From positions 1 through 62,490 of the forward strand of contig JAIQFV010000028.1 in the NCBI GenBank assembly GCA_020073085.1: 62,490 nt of DNA. The letters run 5' to 3'. Shown in pieces: positions 1 through 62,490 of the stretch. The notes below the pieces were generated by a model. That model was not told the DNA's origin. It did no database searches and worked only from the letters and a program-made list of their open reading frames with translations. This DNA is from Terriglobia bacterium. Its GTDB lineage: Bacteria > Acidobacteriota > Terriglobia > JAIQFV01. Position numbers and translations under genes: made by a program. Each line of letters starts with the position of its first letter. The first letter of the stretch is position 1.

Positions 1-173
1 TGCACGGAGCATCGTGGTCAGACGGTCAATCCTGCTTCGGCAAGTACGGGCCTGCGACGTTGCAGCCTCCAGCGCCGCTGCGAAGGAAGCGTCCCCGCGC
101 TTCCGCAACGAGCAGTAAGCCAATTGCCAATAGCGAAGACCTGTCCGTTCTGTCCGGCGCCCACCCGGTCTTT

Positions 174-290
174 CTAGATCATGTCCAATAACCATCGGGT
201 GCCGTTCGCCTGGGTGTAATCCATTCGCAGCACATAAGGCGGCTCGGTGCTCAACCAATATTTGAGCAGCCCGGGAATCACTCCAGCCTG
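174..290 (-). pseudogene. C-terminal remnant of an unidentified protein
   Basis: A 38-codon open stretch ends at TAG (174-176) and reads like the C-terminus of a folded protein, with segments such as EPPYVLRMDYTQ and RWLLDMI. It runs in a different frame directly downstream of the DUF1579-type gene and has no start codon or ribosome binding site. I do not recognise the family. The remaining bases of 1-301 show nothing else I can support. Confidence 0.3.
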
Positions 291-301
291 AGGGCGACAG
301 C

Positions 302-1234
302 TTACTTCGTCCGAAGGTACGTTAAGTCGTACTCCACGTTCCAGGTCTTCCCGCCATCGGTCGAGCCCTGGCTGAACTGCCTCACCTTGTCCGCTCCCTG
401 GCTAAAAAACTGGAGATGCCGCCTCAGGCGGGTCCCATTGGGCTGCGGGATGTCCTCGGTGTAATAATCCATGACCCCATCCTTCAACCCCCCGAAAAAA
501 AAGATGGTGTCTCCTCTCGCATCCACCCAGGTTTGTTCCCAGCGTTTCTTGTCTTTGTCATAGATGTTGAAGCTCTTCCCGGTTCCGCCGCTCCGGCCGG
601 TCCAGTTTTCCAGCACAACGCAATCGCCCAGGATCAACTCGATCTTACTGGTGCCGGCCGGTACCTGCCCCGCCGTGGTGACGACGTTCCAATCGCCCAC
701 CCAGAAATCAAATTGACGATTCTCGGGCGAGTAGGCGCAAGGTTTTTGATTCTTCCTGGCTCGCTCAAGCGCCTTGGCAAAGCGGGGATCCGCGCGCAGA
801 GGGCCAAGATCGCTATCCGATTCGAGTATGTCCACCTGAAAGAAACCTGCATCCAAGGCCCTATCGAGGTCTTGGAAGGCGGCCTCCAAGGTGCCAGCCG
901 CCACATCCAGCCTGATCCTTTCGGAATCGGCCTGGAGAGAAGGAAGACCAGTCGCTTCGCTCCATTTCAAGGCAAGCCGGGCTTGGTTGAAGTCCCCCAA
1001 CTTGCGAAGGGAGACGGCAAGCCGGTACCACGCCAGGGGACTGTCCTGTTTGGCCTTTGTAATCTCCCGGTAAGCCTTGACTGCGGCGGACCATTGCTGT
1101 GCCTGGTAGGCTTCATTCGCCTGCTCCTCGAGAGATGTTCCTTTCGCCGGGGCCGTTTGGCCAAAACTGGGGGTCACGGCCAGACAGACCATTAGGATCA
1201 CTGCATTCAGAATCGGGGAAGTACGCTTTTTCAT
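302..1234 (-). CDS. secreted TPR protein with DUF1579-like C-terminal domain
   Basis: A 310-residue protein starts with a Sec signal peptide (residues about 1-25, ending near SFG-Q). The ATG at 1234 is preceded by GGAGGA at a suitable distance. Residues about 35-155 form tetratricopeptide-like helices (EQANEAYQAQQWSAAVKAYRE and a following repeat). The C-terminal half begins with FDFWVGDW, the hallmark of the DUF1579/lipocalin-like domain found in many secreted proteins of Acidobacteriota, and carries the expected WxQTWxD and YDLTYxR strands. The biochemical role is unknown; the TPR part suggests protein contacts and the barrel may bind a small ligand. The gene appears monocistronic. Family assignment is by motif only. 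Confidence 0.8.
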   Translation of the reverse strand: MKKRTSPILNAVILMVCLAVTPSFGQTAPAKGTSLEEQANEAYQAQQWSAAVKAYREITKAKQDSPLAWYRLAVSLRKLGDFNQARLALKWSEATGLPSLQADSERIRLDVAAGTLEAAFQDLDRALDAGFFQVDILESDSDLGPLRADPRFAKALERARKNQKPCAYSPENRQFDFWVGDWNVVTTAGQVPAGTSKIELILGDCVVLENWTGRSGGTGKSFNIYDKDKKRWEQTWVDARGDTIFFFGGLKDGVMDYYTEDIPQPNGTRLRRHLQFFSQGADKVRQFSQGSTDGGKTWNVEYDLTYLRTK

Positions 1235-1378
1235 TCGTTTGTCCTCCGCATGCGTGGTGGTTCGAGCGAAAACACGGGACGCCGCTTAGGTTCGTAACGG
1301 ATTCCGGGTAGGTCTGATCCTCATCGCAGAAGGGCGTCTTTTCCTGGACGCTTCCGCCTCCCACGGTGAGGAGAAGCC

Positions 1379-1534
1379 ATGAAAAGAATCACGCGTCTCG
1401 TGAGGATGCATTGGATCCCCCTGGGATTGATTATTATAACAGAGCCGCTTCTCGTGCTTCTCACCCTGCAGTACCGGGCCCTGCGAACGCTGGAACAAAC
1501 ACTTCCCGTGGACGGTCGACATGCCTGTGGCTAA
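1379..1534 (+). pseudogene. N-terminal remnant of a sensor histidine kinase
   Basis: Fifty-one codons from ATG 1379 read as a basic N-terminus followed by one strong membrane segment (about residues 12-30, [18 protein letters not shown]) and then [13 protein letters not shown], typical of the first transmembrane helix of a membrane histidine kinase. The frame then closes at TAA 1532. No dimerisation, HATPase or HAMP region follows. The next sequence, overlapping in another frame, is the end of a response regulator. Confidence 0.5.
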
Positions 1535-1622
1535 ACTCCGGAAAAAAATCGAACCCAATCCGGAGAATCCTACGTATCTGATTACTATCCACAGCGTGGG
1601 CTATAAGTTTGTGACAGGATGA
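1509..1622 (+). pseudogene. C-terminal remnant of an OmpR/PhoB-type response regulator
   Basis: The frame from 1509 to TGA 1622 reads [20 protein letters not shown] then [14 protein letters not shown]. This is the recognition-helix end and C-terminal beta-hairpin of a winged-helix response regulator (family pattern RxVDxHIxxLRKKIE...GVGYxF). The receiver domain and most of the effector domain are absent. It is abutted by the kinase N-terminus upstream, so the two form a kinase-to-regulator chimera that cannot encode either protein. Confidence 0.65.
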
Positions 1623-1674
1623 AGGCGAACCGGGGTCAATGAATGGCGCATCTGCGGAGCCCGGCGGCTTCCTT

Positions 1675-1868
1675 TTAGGCCCGTAGGGGTCGAAGAATGG
1701 AAGCCCCATCTGAGCTCCGCGTTCTTTTGCGAAGCGAGGGTGGGGTCGGGGGAGAAAGAAGAGTCAGATCAGGTCCGGAGGACCAAAAGAACGTAGCCCC
1801 GTCTGTCGAAGATCCGCCGTGGCGGGAGCCCCGCGCTTTTTCTCTTTGCGGGGCGAGGGCGGGGTAGC
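1675..1868 (+). repeat. dispersed repeat family A (GGCCGAAAGATTGTAGCCCC type), two degenerate copies
   Basis: Two diverged copies of an element whose core is (C)GGAGGGCCGAAAGAATGTAGCCCC followed by a GC-rich arm ending GCGGGGCGAGGGTGGGGT. The same family recurs at 2028-2238, 28485-28630, 50733-51000, 51345-51475 and 55490-55780. The region 1623-2541 otherwise has no gene. Confidence 0.6.
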
Positions 1869-2027
1869 CATGAGAAAAAATGCGAGAGCCCTGCTGGCAG
1901 GGCGAAACGATGTCGCAGATCTCAGCATGCCGAACGCCCTATTCGATGTCTTGCACCCGGGGGGAGTTCGCCTATTCCTGGGGAATTATTGTAGGATTGT
2001 CCGAAGATCCATGCGGCAGATTCTTTC

Positions 2028-2238
2028 GCCCCGCAAGCGGGGCTTGCATGTCAATAAGGAGACCGTTACCCCACCCTCGCTCCGCCCCGCAAAGAACGCG
2101 GGACGGAGCTTCAGGTGGGGCTACAATCTGACAGCCCTACGGGCCTATGGTGCAGCTTCCGGTGGGACTACCCGCCCAGGGGGGACCTCCCCGCTGGCCT
2201 GAAAAGGAGCTTCAGATGGGTCTGCACACCTGGGCGGC
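2028..2238. repeat. dispersed repeat family A, inverted copies
   Basis: It begins with the short palindrome CGCCCCGCAAGCGGGGCT, followed by GTTACCCCACCCTCGCTCCG and the GGTGGGGCTACAATCTG...GCCCTACGGGCC core. Orientation is opposite to the copy at 1675-1868. No coding function is credible; the open frames across it result from its base composition. Confidence 0.6.
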
Positions 2239-2240
2239 AC

Positions 2241-2402
2241 AGCCCTACGGGCCGAAAGCGGAGCTTCAAGTGGGGTCATGCACCGCAGCGCAAGAGCCCT
2301 ACGGGCCGAAAGCGGAGCTTCAAGTGGGGTCATGCGCCGCAGCGCAAGAGTCCTACGGGCCGAAAGCGGAGCATCGGGTGGGGTCATGCGCCCCAGCGCA
2401 AG
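2241..2402 (+). repeat. 54-bp tandem repeat, three full units plus a partial fourth
   Basis: Units at 2241-2294, 2295-2348 and 2349-2402 begin AGCCCTACGGGCCGAAAGCG and differ by only a few bases; a fourth starts at 2403 and decays by about 2420. Each unit contains the family A core GCCCTACGGGCCGAAAG, so this is a local expansion of a dispersed repeat. Because 54 is a multiple of three the array stays open in several frames, which artificially extends the reading frame of the downstream gene. Confidence 0.85.
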
Positions 2403-2541
2403 AGCCCTACGGGCCGAAAGAGACAAAGGCGTTATTCTAAGAGTATCTACTTCTGGAGAGCGAATCTCCCTCCGGCGGCTTTGGTCGTGTCATTCAACTC
2501 CGCAATTCGGAATTACTGCTCACAAAGAGGAGAAGCTCAAA

Positions 2542-4518
2542 ATGGAGAACAACACCGTTGCAGGTTCACATGGCTCTCGATCCGATGAGGACACATTCCC
2601 CAAACTCCAATCGAAGACTTGGGGTAAGGAAATCCTGTCAGGTCCGCGCGTAACCAGAGCCCTGCGGCACGACAGCTCTTTGGAGCGAAGACGACTCCGT
2701 CTCATGAGCTCATTCTTGTCCTTGGTCTTCCTCTTCCTGGCGCATGGGTCGTACGGCCAGGAGCCCCGGGCACAGATCAGTCTACAGATCGACCGGCTTG
2801 AACACGCCATGAAATCCGCTCCCGCCTCCGATTCGTCCGCGGATGAAGCGGCAAGCCTTCAACAGGTCCGCAAAGCTCTCGATGCCGGGTACGTGTACGC
2901 CAGCCTGTACGGCCTTGAGCCGGCCATGCTCAATATCGCCACCCTGCAATACACCCTTTCCAAAGTCGGCCTGGAATCCAAGGGCCTGGAGGCCTTTGAA
3001 AAGGAATGGCAAAGGGTGGGCACGCAACTGAAGGCGGAAGAACAAGGCTTGACCGACGCGAAACTCTCGTCGCTCCCTTCAGCGGTGAGAGCGATGGTTG
3101 AGGCCGCCCAGGTGCAGAGCCGCACCTATTACCAGGCGGCCCGGCTGTATGGCCGGGAAACCACCCCGCAATATGGACTGCAGTACGTCGGCCTTTCCAA
3201 AGGGTATCTCGACTTTGCCGTCTGGTGTGCCGATTTGCAGTTTCCGAAGAGCCCGGCGTGGAAGGGCCATTCCCCCGGAAATGATATTGCGGGGCTGGAA
3301 AAAGAAGTCATCCGAAACTACAGTCAACCCCAGGCTTTGAAGCAGAATGAGGAGTTCATTGGGATCAACTCCCGCCTGAACTTCGCCAGGGAACTGGACA
3401 AACAGGGGAGATGGGAAGGCGCATTGCAGATCTACTTGAACGCGTCACTTGCCTATGGCCTGATCAACCCGCCCTCAGCAGGGGACTTGCAGCTCGGCGC
3501 GTTGCAAGAGGAAAGCAAGGGCCTCCGAAACCGTCTGGCCGCCGGCCACCTTGACTGGAGCCTCGGTCAAATGTACTGGGAAATCGCCCAACTCGATTTG
3601 GAGGGACAGGCGGACAAGAAGATGGACAAGGCGGACGCCATTCATGCCGGCGTCATTTTGAAGGAGGTTTTGCCACGGTACCTGAGCTACCTCGAGCACA
3701 GCGCTCCGACGGCCTCCGCCACTCCGGCCGCCGCTCAAGTCACCGTCACGCTGGTCCGCTGGCCTTACACTTGACATCTCTGCGATCCGGCAAGTTTGCT
3801 GGCACAGGACGTCATCCAGCGGTACGGTGACCGGGTTCGATTCGTAAGCGAGAACTGGGGAAGCTCGAAACAGGCCGATCGTTTTGGCTTGAAGCGGTAT
3901 CCCGTGGTGTTTGTGAACGACGTACTTCTTGCACGCTCCGAGGATTTTGGCTGGTTTGGCGCGAAAGGCCGCTACACGCCCTGGCTCAAGCTGGAAAATC
4001 ACGAGAAATTCAAGAAGGACCTGACTCACATGATTGATCTGGAGCTCAAGGGAGATAGGCGAGCGGCCCTCGAGGCGCAGTCGCCGGCCTCACAGGAGGA
4101 ACTCGCGCGGCTCCCTCAGCTCAGCGCGAAAGACCTGGCCGGGTCGACCGTCGACGCGGCCTCCTTGTCGGGGAAGCTCGTCGTGGTGGAGTTCTGGGCC
4201 ACCTGGTGTCTGCCCTGCCGGTCTACCCTGCCGTGGTTGGGGGAATTGAAACGACGGCACGGGGATAAGATCGAAATCCTGGCAATCGCCGTGGACTCGG
4301 AAGAATCTGAAGTACGGAAGCTCACGCAAGCGATGGGCCTCCCTTATCACGTCGTCCTGGGCAGCGCGGGGTTGGCGGAATCGTTCGGCGATCTCAGCAG
4401 CGTCCCGACGATGTTCATTTTCAGGCCCAACGGCACGACCGCGTCCATCCTTTACGGCGCTCCCCAGGACTTGCACGACCGTGTCAGCCATGCGATCGAC
4501 GCCTTGCTTCGGGAATGA
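2542..4518 (+). CDS. secreted double-thioredoxin-fold protein with in-frame UGA (candidate selenoprotein, UxxC)
   Basis: ATG 2542 follows AGAGGAG with good spacing. An N-terminal charged stretch leads to a hydrophobic signal segment at residues 55-72; M55 (2704) is an alternative start. Residues about 75-395 are mostly helical and unrecognised. At 3772-3774 a TGA interrupts the frame, and the same frame resumes with HLC and then a complete thioredoxin-fold domain, with cis-proline loop RYPVVFV (Pro454). Reading UGA as selenocysteine gives Thr-Sec411-His-Leu-Cys414, a UxxC redox motif exactly where CxxC is expected. A second thioredoxin domain of the TlpA/ResA type follows (WCLPC, Cys556/Cys559; VPTMF cis-Pro loop). 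A hairpin compatible with a bacterial SECIS lies after the UGA. The total would be 658 residues. The alternatives are a nonsense mutation or a sequencing error; translation restart at TTG 3796 has no ribosome site and would lose the active site. The protein is likely an extracytoplasmic thiol/selenol oxidoreductase. Confidence 0.75.
3775..3809 (+). promoter_or_regulatory. putative bacterial SECIS hairpin
   Basis: Immediately after UGA 3772-3774, CCGGCA (3787-3792) pairs with TGCTGG (3797-3802), including one G-U pair, around loop AGTT. A lower stem TCTG/CAGG (3779-3782 with 3805-3808) extends it. The loop starts 18-19 nt after the UGA. Counting the U of UGA as 1, loop bases 23 and 24 are G and U, the same positions as the SelB-contact G23/U24 of the E. 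coli fdhF element. The bulged U17 of fdhF is not present. Pairing was done by eye. Confidence 0.55.
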
Positions 4519-4568
4519 GTGATTGAAATCCTGTCCCTCTCAGGCAGTCTTGACGCGACGATTGGCAG

Positions 4569-4739
4569 ACCCCGCTGGTGCGGATGGTCGATCGGGGCAA
4601 GGTTGAAGCGGTCCGCATCTTGCTCGAACAGGGCGCCGATGTGACCGCCCGGCATCCCGATGGCCTCTCGCTTTTCGAGGTCGCCCGTGACCAGGGGTTC
4701 GACGAAATCGCCGGCCTGCTGGAACGATACAGGGGATGA
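4569..4739 (+). pseudogene. ankyrin-repeat C-terminal remnant
   Basis: The frame reads TPLVRMVDRGKVEAVRILLE, then QGADVTARHPDG, then SLFEVARDQGFDEIAGLLE, matching one and a half ankyrin repeats (consensus TPLxxAxxxGxxxxVxxLLxxGAD). There is no start with a ribosome site; the first ATG inside is 4584. It sits between the double-thioredoxin gene and a hairpin repeat, so it is probably what is left of a deleted gene. Confidence 0.5.
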
Positions 4740-4740
4740 A

Positions 4741-4802
4741 GGGGACTGACACCTTTTTGCGATATGAATCCGAGGCCCTCCTAAATGCAGGTGTCTGTCC
4801 CC
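4741..4802. repeat. hairpin element (GGGGACAGACACC family)
   Basis: GGGGACTGACACC (4741-4753) faces GGTGTCTGTCCCC (4790-4802), 13-bp arms with one mismatch. Related hairpins lie at 10988-11052, 39443-39504 and 47831-47888. The remainder of 4803-5124 shows no gene, only fragments such as CCCCCGCTGGGAGGTGGGGG resembling other intergenic repeats. Confidence 0.7.
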
Positions 4803-5124
4803 GCTTGATCCTTTTTGCTAAATTCCCCCGCTGGGAGGTGGGGGATCATTCGGGTTCAGCCTACCAACGGGCAAGCTCCAACCTGGGATTAGGGGAGTAT
4901 GCCCGGCGACGCTGAATATTTGCGCAGGGACGGAAACCTTCGCCCTTCTGCGTTCGTCTAACTGATCTAATACAGCCTCATTGTCATCCAATGGAAGCTA
5001 TAAGGGCACTGCGACAGATTCGGAGCGCTCTTCCTCATCACGAAAACAGATTCGGGGATTTCTGTGACATGACGCAACACGATTTTGCACGTTCCCAAAT
5101 TTGAACTTGAACGGGGGATGGGGC

Positions 5125-7614
5125 ATGAACAATATTCTGCAGGACTTTCGTTATGGCCTTCGGATGCTGGCAAAGAATCCGGCCTTCACCCTGGTGGCTG
5201 TTTTAACCCTGGCCCTCGGGATTGGGGCCAATACGGCCATTTTCAGCGTTATGAACGCGGTCATCCTTCGTTTCCTGCCGGTGTCCAATCCCCAGGAACT
5301 CGTCTACCTTCACACCACCGGAAATCCGAGCGGGTCTTCTCAAACGGGTGAGGGGAGTCTCTCGTTCACCATGCCGATCTTTGAACGATTACGGACGGAG
5401 ACCCGGGTTTTTGCGAGCGTCATGGCGTATGTACCGCTCTCCACCGGCAAAGTCGCCGTGCGTTATGGCGAGGAGCCGGAAGAGGCGCAAGCCGATATGG
5501 TGAGTGGAAACTTCTTCTCCGGGTTGGGGGTTCAGCCGGCGCGGGGCCAGACCTTCACGGTCCGGGACGAAACCCAACACAGCCAGGTGGCTGTGCTGAG
5601 CTACGGCTATTGGTCGCGGCGGTTTGGCCGCAACCCTTCGATCATCGGTGAGACACTGTACATCAAGGGCGTGCCGTTCACGGTGATCGGGATTGGGGCA
5701 CGCGATTTTGAGGGTGTGGAATCCGGAGTCGCCACCGACCTTTGGATCCCCCTTCAGAACAGGCCGGACCTGACGGCCTGGGGACAATCGGCCCAGGACG
5801 GGGACACCTTGTATGGTTCGCCGAACTGGTGGTGTCTGATGATGATTGGCCGCCTCGCACCGGGGATCAGCCAGAGGCAAGCCCTCGCACAACTGGCACC
5901 CATTTTCGAGCGGGCGGCCTACGAGGGATCAGGAAAGCGTGACCCCAAAGAACACCCCCCGCAACTCTATTTTTCAGACGCGCGCGGAATCGGGAGTCAG
6001 CGTAGCGACTTTGAGCAGCCCATCGGTTCTTTGATGGGAATGGTGGGGTTGGTCCTGGTCATCGCCTGTGGCAATGTGGCCATGCTGCTGGTGGCCCGGA
6101 ATTCCGCAAGACAACGGGAGTTTTGCCTGCGCATGGCACTCGGCTCCGGTCGCTGGCGGCTTTTCTGCCAACTGCTGACCGAAAGTCTGCTGCTGGTTGC
6201 CGGCGGAGGAATATTGGGGTGGCTGTTCGCGGTGTGGGCCACCGAGGCGTTGGCTGCCTGGTCGGAACTCAAGCTCAGTCTCGCGCCTGATTTTTCGGTC
6301 CTGCTCTTTACTCTGGGAGTCTCGATTCTCGCCGCCCTGCTGTTTGGGCTGGCTCCGCTCAGAAACGCGGTGGGGACGCCTATTGGGCTTGTCTTGAAGA
6401 CCTCCGCCGCCACGACGAACCAGGATCGAAGGAAGGTCCGGGGCGGCCAAGTGGTCGTTGCCCTGCAGATGGCGATGTGCCTGGTGTTACTGGTCTGTTC
6501 GGGTCTTCTCGTTCGAACGCTGCGGAACCTTGAAACCACTGACCTGGGAATGCGACCCACGGGTCTCCTCGTTTTTGGGATCACGCCGCCGCAGACTCTG
6601 GCAACCGATCCAGAAGTCCACCGTTTCTATCAAGAGCTGTCGGCTCGTTTGCGCGCTTTGCCCGGAGTGGAGTCGGCCACCCTCATGCAGAACCGGATTG
6701 GCTCGGGATGGAGCAACAACACAAGCGCCTATGTGGACGGCAGGCGTCCCGGTGAAGGCAATCGCGAGAGCGCCTTACGATGGAATGCCGTGGGACCGGA
6801 TTATTTTCATGTGCTCGGCATGACCCTTCTCCTGGGACGCGATTTCACGGACGCCGATTCCGCCGCGGCGCCCAAAAGTGTCGTCGTCAGCCAGACCTTC
6901 GCAGAACGCTACCTCCCCAAACTTAACCCGCTGGGCCACCATGTTTCAATGTCCTCCAAGCCCGACGGCAACCAGTACACCATCATCGGTGTCGCCGCCG
7001 ACAGCAAGTACACGGGTGTGCGCGAGAGCAAAAGACCGACGGCGTACTTTCCATACACTCAGATAAAAGGAACTGGGACGATGCACTATGAGCTGCGCAC
7101 GCAGGGCAACCCGGCCGCGCTTCTGTCGAGCGCCCGCCACGTGGTGCATGACTTTGGACCCGATCTCCCGCTGCTTCAGCCGATGACACAGCAGGAACAG
7201 TTCAATGGATCCTTCTCGCAGGAGCGGTTGTTTGCCCGGCTCTCCATGTTTTTTGGTCTACTGGCCGCGCTGTTGGTGGCGACGGGTCTCTATGGAACGC
7301 TGGCTTACCGCGTGAGTCGGCGGACGGCGGAGATCGGCGTGCGGATGGCTGTGGGGGCACAACGACACCAGATCTTGTGGATGGTCCTGCTTGAAAGCCT
7401 GGTGGTCAGCCTCGCAGGCATCATCATCGGGTTGCCCATCGCCTTCGGCAGTGGCCGGCTGTTGCGCTCAATGCTTTTTGATCTCACGCCGGGTGATCCG
7501 ATCACCTTCGTCTGTGCATTGCTCGGATTGACGTTGGTAGCGCTCGTGGCCAGCTTGATTCCCGCCCGCCGCGCCGCCAGTGTCGATCCCATGGTGGCAT
7601 TGCGCTATGAATAA
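5125..7614 (+). CDS. ADOP/MacB-type ABC permease, short form
   Basis: An 829-residue permease starting MNNILQDFRYGLRMLAKNPAF; ATG 5125 follows GGGGGATGGGG. Order: transmembrane helix 1 (about 22-45, the conserved ALGIGANTAIFS segment), a MacB-type periplasmic domain, three helices (about 310-415), a second periplasmic domain, and three C-terminal helices with EIGVRMAVGAQ before them, ending VDPMVALRYE. This duplicated FtsX architecture is that of acidobacterial orphan permeases (ADOP, TIGR03434). No ATPase gene is adjacent. Unlike the copies at 41556 and 56355 it lacks the N-terminal helical extension and has no PadR neighbour. Substrate is unknown. Confidence 0.9.
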   Translation: MNNILQDFRYGLRMLAKNPAFTLVAVLTLALGIGANTAIFSVMNAVILRFLPVSNPQELVYLHTTGNPSGSSQTGEGSLSFTMPIFERLRTETRVFASVMAYVPLSTGKVAVRYGEEPEEAQADMVSGNFFSGLGVQPARGQTFTVRDETQHSQVAVLSYGYWSRRFGRNPSIIGETLYIKGVPFTVIGIGARDFEGVESGVATDLWIPLQNRPDLTAWGQSAQDGDTLYGSPNWWCLMMIGRLAPGISQRQALAQLAPIFERAAYEGSGKRDPKEHPPQLYFSDARGIGSQRSDFEQPIGSLMGMVGLVLVIACGNVAMLLVARNSARQREFCLRMALGSGRWRLFCQLLTESLLLVAGGGILGWLFAVWATEALAAWSELKLSLAPDFSVLLFTLGVSILAALLFGLAPLRNAVGTPIGLVLKTSAATTNQDRRKVRGGQVVVALQMAMCLVLLVCSGLLVRTLRNLETTDLGMRPTGLLVFGITPPQTLATDPEVHRFYQELSARLRALPGVESATLMQNRIGSGWSNNTSAYVDGRRPGEGNRESALRWNAVGPDYFHVLGMTLLLGRDFTDADSAAAPKSVVVSQTFAERYLPKLNPLGHHVSMSSKPDGNQYTIIGVAADSKYTGVRESKRPTAYFPYTQIKGTGTMHYELRTQGNPAALLSSARHVVHDFGPDLPLLQPMTQQEQFNGSFSQERLFARLSMFFGLLAALLVATGLYGTLAYRVSRRTAEIGVRMAVGAQRHQILWMVLLESLVVSLAGIIIGLPIAFGSGRLLRSMLFDLTPGDPITFVCALLGLTLVALVASLIPARRAASVDPMVALRYE

Positions 7615-7780
7615 GTGTCGAATAAGAATTGCGAGGGTCACATCTTGCCATTGTGCGATTCTGGGAGATCAAGTCCAATCGCCGTTTGGCTCTAATTGAG
7701 TCGTCTTCGTTCAGCGCCTGACAGAGCGAAATGCCGAAAGGACAGGGATGATGGGTCACGACAGGGACAGGGATGATGGG

Positions 7781-7894
7781 TCAGGTCTGAACTTTTCTAC
7801 AATTGAACGGTTGCCACGGGGGCAATCATCGAGCAAAAAACAAACCCGTCAGGGCATAAGCTCCAAATCGATTTGTAGAAAAGTTCAGACCTGA
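7781..7894. repeat. 22-bp perfect inverted repeat element upstream of a truncated Rhs gene
   Basis: TCAGGTCTGAACTTTTCTAC-AA (7781-7802) is perfectly inverted at 7873-7894, enclosing 70 bases. A short direct duplication of GACAGGGATGATGGGTCA precedes it (7741-7780). The Rhs open frame begins right at its right border. Confidence 0.85.
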
Positions 7895-7901
7895 CACCCT
7901 T

Positions 7902-8861
7902 TTAATCGATCACCTGGGCAGCACGCGCGTGGTCACCGATGGGAGTGGGAACCTCAAGGCGCGGCATGACTACGTGCCCTTCGCCGAGGAGATTCCCTCG
8001 GGCTTCGGCGGGAGAACTACAGCGCTGGGATACGCAGGAAACGATGGAGTCCGGCAGAAGTTTACCGGCAAAGAACGCGATTCGGAATCCGGCCTAGACA
8101 ACTTTGGGGCCAGATATTACGGCTCCAACATGGGGCGCTTCCAAACGCCGGACCCACTTCCTTGGATTCACTGGCAACACGGCAATGAAGATGCCCAGAG
8201 ACAGTTTGAGGCCTACATTGCGAACCCTCAGGACTTCAACATGTACGCATATGTCCGCAACAATCCGCTGAACCACACCGACCCAACGGGGATGAATGCT
8301 TGCGGTACGAAGGACGATTCGAGCTGCAAGGTGACTGTTACGATTCAAGACCGAACCAAAGATGCACAGGGCCATTACAACGACGGGTACACGGGCGTGG
8401 CAAACCAGCAGAACTACAATGCGACCGCCACGGTATCTGTCAACGGCAAGGACGCTGGCACATTCCTTATAAAAACTACTCCATCCGATTCAAGCAAATC
8501 TGGAACTCTTTCTGCGGGTGTCTACAGTGGAACACTGACCACGCACAGTGGGCATTTGGCGATTCGTATTCAGCCAACAGACAACCTGCCAACAACCGGT
8601 CCAAATCCTCAACAGCATGGCGCTTGGATGGCTCAGGGAGATTTGATTCATAGGGCTGGCGTCGGTAATTTCACAGGTGTCGGTCGAGACGGAAGGGCTG
8701 TATCTGAGGGATGTCTAGTCGTTTGTACAAGCCAGTTTTCCAGCTTTGAGGATGCAACGGGCATGAGTGCTAATCCGCCACAAAGGCACTTCACCATTGA
8801 CGTGGATACTTCCGTGAACCTGAAGTATGCCGATCCAGTTCTTGGACCGCCACAAGGTTGA
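7902..8861 (+). CDS. 5'-truncated Rhs core with L,D-transpeptidase-like toxin domain
   Basis: The fragment opens with LIDHLGSTRVVTDGSG, the standard Rhs/YD core, and continues with FTGKERDSESGLDNFGARYYG, GRFQTPDP and YAYVRNNPLNHTDPTG, the conserved Rhs C-terminal core and cleavage region. After DPTG comes a variable tip of about 190 residues containing SGHLAIRI, DLIHRAG and GRAVSEGCLVV. The spacing of IH...G...S-x-G-C resembles the YkuD/L,D-transpeptidase catalytic pattern (HxG...SxGC), so a peptidoglycan-acting toxin is plausible but not proven. Upstream Rhs repeats and signal are missing; the frame starts at the hairpin element, with GTG 7929 the first standard start codon. It is therefore probably a displaced toxin cassette. 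A candidate immunity gene follows after 13 bases. Confidence 0.7.
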   Translation, partial: LIDHLGSTRVVTDGSGNLKARHDYVPFAEEIPSGFGGRTTALGYAGNDGVRQKFTGKERDSESGLDNFGARYYGSNMGRFQTPDPLPWIHWQHGNEDAQRQFEAYIANPQDFNMYAYVRNNPLNHTDPTGMNACGTKDDSSCKVTVTIQDRTKDAQGHYNDGYTGVANQQNYNATATVSVNGKDAGTFLIKTTPSDSSKSGTLSAGVYSGTLTTHSGHLAIRIQPTDNLPTTGPNPQQHGAWMAQGDLIHRAGVGNFTGVGRDGRAVSEGCLVVCTSQFSSFEDATGMSANPPQRHFTIDVDTSVNLKYADPVLGPPQG

Positions 8862-8874
8862 TGATGGGAGGCCG

Positions 8875-9498
8875 ATGAAAATGCGTCTAGCAACTTGTTT
8901 TTGGTTGACCTTGCTGGCTGCTGTTCCATTCCAGCATTCGAGTGCGCAAGACGCCTCGGATATGCCATGCGACCAGGTACACACGATTGCTCGGATGGCT
9001 CTAGCCAAATCTCATGCAACGTTGGCTAAGGAGAAGCACAATGCCGGAAGAAGCTACCGCGCCGAAATCGTCTATGCAGCGCGTTCTTTTGAACTCCAAC
9101 CGAGTGACAGGAAAACCGCTCTGCTCTTCCTTATTCTTCTTCCGCAGGATGACGCCCAGCACGCTACATTGATGACGCTGGGAGATAGTCTTTGCGATGA
9201 AGAATCTGTTGCCGAAATGAAGTCGTTGTCGAGACTCGGAGAACGTTTAGCGCGAGATTTTGCTAAAGCCGTCCTCCGTGCTCCAGAAATGCTGTCGAAA
9301 TACGTTGCTTATGCATCGACCTCGGTACAAGACCCTCACAGCGACTACGCGGTTCAGATGCAAGCAGTCTGCCGAGCAAAGCATGCCGAGTTCCTGAGAT
9401 CGGTAGGAGAGTTGCCATCCGATAAAAGAGACTGGTTTGTGAAGCATGTTCTTGATCCCGACGGTTGCCATGCAGTTGCCCTTCCCGAAGCTCAGTGA
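8875..9498 (+). CDS. secreted protein of unknown function, candidate immunity to the Rhs toxin tip
   Basis: A 207-residue protein from ATG 8875, preceded by GGGAGG. It has a clean signal peptide (MKMRLATCFWLTLLAAVPF...SSAQ) followed by a helical domain with TPR-like stretches (SYRAEIVYAARSFELQPSDRK) and five scattered cysteines. It starts 13 bases after the Rhs stop codon, the usual position of an immunity gene. Periplasmic location would fit a toxin that acts on peptidoglycan. No family is recognised; the immunity role is inferred from position only. Confidence 0.6.
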   Translation: MKMRLATCFWLTLLAAVPFQHSSAQDASDMPCDQVHTIARMALAKSHATLAKEKHNAGRSYRAEIVYAARSFELQPSDRKTALLFLILLPQDDAQHATLMTLGDSLCDEESVAEMKSLSRLGERLARDFAKAVLRAPEMLSKYVAYASTSVQDPHSDYAVQMQAVCRAKHAEFLRSVGELPSDKRDWFVKHVLDPDGCHAVALPEAQ

Positions 9499-9731
9499 GC
9501 CGGGTGCTACACGTTAGGAAGGAGGGGGTCAGGTCGGGACATAGGACATTGTGAAGGTCGCTCCTTTGAGTTCTGGCAAGTGTTGGCGGGTCGGCGATGA
9601 ATTACCAATCTAATTACTGTCAGTCCCCTCATTGAGCATTCGGTCGAATGGCGCAATACTCGGCATGTCGGGATCGTCCAACTTGGTGGAACCGTTATTG
9701 TGGGGCACAGTTTAGGCGCGTGATTTTATTA

Positions 9732-10761
9732 ATGAGGAAGCATATGTATAGAAAAAAGAATCCTGGGTTGATAACTCTGATGGCCTCGGTCCTTCGGTCC
9801 ATCGTTTTGCTAGTAATAATCTCTGCACTACCTTTCTTCGTCTCTACACTCTTTGCCGAGGGGCTTCCTTCCGCCGCGGTGGATCGCGCGGTACAGGCCC
9901 ATGGGGCGGGCTGGCAGAATGGGGCGGTGAAGAACTGGATTGCGACGGGACAGGTGACCATCTTTCGCTACGACGATCAGAACCAGCAGTCGTACGACAT
10001 CAATCCGATGACGCTCATCCATGCGGCCGATGCCACCGGTGGCGGCGGGGCAGGTGACCGGCTGCAGCGATTGATCTTCCAGCCACCCGGCCCGGACGGC
10101 CTGGTGAACGTGGGCAATGCCACGGTGAGCAGCTACTCCCTGCACTCGGTGCTGAGTCGGGAGGGCACCGATGGCGCCCAGACGTGGCACTCCTCAGACC
10201 CCTTGAGCACCCCCGCCGCCGGACGAGCACAGCGGTTCATTGAGGCGCACACGGTGCGGTCGCTCGAAGCCTTGTTCAACTACCGCGCGCATGCGGGGAA
10301 CCGTCGCCGATATCGCGGCGCGCATCTTGAGCCTGAATCCGGGCGCCAATCTCCCTCCCGGCCTGGGCCAGGCGAATCGAGTTCATCCACAGCCGTCGTT
10401 CCAAGTCGCTGCAAACGCCCGGGTGATTGAGTTAAGCGCGGGGCTGAAGGGTCCCACCACACGGTATTACATCGACAATGTCAGCGGGTTGGTAGCGCGG
10501 ATGGAGTTTGACTATGCGCAGGGACAGGATCCGCTCTCCAGCCAGATGGTTCCCTTGACTGAAGTCTACGAATTCTCGAACTACCAGGACGTCCCTCTGA
10601 CGGTCGCGGGACTTTTCGCCACTGCCTCTACGGCCCCTGCGGCCACGGTGAAGTTTCCGATGGTGATCGACCGATACATCGTCGGTCGGAAAGTCGAAAC
10701 GATGGTGTTCACGCAGGTATTGCTGAATCAGAACCTGCAATCGGAGAGCTTCCAGCGCTAG
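9732..10761 (+). pseudogene. frameshifted secreted protein of unknown function
   Basis: ATG 9732 opens a protein with an N-terminal membrane/signal segment (about residues 20-45, SIVLLVIISALPFFVSTLFA), then AVDRAVQAHGAGWQNGAVKNW. The frame is good to about 10285, then turns into low-complexity arginine-rich sequence. A second frame, open from 10240 and sensible from about 10295 (GTVADIAARILSLNPGAN) to TAG 10761, clearly continues it (YYIDNVSGLVARMEFDY, FPMVIDRYIVG). One indel near 10285-10300 would join them into about 340 residues. Either a recent frameshift or a sequencing error. No in-frame UGA is involved. Confidence 0.6.
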
Positions 10762-11071
10762 ACGAAGGGGACCGGTAGCTTGTGCCACATTAGTTATGCC
10801 ACCCCTAAAGGGGTTCAACCCAAAGAGAAGATGAGCAGCCGATCTATAGAGATTCCACTCCTACGGAGTTGAGCCCTTACCGCATCGGGAGGATCGTTCA
10901 AATCCAGCCTACCCCCAGGCGACGCGCCTTCACCCAAATCCCCCAATGGAAGGGGGGATAGTCCAGTTCCGGCCTCTCGCTGAGATGAAGGGGACTGACC
11001 CCTTCTTGAGACATCAATTGGACGTCTTCATGTGTGCAGGTGTCTGCCCCCGCTGGATCTTCCCCCCCAAT
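10762..11071. repeat. gene-free stretch with short repeats, including a hairpin at 10988-11052
   Basis: 10800-10880 contains CCCCTAAAGGGGTTCAACCC and CTCCTACGGAGTTGAGCCC, two short imperfect palindromes of a type that recurs in such genomes. 10988-11052 has GGGGACTGACCCC facing GGTGTCTGCCCCC, a degraded member of the GGGGACAGACACC hairpin family. No gene seen. Confidence 0.5.
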
Positions 11072-11911
11072 TCACTTTCTCTTTGGTTTCCAGAACCCGG
11101 GATCGGCGGCAGCAAATTCTTTTGACACATGCGACAATTCCGGGGTGATGGCGTACAGGTTGCTTTCCAGACTCAGGTAGGCTTCCCGCATGAGCTGCTG
11201 CGTGCGCTGGCGTTCGGCCTCGGAGGCGCCGCGCTGCCGGGAGCTCGAGGAGGCCAGCAGGTCGTCCAAGTCCTTCATCGAGCGCAAGGGAACCAGAAAG
11301 ATGTAGGTGGGTCGTTCCATGCCCAGGTCCACCTGGTACACAACCCACGGAAACTTTGAGTCGGCCTTCTCATAGGACGCAGCCAGGGCCTTGGTCTCTT
11401 CGGTGAAGGCAGCTTCGTGGCCGGGGGCAACACGCGCCACGAGGATGCGCAAGTACCGCGCCTTTGAAAGATCGACCGCGTCAGCGTGGTATCCAAGATC
11501 GTCTCGCCGCAGGGCGGTGAGGGTCGTCTGCCGGGTGACCAACTCGTCGATCATCTGCTGCGTTCGGACAAGCTCTGCGTGGCGGGAGTTCGCGTCGGTG
11601 ATCGCCGCACTGGCCTTCTCCGCCGCATCAAAAGAATCAAACGGATCGAGCCAGAGCGTGCCGGCCGCGCCGGTCACCGCCTCCATAGCGATAAAGTGGA
11701 CGGGGATATCATAGCGCTCGTAGGCATCGGCTGCGTCCAACCCGAGCTTGCGGCGGGCGGCCGCGGAGCCCGGCTTGGTCTGCTCGTAAACGACCAACAG
11801 GATCTTCGGAGCTGCCCCTCCTCGCCCCGCGACACGCTCTGCCTGGGCTTCCAACGGTCGCGGCAGCGCGAGCAGCAGGAGAATCAGGACACCTTTGGGG
11901 AGATGTTTCAT
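11072..11911 (-). CDS. secreted protein of unknown function, 279 residues
   Basis: ATG 11911 lies just after GGAGGATTGC, a strong ribosome site; the longer open frame upstream is repeat DNA and was rejected. It has a signal peptide of about 23 residues (KGVLILLLLALPRPLEA-Q). The mature part has two similar halves with ILLVVYEQTKPG...ARRKLG and YLRILVARVAPGHEAAFTEE, plus WVVYQVDLGMERPTYIFLVP, reminiscent of dimeric alpha-beta (NIPSNAP/ABM-like) folds. It ends with a basic tail KPKRK. No catalytic motif is visible. Confidence 0.7.
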   Translation of the reverse strand: MKHLPKGVLILLLLALPRPLEAQAERVAGRGGAAPKILLVVYEQTKPGSAAARRKLGLDAADAYERYDIPVHFIAMEAVTGAAGTLWLDPFDSFDAAEKASAAITDANSRHAELVRTQQMIDELVTRQTTLTALRRDDLGYHADAVDLSKARYLRILVARVAPGHEAAFTEETKALAASYEKADSKFPWVVYQVDLGMERPTYIFLVPLRSMKDLDDLLASSSSRQRGASEAERQRTQQLMREAYLSLESNLYAITPELSHVSKEFAAADPGFWKPKRK

Positions 11912-12149
11912 GCAATCCTCCGGTTTGAGTGAGATCGTCCGAATTCGACGATGGTCCGAGTGACAGGGAATCTTACGACGCCAAAGGCTCGACGGCAAGG
12001 GAGGCTGGATGGGGGCGAAAACCGGAGACAAGGCCCGAGGGGGACAGCCTATTTTTGGCGAGAGATGTGGCTGGCCCAAGTCCTTCGGATGCGCCAATGC
12101 GCCCCGAGCTAACATCCACAGAGTTTGGTCTCCAACTCTTGGTGCCTCT

Positions 12150-12245
12150 TGGTTGGAATTTGGATTTTGTTTGGGTTTTGAGGTTTGGTTTTTGTTTGGA
12201 ATTTGTCCGCCGCAGGCGGATTGGAATTTGGATTTTGTCTGTGAA
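12150..12245. repeat. low-complexity GGAATTTGGATTTTG repeat (family F)
   Basis: Repeats of TTGGAATTTGGATTTTG/TTTGGGTTTTG punctuated by the palindrome TCCGCCGCAGGCGGA. The same composition recurs at 15100-15265, 15405-15487, 24238-24300 and 29925-29990. Always intergenic. Confidence 0.75.
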
Positions 12246-12256
12246 AGAGACGTGCG

Positions 12257-12321
12257 GGTCAAGTCTAAATCTTGAACGGTGATCGTGTCGGATGAGAAAG
12301 ATTGAGAATTTAGACTTGACC
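12257..12321. repeat. hairpin element (GGTCAAGTCTAAAT family D)
   Basis: GGTCAAGTCTAAAT (12257-12270) is perfectly inverted at 12308-12321. Related, more degraded hairpins are at 24318-24379, 28397-28463 and 29999-30066; all lie next to the family F low-complexity repeat or to family A. Confidence 0.8.
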
Positions 12322-12414
12322 TTCACAAACTGCGCGGCCGTCGATCAGTCGTCAAGTGGACCTGAATCCATCGAACGACTTTCCTGATGGCCCTGTGTAG
12401 CCCCGGACCATTTT

Positions 12415-13722
12415 CTACTTCGCGTCCTTCGGCAACTCCTTGATCGTGTTTGAAATCCTTGCGAGGTTGCGGTCGCGTGCTTGTTTGCCACCAATGGACC
12501 GGGCAGACTGTAATGCCTCTTCGAGGACGCGGCGAGCTTCCGCGGGCCGTCCCCCCTGAGTCAGCGCATCGGCCTTCGTTTCAAACAGCCAGGTCCGGCC
12601 CAGTGGACCGCTCACGTGCACCAGGCCGCGATCGCATGCCGCGATGGCCTCGTCATATTGTTTGGCTTCGATCTCCATCTGGGCGAGCCGCAGTGACGCG
12701 TTGTAGTTGGTCGGCATGGCGCGTTCCGAGGCGATCAGTGCCGGCAGCACGCGCGATGCCGCCCCAAGGAAATACGCTGCGTCAACGCGGGCAATATCGA
12801 GGGCGGATCGCTCGTCCTCGTTGGCGGGCCGGGTCGCCTCGAGCTCGTCCAGCCAGCGTTCGCCCCACCGTGCCACGGTCGCCTTATCGCCGTCCATTTC
12901 AGCGGCGTGCATGAGCTGCTGATACAGCTGAAAGCGATGATCGCGCAGCGTCGCCGGAAGCGCAATCGCCTCCTCCGCGAGCGGCCTAAGAGTCTTCCGC
13001 GGGGCTTCGGCCCACGGAGCCTGTTGACCCCCGTTCACACACATCAATCCTGCGAGAACGACTCTTCCAAACATTTGGCCGCGCGCCATCGACGCCGCTT
13101 CCTTGGCGGCCGTTTCGGCGCAAACCTGCGATTGTCCACTCAACATCAGCGCCCAGGTGTCCGATCCGACTGCGCGCTCGCGCTGTGGCCAAGTCTTTCC
13201 GCCGAGGCGAAGCCCCTCCTCATAGGCGGCTGCCGCCCCGGCATGCTGGCCGCGGGCGAGCATCTCGTCGCCCCGCGCGAGCGCCGCGTCGGCGGGCCTT
13301 CCCGCTTTTGCGATGACGCCGTGCTCCCCTCGGTCGAGGAATTGCGTCAGCTCGGGCAACGTCATCCCCCCGAGCTGCGTTGCCGACGTCCGTTCATCGG
13401 CGGGGTCGATCACGAAAAAAGACGGTGTGTACATCACCCCGTGCCGGGCGAGGAACGATTGATTGACCGGTTTATCAAAATTGAGTTCGAGCCAGACGAA
13501 CCGTCCGGCGTACCTGGCGAGGCTGGCGTCGGCCAGCGTGGCTCGCATCAGGCGGCACGAATATCACCACGGGGCCCACACTTCGACGAAGACGGGCAGC
13601 TTCTGGCGCGTCGCCTCGGCGAGCGCCCGGGTGTAATCGTCTTCGATGAACGGCAGGCGCGTGGTTGCGGTCGCCGACGTCGTTAGCACCGAAAGCAACA
13701 CCCACAAAGAGAGTTTCTTCAT
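12415..13722 (-). CDS. secreted thioredoxin-TPR protein with in-frame UGA (candidate selenoprotein, WAPWUxxC)
   Basis: ATG 13722 follows GGAGGAG with ideal spacing. A signal peptide (MKKLSLWVLLSVLTTSATA) leads to VFVEVWAPW, then TGA (13566-13564), then YSCRLMRATLAD in the same frame. Read as selenocysteine, the site is W-A-P-W-Sec53-Tyr-Ser-Cys56, the thioredoxin WAPWCxxC motif with the first Cys replaced. The fold continues with VWLELNFD and the cis-proline loop MYTPSFFVID, then TPR-like helices from about residue 150 to the end (435 residues). The internal ATG 13548 would give a protein lacking signal peptide and active site, with no ribosome site. It is divergent from a MocR-type regulator. 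A long hairpin follows the UGA. The alternative is a nonsense mutation, but a hit on exactly this codon in two genes of one window is unlikely by chance. Confidence 0.82.
13513..13552 (-). promoter_or_regulatory. putative bacterial SECIS hairpin
   Basis: Reading the minus strand after the UGA at 13566-13564: CCTG (13552-13549) pairs with CAGG (13516-13513), GCGAG with CTCGC, and GCTGGC (13537-13532) with GCCAGC (13527-13522), closing loop CGAC. All 15 pairs are Watson-Crick; unpaired bases (AT, CCAC) lie only on the 5' side. The apical loop starts 33 nt after the UGA and has G as its second base, which fits the published loose consensus for bacterial SECIS elements (loop 16-37 nt after UGA, G among the first two loop bases). 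Found by eye. Confidence 0.55.
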
Positions 13723-13817
13723 TCTGCTCCTCCACGGCCGGAGATGGTAAAATGGGATCGGTCTGTTTACAAGATCCGATTTCGATCTCCAGAATGGACC
13801 ATTTGGAGGATCCCCTC
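13723..13817. promoter_or_regulatory. divergent promoter region between the thioredoxin-TPR selenoprotein and the MocR-type gene
   Basis: Only 95 bases separate the two divergent start codons. The centre contains ATCGG-N14-CCGAT (about 13754-13777) and repeated GATC cores (GGATCGG, AGATCCGAT, CGATCTCC), the type of repeated half-site that MocR/GntR proteins often bind. Operator function is inferred. Confidence 0.35.
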
Positions 13818-15077
13818 ATGCGCCGATCACGGGGTGTGCTTCTGCCGCCGGTCCGCGCCGCCGGACGGCTGCGGCGCGGCGACGTGTATCGCGCGATTCG
13901 GGCCGCAGTGCTGGACGGCGTTCTCTCTCCCGGCGAGCGGCTCCCCTCGACGCGGCAGGCTGGCGCTGATTATGGCGTCTCGCGCGGAATGCTGGAAGAG
14001 GTCTACGCGCAGCTGACCGAAGAAGGGTTTATCGAGCGCGCCGTCGGACGCGGCACGTTTGTCGCGCCGACGGTCGAACGGCTGAGTACGCCTGTGAATC
14101 GAAAACCGGGAGAGCCACGAGTGCTCCGGCCGTCGCGCCGCGGCCAATCAGCCGCCGCGAATGCCGCCTGCCGCGAGCCGGCGGTTCCAATCCCGTTCAA
14201 TGCGGGCACCGCCGACACAAGCGAGTTTCCATGGATGCTGCTCGTCGATCGCGGCGATGCCGTTTGGATCGAGGATCCCTGCTACCTGGGTGCACGCGCC
14301 GCCTTTGCGCTGGCCGGCGCGGCGATCATCCCGGTGCCCGTCGATGACAAAGGCATTCGCGCCGACCCCAGGGCTCGCCGTTCCTCACGCGCGCACCTGA
14401 TCTATGTGACGCCTTCGCATCAGTACCCGACCGGCGTGGCCCTCAGCCTCGAGCGCCGCATCGCCCTCCTGGAGCTGGCAGTGCAAAATGACTCGTGGGT
14501 CGTGGAAGATGATTATGACGGCGAGTTTCGGTATGAGGGGCAGCCGCTCACGGCGCTCCATTCGCTCGACTCCCACGCGCGCGTGCTCTATATCGGCACC
14601 TTGAACAAGTCGATGTTCGTTTCGCTGCGCCTCGCTTATGCCGTTGTGCCCGAGGAGTTGCTTGAACCCCTGGCAAACATTCGGACCCAGCTCGACGGGT
14701 TCACGCCCGCGGTGCAGCAGATGGCGATGAGCGTCTTCATGGACGAGGGCCACTTCTCTTCGCACTTGCGCCGCATGCGCGCCGTGTACGGGGCGAAACG
14801 TGCCGCCCTGGTCGAAGGACTGGCGCCGCTTGCTGCGCTCGGCTGGACGTGGTCGAACAATTCCGCCGGCATGCATCTCCTGGTCCGCCACCAGCGAGGC
14901 GACTATGTACGGGCCGTCGCCGCGGCGAGTTCCCTCGATCTGGCGCTGCTCAGTACTTATCGCGTCGCCCGGACGACGGACGACGGACTGTTTCTTCGCT
15001 TCGGCGCGCTCGACCGGGCGAGTCTCAGGGCTGGCGTTACAGCCCTCGTCGCGGGGGCAAAGAAGCTGAGCCGATAA
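13818..15077 (+). CDS. MocR-type (GntR HTH plus aminotransferase-like) regulator with internal deletion
   Basis: ATG 13818 follows TTGGAGGATCCC. Residues about 15-80 form a GntR winged helix (YRAIRAAVLDGVLSPGERLPSTR, DYGVSRGMLEEVYAQLTEEGF, GRGTFVA). The rest is a fold-type-I aminotransferase domain with VWIEDPCY, YVTPSHQYPTG, WVVEDDYDGEFRY, and YIGTLNKSMF carrying the PLP lysine. Compared with the family, the segment normally lying between the FP...W part and VWIEDP (about 60-70 residues containing the RG...ITxGxQQALDL region) is missing: SEFPWMLLVDRGDAVWIEDP runs directly on. The 419-residue protein may therefore be defective in ligand binding. It is divergent from the selenoprotein gene, a likely former target. 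Confidence 0.8.
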   Translation: MRRSRGVLLPPVRAAGRLRRGDVYRAIRAAVLDGVLSPGERLPSTRQAGADYGVSRGMLEEVYAQLTEEGFIERAVGRGTFVAPTVERLSTPVNRKPGEPRVLRPSRRGQSAAANAACREPAVPIPFNAGTADTSEFPWMLLVDRGDAVWIEDPCYLGARAAFALAGAAIIPVPVDDKGIRADPRARRSSRAHLIYVTPSHQYPTGVALSLERRIALLELAVQNDSWVVEDDYDGEFRYEGQPLTALHSLDSHARVLYIGTLNKSMFVSLRLAYAVVPEELLEPLANIRTQLDGFTPAVQQMAMSVFMDEGHFSSHLRRMRAVYGAKRAALVEGLAPLAALGWTWSNNSAGMHLLVRHQRGDYVRAVAAASSLDLALLSTYRVARTTDDGLFLRFGALDRASLRAGVTALVAGAKKLSR

Positions 15078-15099
15078 TTGCGCGACCCGCCACACGCGG

Positions 15100-15487
15100 A
15101 TTGGAATTTGGATTTCACCGCCGAGGCGCGAGAGCTCGCCGAGCTTGGCGGGGCCATCAAAGTGTGGGAATTGGAATTTGGGTTTTGTTTGGAATTTGTC
15201 CGCCGCAGGCGGTTTGGAAATTGGATTTTATTTGGAATTTGGCTTTTGGAATTTGGATTTTCTTAAGGTTTGGTAGCCCCCCGCCGCGGCGGGCTCTTTG
15301 GGATGGCGGGGGCTTTTGCGAGCAGGATGCACAAAACCAGCGATTGTGGGCGCCTTGAGGGGAAGAGCCCCCGCCGGCAAAAAGCGCCGGCGAGGCTACC
15401 AAAGCTTGGAATTTGGGTTATGTTTGGATTTTGGAATTTGGATTTTATTTGGATTTTGGCTTTTGGAATTTGGAATTTCTCTTAGCC
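15100..15487. repeat. family F low-complexity repeats flanking one family B palindromic unit
   Basis: 15100-15265 and 15405-15487 are GGAATTTGGATTTTG-type repeats. Between them, 15268-15402 is one family B unit: GGTAGCCCCCCGCCGCGGCGGG at the left, GAAGAGCCCCCGCCGGCAAA in the middle, GCCGGCGAGGCTACCAAAGC at the right. No gene. Confidence 0.75.
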
Positions 15488-17578
15488 TCACCACAATCGC
15501 ACCCTCTCTCCCGGCGAAAGGTAGAGCTTCTGCCCCAGCGTCACCCCGAACGCCTCATACCAGGCGTCGATGTTGCGTACGGCATCGGCACGGTATTCAG
15601 CCAGCGTGTGGCCGTCGGTCACGATCAGTTGCCGCATCAAGGGCTCCCGGAGTTTGTCCCGCCAGCTCTGAGCGAAGCTGAGGAAGAACTGCTGGTCGCC
15701 CGTCAATCCCTGGCGCTCGGGTGGCTGCTTGCCGCCGAACGACAGCCGGTAGCCATCGTAGGCCACCGACAGCCCGGCCACGTCAGCAATATTCTCGCTC
15801 AACGTCTGCTGGCCATTGACCGCGAGGTCGGGCAGCGGGTGGTACCCGTTGTATTGCGCGACCAGCCGGCCCGAAGCCTCCTTGAAATGAGCAAAGTCTT
15901 CCGGTGTCCACCAGTTGGCCAAGCGGCCGGTAGCGTCGAACTGGCTGCCCTGGTCGTCAAAGCTGTGGCTGATCTCGTGGCCAATCACCGCGCCGATGGC
16001 GCCGTAATTATTGGCGGCTTCGGCCTTCGGATCAAAATATGGCGGCTGGAGGATGGCCGCTGGGAAGTTCAGCGCGTTCTGGATGGGCAGGTTCACCGCA
16101 TTGACGGTCTGGGGGGTCATCCACCATTCGGAACGGTCCACACCCTTGCCAAGCTTGGCGAGGTTGCGATGGTAGTCGTAAAGCTCGGCGTTGTAAGCGT
16201 TGTCGAGGGGGTTGTCACGCGAGATTTCGAGGCCCGAGTAATCGCGCCACACGTCAGGATAGCCAACCCCCACTTTGAGCGTCTTCAACTTCTCTTTGGC
16301 TTTCGCCCTGGTTTGAGGTGACATCCAGGTCAGCTTGTCGATCCGCTGGCCAAACGCCTGTACCAGGTCCGCAACCATCGCCTGAGCCTTGGCCTTCGCT
16401 TCAGGCGGGAAGTAATGCTGGACGTAGAGACGACCGACTGCATCCCCCATGGAGAAATTCGCGGAGCCGACGGCCCGCTTCCAACGTTCGCGAAGCTGCG
16501 GCGTGCCGGCAAGGACCTTGCCGTAAAACGCGAAATTTTCATCAACGAACGCCTTGGACAGCAGGAACGACCAGCTATCGACGAGGTGGTAAGTGAGGTA
16601 ATCCTTCCAGGTTTCGAGCGACTCGCGGCCAACGAGAGCGGCTTCGCCGGCGATCGCGCTCGGCTGCCAGACGATGATCACGGGCTGGCCATCGAGGCCG
16701 GCGGCTTTTAAAAAGGCCGACCAATCGAGGCCGGGGGCCTTGGCAACGAAGTCCTTCGGTTTCCACGGATTGTTCGCCTTGTGCACTTCCTCGGAGTCTT
16801 CCCGGCCCCAGTGAATCTTCGCGATCTTGGATTCCAGCTCGAAGATCCGCGCCGCCTTGGCATCCGCGTTGGCGATCTTCGCCAGCTTCAGAACGGCCGC
16901 GATGTGTGTCTTATACTGGGTACGGATGTCGGCCATCCGGGGCGAGTCGCTAAGGTAGTATTCGCGGTCGGGCATGCCGATGCCGCCCTGAAGTAGATAA
17001 GGCGTGCAGCGCGTCGGCTCGTTGAAATCCTGGGTAACCCACACTCCGAACAAGTGCTCCGTATGAAGGTTCGTGTTGTTCAGTGGATCGACGTCGGCTC
17101 GAATCGTTTGAGCAAGCGATTCCGCAAGCGCGCGCCGGTTGGAAATGGCGGCAATTTGGTCGAGCTGGCTGCGGAGCGGCTCGAGGCCCTTGGTCTCGAT
17201 CGTGGCTTCATCCATGAACGCCGCGTAGTAGTCACCGGCCTTGCGCTCATCGGAGCCGGCCGGCGCCGCGCCCTTCGCCGCATCTTCGAGCAGTTTGCGG
17301 GTGCGCAGGATCGCTTCTTCCTCGAGCTTGGCGTCGAGGCCATAGCTCGAGCGGTCCGCGGGAATCTCCGTCGCCTTGATCCACGCGCCGTTGGCATAGC
17401 CAAAGAAATCGTCACCGGGCTTGAGGGAGCGATCCATGCCGGCCAGATCGACACCCCCCGTGTTCACGGTGGATTCCACCGCCGGAGCCTTCGACGCCGG
17501 CGGACTGGAGCAGGAAGTAAAAAAGATGAGGACGACGACAAAACATGTAGAAACGGCATGTGATCTAGCTTCGGCCAT
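15488..17578 (-). CDS. M13 (neprilysin/PepO-type) zinc metallopeptidase lipoprotein
   Basis: ATG 17578 follows CTGGAGAGATT; the longer frame upstream is repeat sequence. The N-terminus has a lipoprotein signal (FFTSC, cysteine near residue 23). The M13 N-terminal domain starts at DRSLKPGDDFFGYANGAWI. The catalytic domain has HEISHSFDDQGSQFD (HExxH zinc site) and ENIADVAG (third zinc ligand and its conserved Asp), preceded by VNAVNLPIQNALNFPAAIL. It ends VRLW, close to the usual CRVW terminus. At 696 residues it is of normal family length. It likely cleaves short peptides at the cell surface or in the periplasm. It stands alone between repeat blocks. Confidence 0.93.
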   Translation of the reverse strand: MAEARSHAVSTCFVVVLIFFTSCSSPPASKAPAVESTVNTGGVDLAGMDRSLKPGDDFFGYANGAWIKATEIPADRSSYGLDAKLEEEAILRTRKLLEDAAKGAAPAGSDERKAGDYYAAFMDEATIETKGLEPLRSQLDQIAAISNRRALAESLAQTIRADVDPLNNTNLHTEHLFGVWVTQDFNEPTRCTPYLLQGGIGMPDREYYLSDSPRMADIRTQYKTHIAAVLKLAKIANADAKAARIFELESKIAKIHWGREDSEEVHKANNPWKPKDFVAKAPGLDWSAFLKAAGLDGQPVIIVWQPSAIAGEAALVGRESLETWKDYLTYHLVDSWSFLLSKAFVDENFAFYGKVLAGTPQLRERWKRAVGSANFSMGDAVGRLYVQHYFPPEAKAKAQAMVADLVQAFGQRIDKLTWMSPQTRAKAKEKLKTLKVGVGYPDVWRDYSGLEISRDNPLDNAYNAELYDYHRNLAKLGKGVDRSEWWMTPQTVNAVNLPIQNALNFPAAILQPPYFDPKAEAANNYGAIGAVIGHEISHSFDDQGSQFDATGRLANWWTPEDFAHFKEASGRLVAQYNGYHPLPDLAVNGQQTLSENIADVAGLSVAYDGYRLSFGGKQPPERQGLTGDQQFFLSFAQSWRDKLREPLMRQLIVTDGHTLAEYRADAVRNIDAWYEAFGVTLGQKLYLSPGERVRLW

Positions 17579-17699
17579 AATCTCTCCAGGACATGAATTG
17601 ATAGATCTTACATCGGGAATGCGCGCAATGAAAAGAGACCATCGAACGAGGGGTGGTTCTTTCTGTCTGCATGCCCATCCCTTAAAGAGCGCCGGCGTG

Positions 17700-18331
17700 G
17701 CGATTAAAGCATGGCGGTGGGGAAGGGTTTGGTAGCCTCCCCGCGCTTTTTGCGGGGGGGGCTTTTGCGAGCGGGATGCAAAAAACCAGGTTCTCTGGCG
17801 CACGGAACAGAAAAGCCCCCGCCGGCAAAGAACGCCGGCGAGGCTACCAAAGCGTGGCGGTGAGGAAGGGTTTGGTAGCCTCCCCGCGCTTTTTGCGGGG
17901 GGGGCTTTTGCGAGCGGGATGCAAAAAACCAGGTTCTTTGGCGCACGGAACAGAAGAGCCCCCGCCGGCAAGGAACGCCGGCGAGGCTACCAAAGCATCG
18001 CGATGGGGAAGGGTTGGGTAGCCTCCCCGCGCTTTTTGCTGGGGGGGCTTTTGCGAGCGGGATGCAAGGAACCAGGTTCTTTGGCGCACGGAACAGAAGA
18101 GCTTTGGCGCACGGAAGGGAAGAGCCCCCGCCGGCAAAGAACGCCGGCGAGGCTACCAAAGCATCGCGATGGGGAAAGGTTTGGTAGCCTCCCCGCGCTT
18201 TTTGCGGGGGGGGCGTTTGCGAGCGGGATGCAAGGAACCAGGTTCTTTGGCGCACGGAACAGAAGAGCTTTGGCGCACTGAAGGGAAGAGCCCCCGCCGG
18301 CAAAAAGCGCCGGCGGGGCTACCAAAGCGTC
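17700..18331. repeat. family B array: four tandem units of about 143 bp
   Basis: Units start with GGTAGCCTCCCCGCGCTTTT at 17731, 17874, 18017 and 18183 (spacings 143, 143 and 166; the last carries a 23-base duplication of the GCTTTGGCGCAC segment). Each runs through GCTTTTGCGAGCGGGATGCA and AGAGCCCCCGCCGGCAAAGA to GCCGGCGAGGCTACCAAAGC, so its ends form an inverted repeat (TTGGTAGCCT/AGGCTACCAA). It lies upstream of the M13 gene (transcribed away from it) and past the stop codon of the giant surface protein. Confidence 0.85.
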
Positions 18332-18349
18332 GAGAACTACGCCCGGTGC

Positions 18350-21300
18350 TTACTTGGCGACGTCCAGCGGTAGACCGTCATCCCCAAGATACCGGGTGGT
18401 CACGTTCTGCGGGGTGAGCCCCGCATTGAGCAGGATGATCTGCGTCTGGAAACCGCCTCCATCTGCAATCTGTGGGAACAGGATCGGCACAGGCGCCGCC
18501 CGGTTGAAGTCCGCCACTGGGAAGGTTGTCATCAAGAACTCCCCGCGGCGGTTGGTCAGTCCGCGCAGCGTCAGCACTACCACCGGCGTAGGCGCCGTGA
18601 TCTCCAGGACCCCCGTAAAGTCTGCCGGCAGATTGCTGATGTACTCCTGTGCGAAGCGGGCGTCATGCCCGTTGCCCACCAGCGTCACGCTCCCGGTCCC
18701 CACCACGGTCGCCCCATCCGTCTGCAGTGCCCGCAAGCTCACCTCGACCGGCGTTGCCGTAGGCGCCGCCAGCGCCAGTCCCGTGAGATGTCCCTGCGAC
18801 TGGTCCAGGTAAATCAACGCATGGGTTGTAGGCAGCGCCGCCGGCACACCCGACTCCGACACCACCACCTGCGACGATGCCAGGGTGCCGATCGGGGTGT
18901 TGCGGAACAATCCCGCGCCCGCCGGAGCCGTCATCCCCGCATCGGGGATCACTTGCGCCGACCCCGTGTTGATCACTGACGGGGCTCCGTCCGTCTGAAG
19001 CACGTACAATCCCCGCGCCGGGATTGAGTAGCTGAACGTTGAGGCGGTTCCCTCCGGATCTCCGACTCGATGCACCGCCAGGGGCGTCCCGTCGTTCTGG
19101 AAAAGACGGATCGTGCCTGTTTCCACCGCTGCGCCCGGGTTCATCAGCACAAGCGCCGTCGTGAAATTGCCCCCATCGGCCACTTGGGCGAAGTTGAGCG
19201 GGGCGCTGGTGGCCGCCTGCGTCATGTCGGCGACCGGTGTTGTCGTCAGCAACGTCTCACCGCGCTGGTTCAAGGTCAACCTCAATGCCACCATCGACAC
19301 CGGCTGATCGCTCGTGACGCTCAATGTCCCCAACTGCGTCTCCGTCCCAAAGTCCGATGGAAACACAAAGTCCGTGGCCCACTGAGGCAACTGGTCGACA
19401 AACATCGCCTGGTGATTTCCCTCGCCAAGCACGGCGTGGCCGGTCGCCAGCGTCTCGCCGGCTCCACTGCGCAGGGTCAACACCAGGTTGGCGGCCGTCG
19501 TCCCCGGATTCGCCACTGCCAATCCCGTGTTGATGGAGATCAGCCCCGCCTCCCGGTGGTCTGTCTTGGCCGGCAGGTTGGGGCGAAAATCAATGAACAT
19601 CACTGCTGCCGTGGTCGGAGGTGATGCCGGCACTCCCGCTTCACTCACCACCGTATCGTTCTGCGTGAGACTGAACACCGCTGTGCCATAAAGCGCACTC
19701 AGACTGGCGTCCGACCCGTCGCTCTTCCCACCGACCGCCTGGACCAGCCCGTATCCAGTCTGTGTGGTCTGATCAGAGCCGGTCGTTGAGTAAACACAAT
19801 CCCCTTCACCCGGAATATTGCATCCCGTCTGCGAGTTCTCCGCGTTTGCCGCCGTTTGCGTTACCGTGAAAGTCTGTCCGGCGATCGTCAGGGTCCCCGT
19901 TCGACTCGTCGTGCCCGAGTGCGGAGTCACCGAATAGCTGACCGTCCCGGGTCCCAAGCCGGCCCCGGAAACAATCGTCAGAAACGCCGCATTGCTCACC
20001 GCAGTCCACGGACAACTGCTCGAAGGCGTCACCAGCACGGTGCCCTGTCCTCCCCGCGAGCGGAACTGTGCATTTACGGGCAGAAGCGTGGTACCCGCAT
20101 TGGACACCGTCACCGTCGCGGTGGCCGTGTTGTTCGCCGGCGCCGGATCGTTCCCCGAAGACGTCACCGTGGCCGAGTTGTTGATCGCAGTCCCGTCTGC
20201 CAAGCCGCAGTTCACCTTCGCCGTCACTGTGAAGCTGTTTGTTTCGTTGACTGCCAGTGCGTCCCCCTTGTTGCACGTCAGCTGTCCTGCGAACACGCCG
20301 CACTTCCAGCCGTCCGCAGCATCGATGGATACCAAGGTCACCTCAGTCGGCAGGGGATCACTCCAACTCACCCTCGTCGCCGCGGATGGACCCAGGTTGG
20401 TCACCTCCAAAGTGTAGATGACGTTCGAACCCCCCGCCACCGTGGGCGTGGATGCCCTCTTCGTGATTTGTAAGTCCGACTGCTCGGTTGACAATGTGGA
20501 GGAGGCCGTATTTCCGGTTCCGCCTTCGTTCGATGTAACCGCTCCGGTAATGTTGTTCTTGCTCCCGGCGCTGGTTGGGGTCACATTCACTGAAAACGTG
20601 CAGGAACTCGCCGCCGCCAGGGTTCCTTCCGATAGCGACACGGCGCCCGACCCGGCCGTCGCGGTGATCGTGCCGTCACCGCAGGAACCGGTCAATCCAT
20701 TCGGCGTGGCCACGATGAGACCGGCCGGGAAGTTGTCCGAGAAGGAGACTCCCGTCAGCGACACGGTGTTGCCCGCCGGATTGGTGATCGTAAAGCTCAA
20801 GGTGGAGGCGCCGTTGACGGCCGTCGTGGGAGGATTGAAGCTCTTGCTGAGCACGGGCGGTGGAACCACGGTCAAGGTGGCCGTGTTCGATGTTGTCCCC
20901 GTCCCGCCCTCTGTAGATGAGATCACCCCCGTGATGTTGTTCTTTACCCCCGCCGTTGTCCCCGTCACGCTCACCGTGATCCTGCACGTAAAGAGTCGCA
21001 TTGCAAAGCCTGCCTGCTTCCGCGGCTCTGAATCGATCGACCCACCTGTGAGGGTGAGTGCTGTATCGCCCGAAGCTGGCGCAAACGTGCCGCCGCAGCT
21101 ATTCACGACACCCGGCGTGGCCGCCACCTGCAGGCCGGAAGGAAGATTGTCCGTAAAACTGATTCCGTTGAGGATCATTTCCGCATTCGGATTGGTGATC
21201 GTGAAAGTCAGCGTGGTGGACCCATTGAGTGGAACCGAAGAAGCGCCAAACGCCTTCGCAATCGTCGGCGGACCGGCAACGGTCAAAGTGGCCGTATTCG

Positions 21301-23536
21301 AAGTCGTTCCGGTTTCCCCTTCGACCGACGAGATTGTTCCCGTTGTGTTGTATTTAAATCCCACCGACGTTCCCGTCACGTTCACCGAAATCGTGCATGA
21401 AATCGTCGGAATAGACTGGCGTGCCTGCTTCCCAACCCCCGAAGTAATTATTCCATCCGTGAAGGTAAGCGTCGTATCCCCTGATGCCGGCGCAAACGTC
21501 CCGCCGCAGCTATTCACGATACCCGGCGTGGCCGCCACCTGAAGCCCGGAAGGAAAGCCGTCGGTAAAACCGATTCCAGTGAGGGTCAACCAGGGATTCG
21601 GATTGGTGATCGTGAAAGTCAGGGTGGTGGATCCATTGAGCAGAATCGTGGAAGCCCCAAACGCCTTGGTGATGGTGGGTGGGGCCACGACGGTCAAGGT
21701 GGCCGTGTTGGAAGTGGTCCCGGTTCCTCCCTCAACCGACGAGATCGTTCCTGTCGTGTTGTTCTTCGTCCCCGCTGTCGTCCCCGTCACGTTCACTGAA
21801 ATCGTGCATGAATTCCCCCGCATTGAAGGGCGGGCCCGCTTCGGCGGCGATGAACCGAGAGATCCGCCGGTGAAGGTCAGCGTCACATCACCGGATATCG
21901 GTGTAAACGTGCCGCCGCAGCCATTCACGGCATCCGGCGAGGCCGCCACCTGCAGCCCGGAAGGAAGACTATCGGTAAAACTGACTCCGGAGAGGATCGT
22001 GTCCGGATTCGGATTCACGATCGTGAAGGTCAGAGGGGTGGATGCATTCAGTGGAATCGTGGAGGCGCCGAACGCCTTTGCAATCGTCGGCGGAGAGGCA
22101 ACAGTCAAGGTGGCCGTATTCGAAGTCGTTCCGGTTCCGCCTTCAACCGAGGAGATCACTCCTGTGGTGTTGTTCTTCACGCCCAACGTCGTTCCCGTCA
22201 CGTTGACTGAAATCGTGCATGACATCATGAGGAAAGCAGCGCCCGACCGCTTCGTCGGCGCCGAATTGATCAACCCGCCGGTGAAGGTAAGCGTCGTATC
22301 CCCTGGCGCCGGCGCAAACGTCCCGCCGCAGCTGTTCGCGACCCCCGGTGTGGCCGCCACCTGCAGTCCGGAAGGAAGACTATCGGTAAAACTGATTCCA
22401 GTGAGGCTCACAAACGAATTCGGATTGGTGATCGTGAAACTCAGGGTGGTGGATCCATTGAGCGGAATCGCGGAAGCGCCAAACGCCTTTTCAATCGTTG
22501 GAGGGGCTACAACGGTCAAAACGGCCGTATTCGAAGTCGTTCCGGCACCCCCTTCAACCGACGAGATCGCTCCTGTCGTGTTGATCTTTATTCCCCCTGT
22601 CGTCCCCGTTACGTTCAACGAAATGGTGCATGAACTCAATGGAATGGCTGGACGTGCCCGCTTGACGGGCCCCGAAGCAATGACTCCATTGATGAGGGTA
22701 AGGGTCGTATCCCCGGAGGTCGGCTCAAAGGTTCCGCCGCAGGTATTCACGACGCCCGGTGTGGCCGCCACCTGCAGCCCGAAAGGAAGATTATCGGTAA
22801 AACTGATTCCGGTGAGGATCACATCCGGATTTGGATTGGTGAGGGTGAAAGTCAGGGTGGTGGATCCGTTGAGCAGAATCGTAGAATCGCCAAACGCCTT
22901 AGCAATCGTCGGCGGGCTGGCCACTGTGAGGCTTGCGCTCGCCGTCGTCCCCGGCCCGCTATCGGTCGAAGTCACCACGCCCGTGGTATTGAAGTATTGT
23001 CCGGAGGCTGTTCCCGTGACGGTGATGTCGAACTGGCACACATTGCTGACTGCAATGCTCGCTCCCGACAGTTCGATCCCCGTCGGCGCCGTGGTGGTCA
23101 ACGTTCCACCGCACACCGTCGTCGTGCTGTTGGAGACCGTCAACCCTGTGGGCAATGTGTCTGTAAACGCGACTCCCGTCAGAGTGACCGGGTTGACTTC
23201 CGTGTTGTAGAGGGAAAAGGACAGCGTACTGGTCGCGTTCAGTGCAATTGTCGTCGGACTAAACGAGATGCCGATCGTCGGCGGCTCCACCACGATCATG
23301 TTGGATGATGTTTTGCCGGCCGACCGTCCGTCTGCCGGGCTTGATTGAGCGATGGGATCGTTGACGGCCGGAAACGCCTGAGCCACACCCACGAGGAGGC
23401 CCAACAGAATCAGCAGGCCTGTTGCAGCGATCGACGTGAGAGGGTGACGGGTCTTTCCGGAAAAATGATTCCTGGCTGTTCGAGAGGAATAAGTGGCGGT
23501 CGTACGCTCATAAAAATCGGACGCATTGCTAGTCAT
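18350..23536 (-). CDS. giant secreted surface protein with seven DUF11-like repeats, a DUF11 domain and a BACON-like domain
   Basis: 1728 residues. The hydrophobic signal/membrane segment is at about 35-55 behind a long basic N-region. From residue 85 on there are seven repeats of about 138 residues, each beginning PPTIxKAFGxSxIxLNGSTT and containing SFTDxLPSGLQV, CGGTF and SCTISVNVTGT; they are nearly identical except for a variable segment. A canonical DUF11 repeat follows (DLQITKRASTPTVAGGSNV), then a BACON-like domain (SCPWTAVSNAAFLTI, GTLTIAGQTFTVTQ), then a C-terminal region of three related beta modules (PVSMVALRLTLNQRGETLLT, PVVVLTLRGLTNRRGEFLMT). It is probably an extracellular adhesive or structural fibre. 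The large open frames on the opposite strand are composition artefacts. The DNA repeats make the repeat count unstable. Confidence 0.85.
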   Translation of the reverse strand: MTSNASDFYERTTATYSSRTARNHFSGKTRHPLTSIAATGLLILLGLLVGVAQAFPAVNDPIAQSSPADGRSAGKTSSNMIVVEPPTIGISFSPTTIALNATSTLSFSLYNTEVNPVTLTGVAFTDTLPTGLTVSNSTTTVCGGTLTTTAPTGIELSGASIAVSNVCQFDITVTGTASGQYFNTTGVVTSTDSGPGTTASASLTVASPPTIAKAFGDSTILLNGSTTLTFTLTNPNPDVILTGISFTDNLPFGLQVAATPGVVNTCGGTFEPTSGDTTLTLINGVIASGPVKRARPAIPLSSCTISLNVTGTTGGIKINTTGAISSVEGGAGTTSNTAVLTVVAPPTIEKAFGASAIPLNGSTTLSFTITNPNSFVSLTGISFTDSLPSGLQVAATPGVANSCGGTFAPAPGDTTLTFTGGLINSAPTKRSGAAFLMMSCTISVNVTGTTLGVKNNTTGVISSVEGGTGTTSNTATLTVASPPTIAKAFGASTIPLNASTPLTFTIVNPNPDTILSGVSFTDSLPSGLQVAASPDAVNGCGGTFTPISGDVTLTFTGGSLGSSPPKRARPSMRGNSCTISVNVTGTTAGTKNNTTGTISSVEGGTGTTSNTATLTVVAPPTITKAFGASTILLNGSTTLTFTITNPNPWLTLTGIGFTDGFPSGLQVAATPGIVNSCGGTFAPASGDTTLTFTDGIITSGVGKQARQSIPTISCTISVNVTGTSVGFKYNTTGTISSVEGETGTTSNTATLTVAGPPTIAKAFGASSVPLNGSTTLTFTITNPNAEMILNGISFTDNLPSGLQVAATPGVVNSCGGTFAPASGDTALTLTGGSIDSEPRKQAGFAMRLFTCRITVSVTGTTAGVKNNITGVISSTEGGTGTTSNTATLTVVPPPVLSKSFNPPTTAVNGASTLSFTITNPAGNTVSLTGVSFSDNFPAGLIVATPNGLTGSCGDGTITATAGSGAVSLSEGTLAAASSCTFSVNVTPTSAGSKNNITGAVTSNEGGTGNTASSTLSTEQSDLQITKRASTPTVAGGSNVIYTLEVTNLGPSAATRVSWSDPLPTEVTLVSIDAADGWKCGVFAGQLTCNKGDALAVNETNSFTVTAKVNCGLADGTAINNSATVTSSGNDPAPANNTATATVTVSNAGTTLLPVNAQFRSRGGQGTVLVTPSSSCPWTAVSNAAFLTIVSGAGLGPGTVSYSVTPHSGTTSRTGTLTIAGQTFTVTQTAANAENSQTGCNIPGEGDCVYSTTGSDQTTQTGYGLVQAVGGKSDGSDASLSALYGTAVFSLTQNDTVVSEAGVPASPPTTAAVMFIDFRPNLPAKTDHREAGLISINTGLAVANPGTTAANLVLTLRSGAGETLATGHAVLGEGNHQAMFVDQLPQWATDFVFPSDFGTETQLGTLSVTSDQPVSMVALRLTLNQRGETLLTTTPVADMTQAATSAPLNFAQVADGGNFTTALVLMNPGAAVETGTIRLFQNDGTPLAVHRVGDPEGTASTFSYSIPARGLYVLQTDGAPSVINTGSAQVIPDAGMTAPAGAGLFRNTPIGTLASSQVVVSESGVPAALPTTHALIYLDQSQGHLTGLALAAPTATPVEVSLRALQTDGATVVGTGSVTLVGNGHDARFAQEYISNLPADFTGVLEITAPTPVVVLTLRGLTNRRGEFLMTTFPVADFNRAAPVPILFPQIADGGGFQTQIILLNAGLTPQNVTTRYLGDDGLPLDVAK

Positions 23537-24417
23537 TTGCGATACCCTTCTTCAGTTTGATTGTTTGAATTGGCAGCGCTGAAAAGCAGATTCTCTTGCC
23601 TCCCAGGGTGCGCTCTTTTTGTGCGCTTTCTATGCAATTCTAAGAAAAATGCAGGGCCCGATGAGTCGGACCGGTTACCCGGTCTTCTCTACTTCAGAAC
23701 TGCTGTGTTGCCCTCTGCACGAGGATTTCGAACGACCTGCGGTGGCGCAACACAACGGTACAGGCGGGAGCTGTCGTCACACGGGGGTGCGGCACAACTG
23801 CCCGTCAACGATAGATCCAGGGGCCTATCAAAACGTTGGTAGCGGAGGTCGGGGGTAGGATCCAGTGCGGACCTTTGACTTCCGGTAAATCGGCGGAGTG
23901 CACCGTTGCGATTGTTTACCTGCCGCCGGTTCGAGCGATGACCTCGTACGGTGGCCCGATCGAATCGATCGGGGTTCCCGCCGGGTCGGACCTGATCTCG
24001 CTCAAGCCGTCGGATCTGCCGGAAGCAGTTCCTTCCCTCTGAGAGTCCGTCTCCGGAACAGCTATCTTGCCTCCAAGCCTGCTCGACGGACGCTCATCAA
24101 ACGCGAGGGCATGCTATCGACAAACATTCACATAATTCTTACGGGGATTCCGATTGAGTGAGAAAATGAATGCAAGGGTCAATGCAAGGAATTGAAGAAT
24201 GGAAGGGGGGAATGCAAGGGTCAGACCCTTTCATTTATTTTTGGAATTTGGATTCTGGATTTTACTTGGACTTTGGAGTTTGGAATTTGGATCTTATTCT
24301 TGAAATAAGGACGTCGCGGCCAATTCTAACCTTTGAATCGTGATCGTTTCGACTGAGAAGAATTGAAGATTTAGGGTTGGCAATAAAGAGTCGAGCGGAA
24401 TGAGAGGGGGATGATTC
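23537..24417. other. 881-base gene-free stretch with repeat remnants at its right end
   Basis: 23537-24170 holds no gene I can support; short frames lack ribosome sites and family motifs. 24175-24235 has GCAAGGGTCAATGCAAGG-type direct repeats ending GGGTCAGACCC. 24238-24300 is family F low-complexity sequence. 24318-24379 is a degraded family D hairpin (GGCCAATTCTAA facing TTTAGGGTTGGC). The ribosome site GAGGGGGA of the next gene follows. Confidence 0.5.
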
Positions 24418-26157
24418 ATGCAGAGTTCTGATACATCCAGCCGCACCCTAAATCGCCAATGCGTTTTCCGGCTTCTGGCCCGCGCAGTGATCTTGTTCCT
24501 GATGAGCGCGACGACCGGACCCGTGTCAGCTCAGGAGGGGATAGCCGCCCACCCCGGGGACCGGCCGGCCGGATGGATTCAGCAGACTCGCTCGGCGGTG
24601 ATGGCGCGAAACGGCATGGTGGCGACGAGCCAGCCGCTCGCGGTCGAAGCCGGCCTGCGGATCCTCCAGAAGGGTGGCAACGCGGTGGACGCCGCCGTCG
24701 CGGTGGCCGCGACCCTGAATGTGGTCGAACCCATGATGACAGGCGTTGGCGGAGACATGTTCGCCATCGTCTACCTGGCAAAGACCGGCGAGCTCATCGG
24801 ATTGAATGGGAGCGGTCGAGCCCCGAAGAGGGCAAGCGTGGACGTTTATCGTGCCAAGGGGTTCAAGACAATGCCCCAGACAGGCATCTTTTCTGTGACC
24901 GTGCCCGGCACCGTGGACGGTTGGGACCAACTCCTCAAACGCGCGGGAACGATGACCTTCAAGGAAGTCCTTCAGCCAGCCATCCAGTACGCCGAAGAGG
25001 GCTTTCCGGTCAGCGAGGTGATCCAGTCCAACTGGGCAGCCTATGTGCCGAAGCTCAAAGACGATCCTGACTCCGCTCGAACCTGGCTCCAGGACGGACA
25101 GGCTCCCCAACTGGGGAGCATCTTCAAGAACCCTTCTCTGGCAAAGACGTTCCGACTTTTGGCGGAACAGGGGCGCGACGCCTTCTACAAGGGCGAGATT
25201 GCGCGGGCCATTGTGGCAAAATCGCAAGCCCTTGGAGGACTGCTCACACTAGAGGACCTGGCCAGCCACACCTCAACCTGGGTCACACCCATCCACACGA
25301 ACTACCGGGGCTATGAGGTCTACGAACTTCCGCCGAACCCGCAAGGTGTCGCGGCGCTCCAGATGCTCAACATCCTTGAAGGCTACGATCTTCGCGCGCT
25401 CGGGCCGCACTCACCCAGGTTCTGGCACCTCCTGATCGAGGCGAAGAAGCTGGCCTATGCCGACCTGGCCGAGCACTTAGCCGATCCGGAGTTCTCGCGC
25501 GTACCGACGCGGACGATGCTCTCCAAGGAGTATGCCGCCAAGCAACGCGCGCGCATCGTCGAAAACCAAGCCGCGAGCGAGGTGAAGTCAGGGATTGCGG
25601 AAGGGGGCGACACGGTCTACCTCACCGTAGTCGACCGCTGGGGAAACATGGTGTCGTTTATTCAGAGCCTGTACTCGCTCTTCGGGTCCGGGATCACGGC
25701 GGGCGACACCGGCATCATGCTCCAGAACCGGGGCGCGCTCTTCGTGCTCGATGAGAAGCATCCCAACCGAATCGAGGCGGGCAAGCGGCCATACCACACC
25801 ATCATCCCGGCCTTCGTCATGAAGGATGGCCGGCCCTGGCTGTCGTTCGGGGTCATGGGCGGCGACGAGCAGGCGCAGGCGCATGTGCAGGTTCTGGTCA
25901 ATTTGATTGACCTCGGCATGAACGTCCAGGCGGCCGGTGAGGCGGCGCGCTTCCACCACCTCCAGTCCGCCAACACCGTGGCATTCGAATCAGGCGTGAG
26001 CCCCACGGTGATCCGGGAGCTGACGGGCATGGGGCATCGGATCGTCTCCGAGGTCGGGAGTTTCGGGGGCTACCAGGCGATTATGCGCGACCCGGTGACG
26101 GGGGTCTACGTGGCAGGCTCCGACCCTCGAAAAGATGGTTTGGCGCTCGGGTACTAA
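24418..26157 (+). CDS. ggt: gamma-glutamyltransferase
   Basis: 579 residues with an N-terminal signal segment (about 17-38, LLARAVILFLMSATTGPVSA) and start ATG 24418 behind GAGGGGGA. The family core is clear: VATSQPLAVEAGLRILQKGG, GNAVDAAVAVAATLNVVEP, GVGGDMFAIVY, LNGSGRAPK. The autocatalytic processing threonine is Thr399 in EGGDTVYLTVVDRWGN (usual form TTHFSVVD; the Tyr and Leu here are atypical). GSGITAGDTGIMLQNRG forms the oxyanion/substrate loop. It acts extracytoplasmically on glutathione and other gamma-glutamyl compounds; variants of this branch can also be acylase-like. Monocistronic. Confidence 0.92.
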   Translation: MQSSDTSSRTLNRQCVFRLLARAVILFLMSATTGPVSAQEGIAAHPGDRPAGWIQQTRSAVMARNGMVATSQPLAVEAGLRILQKGGNAVDAAVAVAATLNVVEPMMTGVGGDMFAIVYLAKTGELIGLNGSGRAPKRASVDVYRAKGFKTMPQTGIFSVTVPGTVDGWDQLLKRAGTMTFKEVLQPAIQYAEEGFPVSEVIQSNWAAYVPKLKDDPDSARTWLQDGQAPQLGSIFKNPSLAKTFRLLAEQGRDAFYKGEIARAIVAKSQALGGLLTLEDLASHTSTWVTPIHTNYRGYEVYELPPNPQGVAALQMLNILEGYDLRALGPHSPRFWHLLIEAKKLAYADLAEHLADPEFSRVPTRTMLSKEYAAKQRARIVENQAASEVKSGIAEGGDTVYLTVVDRWGNMVSFIQSLYSLFGSGITAGDTGIMLQNRGALFVLDEKHPNRIEAGKRPYHTIIPAFVMKDGRPWLSFGVMGGDEQAQAHVQVLVNLIDLGMNVQAAGEAARFHHLQSANTVAFESGVSPTVIRELTGMGHRIVSEVGSFGGYQAIMRDPVTGVYVAGSDPRKDGLALGY

Positions 26158-26206
26158 TACAAACGTTGGAATTAGAGTTACTGGGGGTAATTGTGGAATT
26201 TTCGCG

Positions 26207-26238
26207 GTAGGGGCGTCCGCCGTGGCGGACGCCCCTAC
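26207..26238. repeat. 15-bp perfect hairpin
   Basis: GTAGGGGCGTCCGCC (26207-26221) and its exact inverse (26224-26238) separated by two bases. It lies 50 bases after the gamma-glutamyltransferase stop and could terminate transcription, though no T-tract follows. The rest of 26158-26658 shows no gene. Confidence 0.7.
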
Positions 26239-26658
26239 GTTGAATCACGCACGATTTTGTAGCATTTTCAGTGATGTTCATATCAGGTCTTTGGCGTCCT
26301 TGTCCGCCTCTCGGTCGTTTTGGGGATGGTGGAAGGATAGAACTGTCCCGCATTTCTGAGTTAATTCTAAACCGCAAACCTCCCGTAAACGTCAGACAAA
26401 TATTTTCGAGTGGTGAGCGCATTCCAGCTGCGTTCTCGCTTCATATAGGTAGAGGCGGATTGACCCGCCCCTGCAGCAGGAACTTTTCCGGCAGGTCATG
26501 AAGCGTGAAGAAACGGCGTTTGCATTCCCTGGGTTCGGTTAATAAGCGGGAAAAGCAGATAGTGGAGATGCGACCTTCTCTTTTCATGGAGGATAAACAC
26601 CCTATTCGTTATGCAGACGGCACGGGAGGGAAGGCCCTCTTGAGCCTGAGGAGACAGC

Positions 26659-27132
26659 ATGAGCTACGACATCTACCTCTGCGGTAAGTGTTTAGGACCG
26701 ATCTGGTTTCCTTTCGGACAGAAGATGCATGTTGGTACGGGATGGTATTGCTGGAGAGAAGAGCAGGAACGCGAGAGCGAAGGGGAGGAGATCGTGGACG
26801 CCGTGGGCGAGTTCATCTTCGGCACAGAGCCGCAGATGCTGAAAGAGCTTGTGAGCGAGGCATGCCGGCTATATGACGTGTGGGTCGCGAAGAGTCGTAA
26901 GTCGCAGCTAGTGCCCTTCCTTCAGAAGCAACTGCGACTTCATCGTAGCGATGTCCTGCACAATTTCTTCAGGCACCTAACGAGGGAACCGCCTGAGCAC
27001 GCGGGTGCAGTGGTGCGAGAGATCACGATAACTCCTGAATGGAGGCGTTTCGCGCGCCTCGCCATAACCCGGGAGACGAAGCGCCGAGAACGAGGAAAAA
27101 TACGCATGGAATTGTCTAAAGTCCCGGTCTGA
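26659..27132 (+). CDS. hypothetical protein with N-terminal CxxC
   Basis: 157 residues from ATG 26659, preceded by GAGGAGAC. It has no signal peptide. Cysteines at residues 8 and 11 (YLCGKCLG) and one near 31 (WYCW) could bind a metal. Residues about 35-60 are acidic (EEQERESEGEEIVD) and the C-terminus is strongly basic (ETKRRERGKIRMEL). No known family is recognised. The ribosome site and charge pattern support a real cytoplasmic protein. Confidence 0.5.
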   Translation: MSYDIYLCGKCLGPIWFPFGQKMHVGTGWYCWREEQERESEGEEIVDAVGEFIFGTEPQMLKELVSEACRLYDVWVAKSRKSQLVPFLQKQLRLHRSDVLHNFFRHLTREPPEHAGAVVREITITPEWRRFARLAITRETKRRERGKIRMELSKVPV

Positions 27133-27403
27133 GCCCAGCATATTGCACTGTAGGGGGAACTTTCGGGACATGGGAATTTCAGCGCAACCATGACTTGCAG
27201 CCTAAATCTTGGACTGGGGCGGTGAGGGAGCCCCGATTCCGGCTGACAGCTTGGTGCGGACGCATTGACCCTCCCTGAGTAAAGGCTGTTTCTGGCCAAA
27301 ATCAGGCGGCTGTCCCTGGTTATTTATTCTCTCTGATTCTGGCCTTGGCTTCTTTGGGTTATTGTGTTCCACCCCATTTGCATTGCCGAGCCCCACGCAG
27401 ATC

Positions 27404-27608
27404 CTAAGCCAACAATTTCGCGAACGATTCCCAATGGTAAGCTTTCCATCCTGCCATCAGGTGTTCCCCGCGTCCAGGGGCGAAAGTAAATCGACTCTTC
27501 ATCGCACACCCCGATAGATCGGGGTGTGCGCCACCTGTCCAGCATTCGCTCCACCGCGCGCCACTGAAACTCTCGACTGAAAACCCGCGCTTTCTTCTTC
27601 TGGGACAT
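27404..27608 (-). pseudogene. composite remnant: transposase N-terminus joined to an SRPBCC C-terminus
   Basis: From ATG 27608 the frame reads MSQKKKARVFSREFQWRAVE, the look of an IS3-type OrfA N-terminus (KxRxFSxEFKxxAV). In another frame, 27404-27469 reads GEHLMAGWKAYHWESFAKLL-A-stop, the same C-terminus as the intact SRPBCC gene at 30596 (AEHLAAGWKAHYWEPLEKLLA). Neither piece is functional. The rest of 27133-27781 has no gene apart from the ribosome site of the next one. Confidence 0.45.
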
Positions 27609-27781
27609 GGCTCTGCTTTTTGAAATCTGTCCTTATTATCCATGTCTCAGTTTTGGGGTCCACTCCACAGGACTGTCCCCGAAGTTTCTGCAACTTTGCT
27701 TTCGGGGAAGCGTATAGGGACTACCGGCGGGGCACTTGGTTCCCGGGGGAATAGATTAGCCTTGGAGGTGGGAGATCAAGA

Positions 27782-28360
27782 ATGAATATTCGAAGACTTG
27801 CGCTGTGTGTCATCGCGCTCATTGTCTGTGTTGTGTGTGTGCTTGTTCTGATTCCACGAAAACCTAAGTATCTTGGCCAGGTGAAGACGGAAGCAATGAT
27901 CAACGGTAAAAATGTCTCGATTCTTTACGGACAACCGAGCTTGGAAGGCCCGGCGATTCGCGGGCGCGATCCACTTTCAGTGGCACCGGTCGGGTTCGTT
28001 TGGAGATTCGGCCGCAACGAGGCCACCCTTATCGAATCGGCCGGTCGGATGGTGGTGGGTGGAAAAGAATTGGCGGCGGGGAGATACACCTTATGGGCCA
28101 GAAGACTGGGCGAAGACAAGTGGGTCATCTCCTTCCATCCGAAAACAAAGGAATGGTACGGCCGTCCTGTATGGGGCGATGTCATGGGGGGCGCCGCAAG
28201 GCTACAAAGCGGATTTATCGCCGATTTGCCGTTAACCACTGAAAAAGTCAGCGATAGGGCGGAACTCCTGAATATCAAGCTCAGTGAAGACAAGGGCAAA
28301 GCAGTGGTCACCATTCACTTCGGCAATGTCGTTCAGACGGGAACCTTCGCCGTGAACTAG
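27782..28360 (+). CDS. DUF2911 family protein
   Basis: 192 residues; ATG 27782 follows GGAGGTGGGAGA. A single N-terminal membrane anchor or uncleaved signal occupies residues about 5-25. The DUF2911 core is recognisable: YGQPSLEGPAIRGRDPL, VWRFGRNEATLI, LAAGRYTLWA, WVISFHPKTKEWYG. Members are secreted or anchored beta proteins of unknown function common in Acidobacteriota and Bacteroidota. It has a family C-like GC palindrome far downstream and no operon partner. Confidence 0.85.
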   Translation: MNIRRLALCVIALIVCVVCVLVLIPRKPKYLGQVKTEAMINGKNVSILYGQPSLEGPAIRGRDPLSVAPVGFVWRFGRNEATLIESAGRMVVGGKELAAGRYTLWARRLGEDKWVISFHPKTKEWYGRPVWGDVMGGAARLQSGFIADLPLTTEKVSDRAELLNIKLSEDKGKAVVTIHFGNVVQTGTFAVN

Positions 28361-28396
28361 CACGCCCCTGCGGCCTGTAGGCGAACAGGGTTGTTA

Positions 28397-28463
28397 GGGT
28401 CACGTCTAAATTTTCAATTTTTCTCGTCCACAAATATCACAATTGAAAATTTAGGCTTGACCC
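28397..28463. repeat. family D hairpin
   Basis: TAAATTTTCAATT (28407-28419) is perfectly inverted at 28441-28453, with outer GGGTCA/TTGACCC ends. It is the best preserved AT-rich member of the family also seen at 12257-12321. Confidence 0.75.
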
Positions 28464-28484
28464 CATTTTCATCTTCGCGTGTTT

Positions 28485-28630
28485 CTATTCTTTCGCCCCG
28501 CAAGCGGGGCTGTATTATGAGGGAGGCTGCTGACCCAGGGCTCCGCGATCCCACAGTGCGGGATCGCTTCACCCTGGGCTACAATCTGTCGGCCCTTCGG
28601 GCCTGCCCCGGGCGTTGCCCGAGACAAGGC
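28485..28630. repeat. dispersed repeat family A copy
   Basis: It starts with TTCGCCCCGCAAGCGGGGCT and continues with GGGCTACAATCTGTCGGCCC, TTCGGGCCTG. It is directly adjacent to the epoxide hydrolase start region, so it may form part of that gene's leader. Confidence 0.6.
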
Positions 28631-28651
28631 AATAGGAGTACGGTCGCTACC

Positions 28652-29824
28652 ATGAGCATGGACAGCAAGCCGAGGTCAACTTTGCGCATCGAGCCCTTCT
28701 CGATCTGCATAGAGGACGAGGTTTTATCCGACCTCAAAGCGCGCATTCGCAGGACGCGCTGGCCCGATCAAGTGCCGGGCGTGGCCTGGGAGCAGGGCAC
28801 CGAACTCCAGTACCTGAAACAGCTGCTTGCCTATTGGGCCGACAGCTTCGACTGGCGCGCGCAGGAACACAAGCTGAACGTCTACCTCCATTTCCGCGCC
28901 AAACTGGGCGACGTCCGGATCCACTTCGTCCATGAACGCGCGCGACGCGGACGCGGGATACCCCTGATCTTGACCCATGGCTGGCCCAGCGCCTTCGTCG
29001 AACTGCTTCCGCTCGTGCCGCTTCTAACCGAGCCGGAGGCCCACGGAATCGACGGCCCTGCCTTCGACGTTGTCATCCCGTCGCTGCCGGGCTATGCCTT
29101 CTCAACCCGGCCTCCCCGGGCGAACTGCAGGGACACCGCCGCGCTCTGGCACCAGCTCATGCGCGGCCTCGGTTACGAACGCTATGGAGCAGGTGGGGGG
29201 GACTTCGGCTCAAGCGTCGCCACCTTCATGGCGCTGGATGATCGCTCACCCCTGATCGGTCTCCACCTGACCAACCTGGACCTCTCGCCCTATACCGGCG
29301 AAGGTTCGCGCCCCCTTTCGGAGGCGGAGCGCATCTACCTCACGCACCGCAACCAGTGGGATGCAGTGGAACGTGGCTATAGCGCAATCCAGTCGACCAA
29401 ACCGCAGACGCTCGGATACGCGCTTAATGACTCGCCCGCCGGGCTGGCCGCATGGATCCTCGAGAAGTGGCGGACGTGGGCTGACTCCGGGGGCGATCTC
29501 GACGGCCGCTTTTCGCGCGATTTCTTGCTGACAGTGGTAACGCTCTACTGGGTCACACAGACGATCCCAACCTCGATACGCGACTACTTCGACGAACGCT
29601 GGCAAGGAGCTGCGATCGGGCCAGAGGACTTTGTCCATGTGCCGACCGCGATCGCCAATTTTGTAAGTAATTTTGTCTTTGAAGGAGATCCTCCGCGGGA
29701 GTGGGCCGAGAGGCTGTACAACGTTCGTCGCTGGACAGCCATGCCGCGCGGCGGTCATTTTGCCCCCGCCGAAGAGCCGGAACGCGTCGCGCGTGACATC
29801 GCAACTTTCTTCGGTGAGCTTTAA
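28652..29824 (+). CDS. epoxide hydrolase (EHN-type alpha/beta hydrolase)
   Basis: About 390 residues from ATG 28652; the frame extends upstream only through repeat DNA, and the nearest purine-rich site is AATAGGAG. The N-terminal EHN cap domain (IEPFSICIEDEVLSDLKARI, RRTRWPDQ, WEQGTELQYLKQLLAYWADS FDWR) precedes an alpha/beta hydrolase core with HGWPSAF (oxyanion hole), GGGDFGSSV (nucleophile Asp) and GGHFAPAEEPE (catalytic His near the end). It hydrolyses epoxides to diols; related to juvenile-hormone-type/microsomal hydrolases. No signal peptide, so cytoplasmic. Monocistronic. Confidence 0.9.
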   Translation: MSMDSKPRSTLRIEPFSICIEDEVLSDLKARIRRTRWPDQVPGVAWEQGTELQYLKQLLAYWADSFDWRAQEHKLNVYLHFRAKLGDVRIHFVHERARRGRGIPLILTHGWPSAFVELLPLVPLLTEPEAHGIDGPAFDVVIPSLPGYAFSTRPPRANCRDTAALWHQLMRGLGYERYGAGGGDFGSSVATFMALDDRSPLIGLHLTNLDLSPYTGEGSRPLSEAERIYLTHRNQWDAVERGYSAIQSTKPQTLGYALNDSPAGLAAWILEKWRTWADSGGDLDGRFSRDFLLTVVTLYWVTQTIPTSIRDYFDERWQGAAIGPEDFVHVPTAIANFVSNFVFEGDPPREWAERLYNVRRWTAMPRGGHFAPAEEPERVARDIATFFGEL

Positions 29825-29924
29825 GCCCAAAATTCTCATGGTCACACATATCACTCCATTTTCATTTGGAAATTCGGGAATGTCCCGAATTTCAGAATTG
29901 AGAATGAGAATCAAGGGACAATGA

Positions 29925-30066
29925 CGTTTTGGTTTTTGTTCAGAATTTGTCCACCGCAGGCGGATTGGGATTTGGACTTTATTTTTGAAAGAGACGTGGT
30001 GGTTAAGTCTAAATTTTGAAATGTGCTCGTTTCGGATGTAAAAATTGAAAATTTGGAATTGACCCT
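29925..30066. repeat. family F low-complexity repeat followed by a degraded family D hairpin
   Basis: 29925-29990 holds TTTGGTTTTTGTTCAGAATTT-type sequence around TCCACCGCAGGCGGA. 29999-30066 has GGTTAAGTCTAAATTTTGAA facing ATTGAAAATTTGGAATTGACC, imperfect arms. No gene in 29825-30134. Confidence 0.6.
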
Positions 30067-30134
30067 TAAAAACCCCAGGTTTACCGTCAGGAGTCTGAAA
30101 CAGGTTAATTCTTAGAGAGGCGGCTAATTTAGCG

Positions 30135-30599
30135 ATGGAACTCATCGACAATCTTGAGGCGACTCGCGACGAAACGCTGAGATTCTTCACGCTCAGCGAG
30201 GCGGACCTGGCGCAGACCTACGCGCCGGGGAAGTGGTCCATCCGGTTCATCCTCCATCACCTGGCGGACAGCGAAACGGTGCTCTCCGACCGCATTCGAC
30301 GGGTCCTCAGTGAGCCGCGCCCGGTGCTTTGGGTGTTTGACCAGGATGCCTGGGCCAAGGGACTGGACTATTCACAGGTGCCGCTTGATCTCTCGCGGCA
30401 GGTGTACGAATCAGTTCGGAATGCGAACATTTACTATGCCGGAATCCACTACGAGAGCCATGGACATCTGGAGTTTGTGCACAGCGTGACCGGGGTGCGG
30501 ACCTTGAGAGACGAATTCGATAAGGTCGCTTCTCACAATGCGCACCACTTAAGCCAGATCCGGGCGGCACTCTCTGGCGCCCCCTGGCCAGCGGCCTAA
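30135..30599 (+). CDS. DinB-fold metal-dependent protein
   Basis: 154 residues from ATG 30135. The four-helix DinB/YfiT-like fold shows its metal-ligand histidines: one in FILHHLADSE (helix 2) and two in HNAHHLSQIRAAL (last helix). WSIRFILHHLAD is the usual signature. Such proteins include thiol-dependent transferases (bacillithiol and mycothiol relatives) and many of unknown role. Its TAA overlaps the stop codon of the convergent SRPBCC gene by 4 bases. Cytoplasmic. Confidence 0.85.
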   Translation: MELIDNLEATRDETLRFFTLSEADLAQTYAPGKWSIRFILHHLADSETVLSDRIRRVLSEPRPVLWVFDQDAWAKGLDYSQVPLDLSRQVYESVRNANIYYAGIHYESHGHLEFVHSVTGVRTLRDEFDKVASHNAHHLSQIRAALSGAPWPAA

Positions 30600-31159
30600 G
30601 CCAGCAATTTCTCGAGCGGCTCCCAATAGTGTGCCTTCCATCCTGCCGCCAGGTGTTCCGCACCGCCTTTGGGGAAGCCGGTATGGTCGAAGACGATCCT
30701 GGTCCCGGCCCCCTGCTCCACGAGCTCGAACCTTGCAATCGAGTAGATGCCCGGATCCCAGCTGCCCGCTCGCCACGCCTGGACGATTCGCTCGTTCGGA
30801 ATGAGTTCGATGTGCCGTCCCGTGATATACCCGCCGAAGAGTGCAAACGCGCCTCCCGCTTCACGGCTGATCTCGGTGGGCTTGACGGCAGCGGGCATGG
30901 TCTTCATGACTCCACTGAGCTGGATGACCTTGTCGAACTGTTGGGCGTTGGTGAGGGCTTCGTAGACGCGCTTCCTGCTTGCTTTGAAGACAGTCTCCTG
31001 GTGAATGGATTCCTCCGTCCGAGAAATCTCCTCCCCGGCTGCGGCCCAGACCTCGGTTGAGCCCAGGGCCAGTCCACCGAATGCCATCGCCGCACCGACA
31101 ATCGCTTGCCGCCGCGTGGGCCCCCATGACAGCACTTCCCGATTCGTTCTGTTGCTCAT
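30596..31159 (-). CDS. SRPBCC (AHSA1-like) protein with Tat-type signal
   Basis: 187 residues from ATG 31159, just after GGAGGACAGTG. The N-terminus has a twin-arginine pattern (PTRRQAIVGAAMAFGGLALG) followed by AAAG, so export by Tat is likely. The SRPBCC domain covers about residues 50-187: IHQETVFKASRKRVYEALTN, GGAFALFGGYITGRHIELIP, IVQAWRAGSW, IVFDHTGFP and the terminal WKAHYWEPLEKLL. Such folds bind hydrophobic ligands. The C-terminus is duplicated as a remnant at 27404-27469. Convergent with DinB. Confidence 0.85.
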   Translation of the reverse strand: MSNRTNREVLSWGPTRRQAIVGAAMAFGGLALGSTEVWAAAGEEISRTEESIHQETVFKASRKRVYEALTNAQQFDKVIQLSGVMKTMPAAVKPTEISREAGGAFALFGGYITGRHIELIPNERIVQAWRAGSWDPGIYSIARFELVEQGAGTRIVFDHTGFPKGGAEHLAAGWKAHYWEPLEKLLA

Positions 31160-31274
31160 CACTGTCCTCCTGAATTGTGGTGTTGAAACGCCCCCGCATA
31201 AAAGCACTGCAACAAAATATGTTCAAGATAATATTTTGTCGGCAGGCATGTCTGTCGCGGTGCGCCTGAGGTAG

Positions 31275-31640
31275 GCATCAAAGCGCAGGCATGTAAAGAG
31301 CACATGCCTGCGGCACCCCACGGCGTGTGGATCGGCGCTGTAAATGCATTGATCGCGACTCCTGAGTCTTGGCGGGTTTCAGGTTGGACTGGAATGATGA
31401 AGGCGGGATGTTACCCGAATTCAATCCTTGGGGTGCCGCAGGCATGGGTTTCTTCATGCCTGCGACGGATGGCGTTCGATGACGCGGAGGGCTATTGAAG
31501 GGGACCGCAGGCATGTAAAGAGCACATGCCTGCGGCACCCCCATTGCGGACATGGTCATCGGAGACATGGTGGTGGCGCGCCTGAGATCGGCATGGAAGC
31601 GCAGGCATGTAAAGAGCACATGCCTGCGGCACCCCGGGCT
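31275..31640. repeat. family C palindromes (GCAGGCATG/CATGCCTGCGGCACCC)
   Basis: Complete copies GCAGGCATGTAAAGAGCACA-TGCCTGCGGCACCCC lie at about 31281-31320, 31509-31545 and 31603-31640, and a half copy (GGGTGCCGCAGGCATG) near 31434-31448. Spacers between them are unrelated. The family recurs at 37985-38270 and 59015-59430. No gene from 31160 to 31807. Confidence 0.8.
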
Positions 31641-31807
31641 TTGTCTTCCGGCATCCGCCTGACCATTGTTCAAGTTGTATTATAAAAGATGAGAAACTAT
31701 AGTGATGAGTGAAAGTGACTCAAGAAGAAAAAGGGTTCAGCCACCCACAATCGACAACCCTCGCTCGGCGCGGGTTAGCGCCGGGCCGTTAGCTTTCAGG
31801 AGGACTC

Positions 31808-32176
31808 ATGCTTGATGCGATAGGGCATGTTGCGCTGGTCGTTCGGGACCCTTCCCGTACAGCGGCGCTTTTTGAGAAATTGTTCGCCGTGAAGATCGTG
31901 CGACGTACCGATTTGGAAGGCCATGACGAAACCTTTGTCAGGCTGGGCCGGACATGGTTTGCTTTAGTGCAGGCCGATATCGAGCGGCCGCGTACGGGGG
32001 ATCACATCGCGTTTCACGTCACCCAGGCGACGCTTCAATCCACGGCCGAAAAACTCAAGGAAATGAAGGTGGAGTTCCAGTTGGCCCGATCCGATAGTTC
32101 GTTGTACTTCTTCGACTACGACAACCATGTCTTCGAATTGGATACTACGGACCTGGAGAGCGATCTCGCCCATTAG
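31808..32176 (+). CDS. glyoxalase/VOC-fold protein (FosX/FosA-like)
   Basis: 122 residues from ATG 31808, preceded by AGGAGGACTC. It forms two beta-alpha-beta-beta-beta modules: IGHVALVVRDPSRTAALFEKLF with a metal-binding His near residue 7, DHIAFHVTQ with a second His, and YFFDYDNHVFELDT ending with the Glu ligand. This spacing is that of vicinal-oxygen-chelate enzymes, closest in look to FosX/FosA-type proteins. Substrate unknown; fosfomycin resistance cannot be claimed. No operon partner. Confidence 0.8.
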   Translation: MLDAIGHVALVVRDPSRTAALFEKLFAVKIVRRTDLEGHDETFVRLGRTWFALVQADIERPRTGDHIAFHVTQATLQSTAEKLKEMKVEFQLARSDSSLYFFDYDNHVFELDTTDLESDLAH

Positions 32177-32244
32177 AACTCACCCTTCCTTTCGGGAAAT
32201 AATAGGGCCAGATTCCAACAGGTCGTTGCCCAAGCCCAGAGCTT

Positions 32245-32300
32245 CCTTGAGGGGGAAGAGCCCCCGCCGGCAAAGAGCGCAGGCGGGGCTACCAAAGCAT
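32245..32300. repeat. partial family B unit
   Basis: GGGGAAGAGCCCCCGCCGGC-AAAGAGCGC-AGGCGGGGCTACCAAAGCATCG: the right half of a family B unit, just downstream of the stop codon of the ADOP gene on the minus strand. Confidence 0.75.
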
Positions 32301-32316
32301 CGCCGCCGGCCTTCGA

Positions 32317-34755
32317 TCACTCCTGGCGGAGGGCTTCAATAGGATCAACCAACGTCGCTCGATAAGCGGGGACGTACCCGGCCACGAGACCCACGCCAAG
32401 CAAGGTGACGGCGACCAATGCAAACGTCGCCGGATCAGAGGCACTGATGTTGAACAACAGGCCCCTCATGAGCCGGGTGAAGAGAAGACTGCCGACGAGC
32501 CCCAGACCCACGCCCCCCAGGATCAGCACCAGGCTGTGTCCAAGAACCATGCGCAGCAACACGAAACGGCCCGCGCCCAAGGCCATGCGGATCCCCAACT
32601 CCCGGGTTTGCTGTTCCACCGTATAAGTGATCACCCCGTAAATCCCCACGGCGGCCAACACCAGCGCGAGAGCGGCAAAGAGTGAAAGCAACAGCATGGC
32701 GAGCCGCCGCTGGGCCATGGAAGCCGCCACGAGTTCGTCCATCGTACGCACCGCATAGACCGGCTCTTCAGGATCGATGGCCAGCGCCTGTTGTTCCACT
32801 GCACTCACCAGGCCGCGCGGATCCTTTGCGGCTCGAATGGCCAGGCTGAGATCGGGCCAGGGGTTCTGCGCCTCCGGCCAGTACACTTGCACGCGCGTCG
32901 AGGATTCAAGGCTCTGGTACTGGACGTGGCGGACCATTCCGACAACGGTCATCCATGGAGCCTTGGAACGCAGCCCGCCGCGGTGGAGACGCTTGCCAAT
33001 GGGGTCCTGATCCGGCCAGAAGGCCTTGGCCATGGACTCATCAATGATGGCCACCGGGCTGGCGGTCTCCGAATCCCGCTCGTCAAAATAGCGTCCACGG
33101 ACGAGGTCGATGCCGAGGGCCCGAAACAAACCGGGTGTTACGGGCCGGAAGTCCGCTTCCGGTGTCCGGCGATCCGCAGACACGGCGTCAGTGTCGATGG
33201 TCGTTGTTCCGGAGCTGCCTTGACCACTGAGAGGGAGTGCCCCGATCGCTCCGGCCGACTCCACTCCCGGCAGCCCATTCACGCGGCGCGTGAGTTCGCG
33301 ATAAAAATTGCGAATCTTCACCGGGTCGCTGTAGCGCGTGTCCGGCAGCGAGACGTTCAAGGTCAACACATTTTCCGGACGGAACCCGGGATCCACCCGC
33401 AGCAGGCGCAAGAAACTCCGGATCAAAAGGCCCGCGCCGGCCAACAACACCAGCGACAGCGCCACTTCAGCCACCACAAGCGCGCCGCGCAAGCGCTGAC
33501 GCCCTCTTCCCAGGGTGCCGGTCCGTCCGCCTTCTTTCAGGGCTTCATGAGTGAAACCGGATGATGCGTGCAGCGCGGGCCACAACCCGAAAAGGATCCC
33601 GGTGATCACCGCCACCGCCAGGGTGAAACCCAGAACCGGAAGATTGAGCCTTGCCTGCCCTATTCCCGGCAGCACGCTCACAGCCTGGTGAGCAAGAACC
33701 CGCAGGGACCACACGGCCAGCAGCAGTCCCACCAGGGCGCCACACAGAGACAACAGGACGCTTTCAGCCAGAAGTTGCCTTACCAGGCGGCGCCTGCCCG
33801 CCCCCAGGGCCGTCCGGATGGCGATCTCCCGCTCACGGGTCGCCGCTTTGGCCAGGAGCAGGTTAGCCACGTTCGAACAGGCAATCAGCAACACGAATGC
33901 GACCGCACCCATCAGAATCAGCAGCGCCGGGCGAATGTCACCCACCATTTCCTCGAGCAACGGATTCATGATCACCCGGAAGCCGAACCGCTGATACGGG
34001 TAGTTCGGCGCCCCCGCAATGATCCGCTGCGAGACCAGTTGCATGTCCGCTTGGGCAGTTTCCATCGAGATGCCGTCGCGGATTCTTGCGATGGCCAACA
34101 GGCCGTGGCTCCCTCTGCTGTCCGCCGAGAGGTCTGCAGGACTGAACGCCAGGGGCGTCCACATCTCCACTTTTTCCGGGAAACTGAAGCCCTGGGGCAT
34201 GACGCCCACAATCTGAAAGCTTCGGCCATTCACATTGAGCGTTATCCCAGAGAGGTTGACCTCCGAGCCGAACAGTCGCTGCCACAAGCCGTGACTGACG
34301 ATGGCGACATTGTCACGGCCAGGCGTTTCCTCCTCCGCACGGAAGGCGCGTCCCAAGCTCGGCTGCACACCCAGGACCGGGAAAAAGCTCGCGGAGACGG
34401 CGGCTCCACTGACATGCTCCGGGCGATCCCCGCCACTGATGTTGAGGCTGACGCCGCTGATCGCAGCGATCCCCGAAAAAGAGGTCGAGTATTGACGCAA
34501 GTCCGTAAACTCCGGAGCGGAAACCCAATTGCGATCTTTCGGAATCCCGATTCCGGTAAAGCGCATCCATAACATGACGATTTTTTCAGGGTTCTTAAAT
34601 GGGAGCGCCTGGAGCAGCACAGCCCGAACTACACTGAACATCGCCGTATTCACGCCGATGCCCAGCGCCAGGGTCAAAATCGCCACGGCGGTAAAACCCG
34701 GGTTCTTGCGCATCATGCGAGAGCCGAATTTGAGGTCTAGCCAGAGAGTGTCCAT
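32317..34755 (-). CDS. ADOP/MacB-type ABC permease, short form
   Basis: 812 residues from ATG 34755 (GAGGAGAACG just upstream). Begins MDTLWLDLKFGSRMMRKNPG and has ALGIGVNTAMFSVVRAVLL as transmembrane helix 1. The middle helix set contains VAFVLLIACSNVANLLLAKA and REREIAIRTALGAGRRRLVRQ; the C-terminal set is preceded by TRELGIRMALGAGRF, and the protein ends LVDPIEALRQE. Two MacB periplasmic domains lie between (GDRPEHVSGAAVSASFFPVLG; DLVRGRYFDERD). No ATPase adjacent. It is one of two tandem minus-strand ADOP genes, separated from the next by a family B array. Confidence 0.9.
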   Translation of the reverse strand: MDTLWLDLKFGSRMMRKNPGFTAVAILTLALGIGVNTAMFSVVRAVLLQALPFKNPEKIVMLWMRFTGIGIPKDRNWVSAPEFTDLRQYSTSFSGIAAISGVSLNISGGDRPEHVSGAAVSASFFPVLGVQPSLGRAFRAEEETPGRDNVAIVSHGLWQRLFGSEVNLSGITLNVNGRSFQIVGVMPQGFSFPEKVEMWTPLAFSPADLSADSRGSHGLLAIARIRDGISMETAQADMQLVSQRIIAGAPNYPYQRFGFRVIMNPLLEEMVGDIRPALLILMGAVAFVLLIACSNVANLLLAKAATREREIAIRTALGAGRRRLVRQLLAESVLLSLCGALVGLLLAVWSLRVLAHQAVSVLPGIGQARLNLPVLGFTLAVAVITGILFGLWPALHASSGFTHEALKEGGRTGTLGRGRQRLRGALVVAEVALSLVLLAGAGLLIRSFLRLLRVDPGFRPENVLTLNVSLPDTRYSDPVKIRNFYRELTRRVNGLPGVESAGAIGALPLSGQGSSGTTTIDTDAVSADRRTPEADFRPVTPGLFRALGIDLVRGRYFDERDSETASPVAIIDESMAKAFWPDQDPIGKRLHRGGLRSKAPWMTVVGMVRHVQYQSLESSTRVQVYWPEAQNPWPDLSLAIRAAKDPRGLVSAVEQQALAIDPEEPVYAVRTMDELVAASMAQRRLAMLLLSLFAALALVLAAVGIYGVITYTVEQQTRELGIRMALGAGRFVLLRMVLGHSLVLILGGVGLGLVGSLLFTRLMRGLLFNISASDPATFALVAVTLLGVGLVAGYVPAYRATLVDPIEALRQE

Positions 34756-34929
34756 CGTTCTCCTCTTCGAGCCAAGTGAGTGGAGGGCCGAGGCACAGCG
34801 GGAACGACACTTCGCCTTCATTGATTAGACTGCGAGTATTGCAAAAAGTTGCGAAAGTTGCCTCTTGAAAATGCTGGGGAGGCATTCCCCCGCCAGTGTG
34901 GCGATCCCAAAGCATCGCAATGGGGAATG

Positions 34930-35346
34930 TTTTGGTAGCCTCCCCGCGGGTGTTTGCGGGGGGGGCTTTTGCGAGCGGGATGCACAGAACCAGCAGTTGA
35001 GCACGAAATGAAGGGAAGAGCCCCCGCCGGCAGAAAACGCCGGCGAGGCTACCAAAGCATCGCGGTGAAGAAAGTTTGGGTGCCCTCCCCGCGGGTGTTT
35101 GCGGGGGGGGCTTTTGCGAGCGGGATGCACAGAACCAGGGATTGAGCGCAAATTGATAGGAAGAGCCCCCGCCGGCAGAAAACGCCGGCGAGGCTACCAA
35201 AGCATCGCGGTGAAGAAAGTTTGGGTGCCCTCCCCGCGGGTGTTTGCGGGGGGGGGCTTTTGCGAGCGGGATGCACAGAACCAGCAGTTGAGCACGAAAT
35301 GAAGGGAAGAGCCCCCGCCGGCAGAAAACGCCGGCGAGGCGACCAA
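34930..35346. repeat. family B array: three tandem units of 145 bp
   Basis: Units start at 34934 (GGTAGCCTCC), 35079 and 35224 (both GGTGCCCTCC); spacing exactly 145. Each ends GCCGGCGAGGC-TACCAAAGC; the last has GACC in place of TACC. Compared with the 17700-18331 array the internal text is CGGGTGTTTGCGGG and CAGAAAACGCCGG, so each array has its own consensus, a sign of local amplification. It separates two ADOP genes. Confidence 0.85.
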
Positions 35347-35352
35347 AGCAAT

Positions 35353-37890
35353 CTACTCATACCGCAGGGCCACCATCGGGTCGACGCGGGCGGCGCGTCG
35401 GGCCGGGATGTAAGACGCCAGCAGGGACACGGCGGTCAGAACGAGTGGCGCGGCCACAAGAACGACGGGATCCATCGGACTCACCTCATAGAGCATGCTG
35501 GCGAGGAGACGTCCGGTCAACAGGGCCAGTGTCAAACCCAGTCCGGTACCGATCAAGGTCAACCACAGCCCTTCTCTGAGTACCATCCATAGGGTGTCAT
35601 GCATGGTCGCGCCCAGCGCCATTCGAATGCCAATTTCACGCGTGCGGCGCGCCACGGTATAGGCCTTCAGGCCATAGACTCCCACGACGGCCAGAAACAG
35701 GGCCAGTCCACCCAGCAACGAGAACATTCTCGCTCCTGTGCTGAACAGCCACATGTCCATGCTCTGATCCAGCTGGGTGCGCATCGTTTTCAAACTCAGG
35801 ATCGGAAGATGCTCGTCCGCCAGGTGGATTTCGCGCCGAATGTCGCGCATGAGGGAAGCCTCGGCACTCGGGCTGGGCGCCGACAATTGGAGGTGGAAAT
35901 GAATGTTGGACTGGTAGGCCTGTCCGAAAGGAACATAGACATGCGGACCGTTTTTGATGCCCAATAAGGAATCTGTCAGCGTGGGCACCACGCCCACCAC
36001 CTCCATCATGGGGTTCTCTTTTCGGGTGTCCTCGGTCTGGAAGGCGATGCGCTTGCCGAGCGGATCCTCTCCCGGCCAGAGTGTCTTCGCGAGCGACTCG
36101 TCAATCATAGCGACCGGTGTGTTTGCTCCCGGTTCTTCTTCCCCCGCACTGAAGGTTCTCCCCCGGAGCAGGGGCACGGCCAGGGTACGAAGATAATCGC
36201 TTCCAATGATGTTGAAGCGCGCGGAGACGGTTTTGACCTGGTTGCGATCCTCCGCCCGGCTGCGCGAAGCGTCTTCCGCCTTCAAAACACTACGACCCAA
36301 TGAAACCATGCCAAACGGAACGGTCGCCGCCGCACTGACCGATTCGATTCCCGGGAGAGCCGATAATCTTTCCTGGATCCGGCGGTAGAGCTGCCGGCCC
36401 CGGGCTTCATCGTATCCGACAAGGCCGGCATCGAGCTCAACCAAAACGCCGTTCTCCAAACTGTACCCCGGATTCGCGTGACCGGCTTTGAGTGCCCCAC
36501 GCACGAACAGTCCCGCGACGGTCAACAGCATCAAGGATAAAGCGAGCTGTCCCACAACCAACAAATTGCGCGATGAAAAAATCCGGCGTCCGCGTCCCGC
36601 GTCTGCATCCTCACCCGTGCACTCTTTGAGAGAAGCCACCACATCCGGCCGCGCGGCTTTCAAAGCGGGTCCGAGGCTGAAGATGACGGTGCTGAATAGA
36701 CAGAATCCGAGCATGGCGGCAAACACGCGGATGTCGGGGGTGGTGTGGAGGAGAATGGTGATGGGGGAGATGGAGTTCAGCGAGTACACCAGAAGACGGG
36801 TGGCCCAAACGGCGAACAACAAACCCACAGCAGCCCCCATCACCGAAAGAAGGAAACCCTCGGTGAGCAACTGGGCGAGGATGCGACGACGACCGCAGCC
36901 CAGTGCGAGCCGGACGGCAAATTCCTTTCGCCGGGAGGTTCCGCGCGCGAGCATCATGTTGGCCAGATTGAAACAGGCGATCAGGAGGACCAGGGCGGCC
37001 AGGGCTGCCAGCAGGATAGAAATCCCGCTCAATTCGGATTCATCCTGCGGGTTGGTGCTGATGGAGAAGCGGCTAAGGCGGTGCGTGATGATGGTCTGAT
37101 GTCCATTTTCCTGGGGGTAGGTCTTTTCGAGTTGCGCGGAGAGCAGGGCGAGTTGACGGTCAGCCTGGGCGCTGGTGACGCCGGGCTTCATCCGTCCCAC
37201 CAGAAGCACGCTGTAGTGGTTGCGATCGGCCAGGGGGCGCCTCACCCCTTCAAAGTCGTTCACGGCGGCCTCATACATTCCCAGCGGCAGCCACACCCCC
37301 GACGCCGCAACCATCGTCCGGCCGGTAAAACCCTCGCGGGCAATGCCGATGACGGTGTGGGCCCTGCCATTGATCCACAGGCTCTTGCCGACGAAATCCG
37401 GGTCTTGTCCTGCGCGGCGCCAATAATCGTAGCTGACGATGACCACGGGGATGCCGGCCCCAGGCTTCTCTTCGGCCGGAGTAAACGGGCGGCCTTTCCA
37501 AAGACTCACCCCCAGGGTCTTGAAGTAGTTGGAAGCAACGATCTCCGAAATCACCCGGCGTGTGGTGTCTCCTTCCGTGATGCCGACAATGGCCACCGAA
37601 TGGGCGGTCAAGTCGCTGAATACCCCGTTGCTGTCCCGGATGTCGACATAATTGGGATAAGAAAAATCGCGGAAGGTGTTGGGAGTCTGAGTGTCTTTGC
37701 TGAAACAACCCACCAGTTGCTCCGGCTTTTCAAGAGGCATCGGTCGCAGGATGAGGTTGTTGATCAACGTGAAGATAGCGGTGTTGGCCCCGATTCCCAA
37801 AGCCAGCACCAGCACCGCCAGGGCTGCAAAGCCGGGATTGCGAAAAATCAGACGAACACTGTGCCGAAGGTCCTGCCATAGATTTTGCAT
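35353..37890 (-). CDS. ADOP/MacB-type ABC permease, short form
   Basis: 845 residues from ATG 37890, with a purine-rich GGGGGAGAG upstream. Starts MQNLWQDLRHSVRLIFRNPG; helix 1 contains ALGIGANTAIFTLINNLIL. The middle set has LVLLIACFNLANMMLARGTS and KEFAVRLALGCGRRRILAQ; the end has TREIGIRMALGATMHDTLW and RVDPMVALRYE. It lacks the N-terminal extension and has no PadR partner. Periplasmic domain 1 reads GDTTRRVISEIVASNYFKTLG. Substrate unknown. Confidence 0.9.
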   Translation of the reverse strand: MQNLWQDLRHSVRLIFRNPGFAALAVLVLALGIGANTAIFTLINNLILRPMPLEKPEQLVGCFSKDTQTPNTFRDFSYPNYVDIRDSNGVFSDLTAHSVAIVGITEGDTTRRVISEIVASNYFKTLGVSLWKGRPFTPAEEKPGAGIPVVIVSYDYWRRAGQDPDFVGKSLWINGRAHTVIGIAREGFTGRTMVAASGVWLPLGMYEAAVNDFEGVRRPLADRNHYSVLLVGRMKPGVTSAQADRQLALLSAQLEKTYPQENGHQTIITHRLSRFSISTNPQDESELSGISILLAALAALVLLIACFNLANMMLARGTSRRKEFAVRLALGCGRRRILAQLLTEGFLLSVMGAAVGLLFAVWATRLLVYSLNSISPITILLHTTPDIRVFAAMLGFCLFSTVIFSLGPALKAARPDVVASLKECTGEDADAGRGRRIFSSRNLLVVGQLALSLMLLTVAGLFVRGALKAGHANPGYSLENGVLVELDAGLVGYDEARGRQLYRRIQERLSALPGIESVSAAATVPFGMVSLGRSVLKAEDASRSRAEDRNQVKTVSARFNIIGSDYLRTLAVPLLRGRTFSAGEEEPGANTPVAMIDESLAKTLWPGEDPLGKRIAFQTEDTRKENPMMEVVGVVPTLTDSLLGIKNGPHVYVPFGQAYQSNIHFHLQLSAPSPSAEASLMRDIRREIHLADEHLPILSLKTMRTQLDQSMDMWLFSTGARMFSLLGGLALFLAVVGVYGLKAYTVARRTREIGIRMALGATMHDTLWMVLREGLWLTLIGTGLGLTLALLTGRLLASMLYEVSPMDPVVLVAAPLVLTAVSLLASYIPARRAARVDPMVALRYE

Positions 37891-37984
37891 GAACTCTCCC
37901 CCGCGATGGAATGCGGCCAGCGACTTGTCTTAAATACGTGGGGAGTCGTAATGGTGTTCAGATTATTTTGAACCCGATCAATCG

Positions 37985-38270
37985 GGGTGCCGCAGGCATG
38001 GGTTTTTCATGCCTGCGAATGGAGGGGGGGTGGTGGAGAAGCGCAGGCATGCAAAGGACGCATGCCTGCGGCACCCCACGGCGTGTGGATCAGGGCTGTA
38101 AAGGCATTGGTTCCGAGTCATGGGTTTTTCATGCCTGCGAATGAGGGGGGGTTGGTGGAGAAACGCAGGCATGCAAGGGACGCATGCCTGCGGCACCCGA
38201 CGGCGTGTGGATCGGGGCTGTAAATGCATTGGTTCCGACTCATGGGTTTTTCATGCCTGCGGCACCCGCC
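37985..38270. repeat. family C palindrome cluster
   Basis: Two near-identical segments of about 120 bases (38009-38120 and 38131-38245) each contain CATGCCTGCGAATG...GCAGGCATGCAA...GCATGCCTGCGGCACCC followed by the same CGGCGTGTGGATC-GGGCTGTAAA text. Half copies sit at 37985 and 38252. The array ends 70 bases before the DinB gene. Confidence 0.8.
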
Positions 38271-38338
38271 GCATGGTATACTTTGAGTCCATCCAATCTT
38301 CAGTAGAGCTCAGGTCAGTTGACCCAAGGAGAAATCGC

Positions 38339-38884
38339 GTGAATTACTATGGACCCAAGGAGTTAGCCGAGAGTTTTCGCACCGTCCGAAAGAACACGAT
38401 GACCATTGCCCAGGAAATTCCAGCAGAAAAATATGGTTTTCGACCTGCCCCCAACACGCGCAGTGTCGCTGAGTTGTTGGCGCACATTTCGCTGGCATAC
38501 AGTTTTCAGTACCAGGTTCACGCCCAGGAACACCGAACCTCGATTGAGGGATTTGACTTTCCAACGCTCATGCAGCGGTTGACGGCCGAAGAGAAGCTGC
38601 CGCGGAGCAAGGACCAGGTGCTTGAGATGCTCCGCAGTTCCGGCGAGAAATGGGCGGGTTGGCTCGAAGGACTGACGGACAGTTTCCTGGCCGAGCGTGT
38701 GGAGATGCGTCAGGGAATGACGCCTCCGTTCAAGAGCCGCTTCGAGATGGTTATTTCGGTCAAGGAACATGAAATGCACCACCGCGGGCAACTGATGCTG
38801 ATCGAGCGGATGGTGGGCCTCGTGCCACATCTCACGCGCGAGATGCAGGCCCGGTTGGCTGCCTCGGCAGGACAGAGAAGCTGA
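38339..38884 (+). CDS. DinB-fold protein
   Basis: 181 residues starting at GTG 38339, preceded by AAGGAGAAATCGC; the frame open upstream is family C repeat and was rejected. The DinB fold is indicated by SVAELLAHISLAYSFQ with a conserved His, and KEHEMHHRGQLMLIERMVG with two further His in the last helix. It is a distinct subfamily from the copy at 30135. Possible thiol- or metal-dependent activity; role unknown. Convergent with the RidA-type gene. Confidence 0.85.
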   Translation: MNYYGPKELAESFRTVRKNTMTIAQEIPAEKYGFRPAPNTRSVAELLAHISLAYSFQYQVHAQEHRTSIEGFDFPTLMQRLTAEEKLPRSKDQVLEMLRSSGEKWAGWLEGLTDSFLAERVEMRQGMTPPFKSRFEMVISVKEHEMHHRGQLMLIERMVGLVPHLTREMQARLAASAGQRS

Positions 38885-38916
38885 CGGCGCAGCCACCCCG
38901 CCTGATCACAAGTCGA

Positions 38917-39372
38917 TTACCTGACTTCGGCGATCATCTCGATCTCGACGCAGGCGCCGAAGGGAATTTGTGAAGCGCCGAACGCGCTTCGGGCATGGGC
39001 GCCCCTTTCTCCGAAAACTTCTCCAATCAATTCGGACGCCCCGTTGGCCACCAGGTGCTGTTCCGTGAAAGTGGGGGCGCTATTCACCAGGACCATCAGC
39101 TTGACAATTCGCCGGATGCGATTCAGATCTCCAGCGGCGGCGTGCAGAGTGCCCAGAAGATCGATCGCAACGGCGCGGGCGGCCTGCTGTCCCTGCGCCA
39201 CCGCAATTTCCGAACCCACCTTTCCACTCCACGGTTTTCCGTCCTTCTTGGCGATATGGCCGGAAAGGAACAGAAGATTCCCGACTTGGACAAACGGCAC
39301 AAAAGCGGCCACAGGCGCTGAAAGCGGAGGAAGTGTAATATTCATCTCCTTCAGCCTCTCGTAAACGGACAT
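38917..39372 (-). CDS. ridA: RidA-family (YjgF/YER057c/UK114) protein
   Basis: 151 residues from ATG 39372, preceded by AGGAGAACTTC. The family signature is visible: VQVGNLLFLSGHIAKKDGKP, AARAVAIDLLGTLHAAAGDL, RIVKLMVLVNSAPTFTEQH, and the C-terminal HARSAFGASQIPFGACVEIEM containing the substrate-binding Arg and Glu region. RidA hydrolyses 2-aminoacrylate and 2-aminocrotonate, the reactive enamines released by serine/threonine dehydratases. The next gene upstream on the same strand is a dehydratase of that family, so the two are a functional pair, now separated by a hairpin element and a second, truncated start. Confidence 0.9.
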   Translation of the reverse strand: MSVYERLKEMNITLPPLSAPVAAFVPFVQVGNLLFLSGHIAKKDGKPWSGKVGSEIAVAQGQQAARAVAIDLLGTLHAAAGDLNRIRRIVKLMVLVNSAPTFTEQHLVANGASELIGEVFGERGAHARSAFGASQIPFGACVEIEMIAEVR

Positions 39373-39407
39373 GAAGTTCTCCTGTAAACGGACATGAAGT
39401 TCTCCTG
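39361..39407 (-). repeat. tandem duplication of the ridA start region
   Basis: GTAAACGGACATGAAGTTCTC-CT occurs twice in a row (about 39361-39383 and 39384-39406). The unit carries the ribosome site AGGAGAACTTC and the start ATG with its first codons, so the leader offers two initiation sites. The upstream copy (ATG near 39395) is in another phase: it lies 23 bases away, not a multiple of three. Confidence 0.7.
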
Positions 39408-39442
39408 TTATTTAATGGTCCTTTCGAATTCTGTACAAAAAG

Positions 39443-39504
39443 AGGGACAGACACCTGCCTTGTCGCCATGGTGCGAAGTTACTTAAGAGAAGGTGTCTGT
39501 CCCT
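39443..39504. repeat. hairpin element (GGGACAGACACC family), 14-bp perfect arms
   Basis: AGGGACAGACACCT (39443-39456) is exactly inverted at 39491-39504. It sits between a truncated ridA start (39503-39532) and the intact ridA gene. Its right edge supplies the TAG that closes the truncated frame. Confidence 0.85.
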
Positions 39505-39532
39505 AACCCTTCAACTTCTCGTAGACAGACAT
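39503..39532 (-). pseudogene. truncated second ridA start (MSVYEKLKG-stop)
   Basis: Reading the minus strand, CCAGGAAAACACC-ATG opens MSVYEKLKG then TAG at 39505-39503. The intact gene begins MSVYERLKEMN. So a paralogous ridA 5' end with its own ribosome site is cut after nine codons at the border of the hairpin element. Located directly behind the dehydratase stop region's upstream neighbour, as expected for an operon partner. Confidence 0.65.
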
Positions 39533-39552
39533 GGTGTTTTCCTGGTGGGCGA

Positions 39553-40512
39553 TCAGCGGTCCGCCGCAGGCGATGGAAATCGAACGGCCTCCGTGTTACC
39601 GCCGCAAATGACCACTCCGACCCGTTCTCGGGGTTCAGGCGCATATTGACCGGACAGAAGCGCCGCGAGTGCCGCGGCGCCGCCGGGTTCCGCGACGATC
39701 CTCAAATGATCCCAGAGCGTCTGCTGCGCCTGCTTGATGGATTCATCGGAGACAAGCACGACGCGTTCAACGTACTTCTGCGCGATCGGGAACATCAGTT
39801 CGCCGACTCGTTTCGGGGCGAGCGAGTCAGCGGCGATGCCCCCGGCCGGGGCATCCACCGGGCAGCCCGCCCTGAGGGCCCAGTCCAGGGTGGGCGCTTG
39901 CTCCGGTTCCACCGCAATCAGCTTGATGCTCCCGGCATACCATGCAGCGATTCCGCCGATCAATCCGCCGCCCCCGACCGCCACAAGCAACGAATCGAGC
40001 CGGGGATCCTGCTGCTGGAATTCCAGCCCGAGCGTGCCCTGTCCCAGCAAAGTTTCGCGCTGGTCATAGGCGTGGATGGCCAGGGCACCTGAGCTCTTTA
40101 CCCACGCTTCACTGGCGGCCAGCGCATCGGCATAACGCTCCCCGGTCACCACCAGATCGGCCCCGAAGTCCCGAATGCGCTGTTGTTTTGAGGGTGCCGC
40201 GACTTCGGGCACAAAGATCTTGGCCGGCTTGCCGAGTTTCATGGCGGCGTAGGCCACGGCCACCCCATGATTTCCCCCCGAGGCGGCGACGACTCCGGCC
40301 CGGGGGACCTCGCGCCGCAACAGGTTGGTAAAGGCCCCGCGCACCTTGAAGGATCCGGTGTGCTGAAACAGCTCGAGCTTTAGAACCAGTGGATGGGGCC
40401 CCAAACCGAGTTCCGCTCCCGAAACCTCCATCGACGGTGTACGGCGGACATGCGGTCGAATCAGCTGGTTCACGCTGCGGATTTCATCCGGCTCTATCGT
40501 CGATGGGTTCAT
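39553..40512 (-). CDS. threonine/serine dehydratase-type PLP enzyme (fold type II)
   Basis: 319 residues from ATG 40512 (an upstream in-frame ATG at 40572 has no ribosome site). The PLP lysine lies in HTGSFKVRGAF (consensus xxxSFKxRGA), the Asn-containing phosphate/cofactor loop in ASGGNHGVAVAYAA, the glycine-rich phosphate loop in VAVGGGGLIGGIAA, and the final CGGNTE matches the family. The size without an ACT domain fits catabolic threonine dehydratases or serine racemase-like enzymes; exact substrate is uncertain. It produces the enamines that RidA clears. Divergent from the ArsR-type gene. Confidence 0.9.
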   Translation of the reverse strand: MNPSTIEPDEIRSVNQLIRPHVRRTPSMEVSGAELGLGPHPLVLKLELFQHTGSFKVRGAFTNLLRREVPRAGVVAASGGNHGVAVAYAAMKLGKPAKIFVPEVAAPSKQQRIRDFGADLVVTGERYADALAASEAWVKSSGALAIHAYDQRETLLGQGTLGLEFQQQDPRLDSLLVAVGGGGLIGGIAAWYAGSIKLIAVEPEQAPTLDWALRAGCPVDAPAGGIAADSLAPKRVGELMFPIAQKYVERVVLVSDESIKQAQQTLWDHLRIVAEPGGAAALAALLSGQYAPEPRERVGVVICGGNTEAVRFPSPAADR

Positions 40513-40566
40513 GGCGGCTCCGCTCTCCGGGGTTTTGGTAACTATCTCATCCCGGTGTTTTTGATA

Positions 40567-40595
40567 TTGCATTGGCCAGGGGAGGGCATTATACT
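40567..40595 (+). promoter_or_regulatory. possible sigma-70-type promoter of the ArsR-type gene
   Basis: TTGCAT (40567-40572), a 17-base spacer and TATACT (40590-40595) lie 23 bases before ATG 40619. The -10 box matches five of six consensus bases; the -35 box is weak. No clear ribosome site precedes the ATG, so the leader is very short. Confidence 0.35.
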
Positions 40596-40618
40596 TAGGC
40601 AGTTGGCTAATTGTCTAT

Positions 40619-40921
40619 ATGAAATTTGAACTCGTCCTGCGAGCCCTGGCAAACCGGCGACGGCTCCAGATCCTCGAATGGCTCAAGGAACCGGTGGCGA
40701 ATTTTCCTCCCCAGAGGGATGGCGATCTGGTGAAGGACGGGGTGTGCGGTGTCCTGATTGCGCAAAAGCTCGGCGTGAGCCAGCCCACCGCGAGTGAGCA
40801 TCTGAAGATCCTGTCGCACGCCGGCTTTCTCAAGTCCAAGCGGATCAAGCAGTGGACATTCTACCGCCGCCACGAGGCCGCCATCCAGGGCATCAAACGC
40901 CAGCTTTCCTCCAAGGTCTAG
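40619..40921 (+). CDS. ArsR-type winged-helix regulator
   Basis: 100 residues from ATG 40619. The winged helix-turn-helix reads FELVLRALANRRRLQILEWL, GVLIAQKLGVSQPTASEHLK (recognition helix SQPTASEHL) and ILSHAGFLKSKRIKQWTFYR (wing). One cysteine (GVCG) precedes the recognition region, but no paired metal-binding cysteines are visible, so sensing metals is not indicated. Divergent from the dehydratase-RidA pair, which it may regulate. Cytoplasmic DNA-binding dimer. Confidence 0.85.
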   Translation: MKFELVLRALANRRRLQILEWLKEPVANFPPQRDGDLVKDGVCGVLIAQKLGVSQPTASEHLKILSHAGFLKSKRIKQWTFYRRHEAAIQGIKRQLSSKV

Positions 40922-41142
40922 GACCCCGGTTCGACCGAGCCGGGGAATAATGCCTTCGAGTCATTCCCCTTTGTTGAATCAGGGCGATTGGGCCGATTCA
41001 ATTTCCCCTCCAAGCCCTCCCGCTCCACAGCACTCTCACCGGGGGCTTCCACGGCGGTATGGGAAGATGGAAAGGAGGTGAGCGGGATCGCGTTGGCGCC
41101 TTCCGCGGACCGTCCCTCCGGAAAAATGCCCGTTCCCCTTGC

Positions 41143-41178
41143 TTACCGAGGGGAGTTCGTGTATCCTGCACTCGGTAA
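41143..41178. promoter_or_regulatory. 36-bp palindrome upstream of padR (candidate operator)
   Basis: TTACCGAG (41143-41150) and its exact inverse CTCGGTAA (41171-41178) with a 20-base spacer, total span 36 bp, ending 13 bases before the PadR start. The second PadR gene has a different palindrome of the same 36-bp span at the same place (55868-55903). Autoregulation is the usual behaviour of PadR proteins; operator role is inferred. The rest of 40922-41191 has no gene. Confidence 0.45.
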
Positions 41179-41191
41179 CCGAGGAGAGTAT

Positions 41192-41527
41192 ATGAGCAAA
41201 CCACCTGATTTGGTACAAGGCACCCTGGACCTGCTTCTCTTGAAGATCCTCGCCCTGGAGCCGCTCAACGGGTTTGCAATCAGCCAGCGTCTCAAGCAGG
41301 TGTCGCGCGACGTCCTGCAGGTGAGCGATGGCTCTCTTTATCCGGCCCTGCATAAACTGGAGCAGGAGGGCTGGATCAAATCCGAGTGGAAGGCAAGCGA
41401 GAACAACCGTCGCGCCAAGTATTATTTCCTCACCCGGCTCGGCCGGAGACAGCTCGAAAAGGAAGCGCACCATTGGAACCGCCTCTCGGCCGCCATCTCG
41501 CTGGTCGTGAAACTGAAGCAGGCGTAA
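41192..41527 (+). CDS. PadR-family regulator paired with an ADOP permease
   Basis: 111 residues from ATG 41192 behind GAGGAGAGTAT. The PadR signature is clear: LVQGTLDLLLLKILALEPLNG, GFAISQRLKQVSRDVLQVSD, GSLYPALHKLEQEGWIKSEW and NNRRAKYYFLTRLGRRQL. It has the short C-terminal dimerisation helix of the acidobacterial PadR group. Twenty-eight bases separate it from the permease gene, so they are almost certainly one transcript and it probably controls that operon. Confidence 0.92.
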   Translation: MSKPPDLVQGTLDLLLLKILALEPLNGFAISQRLKQVSRDVLQVSDGSLYPALHKLEQEGWIKSEWKASENNRRAKYYFLTRLGRRQLEKEAHHWNRLSAAISLVVKLKQA

Positions 41528-41555
41528 GCGCGGTTGACTCTTAAGGGGAGTCCAC

Positions 41556-44288
41556 ATGCGATTGGAACACTGGCTGTACACCGTGCCTTTGAGGTTGCGT
41601 TCGCTTTTCCGCCGGCGCCAGGTTGAACAGGAGTTGGAGGACGAATTTCGATATCACATCGAGCTGAAAACCGAGGAATACCTTTCGCGGGGCTTGTCCC
41701 CTGAAGAGGCGCGCCACGCCGCCCTGCGCGCCATGGGCGGACTGGAACAGCGGAAGGAGGAGTGCCGCGACACGCGCCGGGTCCGGTATCTTGAAGAACT
41801 GGTCGTGGATTTCCGGTACGCCGGCCGCTCTCTTCGACACAGCCCAGCCTTCGCCCTCACCACCATCCTGACGCTGGCCGTCGGTGTCATCGGGACGGCG
41901 CTGGTCATCACGACCTACAACGCACTCGCCCTGAGGCCGCTTCCCGTTAAAGACCCGAACGGCCTTGTCCTCCTCAAGCGGGAGTTCCGCAAAGGCGGCT
42001 CGGGCGAGGCTTTTTCAAACGCAGAGTTCCGGCACCTCAGTGAACACAACTCCGTGTTCGAGGGGGTGGTGGCGGAGGCCGAATATGATACGGTCCTGGC
42101 CCAGCTCCCTGACCTCGACCAGGCGATCCACGGAGGCCCCCGGCAGATCCTCATCAAGCGGGTGTCCGAAAATTACTTCTCTGTTCTCGGCGCGGATGCG
42201 ATAGCAGGCCGAACGTTCACCCTGCGGGGGCCCTCATCCGGAGAACCGGTCGCCGTCCTCAGCTATTCCTCGTGGCAGCGCCGCTTCCATGGGGACCCTC
42301 GGGTGCTGGGCCAAACGGTTCTGGTGTATGGCACACCGTTCACGATCCTTGGGATCGCCCCCTCCGATTTTGTTGGAACCGGCCTCCCTCCCGTGCCTCC
42401 TGACTTGTGGGTCCCGCTGCCGATGGAGGCGATGGTCGAGCCGGGCCGAAACCGGACCGCGCATCCGGAGGAGCCTCGTTTGAGGCTGGTCGGCCGGCTG
42501 AAGGCAGGGGTCCGACCTCGGCAGGCGCAGGCTGTGTTGACGGTCCTGGTGCAGCAGTTCGAGACAAGAGCACTCCTGGAACCCGTCACTTCTGCCGTCA
42601 AGGCCGATCCCCCGGCTTACTTCATTGAGCCCAACAACCCTCAATTCCGGGCCCTGTCGTTCCTGCTGCTGGCGTGCTTCAGCATGGTCCTGCTGATTGC
42701 GTGCGCTAATCTTGCCAACCTGTTTCTCGCCCGTGCGGCGGCGCGTCGCAAGGAACTGGCTGTGCGCGCAGCGCTGGGGGCAAGTCGGGGCAGGCTGGTG
42801 CGACAGCTGCTGACCGAAGGCGTCCTGCTTGGTCTTGTGGCGGGCGCCTTGGCGCTGACGGTGGCTCCATGGTTGTGCGATTTCATCTGGCTGGAGATTC
42901 AAGAACACATCATCTTCAGGTTCACCGATCTGTATGTTTTCACGTTTCGCTTCACGCCGGATATTCGGGTGCTCGCGGGGACCGTTGCGGTGTCTGCCAT
43001 GGCGGGCATCCTCTTCAGCATCTTGGCAGCGGTCTCCTCCTCACGCGTTGATTTGCGGGACGCGATGCAGGATCACGTGGCGCAGTGGACGACGGGCCGG
43101 CGCTGGCTGCTCGTCAGCGTGCGCGATGCGCTCATCGCGGCGCAGGTGCTGTTCAGCCTGGTGCTGCTGATCAATGCCGCGTTGCTGGCGCGCGGGATGG
43201 TGCGCGGACAGGCCACCCTTCCCGGCCTGGAGACGCACCATGTCATCGACATTGAATTCTCCGGCATGGAGAATCTCGGGTATGACGGCGCGCATGCGGC
43301 CGCCTTACGTGAGCAGCTTGCCGAGAAACTGTCTGCGCTTCCGGCGGTGACGGGAGTTGCCTTTGCGGACCACGTGCCCCTGCTGGGCGCCGGCGCCAAC
43401 ACGATCTCGGTCGCTGGAAAGGCCGAGGAGCACACGTCAGATAACCACATTTCGCCCGGGTTTCTTACAGTTCTTGGGATCGACTTGGTTCAGGGGCGCG
43501 ATTTCACGGCGGCGGACCTGGCCCGGCGTGCATCTATCCTGATCGTCACAGAATCCACGGCGCGGCATTTGTGGCCTGACGAGAATCCCCTGGGGAAGAT
43601 TGTTTTGACAGGGAAGACGCACGCCCCCCTGGAGGTGATCGGCGTCGCGCGGGACGCCTGCACTGTTGTCTTAGGACGCGTCGAGCCTCTCTATCTCTAC
43701 CTGCCGGCCGCACCGGATGCGCCCCTCGCCGATGTGTTCGTTCGGACGAGGGGAGAGACCTCTTCCTCCATTCCGCTGATTCTGGGCGCGGCCGCATCCA
43801 TCGACAAGAACCTCCCGTCGTTGGCCTCGGTGCACGGCATGGATGATGCGCTCTGGTTTCAACGGCTTCCTTCGAAGATTGCCACGTTGTTGGCGCTGGG
43901 CGTCGGAAGCCTCGCGCTCCTGCTGGCGAGCGTCGGCATCTATGGCACCATCGCTTACGCCGTCACCCAACGGACCCGTGAGATCGGGATTCGCATCGCC
44001 CTGGGCGCCAGACCGCTTTCCGTTCTTGGGTTGATCCTGGGGCGCACCCTGAAGCTGGTGGGCATCGCAACGGGTATCGGCCTGGCCGCCTCGGCCCTGG
44101 CCTCGCATGCACTGACAACTCTCCCGTTCGGGCTGAGTTCACTTCTGCTCTTTGGCCTCAACCCGCAGGATCCGCTGGCCTTTGCAGCGATCGCGTTCTT
44201 CCTGGCACTGTTAGCGCTGTCCGCCGCCTACTTGTCGGCCCGTCGTGCGACCCGGATCGATCCGATGGAGGCGCTCAGGTATGAGTAG
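41556..44288 (+). CDS. ADOP permease, long form with N-terminal extension
   Basis: 910 residues from ATG 41556, preceded by AAGGGGAG. The N-terminal extension (about 1-85: LRSLFRRRQVEQELEDEFRY, HIELKTEEYLSRGLSPEEAR, GGLEQRKEECRD) is the ADOP-specific cytoplasmic helical domain. Then come helix 1 (TTILTLAVGVIGTALVITTYNAL, less conserved than in the other copies), MacB-type periplasmic domain 1, middle helices (SMVLLIACANLANLFLARAA, RKELAVRAALGASRGRL), domain 2, and C-terminal helices after TREIGIRIALGARPL, ending RIDPMEALRYE. It forms an operon with PadR; no ATPase. Function unknown, possibly envelope sensing or export. Confidence 0.92.
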   Translation: MRLEHWLYTVPLRLRSLFRRRQVEQELEDEFRYHIELKTEEYLSRGLSPEEARHAALRAMGGLEQRKEECRDTRRVRYLEELVVDFRYAGRSLRHSPAFALTTILTLAVGVIGTALVITTYNALALRPLPVKDPNGLVLLKREFRKGGSGEAFSNAEFRHLSEHNSVFEGVVAEAEYDTVLAQLPDLDQAIHGGPRQILIKRVSENYFSVLGADAIAGRTFTLRGPSSGEPVAVLSYSSWQRRFHGDPRVLGQTVLVYGTPFTILGIAPSDFVGTGLPPVPPDLWVPLPMEAMVEPGRNRTAHPEEPRLRLVGRLKAGVRPRQAQAVLTVLVQQFETRALLEPVTSAVKADPPAYFIEPNNPQFRALSFLLLACFSMVLLIACANLANLFLARAAARRKELAVRAALGASRGRLVRQLLTEGVLLGLVAGALALTVAPWLCDFIWLEIQEHIIFRFTDLYVFTFRFTPDIRVLAGTVAVSAMAGILFSILAAVSSSRVDLRDAMQDHVAQWTTGRRWLLVSVRDALIAAQVLFSLVLLINAALLARGMVRGQATLPGLETHHVIDIEFSGMENLGYDGAHAAALREQLAEKLSALPAVTGVAFADHVPLLGAGANTISVAGKAEEHTSDNHISPGFLTVLGIDLVQGRDFTAADLARRASILIVTESTARHLWPDENPLGKIVLTGKTHAPLEVIGVARDACTVVLGRVEPLYLYLPAAPDAPLADVFVRTRGETSSSIPLILGAAASIDKNLPSLASVHGMDDALWFQRLPSKIATLLALGVGSLALLLASVGIYGTIAYAVTQRTREIGIRIALGARPLSVLGLILGRTLKLVGIATGIGLAASALASHALTTLPFGLSSLLLFGLNPQDPLAFAAIAFFLALLALSAAYLSARRATRIDPMEALRYE

Positions 44289-45207
44289 GGGGATTTGAGC
44301 GTTTACCCCATTGCGATAGCCAGCGGTCCACGCTTTTCGAGGAAGGGACCTGCTCTCGCCCGGAGGGCCCTCCGGGCCTAAGGCGCCAGCTCCCTTGCTT
44401 GAATGGTATCCCCCCTTGGGAATCATCGAATCAACATCTTGTCCGCCCTTAATGGCTTTTTCTTCGCGCCGCCAGACGCGCTCCCCTCCGGGCCTGAAGC
44501 GACAGAAGCCATGCTCGAACAGTCTCCCGCATTGGGAGTCGAGCCCTCCCCAGACATTGATCACGGCGTTCAACATCGGAATTCGGGCCAAAAAACGTTG
44601 ACCTTCTGCCACGGCCTATGTAGAATTTGATCCATACAAGGGACGAGATATTTCCTGCTTGCAAGGGGTTCTTGGGGTCCCTAGCGGGAAGGTTTTGTTC
44701 CGCCTTAGTTGACTGTGGACCGGTTATACTGAGAATTCTTGAGGTTGAGACGGATTTGGCATACCTTAACGATGCCTGCAAAACACCCTGACAACGACGG
44801 AGGCTAAAAAGGAGGAATTTGGCGGTGGAATGACTGCAAAGATTGAATCACACGATCCCTCATCCAATCCCAGCGCATTTAAACTTCTTTTTTTAAACCT
44901 TTTCTTGCACGTGGTTCTGATCCTTAGATGTGGTGAGGGACGTGGTCCTTCGCTATCGGCAAATTGAGAAGAGAAGTCGGGTTGAATAAGTTTGAGTTCT
45001 TATTCCACCCGGGCGCGAGGTGCACCGTTGCGCGCTGAAAGGACCAGATCGCCGCGTCCACTTAAGGCTTGGGTTCGGTGGGGATGGGATTTGGCTCCTC
45101 TCGTTTCGCTCCAGCGAATTTTTTCCCCGCCGGATTTAATTCAAGGTCGCGGAGCATTTCGGAACGGCCCAAAACTCGAGGGCATGCGATCTGAATGGGG
45201 GTCGGCA
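44289..45207. other. 919-base gene-free stretch upstream of the Crp/Fnr pair
   Basis: 44330-44400 contains the GC palindrome GCCCGGAGGGCCCTCCGGGC. Short frames on both strands have no family motif. 44770-45000 is more AT-rich, and TTCTTTTTTTAAACCTTTTCTTGCAC-like text near 44885-44912 would suit a promoter, but I cannot place boxes with confidence. The sequence from 44992 on is open but lacks conserved residues until the regulator start. Confidence 0.4.
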
Positions 45208-45897
45208 ATGCCACGCAACCGTAACTCGAACTTCAATACGAGGACTTTCCTCGTCGAATTCGGTGACGGAAAAAGTGTTTTGAAATGCCGGCCGAGGCAA
45301 ATCATTTTCACGCAGGGAGACCGCGGAGAGGCGGTTTATTATATTCAAAACGGGAAAGTGAAGCTGACGGTCATCTCAGGTGATGGGAAAGAAGGAGTTG
45401 TAGGGTTGTTGGGGAAGGAGGACTTTTTCGGGGAGGGATGCCTGGTAGGACAAACCAGTCACATTGCGACAGCCACCGCGCTCGAAGAATCGGAAATTAT
45501 ACGACTCCCCAAGGAATCGATGCTGCGCATGCTCAGCAGCAAGCCTGAATTCTCAGCCCTCTTCATCCACTACCTGGTGACCCGCAATGCTCGAATCCAA
45601 GAAAACCTGGCCGATCTCCTGTTTAATTCCAGCGAGAAGCGACTGGCCCGGGCCTTGTTGTTTCTTTCGCACCTTGGAAACGGTGAAAAGTATGATCTGT
45701 TGATTCCAAAGATCAGCCATGAGATGCTGGCGGAAATGATCGGGACCACCCGGTCGAGGGTCACTTGCTTCATGAATAAATTCAGGAAGCTGGGGTTCAT
45801 TGAATACAACGGTGGCTTGAAAGTTCACGGCTCAATCATCAACATTCTTCTTCACGGTCCCGTAGCGCGAAAGGTCCCCCAACCGACCGTAGACTAA
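45208..45897 (+). CDS. Crp/Fnr-family regulator, copy 1
   Basis: 229 residues from ATG 45208 (MPRNRNSNFNTRTFLVEFGD), chosen because it aligns with the start of copy 2; ATG 45184 is possible. Cyclic-nucleotide-binding fold: QIIFTQGDRGEAVYYIQNGKVKLTVIS, GLLGKEDFFGEGCLVGQ (the FFGE loop). The helix-turn-helix reads KISHEMLAEMIGTTRSRVTCFMNKFRKLGFI. The CRP cAMP-phosphate motif RSA is replaced by TSHI, so cAMP binding is not indicated, and no FNR cysteine cluster is present. It is about 70 percent alike copy 2 by eye. Confidence 0.9.
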   Translation: MPRNRNSNFNTRTFLVEFGDGKSVLKCRPRQIIFTQGDRGEAVYYIQNGKVKLTVISGDGKEGVVGLLGKEDFFGEGCLVGQTSHIATATALEESEIIRLPKESMLRMLSSKPEFSALFIHYLVTRNARIQENLADLLFNSSEKRLARALLFLSHLGNGEKYDLLIPKISHEMLAEMIGTTRSRVTCFMNKFRKLGFIEYNGGLKVHGSIINILLHGPVARKVPQPTVD

Positions 45898-46175
45898 AAG
45901 CATCTGCGCGGCACATTTGCCAATGTGTGCAATATTGAACAGCTTTTGGAATTTGAGGATGCTACGCTAAAGGCGTAGTGCGTCGTGGATTGTCCCTCGC
46001 GGAACTTCACGCGGAGGAGTGTCGATGGCGCAAAATGAAGCAACCGGGGATGGTATCGTGATTTGCCGCCCGATTGTCACGGGCGTCCCAGAACCCAAGG
46101 CGGGTGACAAGGGCGCGCAGGAACTTAGAAAAGGCAGCAATCCTGCGCCCTGGAGGTTGGAAAGGAGGCGGGCAA

Positions 46176-46829
46176 ATGGGACCGAAGCGAAATAAGGCTT
46201 TTACCGCAAAGGCTTTTCTTGCCGAAGTCGGTGAAGGAAGAAGTGTAACGCCATACCGGCGGAAGGAAGTGATTTTTTCTCAGGGAGATCCCGGGGATGC
46301 CGTTTACTATATCCAAAAGGGGAAAGTGAAGCTGACGGTTTTCTCACCCCGTGGAAAGGAAGCCGTGATCGCCCTGCTCGGCGAGGAAGGGTTTTTTGGC
46401 GAGGCCTGCCTGAATGGGCAGCTGAAGCGTATGGAGACGGCCACCGCGATTGAAGAATCAGCCATTGCGCGCATCCCCAGGGAGTCGATGCTGCGAATGC
46501 TCCAAAAGGAACGCAAGTTCTCTGAGGTTTTCATTCACTACCTGTTGACGCGCAACATTCGTATTCAAGAGGACCTCGTGGATCAATTGTTCAATTCCAG
46601 CGAAAGAAGGCTGGCCCGGGTCTTGCTGTTGCTGGCTCAGTTTGGCAAGGTCGATACCTCTGAGGTGTTGATCCCGAAGGTCAGCCAGGAGACCCTGGCG
46701 GATATGATCGGGACCACCCGGTCGAGGGTCAGTTACTTCATGAACAAATTCAGGAAGCTGGGGTTCATTGAATACAACGGCGGATTAAAGGTTCACAACT
46801 CACTCCTCAACATTGTCCTTCACGACTAA
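46176..46829 (+). CDS. Crp/Fnr-family regulator, copy 2
   Basis: 217 residues from ATG 46176 behind AAAGGAGGCGGGCAA. Same architecture as copy 1: VIFSQGDPGDAVYYIQKGKVKLTVFS, ALLGEEGFFGEACLNGQLKRM, and HTH KVSQETLADMIGTTRSRVSYFMNKFRKLGFIEY. The recognition helix (TTRSRVSYFMNKF) is nearly identical to copy 1, so both probably read the same operator, while sensor loops differ (QTSHI versus QLKRM). Tandem paralogues 278 bases apart, each with its own leader. CAATATTGAACAG (about 45930) and CAATATTGGACAG (about 46900) follow the two genes. Confidence 0.9.
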   Translation: MGPKRNKAFTAKAFLAEVGEGRSVTPYRRKEVIFSQGDPGDAVYYIQKGKVKLTVFSPRGKEAVIALLGEEGFFGEACLNGQLKRMETATAIEESAIARIPRESMLRMLQKERKFSEVFIHYLLTRNIRIQEDLVDQLFNSSERRLARVLLLLAQFGKVDTSEVLIPKVSQETLADMIGTTRSRVSYFMNKFRKLGFIEYNGGLKVHNSLLNIVLHD

Positions 46830-46974
46830 GGGTTCCGCGTCCTGCGCGAATCCCCTGCCCGCGGCTCGTGTGCAGCCGTATGAAAAAATTGGAGTTTGAG
46901 CAATATTGGACAGACTTGCAACCCTAAGCCTGATAGGCTCAACATGCAATAGATTGTGAAGACCTTCACGGGTC

Positions 46975-47075
46975 GATCAGAAGAGGCACAGGGAAGCGCT
47001 GTCAGGATAGGTAGCGACCTGAGTGCCTGGATAAAAAAAGGCCTTTAACGAGAGGCCGCGTCGGTGATTGTTAGA
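46975..47075 (+). other. possible structured leader before the receiver gene
   Basis: GAAGAGGCACAGGGAAGCGC then AGGATAGGTAGCGACCTGAGTGCC form several potential pairings (GGCAC with GTGCC), followed by AAAAAAAGGCCT-N8-AGGCC, a small hairpin. The TAGGTAGCG string recalls c-di-GMP riboswitches, but the required conserved GGCAAA and tetraloop elements are missing. Position is 100-200 bases before the receiver-domain gene. Speculative. Confidence 0.25.
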
Positions 47076-47169
47076 GCTGGATTTCGGACAGTCCCCCGAC
47101 CAACTGGTTCAACGAGCTTCAAACACTGAATTCCTCATGGTGAATCGCTGAACCGGAGGGAACGTGCCA

Positions 47170-47760
47170 ATGCCCTCCCCATTTAGACTTCTCATCGCCG
47201 ATGACTCCGCGTCGTTCCGGGATGCTGTGTCTACGATTCTGACCTCAGAGGGTTACGAGGTCGTGACGGCAGAAAATGGCTCAGAGGCGTTGAAGCTTCT
47301 GGTGGAGCCACTGCCCGATGTGATCATTTCGGACTTGCATATGCCCCGGATGTCAGGATACGAACTCCTGGCGGCGGTTCGCCAAAAGTTCCCCAATATT
47401 CCTGTGATTGCCATGAGTTCCAGTTTCAAGAGAGAAGAGGGATTGCCCGGAATATTTGCTGATGCGTTTCTGTACAAAGGCGACTTCACGATCGACCAAC
47501 TGTGTTACAAGATCATAGAGCTTATAGCGGCATCTCCCCTTCGACCGCAGTCCACTGAAGGCAAGACGGCGTCGGTGTGGGTGTCCAGGGACGCGGCGGG
47601 ATACTTGTCGATCTTGTGCACGAGCTGTCAGGGCCGTTTCAAACTCGCCGCGGTCGGGCTGGATGGCGGCAGGCTCAGTGCGAAGTGTCCCTCCTGTAAG
47701 GCCATTGTGGAATTTCAAATCGATCATTCGCGAGGAGGGCTTCTGGACGGCGAATCTTGA
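47170..47760 (+). CDS. response-regulator receiver fused to a zinc-ribbon-like domain
   Basis: About 196 residues; ATG 47170 (or GTG 47164) follows CCGGAGGGAAC. Receiver domain at residues 5-120: LLIADDSASFRD (acidic pair), VIISDLHMPRMSGYE (phosphoacceptor Asp), VIAMSSSF, FLYKGDF (conserved Lys). The C-terminal region (about 130-196) has LCTSCQGRFKL and AKCPSCKAIVEF, two CxxC pairs spaced like a zinc ribbon of the MJ0042/DUF-type found in bacterial signalling proteins. No DNA-binding or enzymatic output is visible. It may signal to the kinase downstream, but a separate hairpin divides the two genes. Confidence 0.85.
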   Translation: MPSPFRLLIADDSASFRDAVSTILTSEGYEVVTAENGSEALKLLVEPLPDVIISDLHMPRMSGYELLAAVRQKFPNIPVIAMSSSFKREEGLPGIFADAFLYKGDFTIDQLCYKIIELIAASPLRPQSTEGKTASVWVSRDAAGYLSILCTSCQGRFKLAAVGLDGGRLSAKCPSCKAIVEFQIDHSRGGLLDGES

Positions 47761-47830
47761 TCAAGAGGTGGAAACCCCTCTTCACACCACCACCCGCGAC
47801 CGACGCCTCATAAATAAATCATCAGCAGCA

Positions 47831-47888
47831 AATGAAGAGGGACAGTCACCCGCAACCAGGAGGAAGCCGGTGACTGTCCCTCTTCATT
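47831..47888. repeat. 20-bp perfect hairpin (GGGACAGTCACC family)
   Basis: AATGAAGAGGGACAGTCACC (47831-47850) is exactly inverted at 47869-47888, with an 18-base loop. It lies 70 bases after the receiver gene stop and could act as a two-way terminator; a short T-run follows (CATTTTG). Confidence 0.85.
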
Positions 47889-48040
47889 TTGAAGTGCCGG
47901 CATCCCGCCATTATCTCCATTCTCTCCCTCAAGACCTGAGTTCATTCGAATGCGTTCCGGGATTTGACCGGAGCCGGAAGCCCCGCTTATAATCCCCTGA
48001 CTGGAGAGGTGATTCCATCAGACAACTATCACATTACCAC

Positions 48041-50638
48041 GTGCTGGACCGCGTGGGATCAGGGGGAATGGGAACCGTATGGGCTGCCGACGACCTGCAG
48101 CTGGGTCGCCGTGTTGCCCTGAAATTCCTGTCGGAGGACTTGGCTCAACACCAGCAGGCGCTGGAGCGCTTCAAATTGGAGGCGCGCACCGCGTCCTCGT
48201 TGAACCACCCCAACATCTGCACGATTTATGAGGTCGGCGAGGCGGAGGGTGAGTACTTCATCGCCATGGAATTCATTGAAGGCGAGCCGCTGGACCGGTA
48301 TCTCGCGCGGCATCGCCCGGACCTGCAGGAGTTGCTTGATATCGCCATCCAGATCGCCGATGCCCTTGACGCCGCGCACGGCAAGGGGATCATTCATCGC
48401 GACATTAAACCCGCGAACATCGTGGTCACGCCACGGGGGCAGGTCAAGATCCTTGACTTCGGGTTGGCCAAGCTGGTCGCCAGCCGTCGCACCTCCGAAC
48501 AGCTGACCCGGGTGGGGGCGGCGGAGGCGACCGTCGCCGAGCACCTGACATCGCCCGGTATCGCGGTCGGCACGACGGCCTTCATGTCTCCCGAGCAGGC
48601 GCGGGGCAAGGAACTGGACGCGCGCAGCGACCTGTTTTCTTTCGGCGCCGTGCTGTATGAGATGGCGACCGGCAGGCTTCCGTTTGATGGAGAAACCACG
48701 GCCATCATCTTCGATGGGATCCTCAATCGCAATCCGGTCCCCGCCCTTGACCTCAATCCGGAACTTCCGCCGAAGCTGGATGAGATCATCCGCACCGCGC
48801 TCGAGAAGGACCGCGATATGCGGTACCAGAGCGCGGCGGACATGCGCGCCGAACTGAAGCGGTTGAAGCGCGACACCAGCTCCGGCAGAGTGACCGTCCC
48901 CAGCGGTTTGGTGGCAAGTGTACCCCGGAGTCGCAAAGCCATCTATGCCGCGATCTTTGTCGCCGCGGTCGTGGTGGCTGCCCTCGCCGTCGGCGGCTAC
49001 CTTTGGAGCCACCGTGCCCGCGGCTTCAACGTGCAGAACATGACCATGGCGCAGGTGACCTCCACCGGAAACGCAGGCGCGGCGGCACTGTCGCCCGATC
49101 GACGCTACATCGTCTATGTGCTGCGCGAGGGGGCCCAGGAGAGCCTGTGGGTGCAGCAACTGGCCACCGGCAGCAACGTGCAGGTGCTGGCGCCCGATCA
49201 AGTGCGTTTCGTCGCCGTCAGTTTTACCCCCGATGGCAACTATGTGATGTTCGTGCGTTCCGATAGGTCCACCATGAATTTCCGTTACCTGTACCAGATG
49301 CCGGTGCTGGGCGGAACGCCGAGGGAGATCATTCGGGACATCGATTCAGCGCCGGCTTATTCCCCGGACGGACAGCAGATCGCCTTTATCCGCGGCCTTC
49401 TCGAAATCCCCGGGAATGCGATCGTGATCGCGAAGGCGGATGGCAGCGGCGAACGCGTACTCTCGAAACGCACGGGGTTCAACGTGGGATCAGCCAATGT
49501 CGCGTGGTCTGCAGACGGCCGGACGCTGGCAACCGTGTCGGCGGAAACGCGGGATAACGCCAGCCGATGGGTGCTGGAGACGATTTCAGCGAAAACCGGC
49601 GAGGTGCGCGACTTGCACTCTTTCTCACTTCCTGCACAGGCGCTGGACTGGTTGCCGGAGGGCAGCGGTATCCTGGTGGTGGGGACCGATCCGCAGAAAG
49701 GACGCGGCCAGATCTGGCATGTGAGCTACCCCAAAGGCGAGTCCACCCGGTTTACCAACGACCTGACCAACTACGATCCGTGCTGTCTGGACATCACGCG
49801 CGATGGCAATTCGCTGGTCGCTCTACAGAATACGATCTCGAGCGATGTGTGGGTAGGGAAGGCGGATGGTTCCGACGCCAGGCAGGTGACCAGTGGCGAA
49901 CCGATAGGGCTGGGCATCGACTGGGTGGGCAACCGCATTGTCGCCGGAAATACGCAGGGTAAATGGTTTCAGATGAATCCCGACGGAAGCCATAGCGTTC
50001 CGCTGACGAGCGACCCCGATCCGCATGTGCAGCTCTCCGCCTGCGCGGACGGCAGGCACCTCATCTACAACACCTTTCACAACGGGATTGTCGAGCTGTG
50101 GCGCAGCGATGCCGATGGCTCCAACCCCCTCAAGTTGACACCGCGGGCCATCTTGGGCGGCGCTATCTGCGCCCCAGACTCCAAGTCGGTCGTCTATGCC
50201 GCCGATAGCGCGGTATGGCGGGTCCCCATCATAGGAGGAACCCCTGTAAAACTGGACCTCCCGTTCTCGGAGACGGGATATTCACCCGACGGCAAGCTCC
50301 TGTTTTACACGTCGCAAAAGGTCGAGGGCAGCAACTTCCGAGCCAATCTGATCGTCACTCCCGCGGAAGGCGGAGCCCCCCTGTTCACGCTCAACGTCCC
50401 CTTCGGAATGCGGTCACCGCGCTTTACGCCGGACAGCAAAGCCATCGCCTTCATGCTCGTGCGTGACCGCGCTACAAACATCTGGGAGCAACCGCTGACC
50501 GGAAAAGATCCGGTCCCGGTGACGCGGTTCCCCGGCGGCGATATGTTTGCCTTTGCGTGGTCCCGGGACGGCAAGCAACTGGCCTTCTTGCGGGGTCAGC
50601 GCAAGACCGACGTCGTCATGATGAGCAATTTCCGTTAG
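48041..50638 (+). CDS. membrane Ser/Thr protein kinase with C-terminal beta-propeller
   Basis: 865 residues if started at GTG 48041. Kinase motifs in order: [12 protein letters not shown] (Gly loop), VALKFL (Lys), HRDIKPANI (catalytic loop), [15 protein letters not shown] (activation segment end). A single membrane helix (about 306-328, [23 protein letters not shown]) follows, then a WD40/TolB-like propeller of PD40 repeats ([56 protein letters not shown]). This is the common acidobacterial PknB-TolB design: cytoplasmic kinase, extracytoplasmic sensor. In-frame homologous sequence continues 8 codons upstream ([13 protein letters not shown]) to an ATC at 48017 that sits 7 bases after GGAGAGG, so the true start may be that codon. 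Confidence 0.9.
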
Positions 50639-50732
50639 CGGGCCTGGGCGGTGTCAGAAAAATCCGCTCCGAGACTCATCAAGACAGAACGCCTGCCGGG
50701 CTCTGATTTTTTTTCCGCACCCTTCCCCCACC

Positions 50733-51000
50733 CTTGCCCCGCCAAGAGCGCGGCCTGGGATGGGGTAAAGACGCGGGAAAAGAATTTGGCTCAGGCCCGG
50801 AGGGGCCGAAAGATTGTAGCCCCATCCGACGCGCCGCGTTTTTGGCGGGGCGAGGGTGGGGTAAAGACGCAGGAAAAGGATTTGGTTCAGGCCCGGAGGG
50901 GCCGAAAGATTGTAGCCCCACCTGAGCTCCGTCCGCCGTAGGCGGAGAGCGAGGGCGGGGTAAGGATAAGAGAAAATGTGACAGCCCCGCTTGCGGGGCT
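50733..51000. repeat. dispersed repeat family A, two direct copies and palindromic end
   Basis: The segment CAGGCCCGGAGGGGCCGAAA-GATTGTAGCCCCA occurs at about 50792-50824 and 50890-50922, each followed or preceded by GGGGCGAGGGTGGGGTAAAG. It ends with AGCCCCGCTTGCGGGGCTAA (50983-51002). The rest of 50639-51086 has no gene. Confidence 0.75.
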
Positions 51001-51086
51001 AAAGAAACCTCCCGCTTGCCCGGGCTGACTGACTCCTCACTACTACCTGTCGCAGCTTGAAGTCAGCTCACAATACGCCGTCGTTT

Positions 51087-51272
51087 CTACGCGCAATCGT
51101 TCAGGCATTGAATCAGTTGCCCTAGGCATTTCGCATGGTTGCCGCCTTGCCGCAGGCACGCGCGGTATTTCGCGATGCAAATATCTTCACAGGTGGGCAA
51201 CGGGCGCTTGGCGGTACTTATCTTCCCCTTCTTGGTGACTGTTTTCCTGGCAGAAGTACGTTTGGTTGGCAT
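51087..51272 (-). CDS. small basic protein with mirror-symmetric six-cysteine motif
   Basis: 61 residues from ATG 51272, with AAAGGAG ten bases upstream. The N-terminal half is lysine/arginine/threonine-rich (PTKRTSARKTVTKKGKISTA), like a DNA- or RNA-binding tail. The C-terminal half has six cysteines spaced CX3CX6CX9CX6CX3C, a perfect mirror. Between them lie helix-forming residues (IAKYRA, LGQLIQ) and a GGNH turn, suggesting an antiparallel helical hairpin held by two or three disulfides or binding metal. I know no family with this exact spacing; CHCH proteins (CX3C or CX9C pairs) are the nearest idea. No signal peptide, so cytoplasmic metal binding is an alternative to disulfides. Confidence 0.6.
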   Translation of the reverse strand: MPTKRTSARKTVTKKGKISTAKRPLPTCEDICIAKYRACLRQGGNHAKCLGQLIQCLNDCA

Positions 51273-51344
51273 GACACATTGACTCCTTTCATCTCTCAAG
51301 TTTGGCGATCAGCCGGCCGTTCGACGGGACTATCCCGAATTTAT

Positions 51345-51475
51345 GTGTCGCCCCGCAAGCGGGGCTCTGATTCTTTTCCGCATCCTTACCCCACCCTCGC
51401 TCCGTCCCGCAAAAAGCGCGGGACGGAGCATCGGATGGGGCTACATTCTTTCGGCCCTCCGGGCCTGACCCCTAT
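51345..51475. repeat. dispersed repeat family A copy
   Basis: Opens with CGCCCCGCAAGCGGGGCTCT, then CCTTACCCCACCCTCGCTCC, and closes with ATGGGGCTACATTCTTTCGG, CCCTCCGGGCCTG. Orientation opposite to the copies at 50733-51000, so the small cysteine-rich gene lies between inverted family A elements. Confidence 0.75.
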
Positions 51476-51505
51476 TGCTGGACATTCATCGAGACAGAAG
51501 TCAAA

Positions 51506-52468
51506 TCATCGGAATCGAGTCGCTTTCACATCCGGATTCCCGCCAGGAGTAATGATCTGGAATGAGCCCACGAATCCGCGGTTGGCACCGGTGAAGTCAC
51601 TGGCGACGGTGTCGTAGTCCCCCATATAGGTCGGTATAACGGTCGGGACGTCTGTGCCGTGAATCGGAGCAAAGCTGTTCGAAGTCTGTTTCTCGTCAGT
51701 CCACGTCGCTCCCGCATTCTGAGAGACGGCGCAGAAGCGGTCGATAAAGAAATTGTCGGGGTCTTCGCGCCGGTCATAGAAGCACGCTGCAATCTTTCTC
51801 GTCCGGTCCACGGCTAGTCCCGGCATAAATTGATCCGTCCCTTTGCCGGACCGCAGAGGTTCTCTGTTTGTATTCACCCGGACGGGAGAAGACCAGGTGG
51901 CGCCCCCATCGCTCGACCGGGTGACACCGTTGTTACTCAGACCTTGCGGAGGATTGAGGACCAGGGTTTCGAAAATGCTTCCGGTATCGTTGAAACCGAC
52001 GACCACGTTATCCCCGCACCAGGCGGTCGAAGTTTCACTTTGTGTAAACCCCGACAAGACAGAGAAGACGAAATCGTTCCCTGGGTCGGACACTGGGATG
52101 AGGCCATCCTGAACGGCGAAGCCGGCTGCAATGTCTGATTTGAGGGCAGGGGAAGCAATGTTTCCCGGCGAGAAACCCGACCGGAGGGGAGAGTCAAGAA
52201 AACCTTTTCCGGGTTGGCTGGATTCCACCATATGGAATAAGTTCTGCGCGCTGCCCGAGAAGGCTGCCCTCTTGTTGTCGGGTAATCGATCAAGGAAGGA
52301 TCTCATGGGTGCGAATCGTTGTTGGATGACATCTGTTTGTTGGACCTTGTCCCTTTGTTGGACATTCTTAAACGGTTCAGGCTGGCCTTGTCCTGGGATC
52401 GCGAGAGGGGCCAGGAGGACGAATAGCCCGAAGATAATCAGTTTCAATTTGAGATCAAGCTTTTTCAT
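51506..52468 (-). CDS. secreted BNR/sialidase-like repeat protein
   Basis: 320 residues from ATG 52468 behind GGGAGAAACAGT. Signal peptide of about 27 residues (KLIIFGLFVLLAPLAIPG). The mature protein has BNR Asp-box repeats SSDGGATWSSP and SQNAGATWTDE and strands such as WCGDNVVVGFNDTG and IAACFYDRREDPDN, a beta-propeller of the sialidase/exo-glycosidase type. No Arg triad or catalytic Asp/Tyr can be assigned, and with only two Asp boxes it is short for a six-blade propeller. Enzymatic activity is not indicated; it is probably a binding protein at the surface. Confidence 0.75.
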   Translation of the reverse strand: MKKLDLKLKLIIFGLFVLLAPLAIPGQGQPEPFKNVQQRDKVQQTDVIQQRFAPMRSFLDRLPDNKRAAFSGSAQNLFHMVESSQPGKGFLDSPLRSGFSPGNIASPALKSDIAAGFAVQDGLIPVSDPGNDFVFSVLSGFTQSETSTAWCGDNVVVGFNDTGSIFETLVLNPPQGLSNNGVTRSSDGGATWSSPVRVNTNREPLRSGKGTDQFMPGLAVDRTRKIAACFYDRREDPDNFFIDRFCAVSQNAGATWTDEKQTSNSFAPIHGTDVPTVIPTYMGDYDTVASDFTGANRGFVGSFQIITPGGNPDVKATRFR

Positions 52469-52494
52469 ACTGTTTCTCCCTATTTGAAGATAGT

Positions 52495-52695
52495 GATCAG
52501 TGGCCAGTGCTCAGTTGTCAGTGGTTAGTGATGCCTGGCGCGCGGCCAGGGTTTGGTACGAGTCCTCTTGGAAGGCTGCAATGTAGTTCAAGAAGAAATC
52601 AGGTGTCACCACCTGAACAGGTAGGAAAGATCAGTGGGCAGTGGCCAGTGGGCAGAAAACAGTGGGCAGTGGCTAGTGGTCAGTGGTCAGCGGGG
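52495..52695 (+). repeat. CAGTGGT heptamer-like array (family E), left flank
   Basis: GTGATCAGTGGCCAGTGCTCAG at 52491-52530 and CAGTGGGCAGTGGCCAGTGG, GCAGTGGCTAGTGGTCAGTG at 52622-52690. All copies read CAGTGG on the plus strand. The block at 53125-53212 contains the same motif inverted, and 55550-55632 has a third block. Confidence 0.8.
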
Positions 52696-52751
52696 AAAGA
52701 CGGTGGTATCCTCATTGGTGATGTCAGAGTAGAAGAAGGGAGGTGATGGAG

Positions 52752-53105
52752 ATGAAGGTTAAGAAGTATAGCGATTTGATTGTATGGCAGAAGGCGATGG
52801 ATTTGACGCAGGAGGTTTATACGGTGACCAGATGCTTTCCTAAGGAAGAGATCTATGGATTAACAAGCCAGTTGCGCAGAGCCGCAGTCTCGGTTCCATC
52901 AAATATCGCCGAGGGCCAGGGACGCAAATCCACCAGCGAGTTTTTGCAGCATTTGTCGATCGCTTATGGATCGTTGTTGGAAGTGGAGACGCAAGTACTG
53001 ATTGCTGAAAGGTTGGCTTACCTCGAAAAGCAGTCGGTGTCGGGCCTAATATCGCGCACCTCTGAAGTTGGAAAACTGCTTAACGGCTTACGGAACTCAC
53101 TCTGA
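52752..53105 (+). CDS. four-helix-bundle protein (S23/IVP family)
   Basis: 117 residues from ATG 52752 (KVKKYSDLIVWQKAMDLTQE); GGGAGG lies 8 bases upstream. The family motif set is complete: DLIVWQKAMDL, YGLTSQLRRAAVSVPSNIAEG, STSEFLQHLSIAYGSLLEVET. These proteins were first found as inserts in 23S rRNA genes and are related to the Avd accessory protein of diversity-generating retroelements; their own function is unknown. There is no rRNA or reverse transcriptase here. The gene lies alone between two inverted family E arrays. Confidence 0.9.
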   Translation: MKVKKYSDLIVWQKAMDLTQEVYTVTRCFPKEEIYGLTSQLRRAAVSVPSNIAEGQGRKSTSEFLQHLSIAYGSLLEVETQVLIAERLAYLEKQSVSGLISRTSEVGKLLNGLRNSL

Positions 53106-53124
53106 ACACCAGCCCCCACCCCCA

Positions 53125-53212
53125 CTCACTCTCAACTGCCCACTGACCACTGATCACTGATCACTGACCACTGACCACTGACCACTGCCCACTGTCTTCC
53201 GGCCACTGATCA
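53125..53212 (-). repeat. CAGTGGT heptamer-like array (family E), right flank, inverted
   Basis: ACTGACCACTGATCACTGATC, ACTGACCACTGACCACTGAC and CACTGCCCACTGTC follow one another with 7-base periodicity (plus-strand motif CCACTGA). Orientation is opposite to the left flank, so with the gene between them a very long stem could form. Confidence 0.85.
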
Positions 53213-53530
53213 AACTAACCGATTCCTCAGAGCCTTGGCCATGGCTTCCGACTTGGAGTGGACTTGCAGTTTCTCGTAGATGTGGCGCATGTGGAGGGAG
53301 ATCGTGTTGACGCTGACACCCACTTCAGCCGCCGCGGTTTTGTAGTTATGGCCTTCGACCAGCAGCTTTAATAATTTCGTTTCGTGGGCCGTCAATTGAT
53401 AGTCGGCGCGCTCCGGCGGGCGGATATCCCGAAACAAGGCGACCACCCGTCGCGCCACCTCCGGCGAAATGGGCGAGCCGCCATTGACCGCATCCCGGAG
53501 GCTTTCCAGCAACTTCGCGAATCTTCAAAG
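53210..53530 (-). pseudogene. NarL/LuxR-type response regulator, C-terminal fragment
   Basis: The frame from about 53530 (FAKLLESLRDAVNGGSPISP) through the helix-turn-helix (LTAHETKLLKLLVEGHNYKT, VGVSVNTISLHMRHIYEKLQ, VHSKSEAMAKALR) to TGA 53210 is the end of a NarL-type regulator; LLESLRDAVNGGSPISPEVAR is the usual receiver-HTH linker. The receiver's beta1-alpha4 part is missing and the upstream sequence is the propeller sensor in another frame. A first ATG is at 53512 but no ribosome site precedes it. Confidence 0.7.
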
Positions 53531-54998
53531 AGACGGAACACGTTATCAGCGATCAGCCCATCCCGGCTTGTATAGACGGCCCTGGGAAGGGTGCTCGCGA
53601 GTTGTTCAGCGTGGCTGACTTTCGGAAAGCGGCAAAGGCCCTGGCCTGTTTGGAACCACCATTCCCCCAGATGATCCTGGAAGAGGATCTGATTCCACCC
53701 CCAGCCGAAAAAAGTGATGTCCTTCGGGAAACGTGGACGGATTAAATGGAATCGGTTCCCGTCGAACTGCCGAAACTCACCCGGACTTCCGTTGACCACA
53801 TAAAGTTCGCCTGTCTGGCCTTCAAAGATGGAACCGACTCCGTTCTTGCCGAGGCCATTCGTCTCGCGATAGGTGGTGAATCCATTGCGCGCCATTCTCG
53901 TGGCGCCGCTGCCCTCGGTCGCTATCCAGAGGTTTCCCCCACGATCCTCAGCCATCGCTTCTATCGCTCCGGTGCTGAGGCCCTGAGCAGTCGTATAGTT
54001 GCGAAACTCCTGGCCGGGTTTGTTGACCCCCGCGTTGAACTGGCTCAGCCCGAGCGAGGTGCCGATCCAGAGACGACCTCCAGAAGCCTGAAACAACGAA
54101 TCGATCCAGTTGGAAGGCAGCCCATCGCCCGTCGTGTACACCCGGGTGACAATCACTCGCTTCGATGTGGGTCCTGAAACAATCCGGCACAAACCAAGCC
54201 CCGTGCCCACCCACAAGCTTCCGTTTTTGTCTTCAAGCAAGGCATGAACGGCATCATCGGGCAAACCTTGTTTGGTGGTGTATCGCTCGGAGCGGCCATC
54301 GGAAAAGAGACGGTAGAGTCCGCTGCCTCGTGTGCCCACCCACAACGCGCCCTGTCGGTCTTCCAGTATTGTTTCCACGAGTCGATCATCATCTTTCTCA
54401 TTCGGCATTCCCATCTCAAGGAGGTGGAGTTTGACCTGGTCACCTGCCTGCTCGAGGCGAAACAGGCCGCCGTTCGTACCACACCAGATCGTGCCGGTGT
54501 GATCCTCGAGTAAGACGTTGACTGCAAATGCTGGTGTGTCCTTCGTGGGATGGTAGATGATGAACATCGGCAATGAGGAATTGCGGATTGCGGATTGCGG
54601 GTTGGGTTCGGTACCCGATTTGCAAAACCCGTGCTCTGCAATGGATCGCCGGAGGGATTAAAGCGGGCCAGGCCATCACCCGTGGCCACCCAGTAAACAC
54701 CAGCTCGTGTTTCAAGCAGGTCTCGAACGCTTGGGTTCGGCAGTCCCTCTGCTTTGGTGTAGTTCGTGAAGCGATAGCCGTCATACTGCGAAAGGCCCTC
54801 GGCCGTGCAGAACCACAGAAAACCGCGGGAGTCTTTCACGATTTGATGAATTCGATTGTGGGCGAGGCCGTCAGCCGTGGTGTACGTCTTGATGGGCAAC
54901 TGCTCAGCGCCTGAGGCATTGAGCAGGCTCAGGAGCAAGGCGAGAAACGAAGCCGACTGGAGAAGGATCTGCGCCGCCTTTGCTGCTGTCATACGCAT
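53525..54998 (-). pseudogene. two-component propeller sensor, frameshifted and truncated
   Basis: From ATG 54998 a signal segment (ILLQSASFLALLLSLLNASG) leads to Reg_prop propeller blades (YTTADGLAHNRIHQIVKDSR, GFLWFCTAEGLSQYDG, YTKAEGLPNPSVRDLLETRA). At about 54583-54610 a GCGGATTGCGGATTGCGG repeat is inserted and the frame changes; blades then continue in the frame of 54573-53392 (DHTGTIWCGTNGGLFRL, EDRQGALWVGTRGSGLYRL, AEDRGGNLWIATEGSG). The propeller stops at LIADNVFRLFED, where sequence of a LuxR-type regulator follows. The Y_Y_Y, histidine kinase and phosphoacceptor parts are gone. Confidence 0.7.
54583..54606. repeat. GCGGATTGCGGATTGCGG microrepeat inside the broken sensor
   Basis: GAATTGCGGATTGCGGATTG then CGGG: nearly three 8-base units (GCGGATTG). 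It coincides with the frameshift in the propeller gene. On the sensor strand it reads NPQSAIP-like residues foreign to the propeller. Confidence 0.7.
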
Positions 54999-55489
54999 GA
55001 AAAATCCCGCGACGAGAGGGATGGGCAGAACAAGACGCACTTTTGGATCTTAGCCTGGCGACCGAGCCTCTCCCGGGTTCGACGCAAACCTCCCAAGGTC
55101 ATTATTTATCCATGGGTGCGTATTATCTAGCCCGACGGAAAAGCGTAGTTCCGAGACTCGGGGATCATAAAGAACTGCAAAAAAAGTGCGGGGGGAACGC
55201 AGAGCTTAGAGGTTAGCCTAAAAGAAACATAGTAGTCTGGCGTAAGAAATATCGGAGGATCGAGTTGAGCCCTATTAGGATGAAATAATTCAGGGCTCTC
55301 CTTTCGCCCAAAAACGCTTTTCCTAACTAGCGAGGAGCCTCCGATTGGCCGTGATTGTGAAGCTTTCTTTTACCCCAGCCGGTTTTGTTTGTCAATTACG
55401 GTCAGGAACCCTGAACCTCGATTCCGGAATTGAGCGTGCCTGACGGCGCGAAAAGAAAGCTATAAGGGCACCCAGCGCACTGCTCCATC
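54999..55489. other. gene-free stretch upstream of the broken sensor
   Basis: No frame with a ribosome site and family motif is present. 55190-55290 is AT-rich and could carry the promoter of the sensor's former operon, but boxes cannot be placed. Confidence 0.4.
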
Positions 55490-55780
55490 TGGACTGCGCT
55501 TCGGCCCTCCGGGCCTGGATTTTTCCAGACCCCCGGGGCCTGGTTTGTTTCTGACCACTGACCACTGACCACTGATCACTGACCACTGATCACTGACCAC
55601 TGACCACTGATCACTGACCACTGACCACTGATTCCCCCCCCCTCGCTCCGCCAAGAACGCGGAGCCCGCCGCGGCGGGGGGCTACATTCTGGCGGCCCTC
55701 CGGGCCTTGTTGCGCGACATCCTGCGTCGTTATTGCCAATTACAACAAAGACCTCCTTCACCCCGCCGGCGGGGCTATCC
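55490..55780. repeat. family A copies enclosing a family E array
   Basis: 55490-55545 reads CTGCGCTTCGGCCCTCCGGG then CCTGG. 55550-55632 is ACCACTG/ATCACTG with 7-base periodicity, at least eleven units. 55633-55780 is family A again (CCTCGCTCCGCCAAGAACGC, GGCGGCCCTCCGGGCC). The family E array thus appears inserted within a family A pair. Confidence 0.8.
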
Positions 55781-55867
55781 CATTCCGGATCCCATCTCAT
55801 CCTTCCATCGGGGGTCGATTCTTCCCTTACGATCCCCCCTTACCCCTCAAAACTTTTTCCCCTTGCA

Positions 55868-55903
55868 CTTCGACAGGAGGATCGGTATCCTCTCCTGTCG
55901 AAG
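55868..55903. promoter_or_regulatory. 36-bp palindrome with perfect 12-bp arms upstream of padR (candidate operator)
   Basis: CTTCGACAGGAG (55868-55879) and its exact inverse (55892-55903) with a 12-base spacer. It ends 15 bases before ATG 55919 and just before the purine-rich GAAAGGGGAA ribosome site. The same span and position as the TTACCGAG/CTCGGTAA palindrome of the other PadR gene, with different sequence. Confidence 0.5.
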
Positions 55904-55918
55904 CGAAAGGGGAATGAG

Positions 55919-56251
55919 ATGACTGTCGAGCGAATCGATCTTCCACAGGGAACCCTGGACCTGATCATCCTGAAGACGCTGGCGCTGGAGCCTCAGCACG
56001 GCTGGGCGATTTCGGAGCGCATCCACCAGATCTCCAGCAAGGTGCTCCAGGTTCAGCAAGGCTCGTTGTATCCGGCCCTTCACCGGCTCGAGCGCCACGG
56101 CTGGATCAAGGCGCACTGGGGGGCGTCGGAGAACAACCGCCGGGCAAAGTATTACGAGCTGACGCGAAAGGGCCGTCAACAGCTCGAGGCGGGTGAGAGC
56201 GCCTGGAAGAAACTGACCGCGGCCATCGGCCAGGTGCTGGAGACCGCTTGA
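55919..56251 (+). CDS. PadR-family regulator paired with an ADOP permease
   Basis: 110 residues from ATG 55919, ribosome site AAAGGGGAA. Motifs as in the family: LPQGTLDLIILKTLALEPQH, GWAISERIHQISSKVLQVQQ, GSLYPALHRLERHGWIKAHW, NNRRAKYYELTRKGRQQLEA. Closely similar to the PadR gene at 41192. It precedes the long-form ADOP gene by 103 bases and is probably its transcriptional repressor. Confidence 0.92.
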   Translation: MTVERIDLPQGTLDLIILKTLALEPQHGWAISERIHQISSKVLQVQQGSLYPALHRLERHGWIKAHWGASENNRRAKYYELTRKGRQQLEAGESAWKKLTAAIGQVLETA

Positions 56252-56354
56252 GACACCTCCGAATTCTCATGGACTTCGGAAGTCGGCGGGTGATGAATCC
56301 GGCCCATTCACAACCAAACTAAAGACTCTCGCTGCAACCCTCCGGGAGGGCTTC

Positions 56355-58991
56355 ATGCTGAGCGATTTTCTATATCGTGTCCGGTCGCTCGTTCGACGCG
56401 ACAGGGTCGAGACCGAGATGGACGAAGAACTGCGTTTTCATTTTGAGCGCCAGGTGGAAAGGTATGTGCAATCCGGCCTGAAGCGGGAGGAGGCGACGCG
56501 GCGGGCGCGGATCGATTTCGGCGGGATCGAGCGGGTCCGCGAAGAATGCCGCGAGGCGCGCGGGGTCAACGTCATCGAGACACTGATTCAAGATGTCCGC
56601 TATGCTTTGCGGATACTCAAAAAATCTCCCGGCTTTACCACCGTGGCCGTCCTCACCCTCGCGCTCGGCATTGGCGCAAACAGCGCCATCTTCAGCGTGG
56701 TCAACGCCATGCTGCTCCGCCCGCTCCCGTTTCCGCAGCCCGACCGTTTAGTCCGTCTGTGGGAGGCGCTCCCCGGCAAGGGCTACCACCGGAACGTCGT
56801 CAATCCGTTCAATTTTCTCGACTGGCGCGAGCATGCCCGCAGCTTCGAAGCCATGGCCGCCGTGATGGGCATGGAAGTAAACATCGTCGGCGCGGGCGAT
56901 CCTGTGGCGCTCCCCGGACTCTGGGTGTCGGCGCCCTACTTTTCCATACTTGGAGTTCCGGCCTATCTCGGGCGGACTTTTGTGGCTGAAGACGAGGCGC
57001 CGGGCCATGACCGGAATGCCGTCATCAGTTATGGATTGTGGCAAGAGCGCTTTGGAGGCGACCGCAACATCCTGGGAAGAACGGTCACCGTCAACGCCGT
57101 TCCTCGTGTCATCATCGGGGTGATGCCGCCAGGGTTTGCTGTTCCTGGGACGCGGGCGCAGGTCTGGACGCCCCTGAGCATCACCCGTTCCGCCGAGTGG
57201 GAGAGAGGTCGCTACCTGACGGTGCTGGCGCGGCTCAAGCCGGGTGTGAGCCTGCACCAGGCCCAGCAGGATATCGAGGCCGCCGCCGGGGTTGCCGCTG
57301 CGTCGCGGCCGGATTTCGACCGGGAGTGGAGTGCCGAGGTCGCGCCATTTCTCCGGGATGTGACCGCCGATCTAAGGCGGCCGCTGCTGGTGCTGCTGTC
57401 CGCCGTGGGATTCCTGCTGTTGATCGCGTGCGCCAATGTCGCCAACCTGCTCCTCATGCGCGGCACCGGCCGGTGGCGCGAGATGGCCATGCGCCAGGCC
57501 CTGGGGGCTACACGAGGACGCCTTGTGCAGCAGCTTCTGGTCGAAGGCCTCGTGCTGGCGCTCGCGGGGCTGATTGCAGGGATGGCGTTCGCACGATTCA
57601 GCTTGCAGGGACTGCTGGCCATCATCCCGCAGAGCACCCCCTTGCCCCGCAGCGAGCCGGTCACGATCGATGCGAGGGTGTTCGCCTTCGCGCTGCTGAT
57701 CTCCGTTTTGACGGTGGCACTCTTTGCACTCCTTCCCTCCCTTCGGCTTTCGCGGGTGGATGCACAAACCGGACTCCAGCAAGGCACCTTGCAGAGCACG
57801 GGCAGCGGCAATCGCATGTTGCGACGCGCGCTGGTGGTGGTGGAGATCTCTCTGGCCATCCTACTTTCCATCGGCGCGGGACTGATGTTACGAAGCTTTC
57901 AGCGGTTGACGTCGGTGGACCCGGGATTCGATCCGGAACACGTCGTCTCAATGCGGATTTTCGTCTCTCCGGGGAAATACGACACCCCACAGAAACGCTC
58001 GCAATACGTTGACAACCTGCTCGCGGAATTGCGGACGACGCCGGGCGTGGACTCGGCCGGCAGTGTCCATTTTCTTCCGATGCGGGGGCAGATCTCCGCT
58101 TCTTGTTTTGCCCCCGGCAGTTCGACTGAGGAGCCGGTCCCTGCCCGCTCCCAATCAGCGCAGTTCCTGATCATTAACCCGGGATACCTCCGGACGATGG
58201 GCACACGGCTCGTCGCAGGGCGTGATTTCGGAGAGCAAGACCATTTCGGCTCGCCCAGCGTGATGCTGGTCAACCAGGCCTTCGTGAGGCACTACTTGGG
58301 TGGCGAAGATCCCATCGGGAAGTCCTTCAGCGTCTGCTGGTCCGTTCCGAACCCGGCACGCATTGTGGGAGTGGTGGCCGACGCGCGGCAGGCGGGACTC
58401 GAAGAGGCACCCGTGCCGACCATTTTTCTCTCCAACTCCCAAGCCCCCATGTATTTTGCCTCTCTGGTGGTCCGTGCCCGAGGCGATGTGCTCCAGATCA
58501 TGGACTCGGCGGAACGGGCTGTACGCCATGTGGACCCGGAGCAGGCGGTCTCGGGTGTCGAGACCATGGATAGTGTGCTAAGCGATTCAGTCTCGCAGCC
58601 GCGTTTTCAAATGCTGCTGCTGTTGATCTTTGCAGGGCTGGCGCTGGGGCTCGCCTGTATGGGTGTGTACGGCGTGATCTCCTACTCAGTGCGACAGCGA
58701 ACTCAGGAAATTGGAATTCGCGTGGCACTCGGCGCGGGGCGCTTGCAGATCGCCTCCCTGGTGATAAAGGAAGCCCTCATGCTTTCAGCTGCAGGACTGC
58801 TGTTGGGACTGGGGGTGGCGCTGGGCCTGACCCGCCTCCTCGAAACACTTCTCTTTGAGGTGAAACCCACCGATCCGGTGACGTTGGTCTCGGTCAGCAC
58901 CCTCATGGTCGTGGTTTCAGCCTGCGCGTCCTGGATGCCGGCACGTCGAGCGACACGGTTGGATCCCACCGAGGCGCTGCGGTATGAATGA
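56355..58991 (+). CDS. ADOP permease, long form with N-terminal extension
   Basis: 878 residues from ATG 56355 behind GGGAGGGC. The N-terminal extension (1-75: YRVRSLVRRDRVETEMDEEL, RFHFERQVERYVQSGLKREE, ATRRARIDFGGIERVREECR) precedes DVRYALRILKKSPGFTTVAV and helix 1 (ALGIGANSAIFSVVNAMLL). Two MacB-type periplasmic domains; middle helices with FLLLIACANVANLLLMRGTG and REMAMRQALGATRGRLVQQ; C-terminal helices after TQEIGIRVALGAGRL; end RLDPTEALRYE. The PadR-ADOP order and lack of ATPase match the operon at 41192-44288. Confidence 0.92.
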   Translation: MLSDFLYRVRSLVRRDRVETEMDEELRFHFERQVERYVQSGLKREEATRRARIDFGGIERVREECREARGVNVIETLIQDVRYALRILKKSPGFTTVAVLTLALGIGANSAIFSVVNAMLLRPLPFPQPDRLVRLWEALPGKGYHRNVVNPFNFLDWREHARSFEAMAAVMGMEVNIVGAGDPVALPGLWVSAPYFSILGVPAYLGRTFVAEDEAPGHDRNAVISYGLWQERFGGDRNILGRTVTVNAVPRVIIGVMPPGFAVPGTRAQVWTPLSITRSAEWERGRYLTVLARLKPGVSLHQAQQDIEAAAGVAAASRPDFDREWSAEVAPFLRDVTADLRRPLLVLLSAVGFLLLIACANVANLLLMRGTGRWREMAMRQALGATRGRLVQQLLVEGLVLALAGLIAGMAFARFSLQGLLAIIPQSTPLPRSEPVTIDARVFAFALLISVLTVALFALLPSLRLSRVDAQTGLQQGTLQSTGSGNRMLRRALVVVEISLAILLSIGAGLMLRSFQRLTSVDPGFDPEHVVSMRIFVSPGKYDTPQKRSQYVDNLLAELRTTPGVDSAGSVHFLPMRGQISASCFAPGSSTEEPVPARSQSAQFLIINPGYLRTMGTRLVAGRDFGEQDHFGSPSVMLVNQAFVRHYLGGEDPIGKSFSVCWSVPNPARIVGVVADARQAGLEEAPVPTIFLSNSQAPMYFASLVVRARGDVLQIMDSAERAVRHVDPEQAVSGVETMDSVLSDSVSQPRFQMLLLLIFAGLALGLACMGVYGVISYSVRQRTQEIGIRVALGAGRLQIASLVIKEALMLSAAGLLLGLGVALGLTRLLETLLFEVKPTDPVTLVSVSTLMVVVSACASWMPARRATRLDPTEALRYE

Positions 58992-59014
58992 GCGACAGGT
59001 TTGAATTTGTCCGG

Positions 59015-59430
59015 GTGCCGCCGGCATGCGCTTTTTGCTGGGGTGCCGCCGGCATGTGCTTTTTTCAGGGGTGCCGCACGCATGCGCTTTTTGCTGGGGT
59101 GCCGCACGCATGCGCTTTTTGCATGCATGCGAATCGATGGCAGGATTGTCAAGAACCGGCGCACTTAGGAGAAGATGGGGAAGGCGGGGCTTCAGTCAGT
59201 ATGGTTCGCAGGCATGCCCAAGACGCATGCCTGCGGCACCCGAGATGCCTGCGGCACCCGGCTTTTTGCATGCATGCCAATCCATTGCGAGAGTATGAAG
59301 ACCTGCAACGGGTGTTGCAGGATGTAAAGAACCGGTGAAGGTGGGGCAAGCCGGCGATTCAGTCATCGAGGTTCGCAGGCGTGCCCAAAACGCATGCCTG
59401 CGGCACCCGAGATGCCTGCGGCACCCGGCG
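59015..59430. repeat. family C palindromes and half palindromes
   Basis: 59018-59110 has four direct half copies of GGGTGCCGCCGGCATGCGCT-TTTTGCT, each about 26-30 bases. 59205-59262 and 59370-59425 are near-identical segments with GCAGGCATGCCCAAGACGCA-TGCCTGCGGCACCCGAGATGCCTGCGGCACCCGGC. Between them is other unrelated text. No gene in 58992-59621. Confidence 0.8.
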
Positions 59431-59621
59431 GGTTCAGAGCTTCTCCCAAAGGGTTTGCAGGATTTGAAATTTCAAATTTGAGATCTCGGATTGCTTTGCG
59501 ACCGCTTACATTTAGAACCCGGGATAAGACTTGGAATCAAACATGTCAGGTCCCGATTAGGGACTGATTGAGACCAACGCCGGCCTTCGGTCCGGCGTTC
59601 TTGAGATGCCAGGAGGGCCCT

Positions 59622-60842
59622 GTGTTTCATCATCTCTTGTTCTTGCTTCGCGCGTTGTTTCGTCATCGTGCCGTGGAAGCCGAGATGGACGATGAACTGG
59701 GTTTTCATTATGAGCGCCAGGTCGAACGGTACCTTCAGGCGGGCCTCAATCCCGAAGAAGCGCGTCGCCGGGCACGTCTCGATTTCGGGGGGGTTGAAGG
59801 GGTGAAAGAGGAGTGTCGCGAGGCGCGCGGGGTGATGTTCTTTGAGACGCTATTCCAGGACGTGCGCTATGGCCTGCGGCTGCTCCTCAAGTCTCCCGGC
59901 TTCACCGCTGTGGCCGTCCTGACCCTGGCGCTTGGCATCGGGGCGAACACAGCGATCTTCAGCGTCGTTCATGCGGTCCTGCTGAAGCCGCTGCCGTACC
60001 CCGATGCAAACCGTCTCGCCATGATCTGGACGGGTCTTGGGAAGGAAACCCGCGCCCCCGCGACGGGGATGGAGGTAGCACAGTACCGGGAACGCAGCCG
60101 TTTGTTTGACCAGATCGCCGGCATCTGGGTCACCAATGGCACGCTGGTCGGGGAGGGCGAGCCCGAGCAGATCAAACTGGCCCAGGTGACCGACAACTTT
60201 CTCTCGCTGCTTTGCGGCCGGCCCGAGGCCGGTCGATTCTTCACGGCAGGCGAGCGGCAGGACGGCCCGCCGTCGGTCGCGGTCATTTCATACGGCCTGT
60301 GGAATCGCCGCTACGGCGCCAATCCAAAGATCATCGGCCAGGCGGTCCGTATCGGCGGCGGCTCAGTCACGGTGATCGGCGTGTTGCCCCGGGATTTTCG
60401 CCTGATCTTTCCGGAGGACTCGAGCGTCCCAGCCAACGTGGATCTGTTTGTCCCCCTGCTCGCCGATTTGTCAAAGGTGGGCAAGGCCGGTTTCATTCGC
60501 ATGGTCGGCCGCATGGTCCGTAGCGCAAACGTCGTCCAGGCACAAAGCGAAGCAGATGAAATCGGCCTTCGGATGGCCATGGGCGCTCAACCGCTCGGGA
60601 TTCTGAGTATGGTGTTTCGCCAGGGTGCCCCGGCGATAGCCTGGGGCCTGGCCGCGGGATTCACCTTGTCGCTGGCGCTGACGCCGATGATGCGGGGCCT
60701 GCTTTTTGGGGTCAGCCCGATCGACCTGACGCCCTTCGCGGCTGTGTTCCTCCTCCTCGTTTGCTTGAGTGTCTTCGCGTGCTACGTTCCCGCGCGCCGG
60801 GCCACCCAGGTGGATCCCATAATCGCTTTGCGGTATGAGTGA
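59622..60842 (+). pseudogene. ADOP permease with large internal in-frame deletion
   Basis: 406 residues from GTG 59622 (AGGAGGG just upstream). The N-terminal extension, helix 1 (ALGIGANTAIFSVVHAVLL) and most of periplasmic domain 1 are normal, but after GRMVRSANVVQAQSEAD the sequence jumps to EIGLRMAMGAQPLGILSMVF, which belongs just before the last helices, and ends QVDPIIALRYE. About 450-480 residues are missing: the middle three helices, domain 2 and part of the last helix set. The frame is kept. It is probably inactive, although a mini-permease cannot be excluded. No PadR gene precedes it. Confidence 0.85.
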
Positions 60843-60948
60843 AAAGTAGAAGCAGTTCTCAGGGGTTTGGAGTACGCCCCCGCTCTGAGGGGCCGTACTC
60901 CAAAGTAAAGGTAATCCGGGAAGGAAGTTGTGACCCGGTAACCTCGAA

Positions 60949-60988
60949 TGATATCAGCCGATTGATATCAGCCTGATTGATATCAGCC
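60949..60988 (+). repeat. TGATATCAGCC direct repeats, three copies
   Basis: TGATATCAGCC at 60949-60959, 60963-60973 and 60978-60988 (spacing 14 and 15). Each contains the palindrome TGATATCA. The rest of 60843-61391 has no gene. Confidence 0.85.
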
Positions 60989-61391
60989 TTGCTTCTGAGG
61001 GGTGGGTGGAGTTAGAATCGATGGCGGAAGTTTGGAGCGCTTTATTTAGTTGTCCTATGGGTTTGGACGGTCGGCCCCCTCTGTTCCTTTTGAAAACTAG
61101 TTGAAGGTTAGCCATCTATTTTTATCTAGAACCGTGTGAATGTCTTCTTCTCTGGCATAAGGGTTCTGCCCCCATATGATCTCCAATCCCACCTTGATTC
61201 GTTTTTTCCAGAAGCATGTTGCTGGTCTGGCGAAGAGCGGGCTTCCATTGGATGGCTTCCTTCCCTGAAGAGGTTTTGTTTATTGGTCGAGTTGAGTGAT
61301 GCAGGACACTGATGGCCAATGGCAGGTCGTGATTCCATTGGCCTTGATATTCTGAGACCGGTTTTTGGAACCGTCTCTTTGGAGGTTTTCA

Positions 61392-62363
61392 ATGCGTTTC
61401 CTTCCCCAGCAAAATCCCCCTGGAACTGCGTTCATTTTCATTGCAATCATAAGCATTTCTCTTGTCGCCGCGGGAGGTCAACCTCTTCTTCTGCAAGCTT
61501 CAGATGGACTGGTATCCCTCACCACGCCGTCCCCCCTGGCAGCCTGTCCCTCACCCGGTTTTGGGGTGCAATCCGTCTACCCGGTGGACACCTCGCCGAC
61601 CGCCGTCGCGACGGGCGATTTTAACGGTGACGGGAAAGTGGACCTCGTGGTTGCGAACAAGGGTTCGAAGTCCTTTTCGATCCTTTTGGGAAACGGCGAT
61701 GGGACCTTTCAAGCGGCCGTGACGACACCCATCCCGGGTCTGCGTTATTCCGGTCCCCTGTCTGTGGTCGCCGGGGACTTCGATGGAGATGGGAAGCTGG
61801 ATCTTGCCTTCGCCAATGATACGGCTGACAAGATATCCATTCTCGTGGGAAACGGTGATGCGACATTTAGGGATGCGATCATCACTTTTGCGCCCTCAGC
61901 CAGGTTTGTGGCGGCTGGGGATTTTACTGGAGACGGCATTCTGGATTTGGCCTTTGCCGGCATGACCGACAGCGGCATTTTTGCGGTCGTCTCAAATGGT
62001 GATGGGACGTTTCGATACATCTCTGGCTATGGTTGGTATGGGAGCACCCTTGCCGTCGGGGATTTTACTCGTGATGGCAAACTGGACCTGGCAGTGCCGG
62101 GGCAGTCTGGCAGCAAGGCCAGGATCCTCTTCGGGTTGGGCAATGGCACTTTCTCTCTGCCTCCTCTACCCGAGTTTTTTGTTGGAGGTGCCGACCGGTC
62201 TTACGCCGCCGGGGATTTCGATGGCAATGGGAGATTGGATCTTGCGGTCGCCGACTTTTCGCTCGGAAAGGTCTGGATTGTCCTTCAGCAGGGGAGTCTG
62301 ACCTTTCAATCGCCGGTTAGCTATCCGGCTGGAAGCAAACCCTGGGTTGTACTAGGTCTTTGA
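61392..62363 (+). CDS. secreted FG-GAP/VCBS repeat protein, probably truncated
   Basis: 323 residues from ATG 61392 after GGAGGTTTTCA. Signal segment about 14-35 (FIFIAIISISLVAAGG). The mature protein is made of FG-GAP/VCBS-like repeats with calcium-binding loops: GDFNGDGKVDLVVAN, GDFDGDGKLDLAFAN, GDFTGDGILDLAFAG, GDFTRDGKLDLAVPG, GDFDGNGRLDLAVAD, each separated by a LLGNGDGTF-type turn. It ends abruptly at SKPWVVLGL just where the next repeat (xxVAxGDFNGDG) should begin, so the C-terminus is probably lost by a frameshift or deletion. Likely surface adhesion or binding. Confidence 0.8.
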   Translation: MRFLPQQNPPGTAFIFIAIISISLVAAGGQPLLLQASDGLVSLTTPSPLAACPSPGFGVQSVYPVDTSPTAVATGDFNGDGKVDLVVANKGSKSFSILLGNGDGTFQAAVTTPIPGLRYSGPLSVVAGDFDGDGKLDLAFANDTADKISILVGNGDATFRDAIITFAPSARFVAAGDFTGDGILDLAFAGMTDSGIFAVVSNGDGTFRYISGYGWYGSTLAVGDFTRDGKLDLAVPGQSGSKARILFGLGNGTFSLPPLPEFFVGGADRSYAAGDFDGNGRLDLAVADFSLGKVWIVLQQGSLTFQSPVSYPAGSKPWVVLGL

Positions 62364-62490
62364 CCGCGTGAAAGAGTTCTTTTTGTATTTGAACTTGATC
62401 CGTGCTTTTTTCCGGGTGAACTGCCAGTTGATTTTCACTTGATCGTGGTTGACCCTTCGGTTCCAAGCCCGCGACTCCCGCCGTAGCAAC
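62364..62490. other. end of window, no feature seen
   Basis: The last 127 bases contain no frame or motif I can support. Confidence 0.4.

Follow-up and report, generated by a model that had tools for sequence, protein, structure and literature searches.

The closest solved two-domain structure to the protein described here is CnoX/YbbN, a cytoplasmic chaperedoxin in which a TPR domain likewise follows an N-terminal thioredoxin domain. CnoX carries an SXXC or CXXC motif and cooperates with GroEL/ES and DnaK in the cytoplasm; in Caulobacter CnoX the CXXC site is active (PMC8129009). Selenocysteine-containing thioredoxins and Trx-like UxxC selenoproteins (PF00085, PF13098) have the same fold with Sec in the first position of the CxxC motif (PMC13188914). 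Many UxxC thioredoxin-like families appear in the main text of that inventory, where no description of the PF00085 and PF13098 entries speaks of exported Trx-TPR fusions and where TPR, tetratricopeptide and Acidobacteria do not occur (PMC13188914). The term tetratricopeptide does not occur in the text of the 2022 selenoprotein inventory, and a literature search combining selenoprotein, tetratricopeptide and thioredoxin returned no report of such a bacterial protein.

Two other described selenoproteins resemble ours in part. Here the window is the whole stretch of DNA analysed, 62,490 nucleotides, which is contig 28 of a 5.8 Mb genome that is 98.7% complete. The rhodanese/DsbD-like selenoprotein TsoB (NF045694) weakly matches the thioredoxin domain of 27 of the 28 members of our family (best E 1.1e-11), but the window protein scores 17.2 of 805 bits, far under the curated cut-off, and has a TPR domain instead of the rhodanese or DsbD membrane part. 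The Trx7/PDZ selenoprotein (NF041199) has a Thioredoxin_7 type domain and gives a weak match to 17/28 members, but it pairs a CxxU motif (PMC13188914) with a PDZ domain, whereas the window family combines UxxC with TPR. No NCBIfam model (June 2026) scores the window protein over its cut-off. Set against NCBIfam and the main texts of the inventories, the sequences appear to form a new selenoprotein family of a known kind, one that may have been sighted earlier without being named.

Translation of 13722-12415 on the minus strand gives a frame of 435 codons whose sole internal stop is a TGA. It stands at the first catalytic Cys position of the thioredoxin active site, VFVEVWAPW-U-YSCRLMRATL. The preliminary description had proposed this arrangement, a single UGA in WAPWUxxC of an otherwise continuous frame, and the translation bears it out. 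The ribosome binding site and signal peptide that it placed upstream are found as well, the former at 13733-13727 and the latter by inspection. As it also anticipated, a standard ORF call opens at ATG 13548, so that the signal and the active site are lost. The features are as follows.

13727..13733, minus strand: GGAGGAG ribosome binding site, 4 nt ahead of the ATG (sequence)
12415..13722, minus strand: predicted selenoprotein gene encoding a signal peptide, a UxxC thioredoxin domain and a TPR solenoid, 435 residues, TAG stop (frame, profile matches, model)
13663..13722, minus strand: signal peptide region, residues 1-20 (seen by inspection; modelled at low pLDDT)
13321..13659, minus strand: thioredoxin domain, residues 22-134 (profile matches, AlphaFold2 model, structure alignment)
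13564..13566, minus strand: in-frame UGA, codon 53, putatively read as selenocysteine (same codon TGA in 25 genes, TGC in 3)
13555..13557, minus strand: Cys56, the invariant resolving Cys of the UxxC motif (family alignment)
13512..13553, minus strand: hairpin directly 3' of the UGA, candidate SECIS, 16 pairs, beginning 10 nt after the UGA (folding, shuffles, covariation)
13528..13531, minus strand: apical loop CGAC of the hairpin, 32 nt from the UGA (spacing)
12436..13308, minus strand: TPR-like helical solenoid, residues about 139-429 (profile matches, AlphaFold2 model, structure alignment)
13120..13122, minus strand: Cys201, nearly invariant, in the TPR part, on the first of two helices that form a helical hairpin (alignment, model)
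13039..13041, minus strand: Cys228, invariant, in the second helix of the same helical hairpin (alignment, model)

The divergent neighbour at 13665-15077 (+) encodes a regulator of the MocR type, in which GntR is joined to aminotransferase class I/II. As listed, the start of this neighbour falls within the selenoprotein gene, and its true start is probably later. No neighbouring gene recurs across 21 neighbourhoods of the family, and gene order therefore points to neither a partner nor a substrate.

In profile searches the read-through protein matches Thioredoxin_7 (PF13899, 37.4 bits, cut-off 27), Thioredoxin (PF00085, 29.7 bits, cut-off 23.5) and several TPR models. An AlphaFold2 model calculated from a 28-row family alignment (pLDDT 92.6, pTM 0.88) shows a thioredoxin domain and a long helical solenoid. 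The predicted thioredoxin fold is unbroken across codon 53, with pLDDT above 90. Pro100 is invariant in the family and, by inspection, sits where the cis-Pro is expected. Cys201 and Cys228 lie in adjacent solenoid helices of the model and could be disulfide partners or a second redox pair.

Structure comparisons clarify the relationship to CnoX. The best two PDB matches in Foldseek are the Trx-TPR proteins YbbN/CnoX of Salmonella (3QDN) and E. coli (3QOU), both with E about 7e-6. The VIA-align listing is headed by TPR domains and thioredoxins, each matched separately; the thioredoxin domain aligns with thioredoxins at Z 14-16 and also with exported relatives, DsbH and the DsbD C-terminal domain. 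CnoX is absent from the best 50 VIA-align matches, which proves nothing. Superposition of the whole chain on CnoX is poor (TM 0.21-0.32, rmsd 24), and only the domain order is therefore shared. The window protein differs from CnoX further in its UxxC motif, its longer solenoid (about 290 residues) and its signal peptide, recognised by inspection. The resemblance of its N-terminus to a signal peptide argues against a CnoX-like cytoplasmic location. Export is also supported by three homologues (L044, L052 and L053) in which a lipobox-like Cys (LxxC) ends the hydrophobic N-terminal stretch.

Homologue searches covered the order, the class, the phylum and one large family. They yielded 25 distinct genes, counting that of the window, that are complete or nearly so in length and each contain one TGA, always at codon 53. 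These genes come from many families of Acidobacteriota, with identity to the window protein dropping to about 32-37% in the more distant members and with UYSC, USSC, USTC, UHTC and UHSC as motif variants. Three homologues (L030, L041 and L043) have TGC at codon 53 and the motif CHSC. Whether UGA alternates with Cys among homologues is the classic test for a Sec codon. In a maximum-likelihood tree the three Cys rows are scattered within the Sec tree and require 3 changes, at least two of which are forced by well-supported branches; one genus holds both a UGA-form gene (L042/G488) and a Cys-form gene (L030/G449). The homology test of the UGA column suggested by the preliminary description thus gives TGA in 25 genes and TGC in 3.

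The genome has the machinery to read such a codon. Profile searches detected selA (563.3 bits, cut-off 268), selB (390.9 bits, cut-off 242) and selD (375.7 bits, cut-off 125), and both Rfam and ARAGORN found a tRNA-Sec with anticodon UCA. The Sec machinery that the preliminary description had suggested looking for is therefore present. The selD gene itself has one internal TGA, in the frame ...VKAAG-U-AAK..., at the usual catalytic Sec position of SelD, so SelD itself requires UGA recoding. A strong canonical hairpin with the loop GGA 20 nt downstream of the UGA is found in this selD gene (L018 1501-2427, contig 2). In the class as a whole, selA is common regardless of the Trx-TPR gene (15/18 checked non-carriers have it), and co-occurrence with selA is thus weak evidence. 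No selA match was found in two genomes carrying the UGA form, G572 (locus L029; 99% complete but in 490 contigs) and G856 (L061; 83% complete).

A stable hairpin is predicted right after the UGA. The preliminary description had given it 15 pairs, the loop CGAC and a distance of 33 nt from the UGA; the loop holds, its first base lies 33 nt after the UGA, and the stem has 16 pairs. The region 13566-13505 folds with an MFE of -27.5 kcal/mol (z -2.56 against dinucleotide shuffles). We also folded 54-nt stretches along all 25 genes and compared them with synonymous-codon shuffles that preserve the protein. The stretch immediately 3' of the UGA has a mean z of -2.0 over the 25 genes, the global minimum of the scanned positions; the means of all scanned offsets average -0.28 (sd 0.36), and the next lowest is -1.03. 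The z values come from related sequences and are not independent, but the position is still singled out exactly. Covariation was also proposed as a check, and its outcome differs between subgroups. In a 16-gene subgroup, 17 cells show double changes against 8.1 in shuffles (0/500 as high), and the score is best at slide 0, slid versions having fewer paired cells and a lower score. Covariation is not significant in the subgroup of nine genes to which the window gene belongs, and the pairs there are mostly invariant or one-sided. The RNAalifold consensus of the whole groups is weak because the inner stems are shifted by a base from one sequence to the next. The hairpin is stable and is selected beyond coding needs.

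How the hairpin relates to described bacterial SECIS elements is less simple. No Rfam match in the window reaches the gathering score. The published bSECIS model requires G in the first two loop positions, a loop 16-37 nt from the UGA, an upper stem of 4 or more pairs and an MFE of at most -7.5, and a subset of bacterial elements falls outside it (PMC13188914). The loop rule is satisfied by the window gene (CGAC), by the selD gene and by a second UGA gene in the window. In MFE folds, only 5/25 UGA genes of the family fit the rule, compared with 29% of background positions. The rule does not discriminate here, and we dropped it as evidence. The hairpins of most members misfit it, and this gene set can help to widen it.

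This misfit counts for near-cognate readthrough, in which the UGA would be decoded as Cys or Trp without selenium and both truncated and full-length protein would be made. So does the leakiness of UGA as a stop codon in bacteria. The selected RNA structure right after the UGA, and a Sec machinery that already serves selD, make selenocysteine far more likely, and we regard selenium-free readthrough as very improbable.

Decay of the gene deserves similarly little credence. A nonsense mutation in a degenerating thioredoxin-TPR gene would also leave an in-frame stop, and the family can decay: genome G385 retains only a C-terminal remnant of the gene (L027 1501-1893), with selA still present. The intact family genes, in the UGA or the TGC form, have no further internal stop, whereas stops scattered elsewhere in relatives had been named in advance as the sign of decay. 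The TGA stands at the same codon in 25 genes diverged to about 32-37% identity. Purifying selection acts before and after it: compared with an 86% relative (NG86), dN/dS is about 0.14 before the UGA (0.081/0.557) and about 0.23 after it (0.079/0.348), so both sides are kept as protein. Conservation of the UGA at one codon leads us to reject decay. The earlier argument that a random nonsense mutation is improbable can be sharpened, since the same codon is UGA in all 24 other UGA-form genes and both flanks are under purifying selection, which excludes chance.

We judge it equally improbable that the UGA is a true stop, with a cytoplasmic TPR protein starting at ATG 13548 and a leader or an unrelated short peptide upstream. 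The start codon a few codons past the UGA, the one used by gene callers, would suit such an arrangement. Met59 is conserved, however, in the Cys homologues as well, and a true stop leaves three observations unexplained: the UGA/TGC alternation, the invariant Cys56 ahead of ATG 13548, and the thioredoxin fold that continues unbroken across the site. A changed genetic code, with UGA standing for a standard amino acid (Trp or Gly), could be suggested by the three genes of this genome in which UGA is read through, but we reject it as practically negligible, since UGA is the commonest terminator in the window (14/25 long ORFs), TGA also terminates several members of the Trx-TPR family, the alternative residue at the UGA column is Cys rather than Trp or Gly, and tRNA-Sec and SelB are present.

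Codon 53 UGA is thus very probably read as selenocysteine. The central proposal of the preliminary description, a selenocysteine codon in a secreted Trx-TPR protein, is supported by the machinery and by TGA or TGC at the same codon in relatives.

The companion gene with an in-frame UGA that it had mentioned is also found in the window. Its UGA is at 3772-3774 (+) in TLVRWPYT-U-HLC, ahead of a TlpA-like domain with FWATWCLPC, and the gene ends at 4518. Homologues keep the UGA: six class members (L086-L091) share its position, and nearly all have a hairpin with a 4-nt loop 18 nt downstream of it. Conservation does not extend to the resolving Cys, as distant members carry UNIS or USLS as their motif. 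From this sequence conservation, the gene is a predicted second conserved selenoprotein.

A simple mechanism can be proposed for the Trx-TPR protein. SelB would bring Sec-tRNA(UCA) to the UGA at codon 53, guided by the hairpin 10 nt downstream, and selenocysteine would take the place of the attacking Cys of ordinary thioredoxins. The protein would cross the inner membrane by means of its signal peptide. Most likely, the product is an exported thiol-disulfide oxidoreductase with Sec as the attacking residue. Its UxxC site would probably act as a reductase or isomerase, the selenolate attacking a substrate disulfide and Cys56 resolving the selenenylsulfide. We consider the exported oxidoreductase role likely. 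By analogy with Trx-TPR proteins of the CnoX type, the TPR solenoid might bind clients or partner proteins; we give the client-binding role an even chance.

A more ambitious interpretation, which we think rather unlikely, is that the protein is a periplasmic Sec chaperedoxin, an exported CnoX counterpart widespread in Acidobacteriota. The solenoid would hold clients, and the selenolate would repair or shield their thiols. This interpretation includes SECIS elements of a class whose apical loop is distant and in most cases without the canonical G, and the same SelB would read both this class and the canonical selD element.

The family is likely missed by annotation, because gene callers start past the UGA and no NCBIfam model scores over its cut-off. 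With the predicted selenoprotein, the selenium-dependent proteome of a major soil phylum gains a redox protein that is probably exported. The 25 Sec and 3 Cys versions, with one Sec/Cys pair within a genus, form a natural set for asking what is gained by selenium at a thioredoxin site that would lie outside the cytoplasm.
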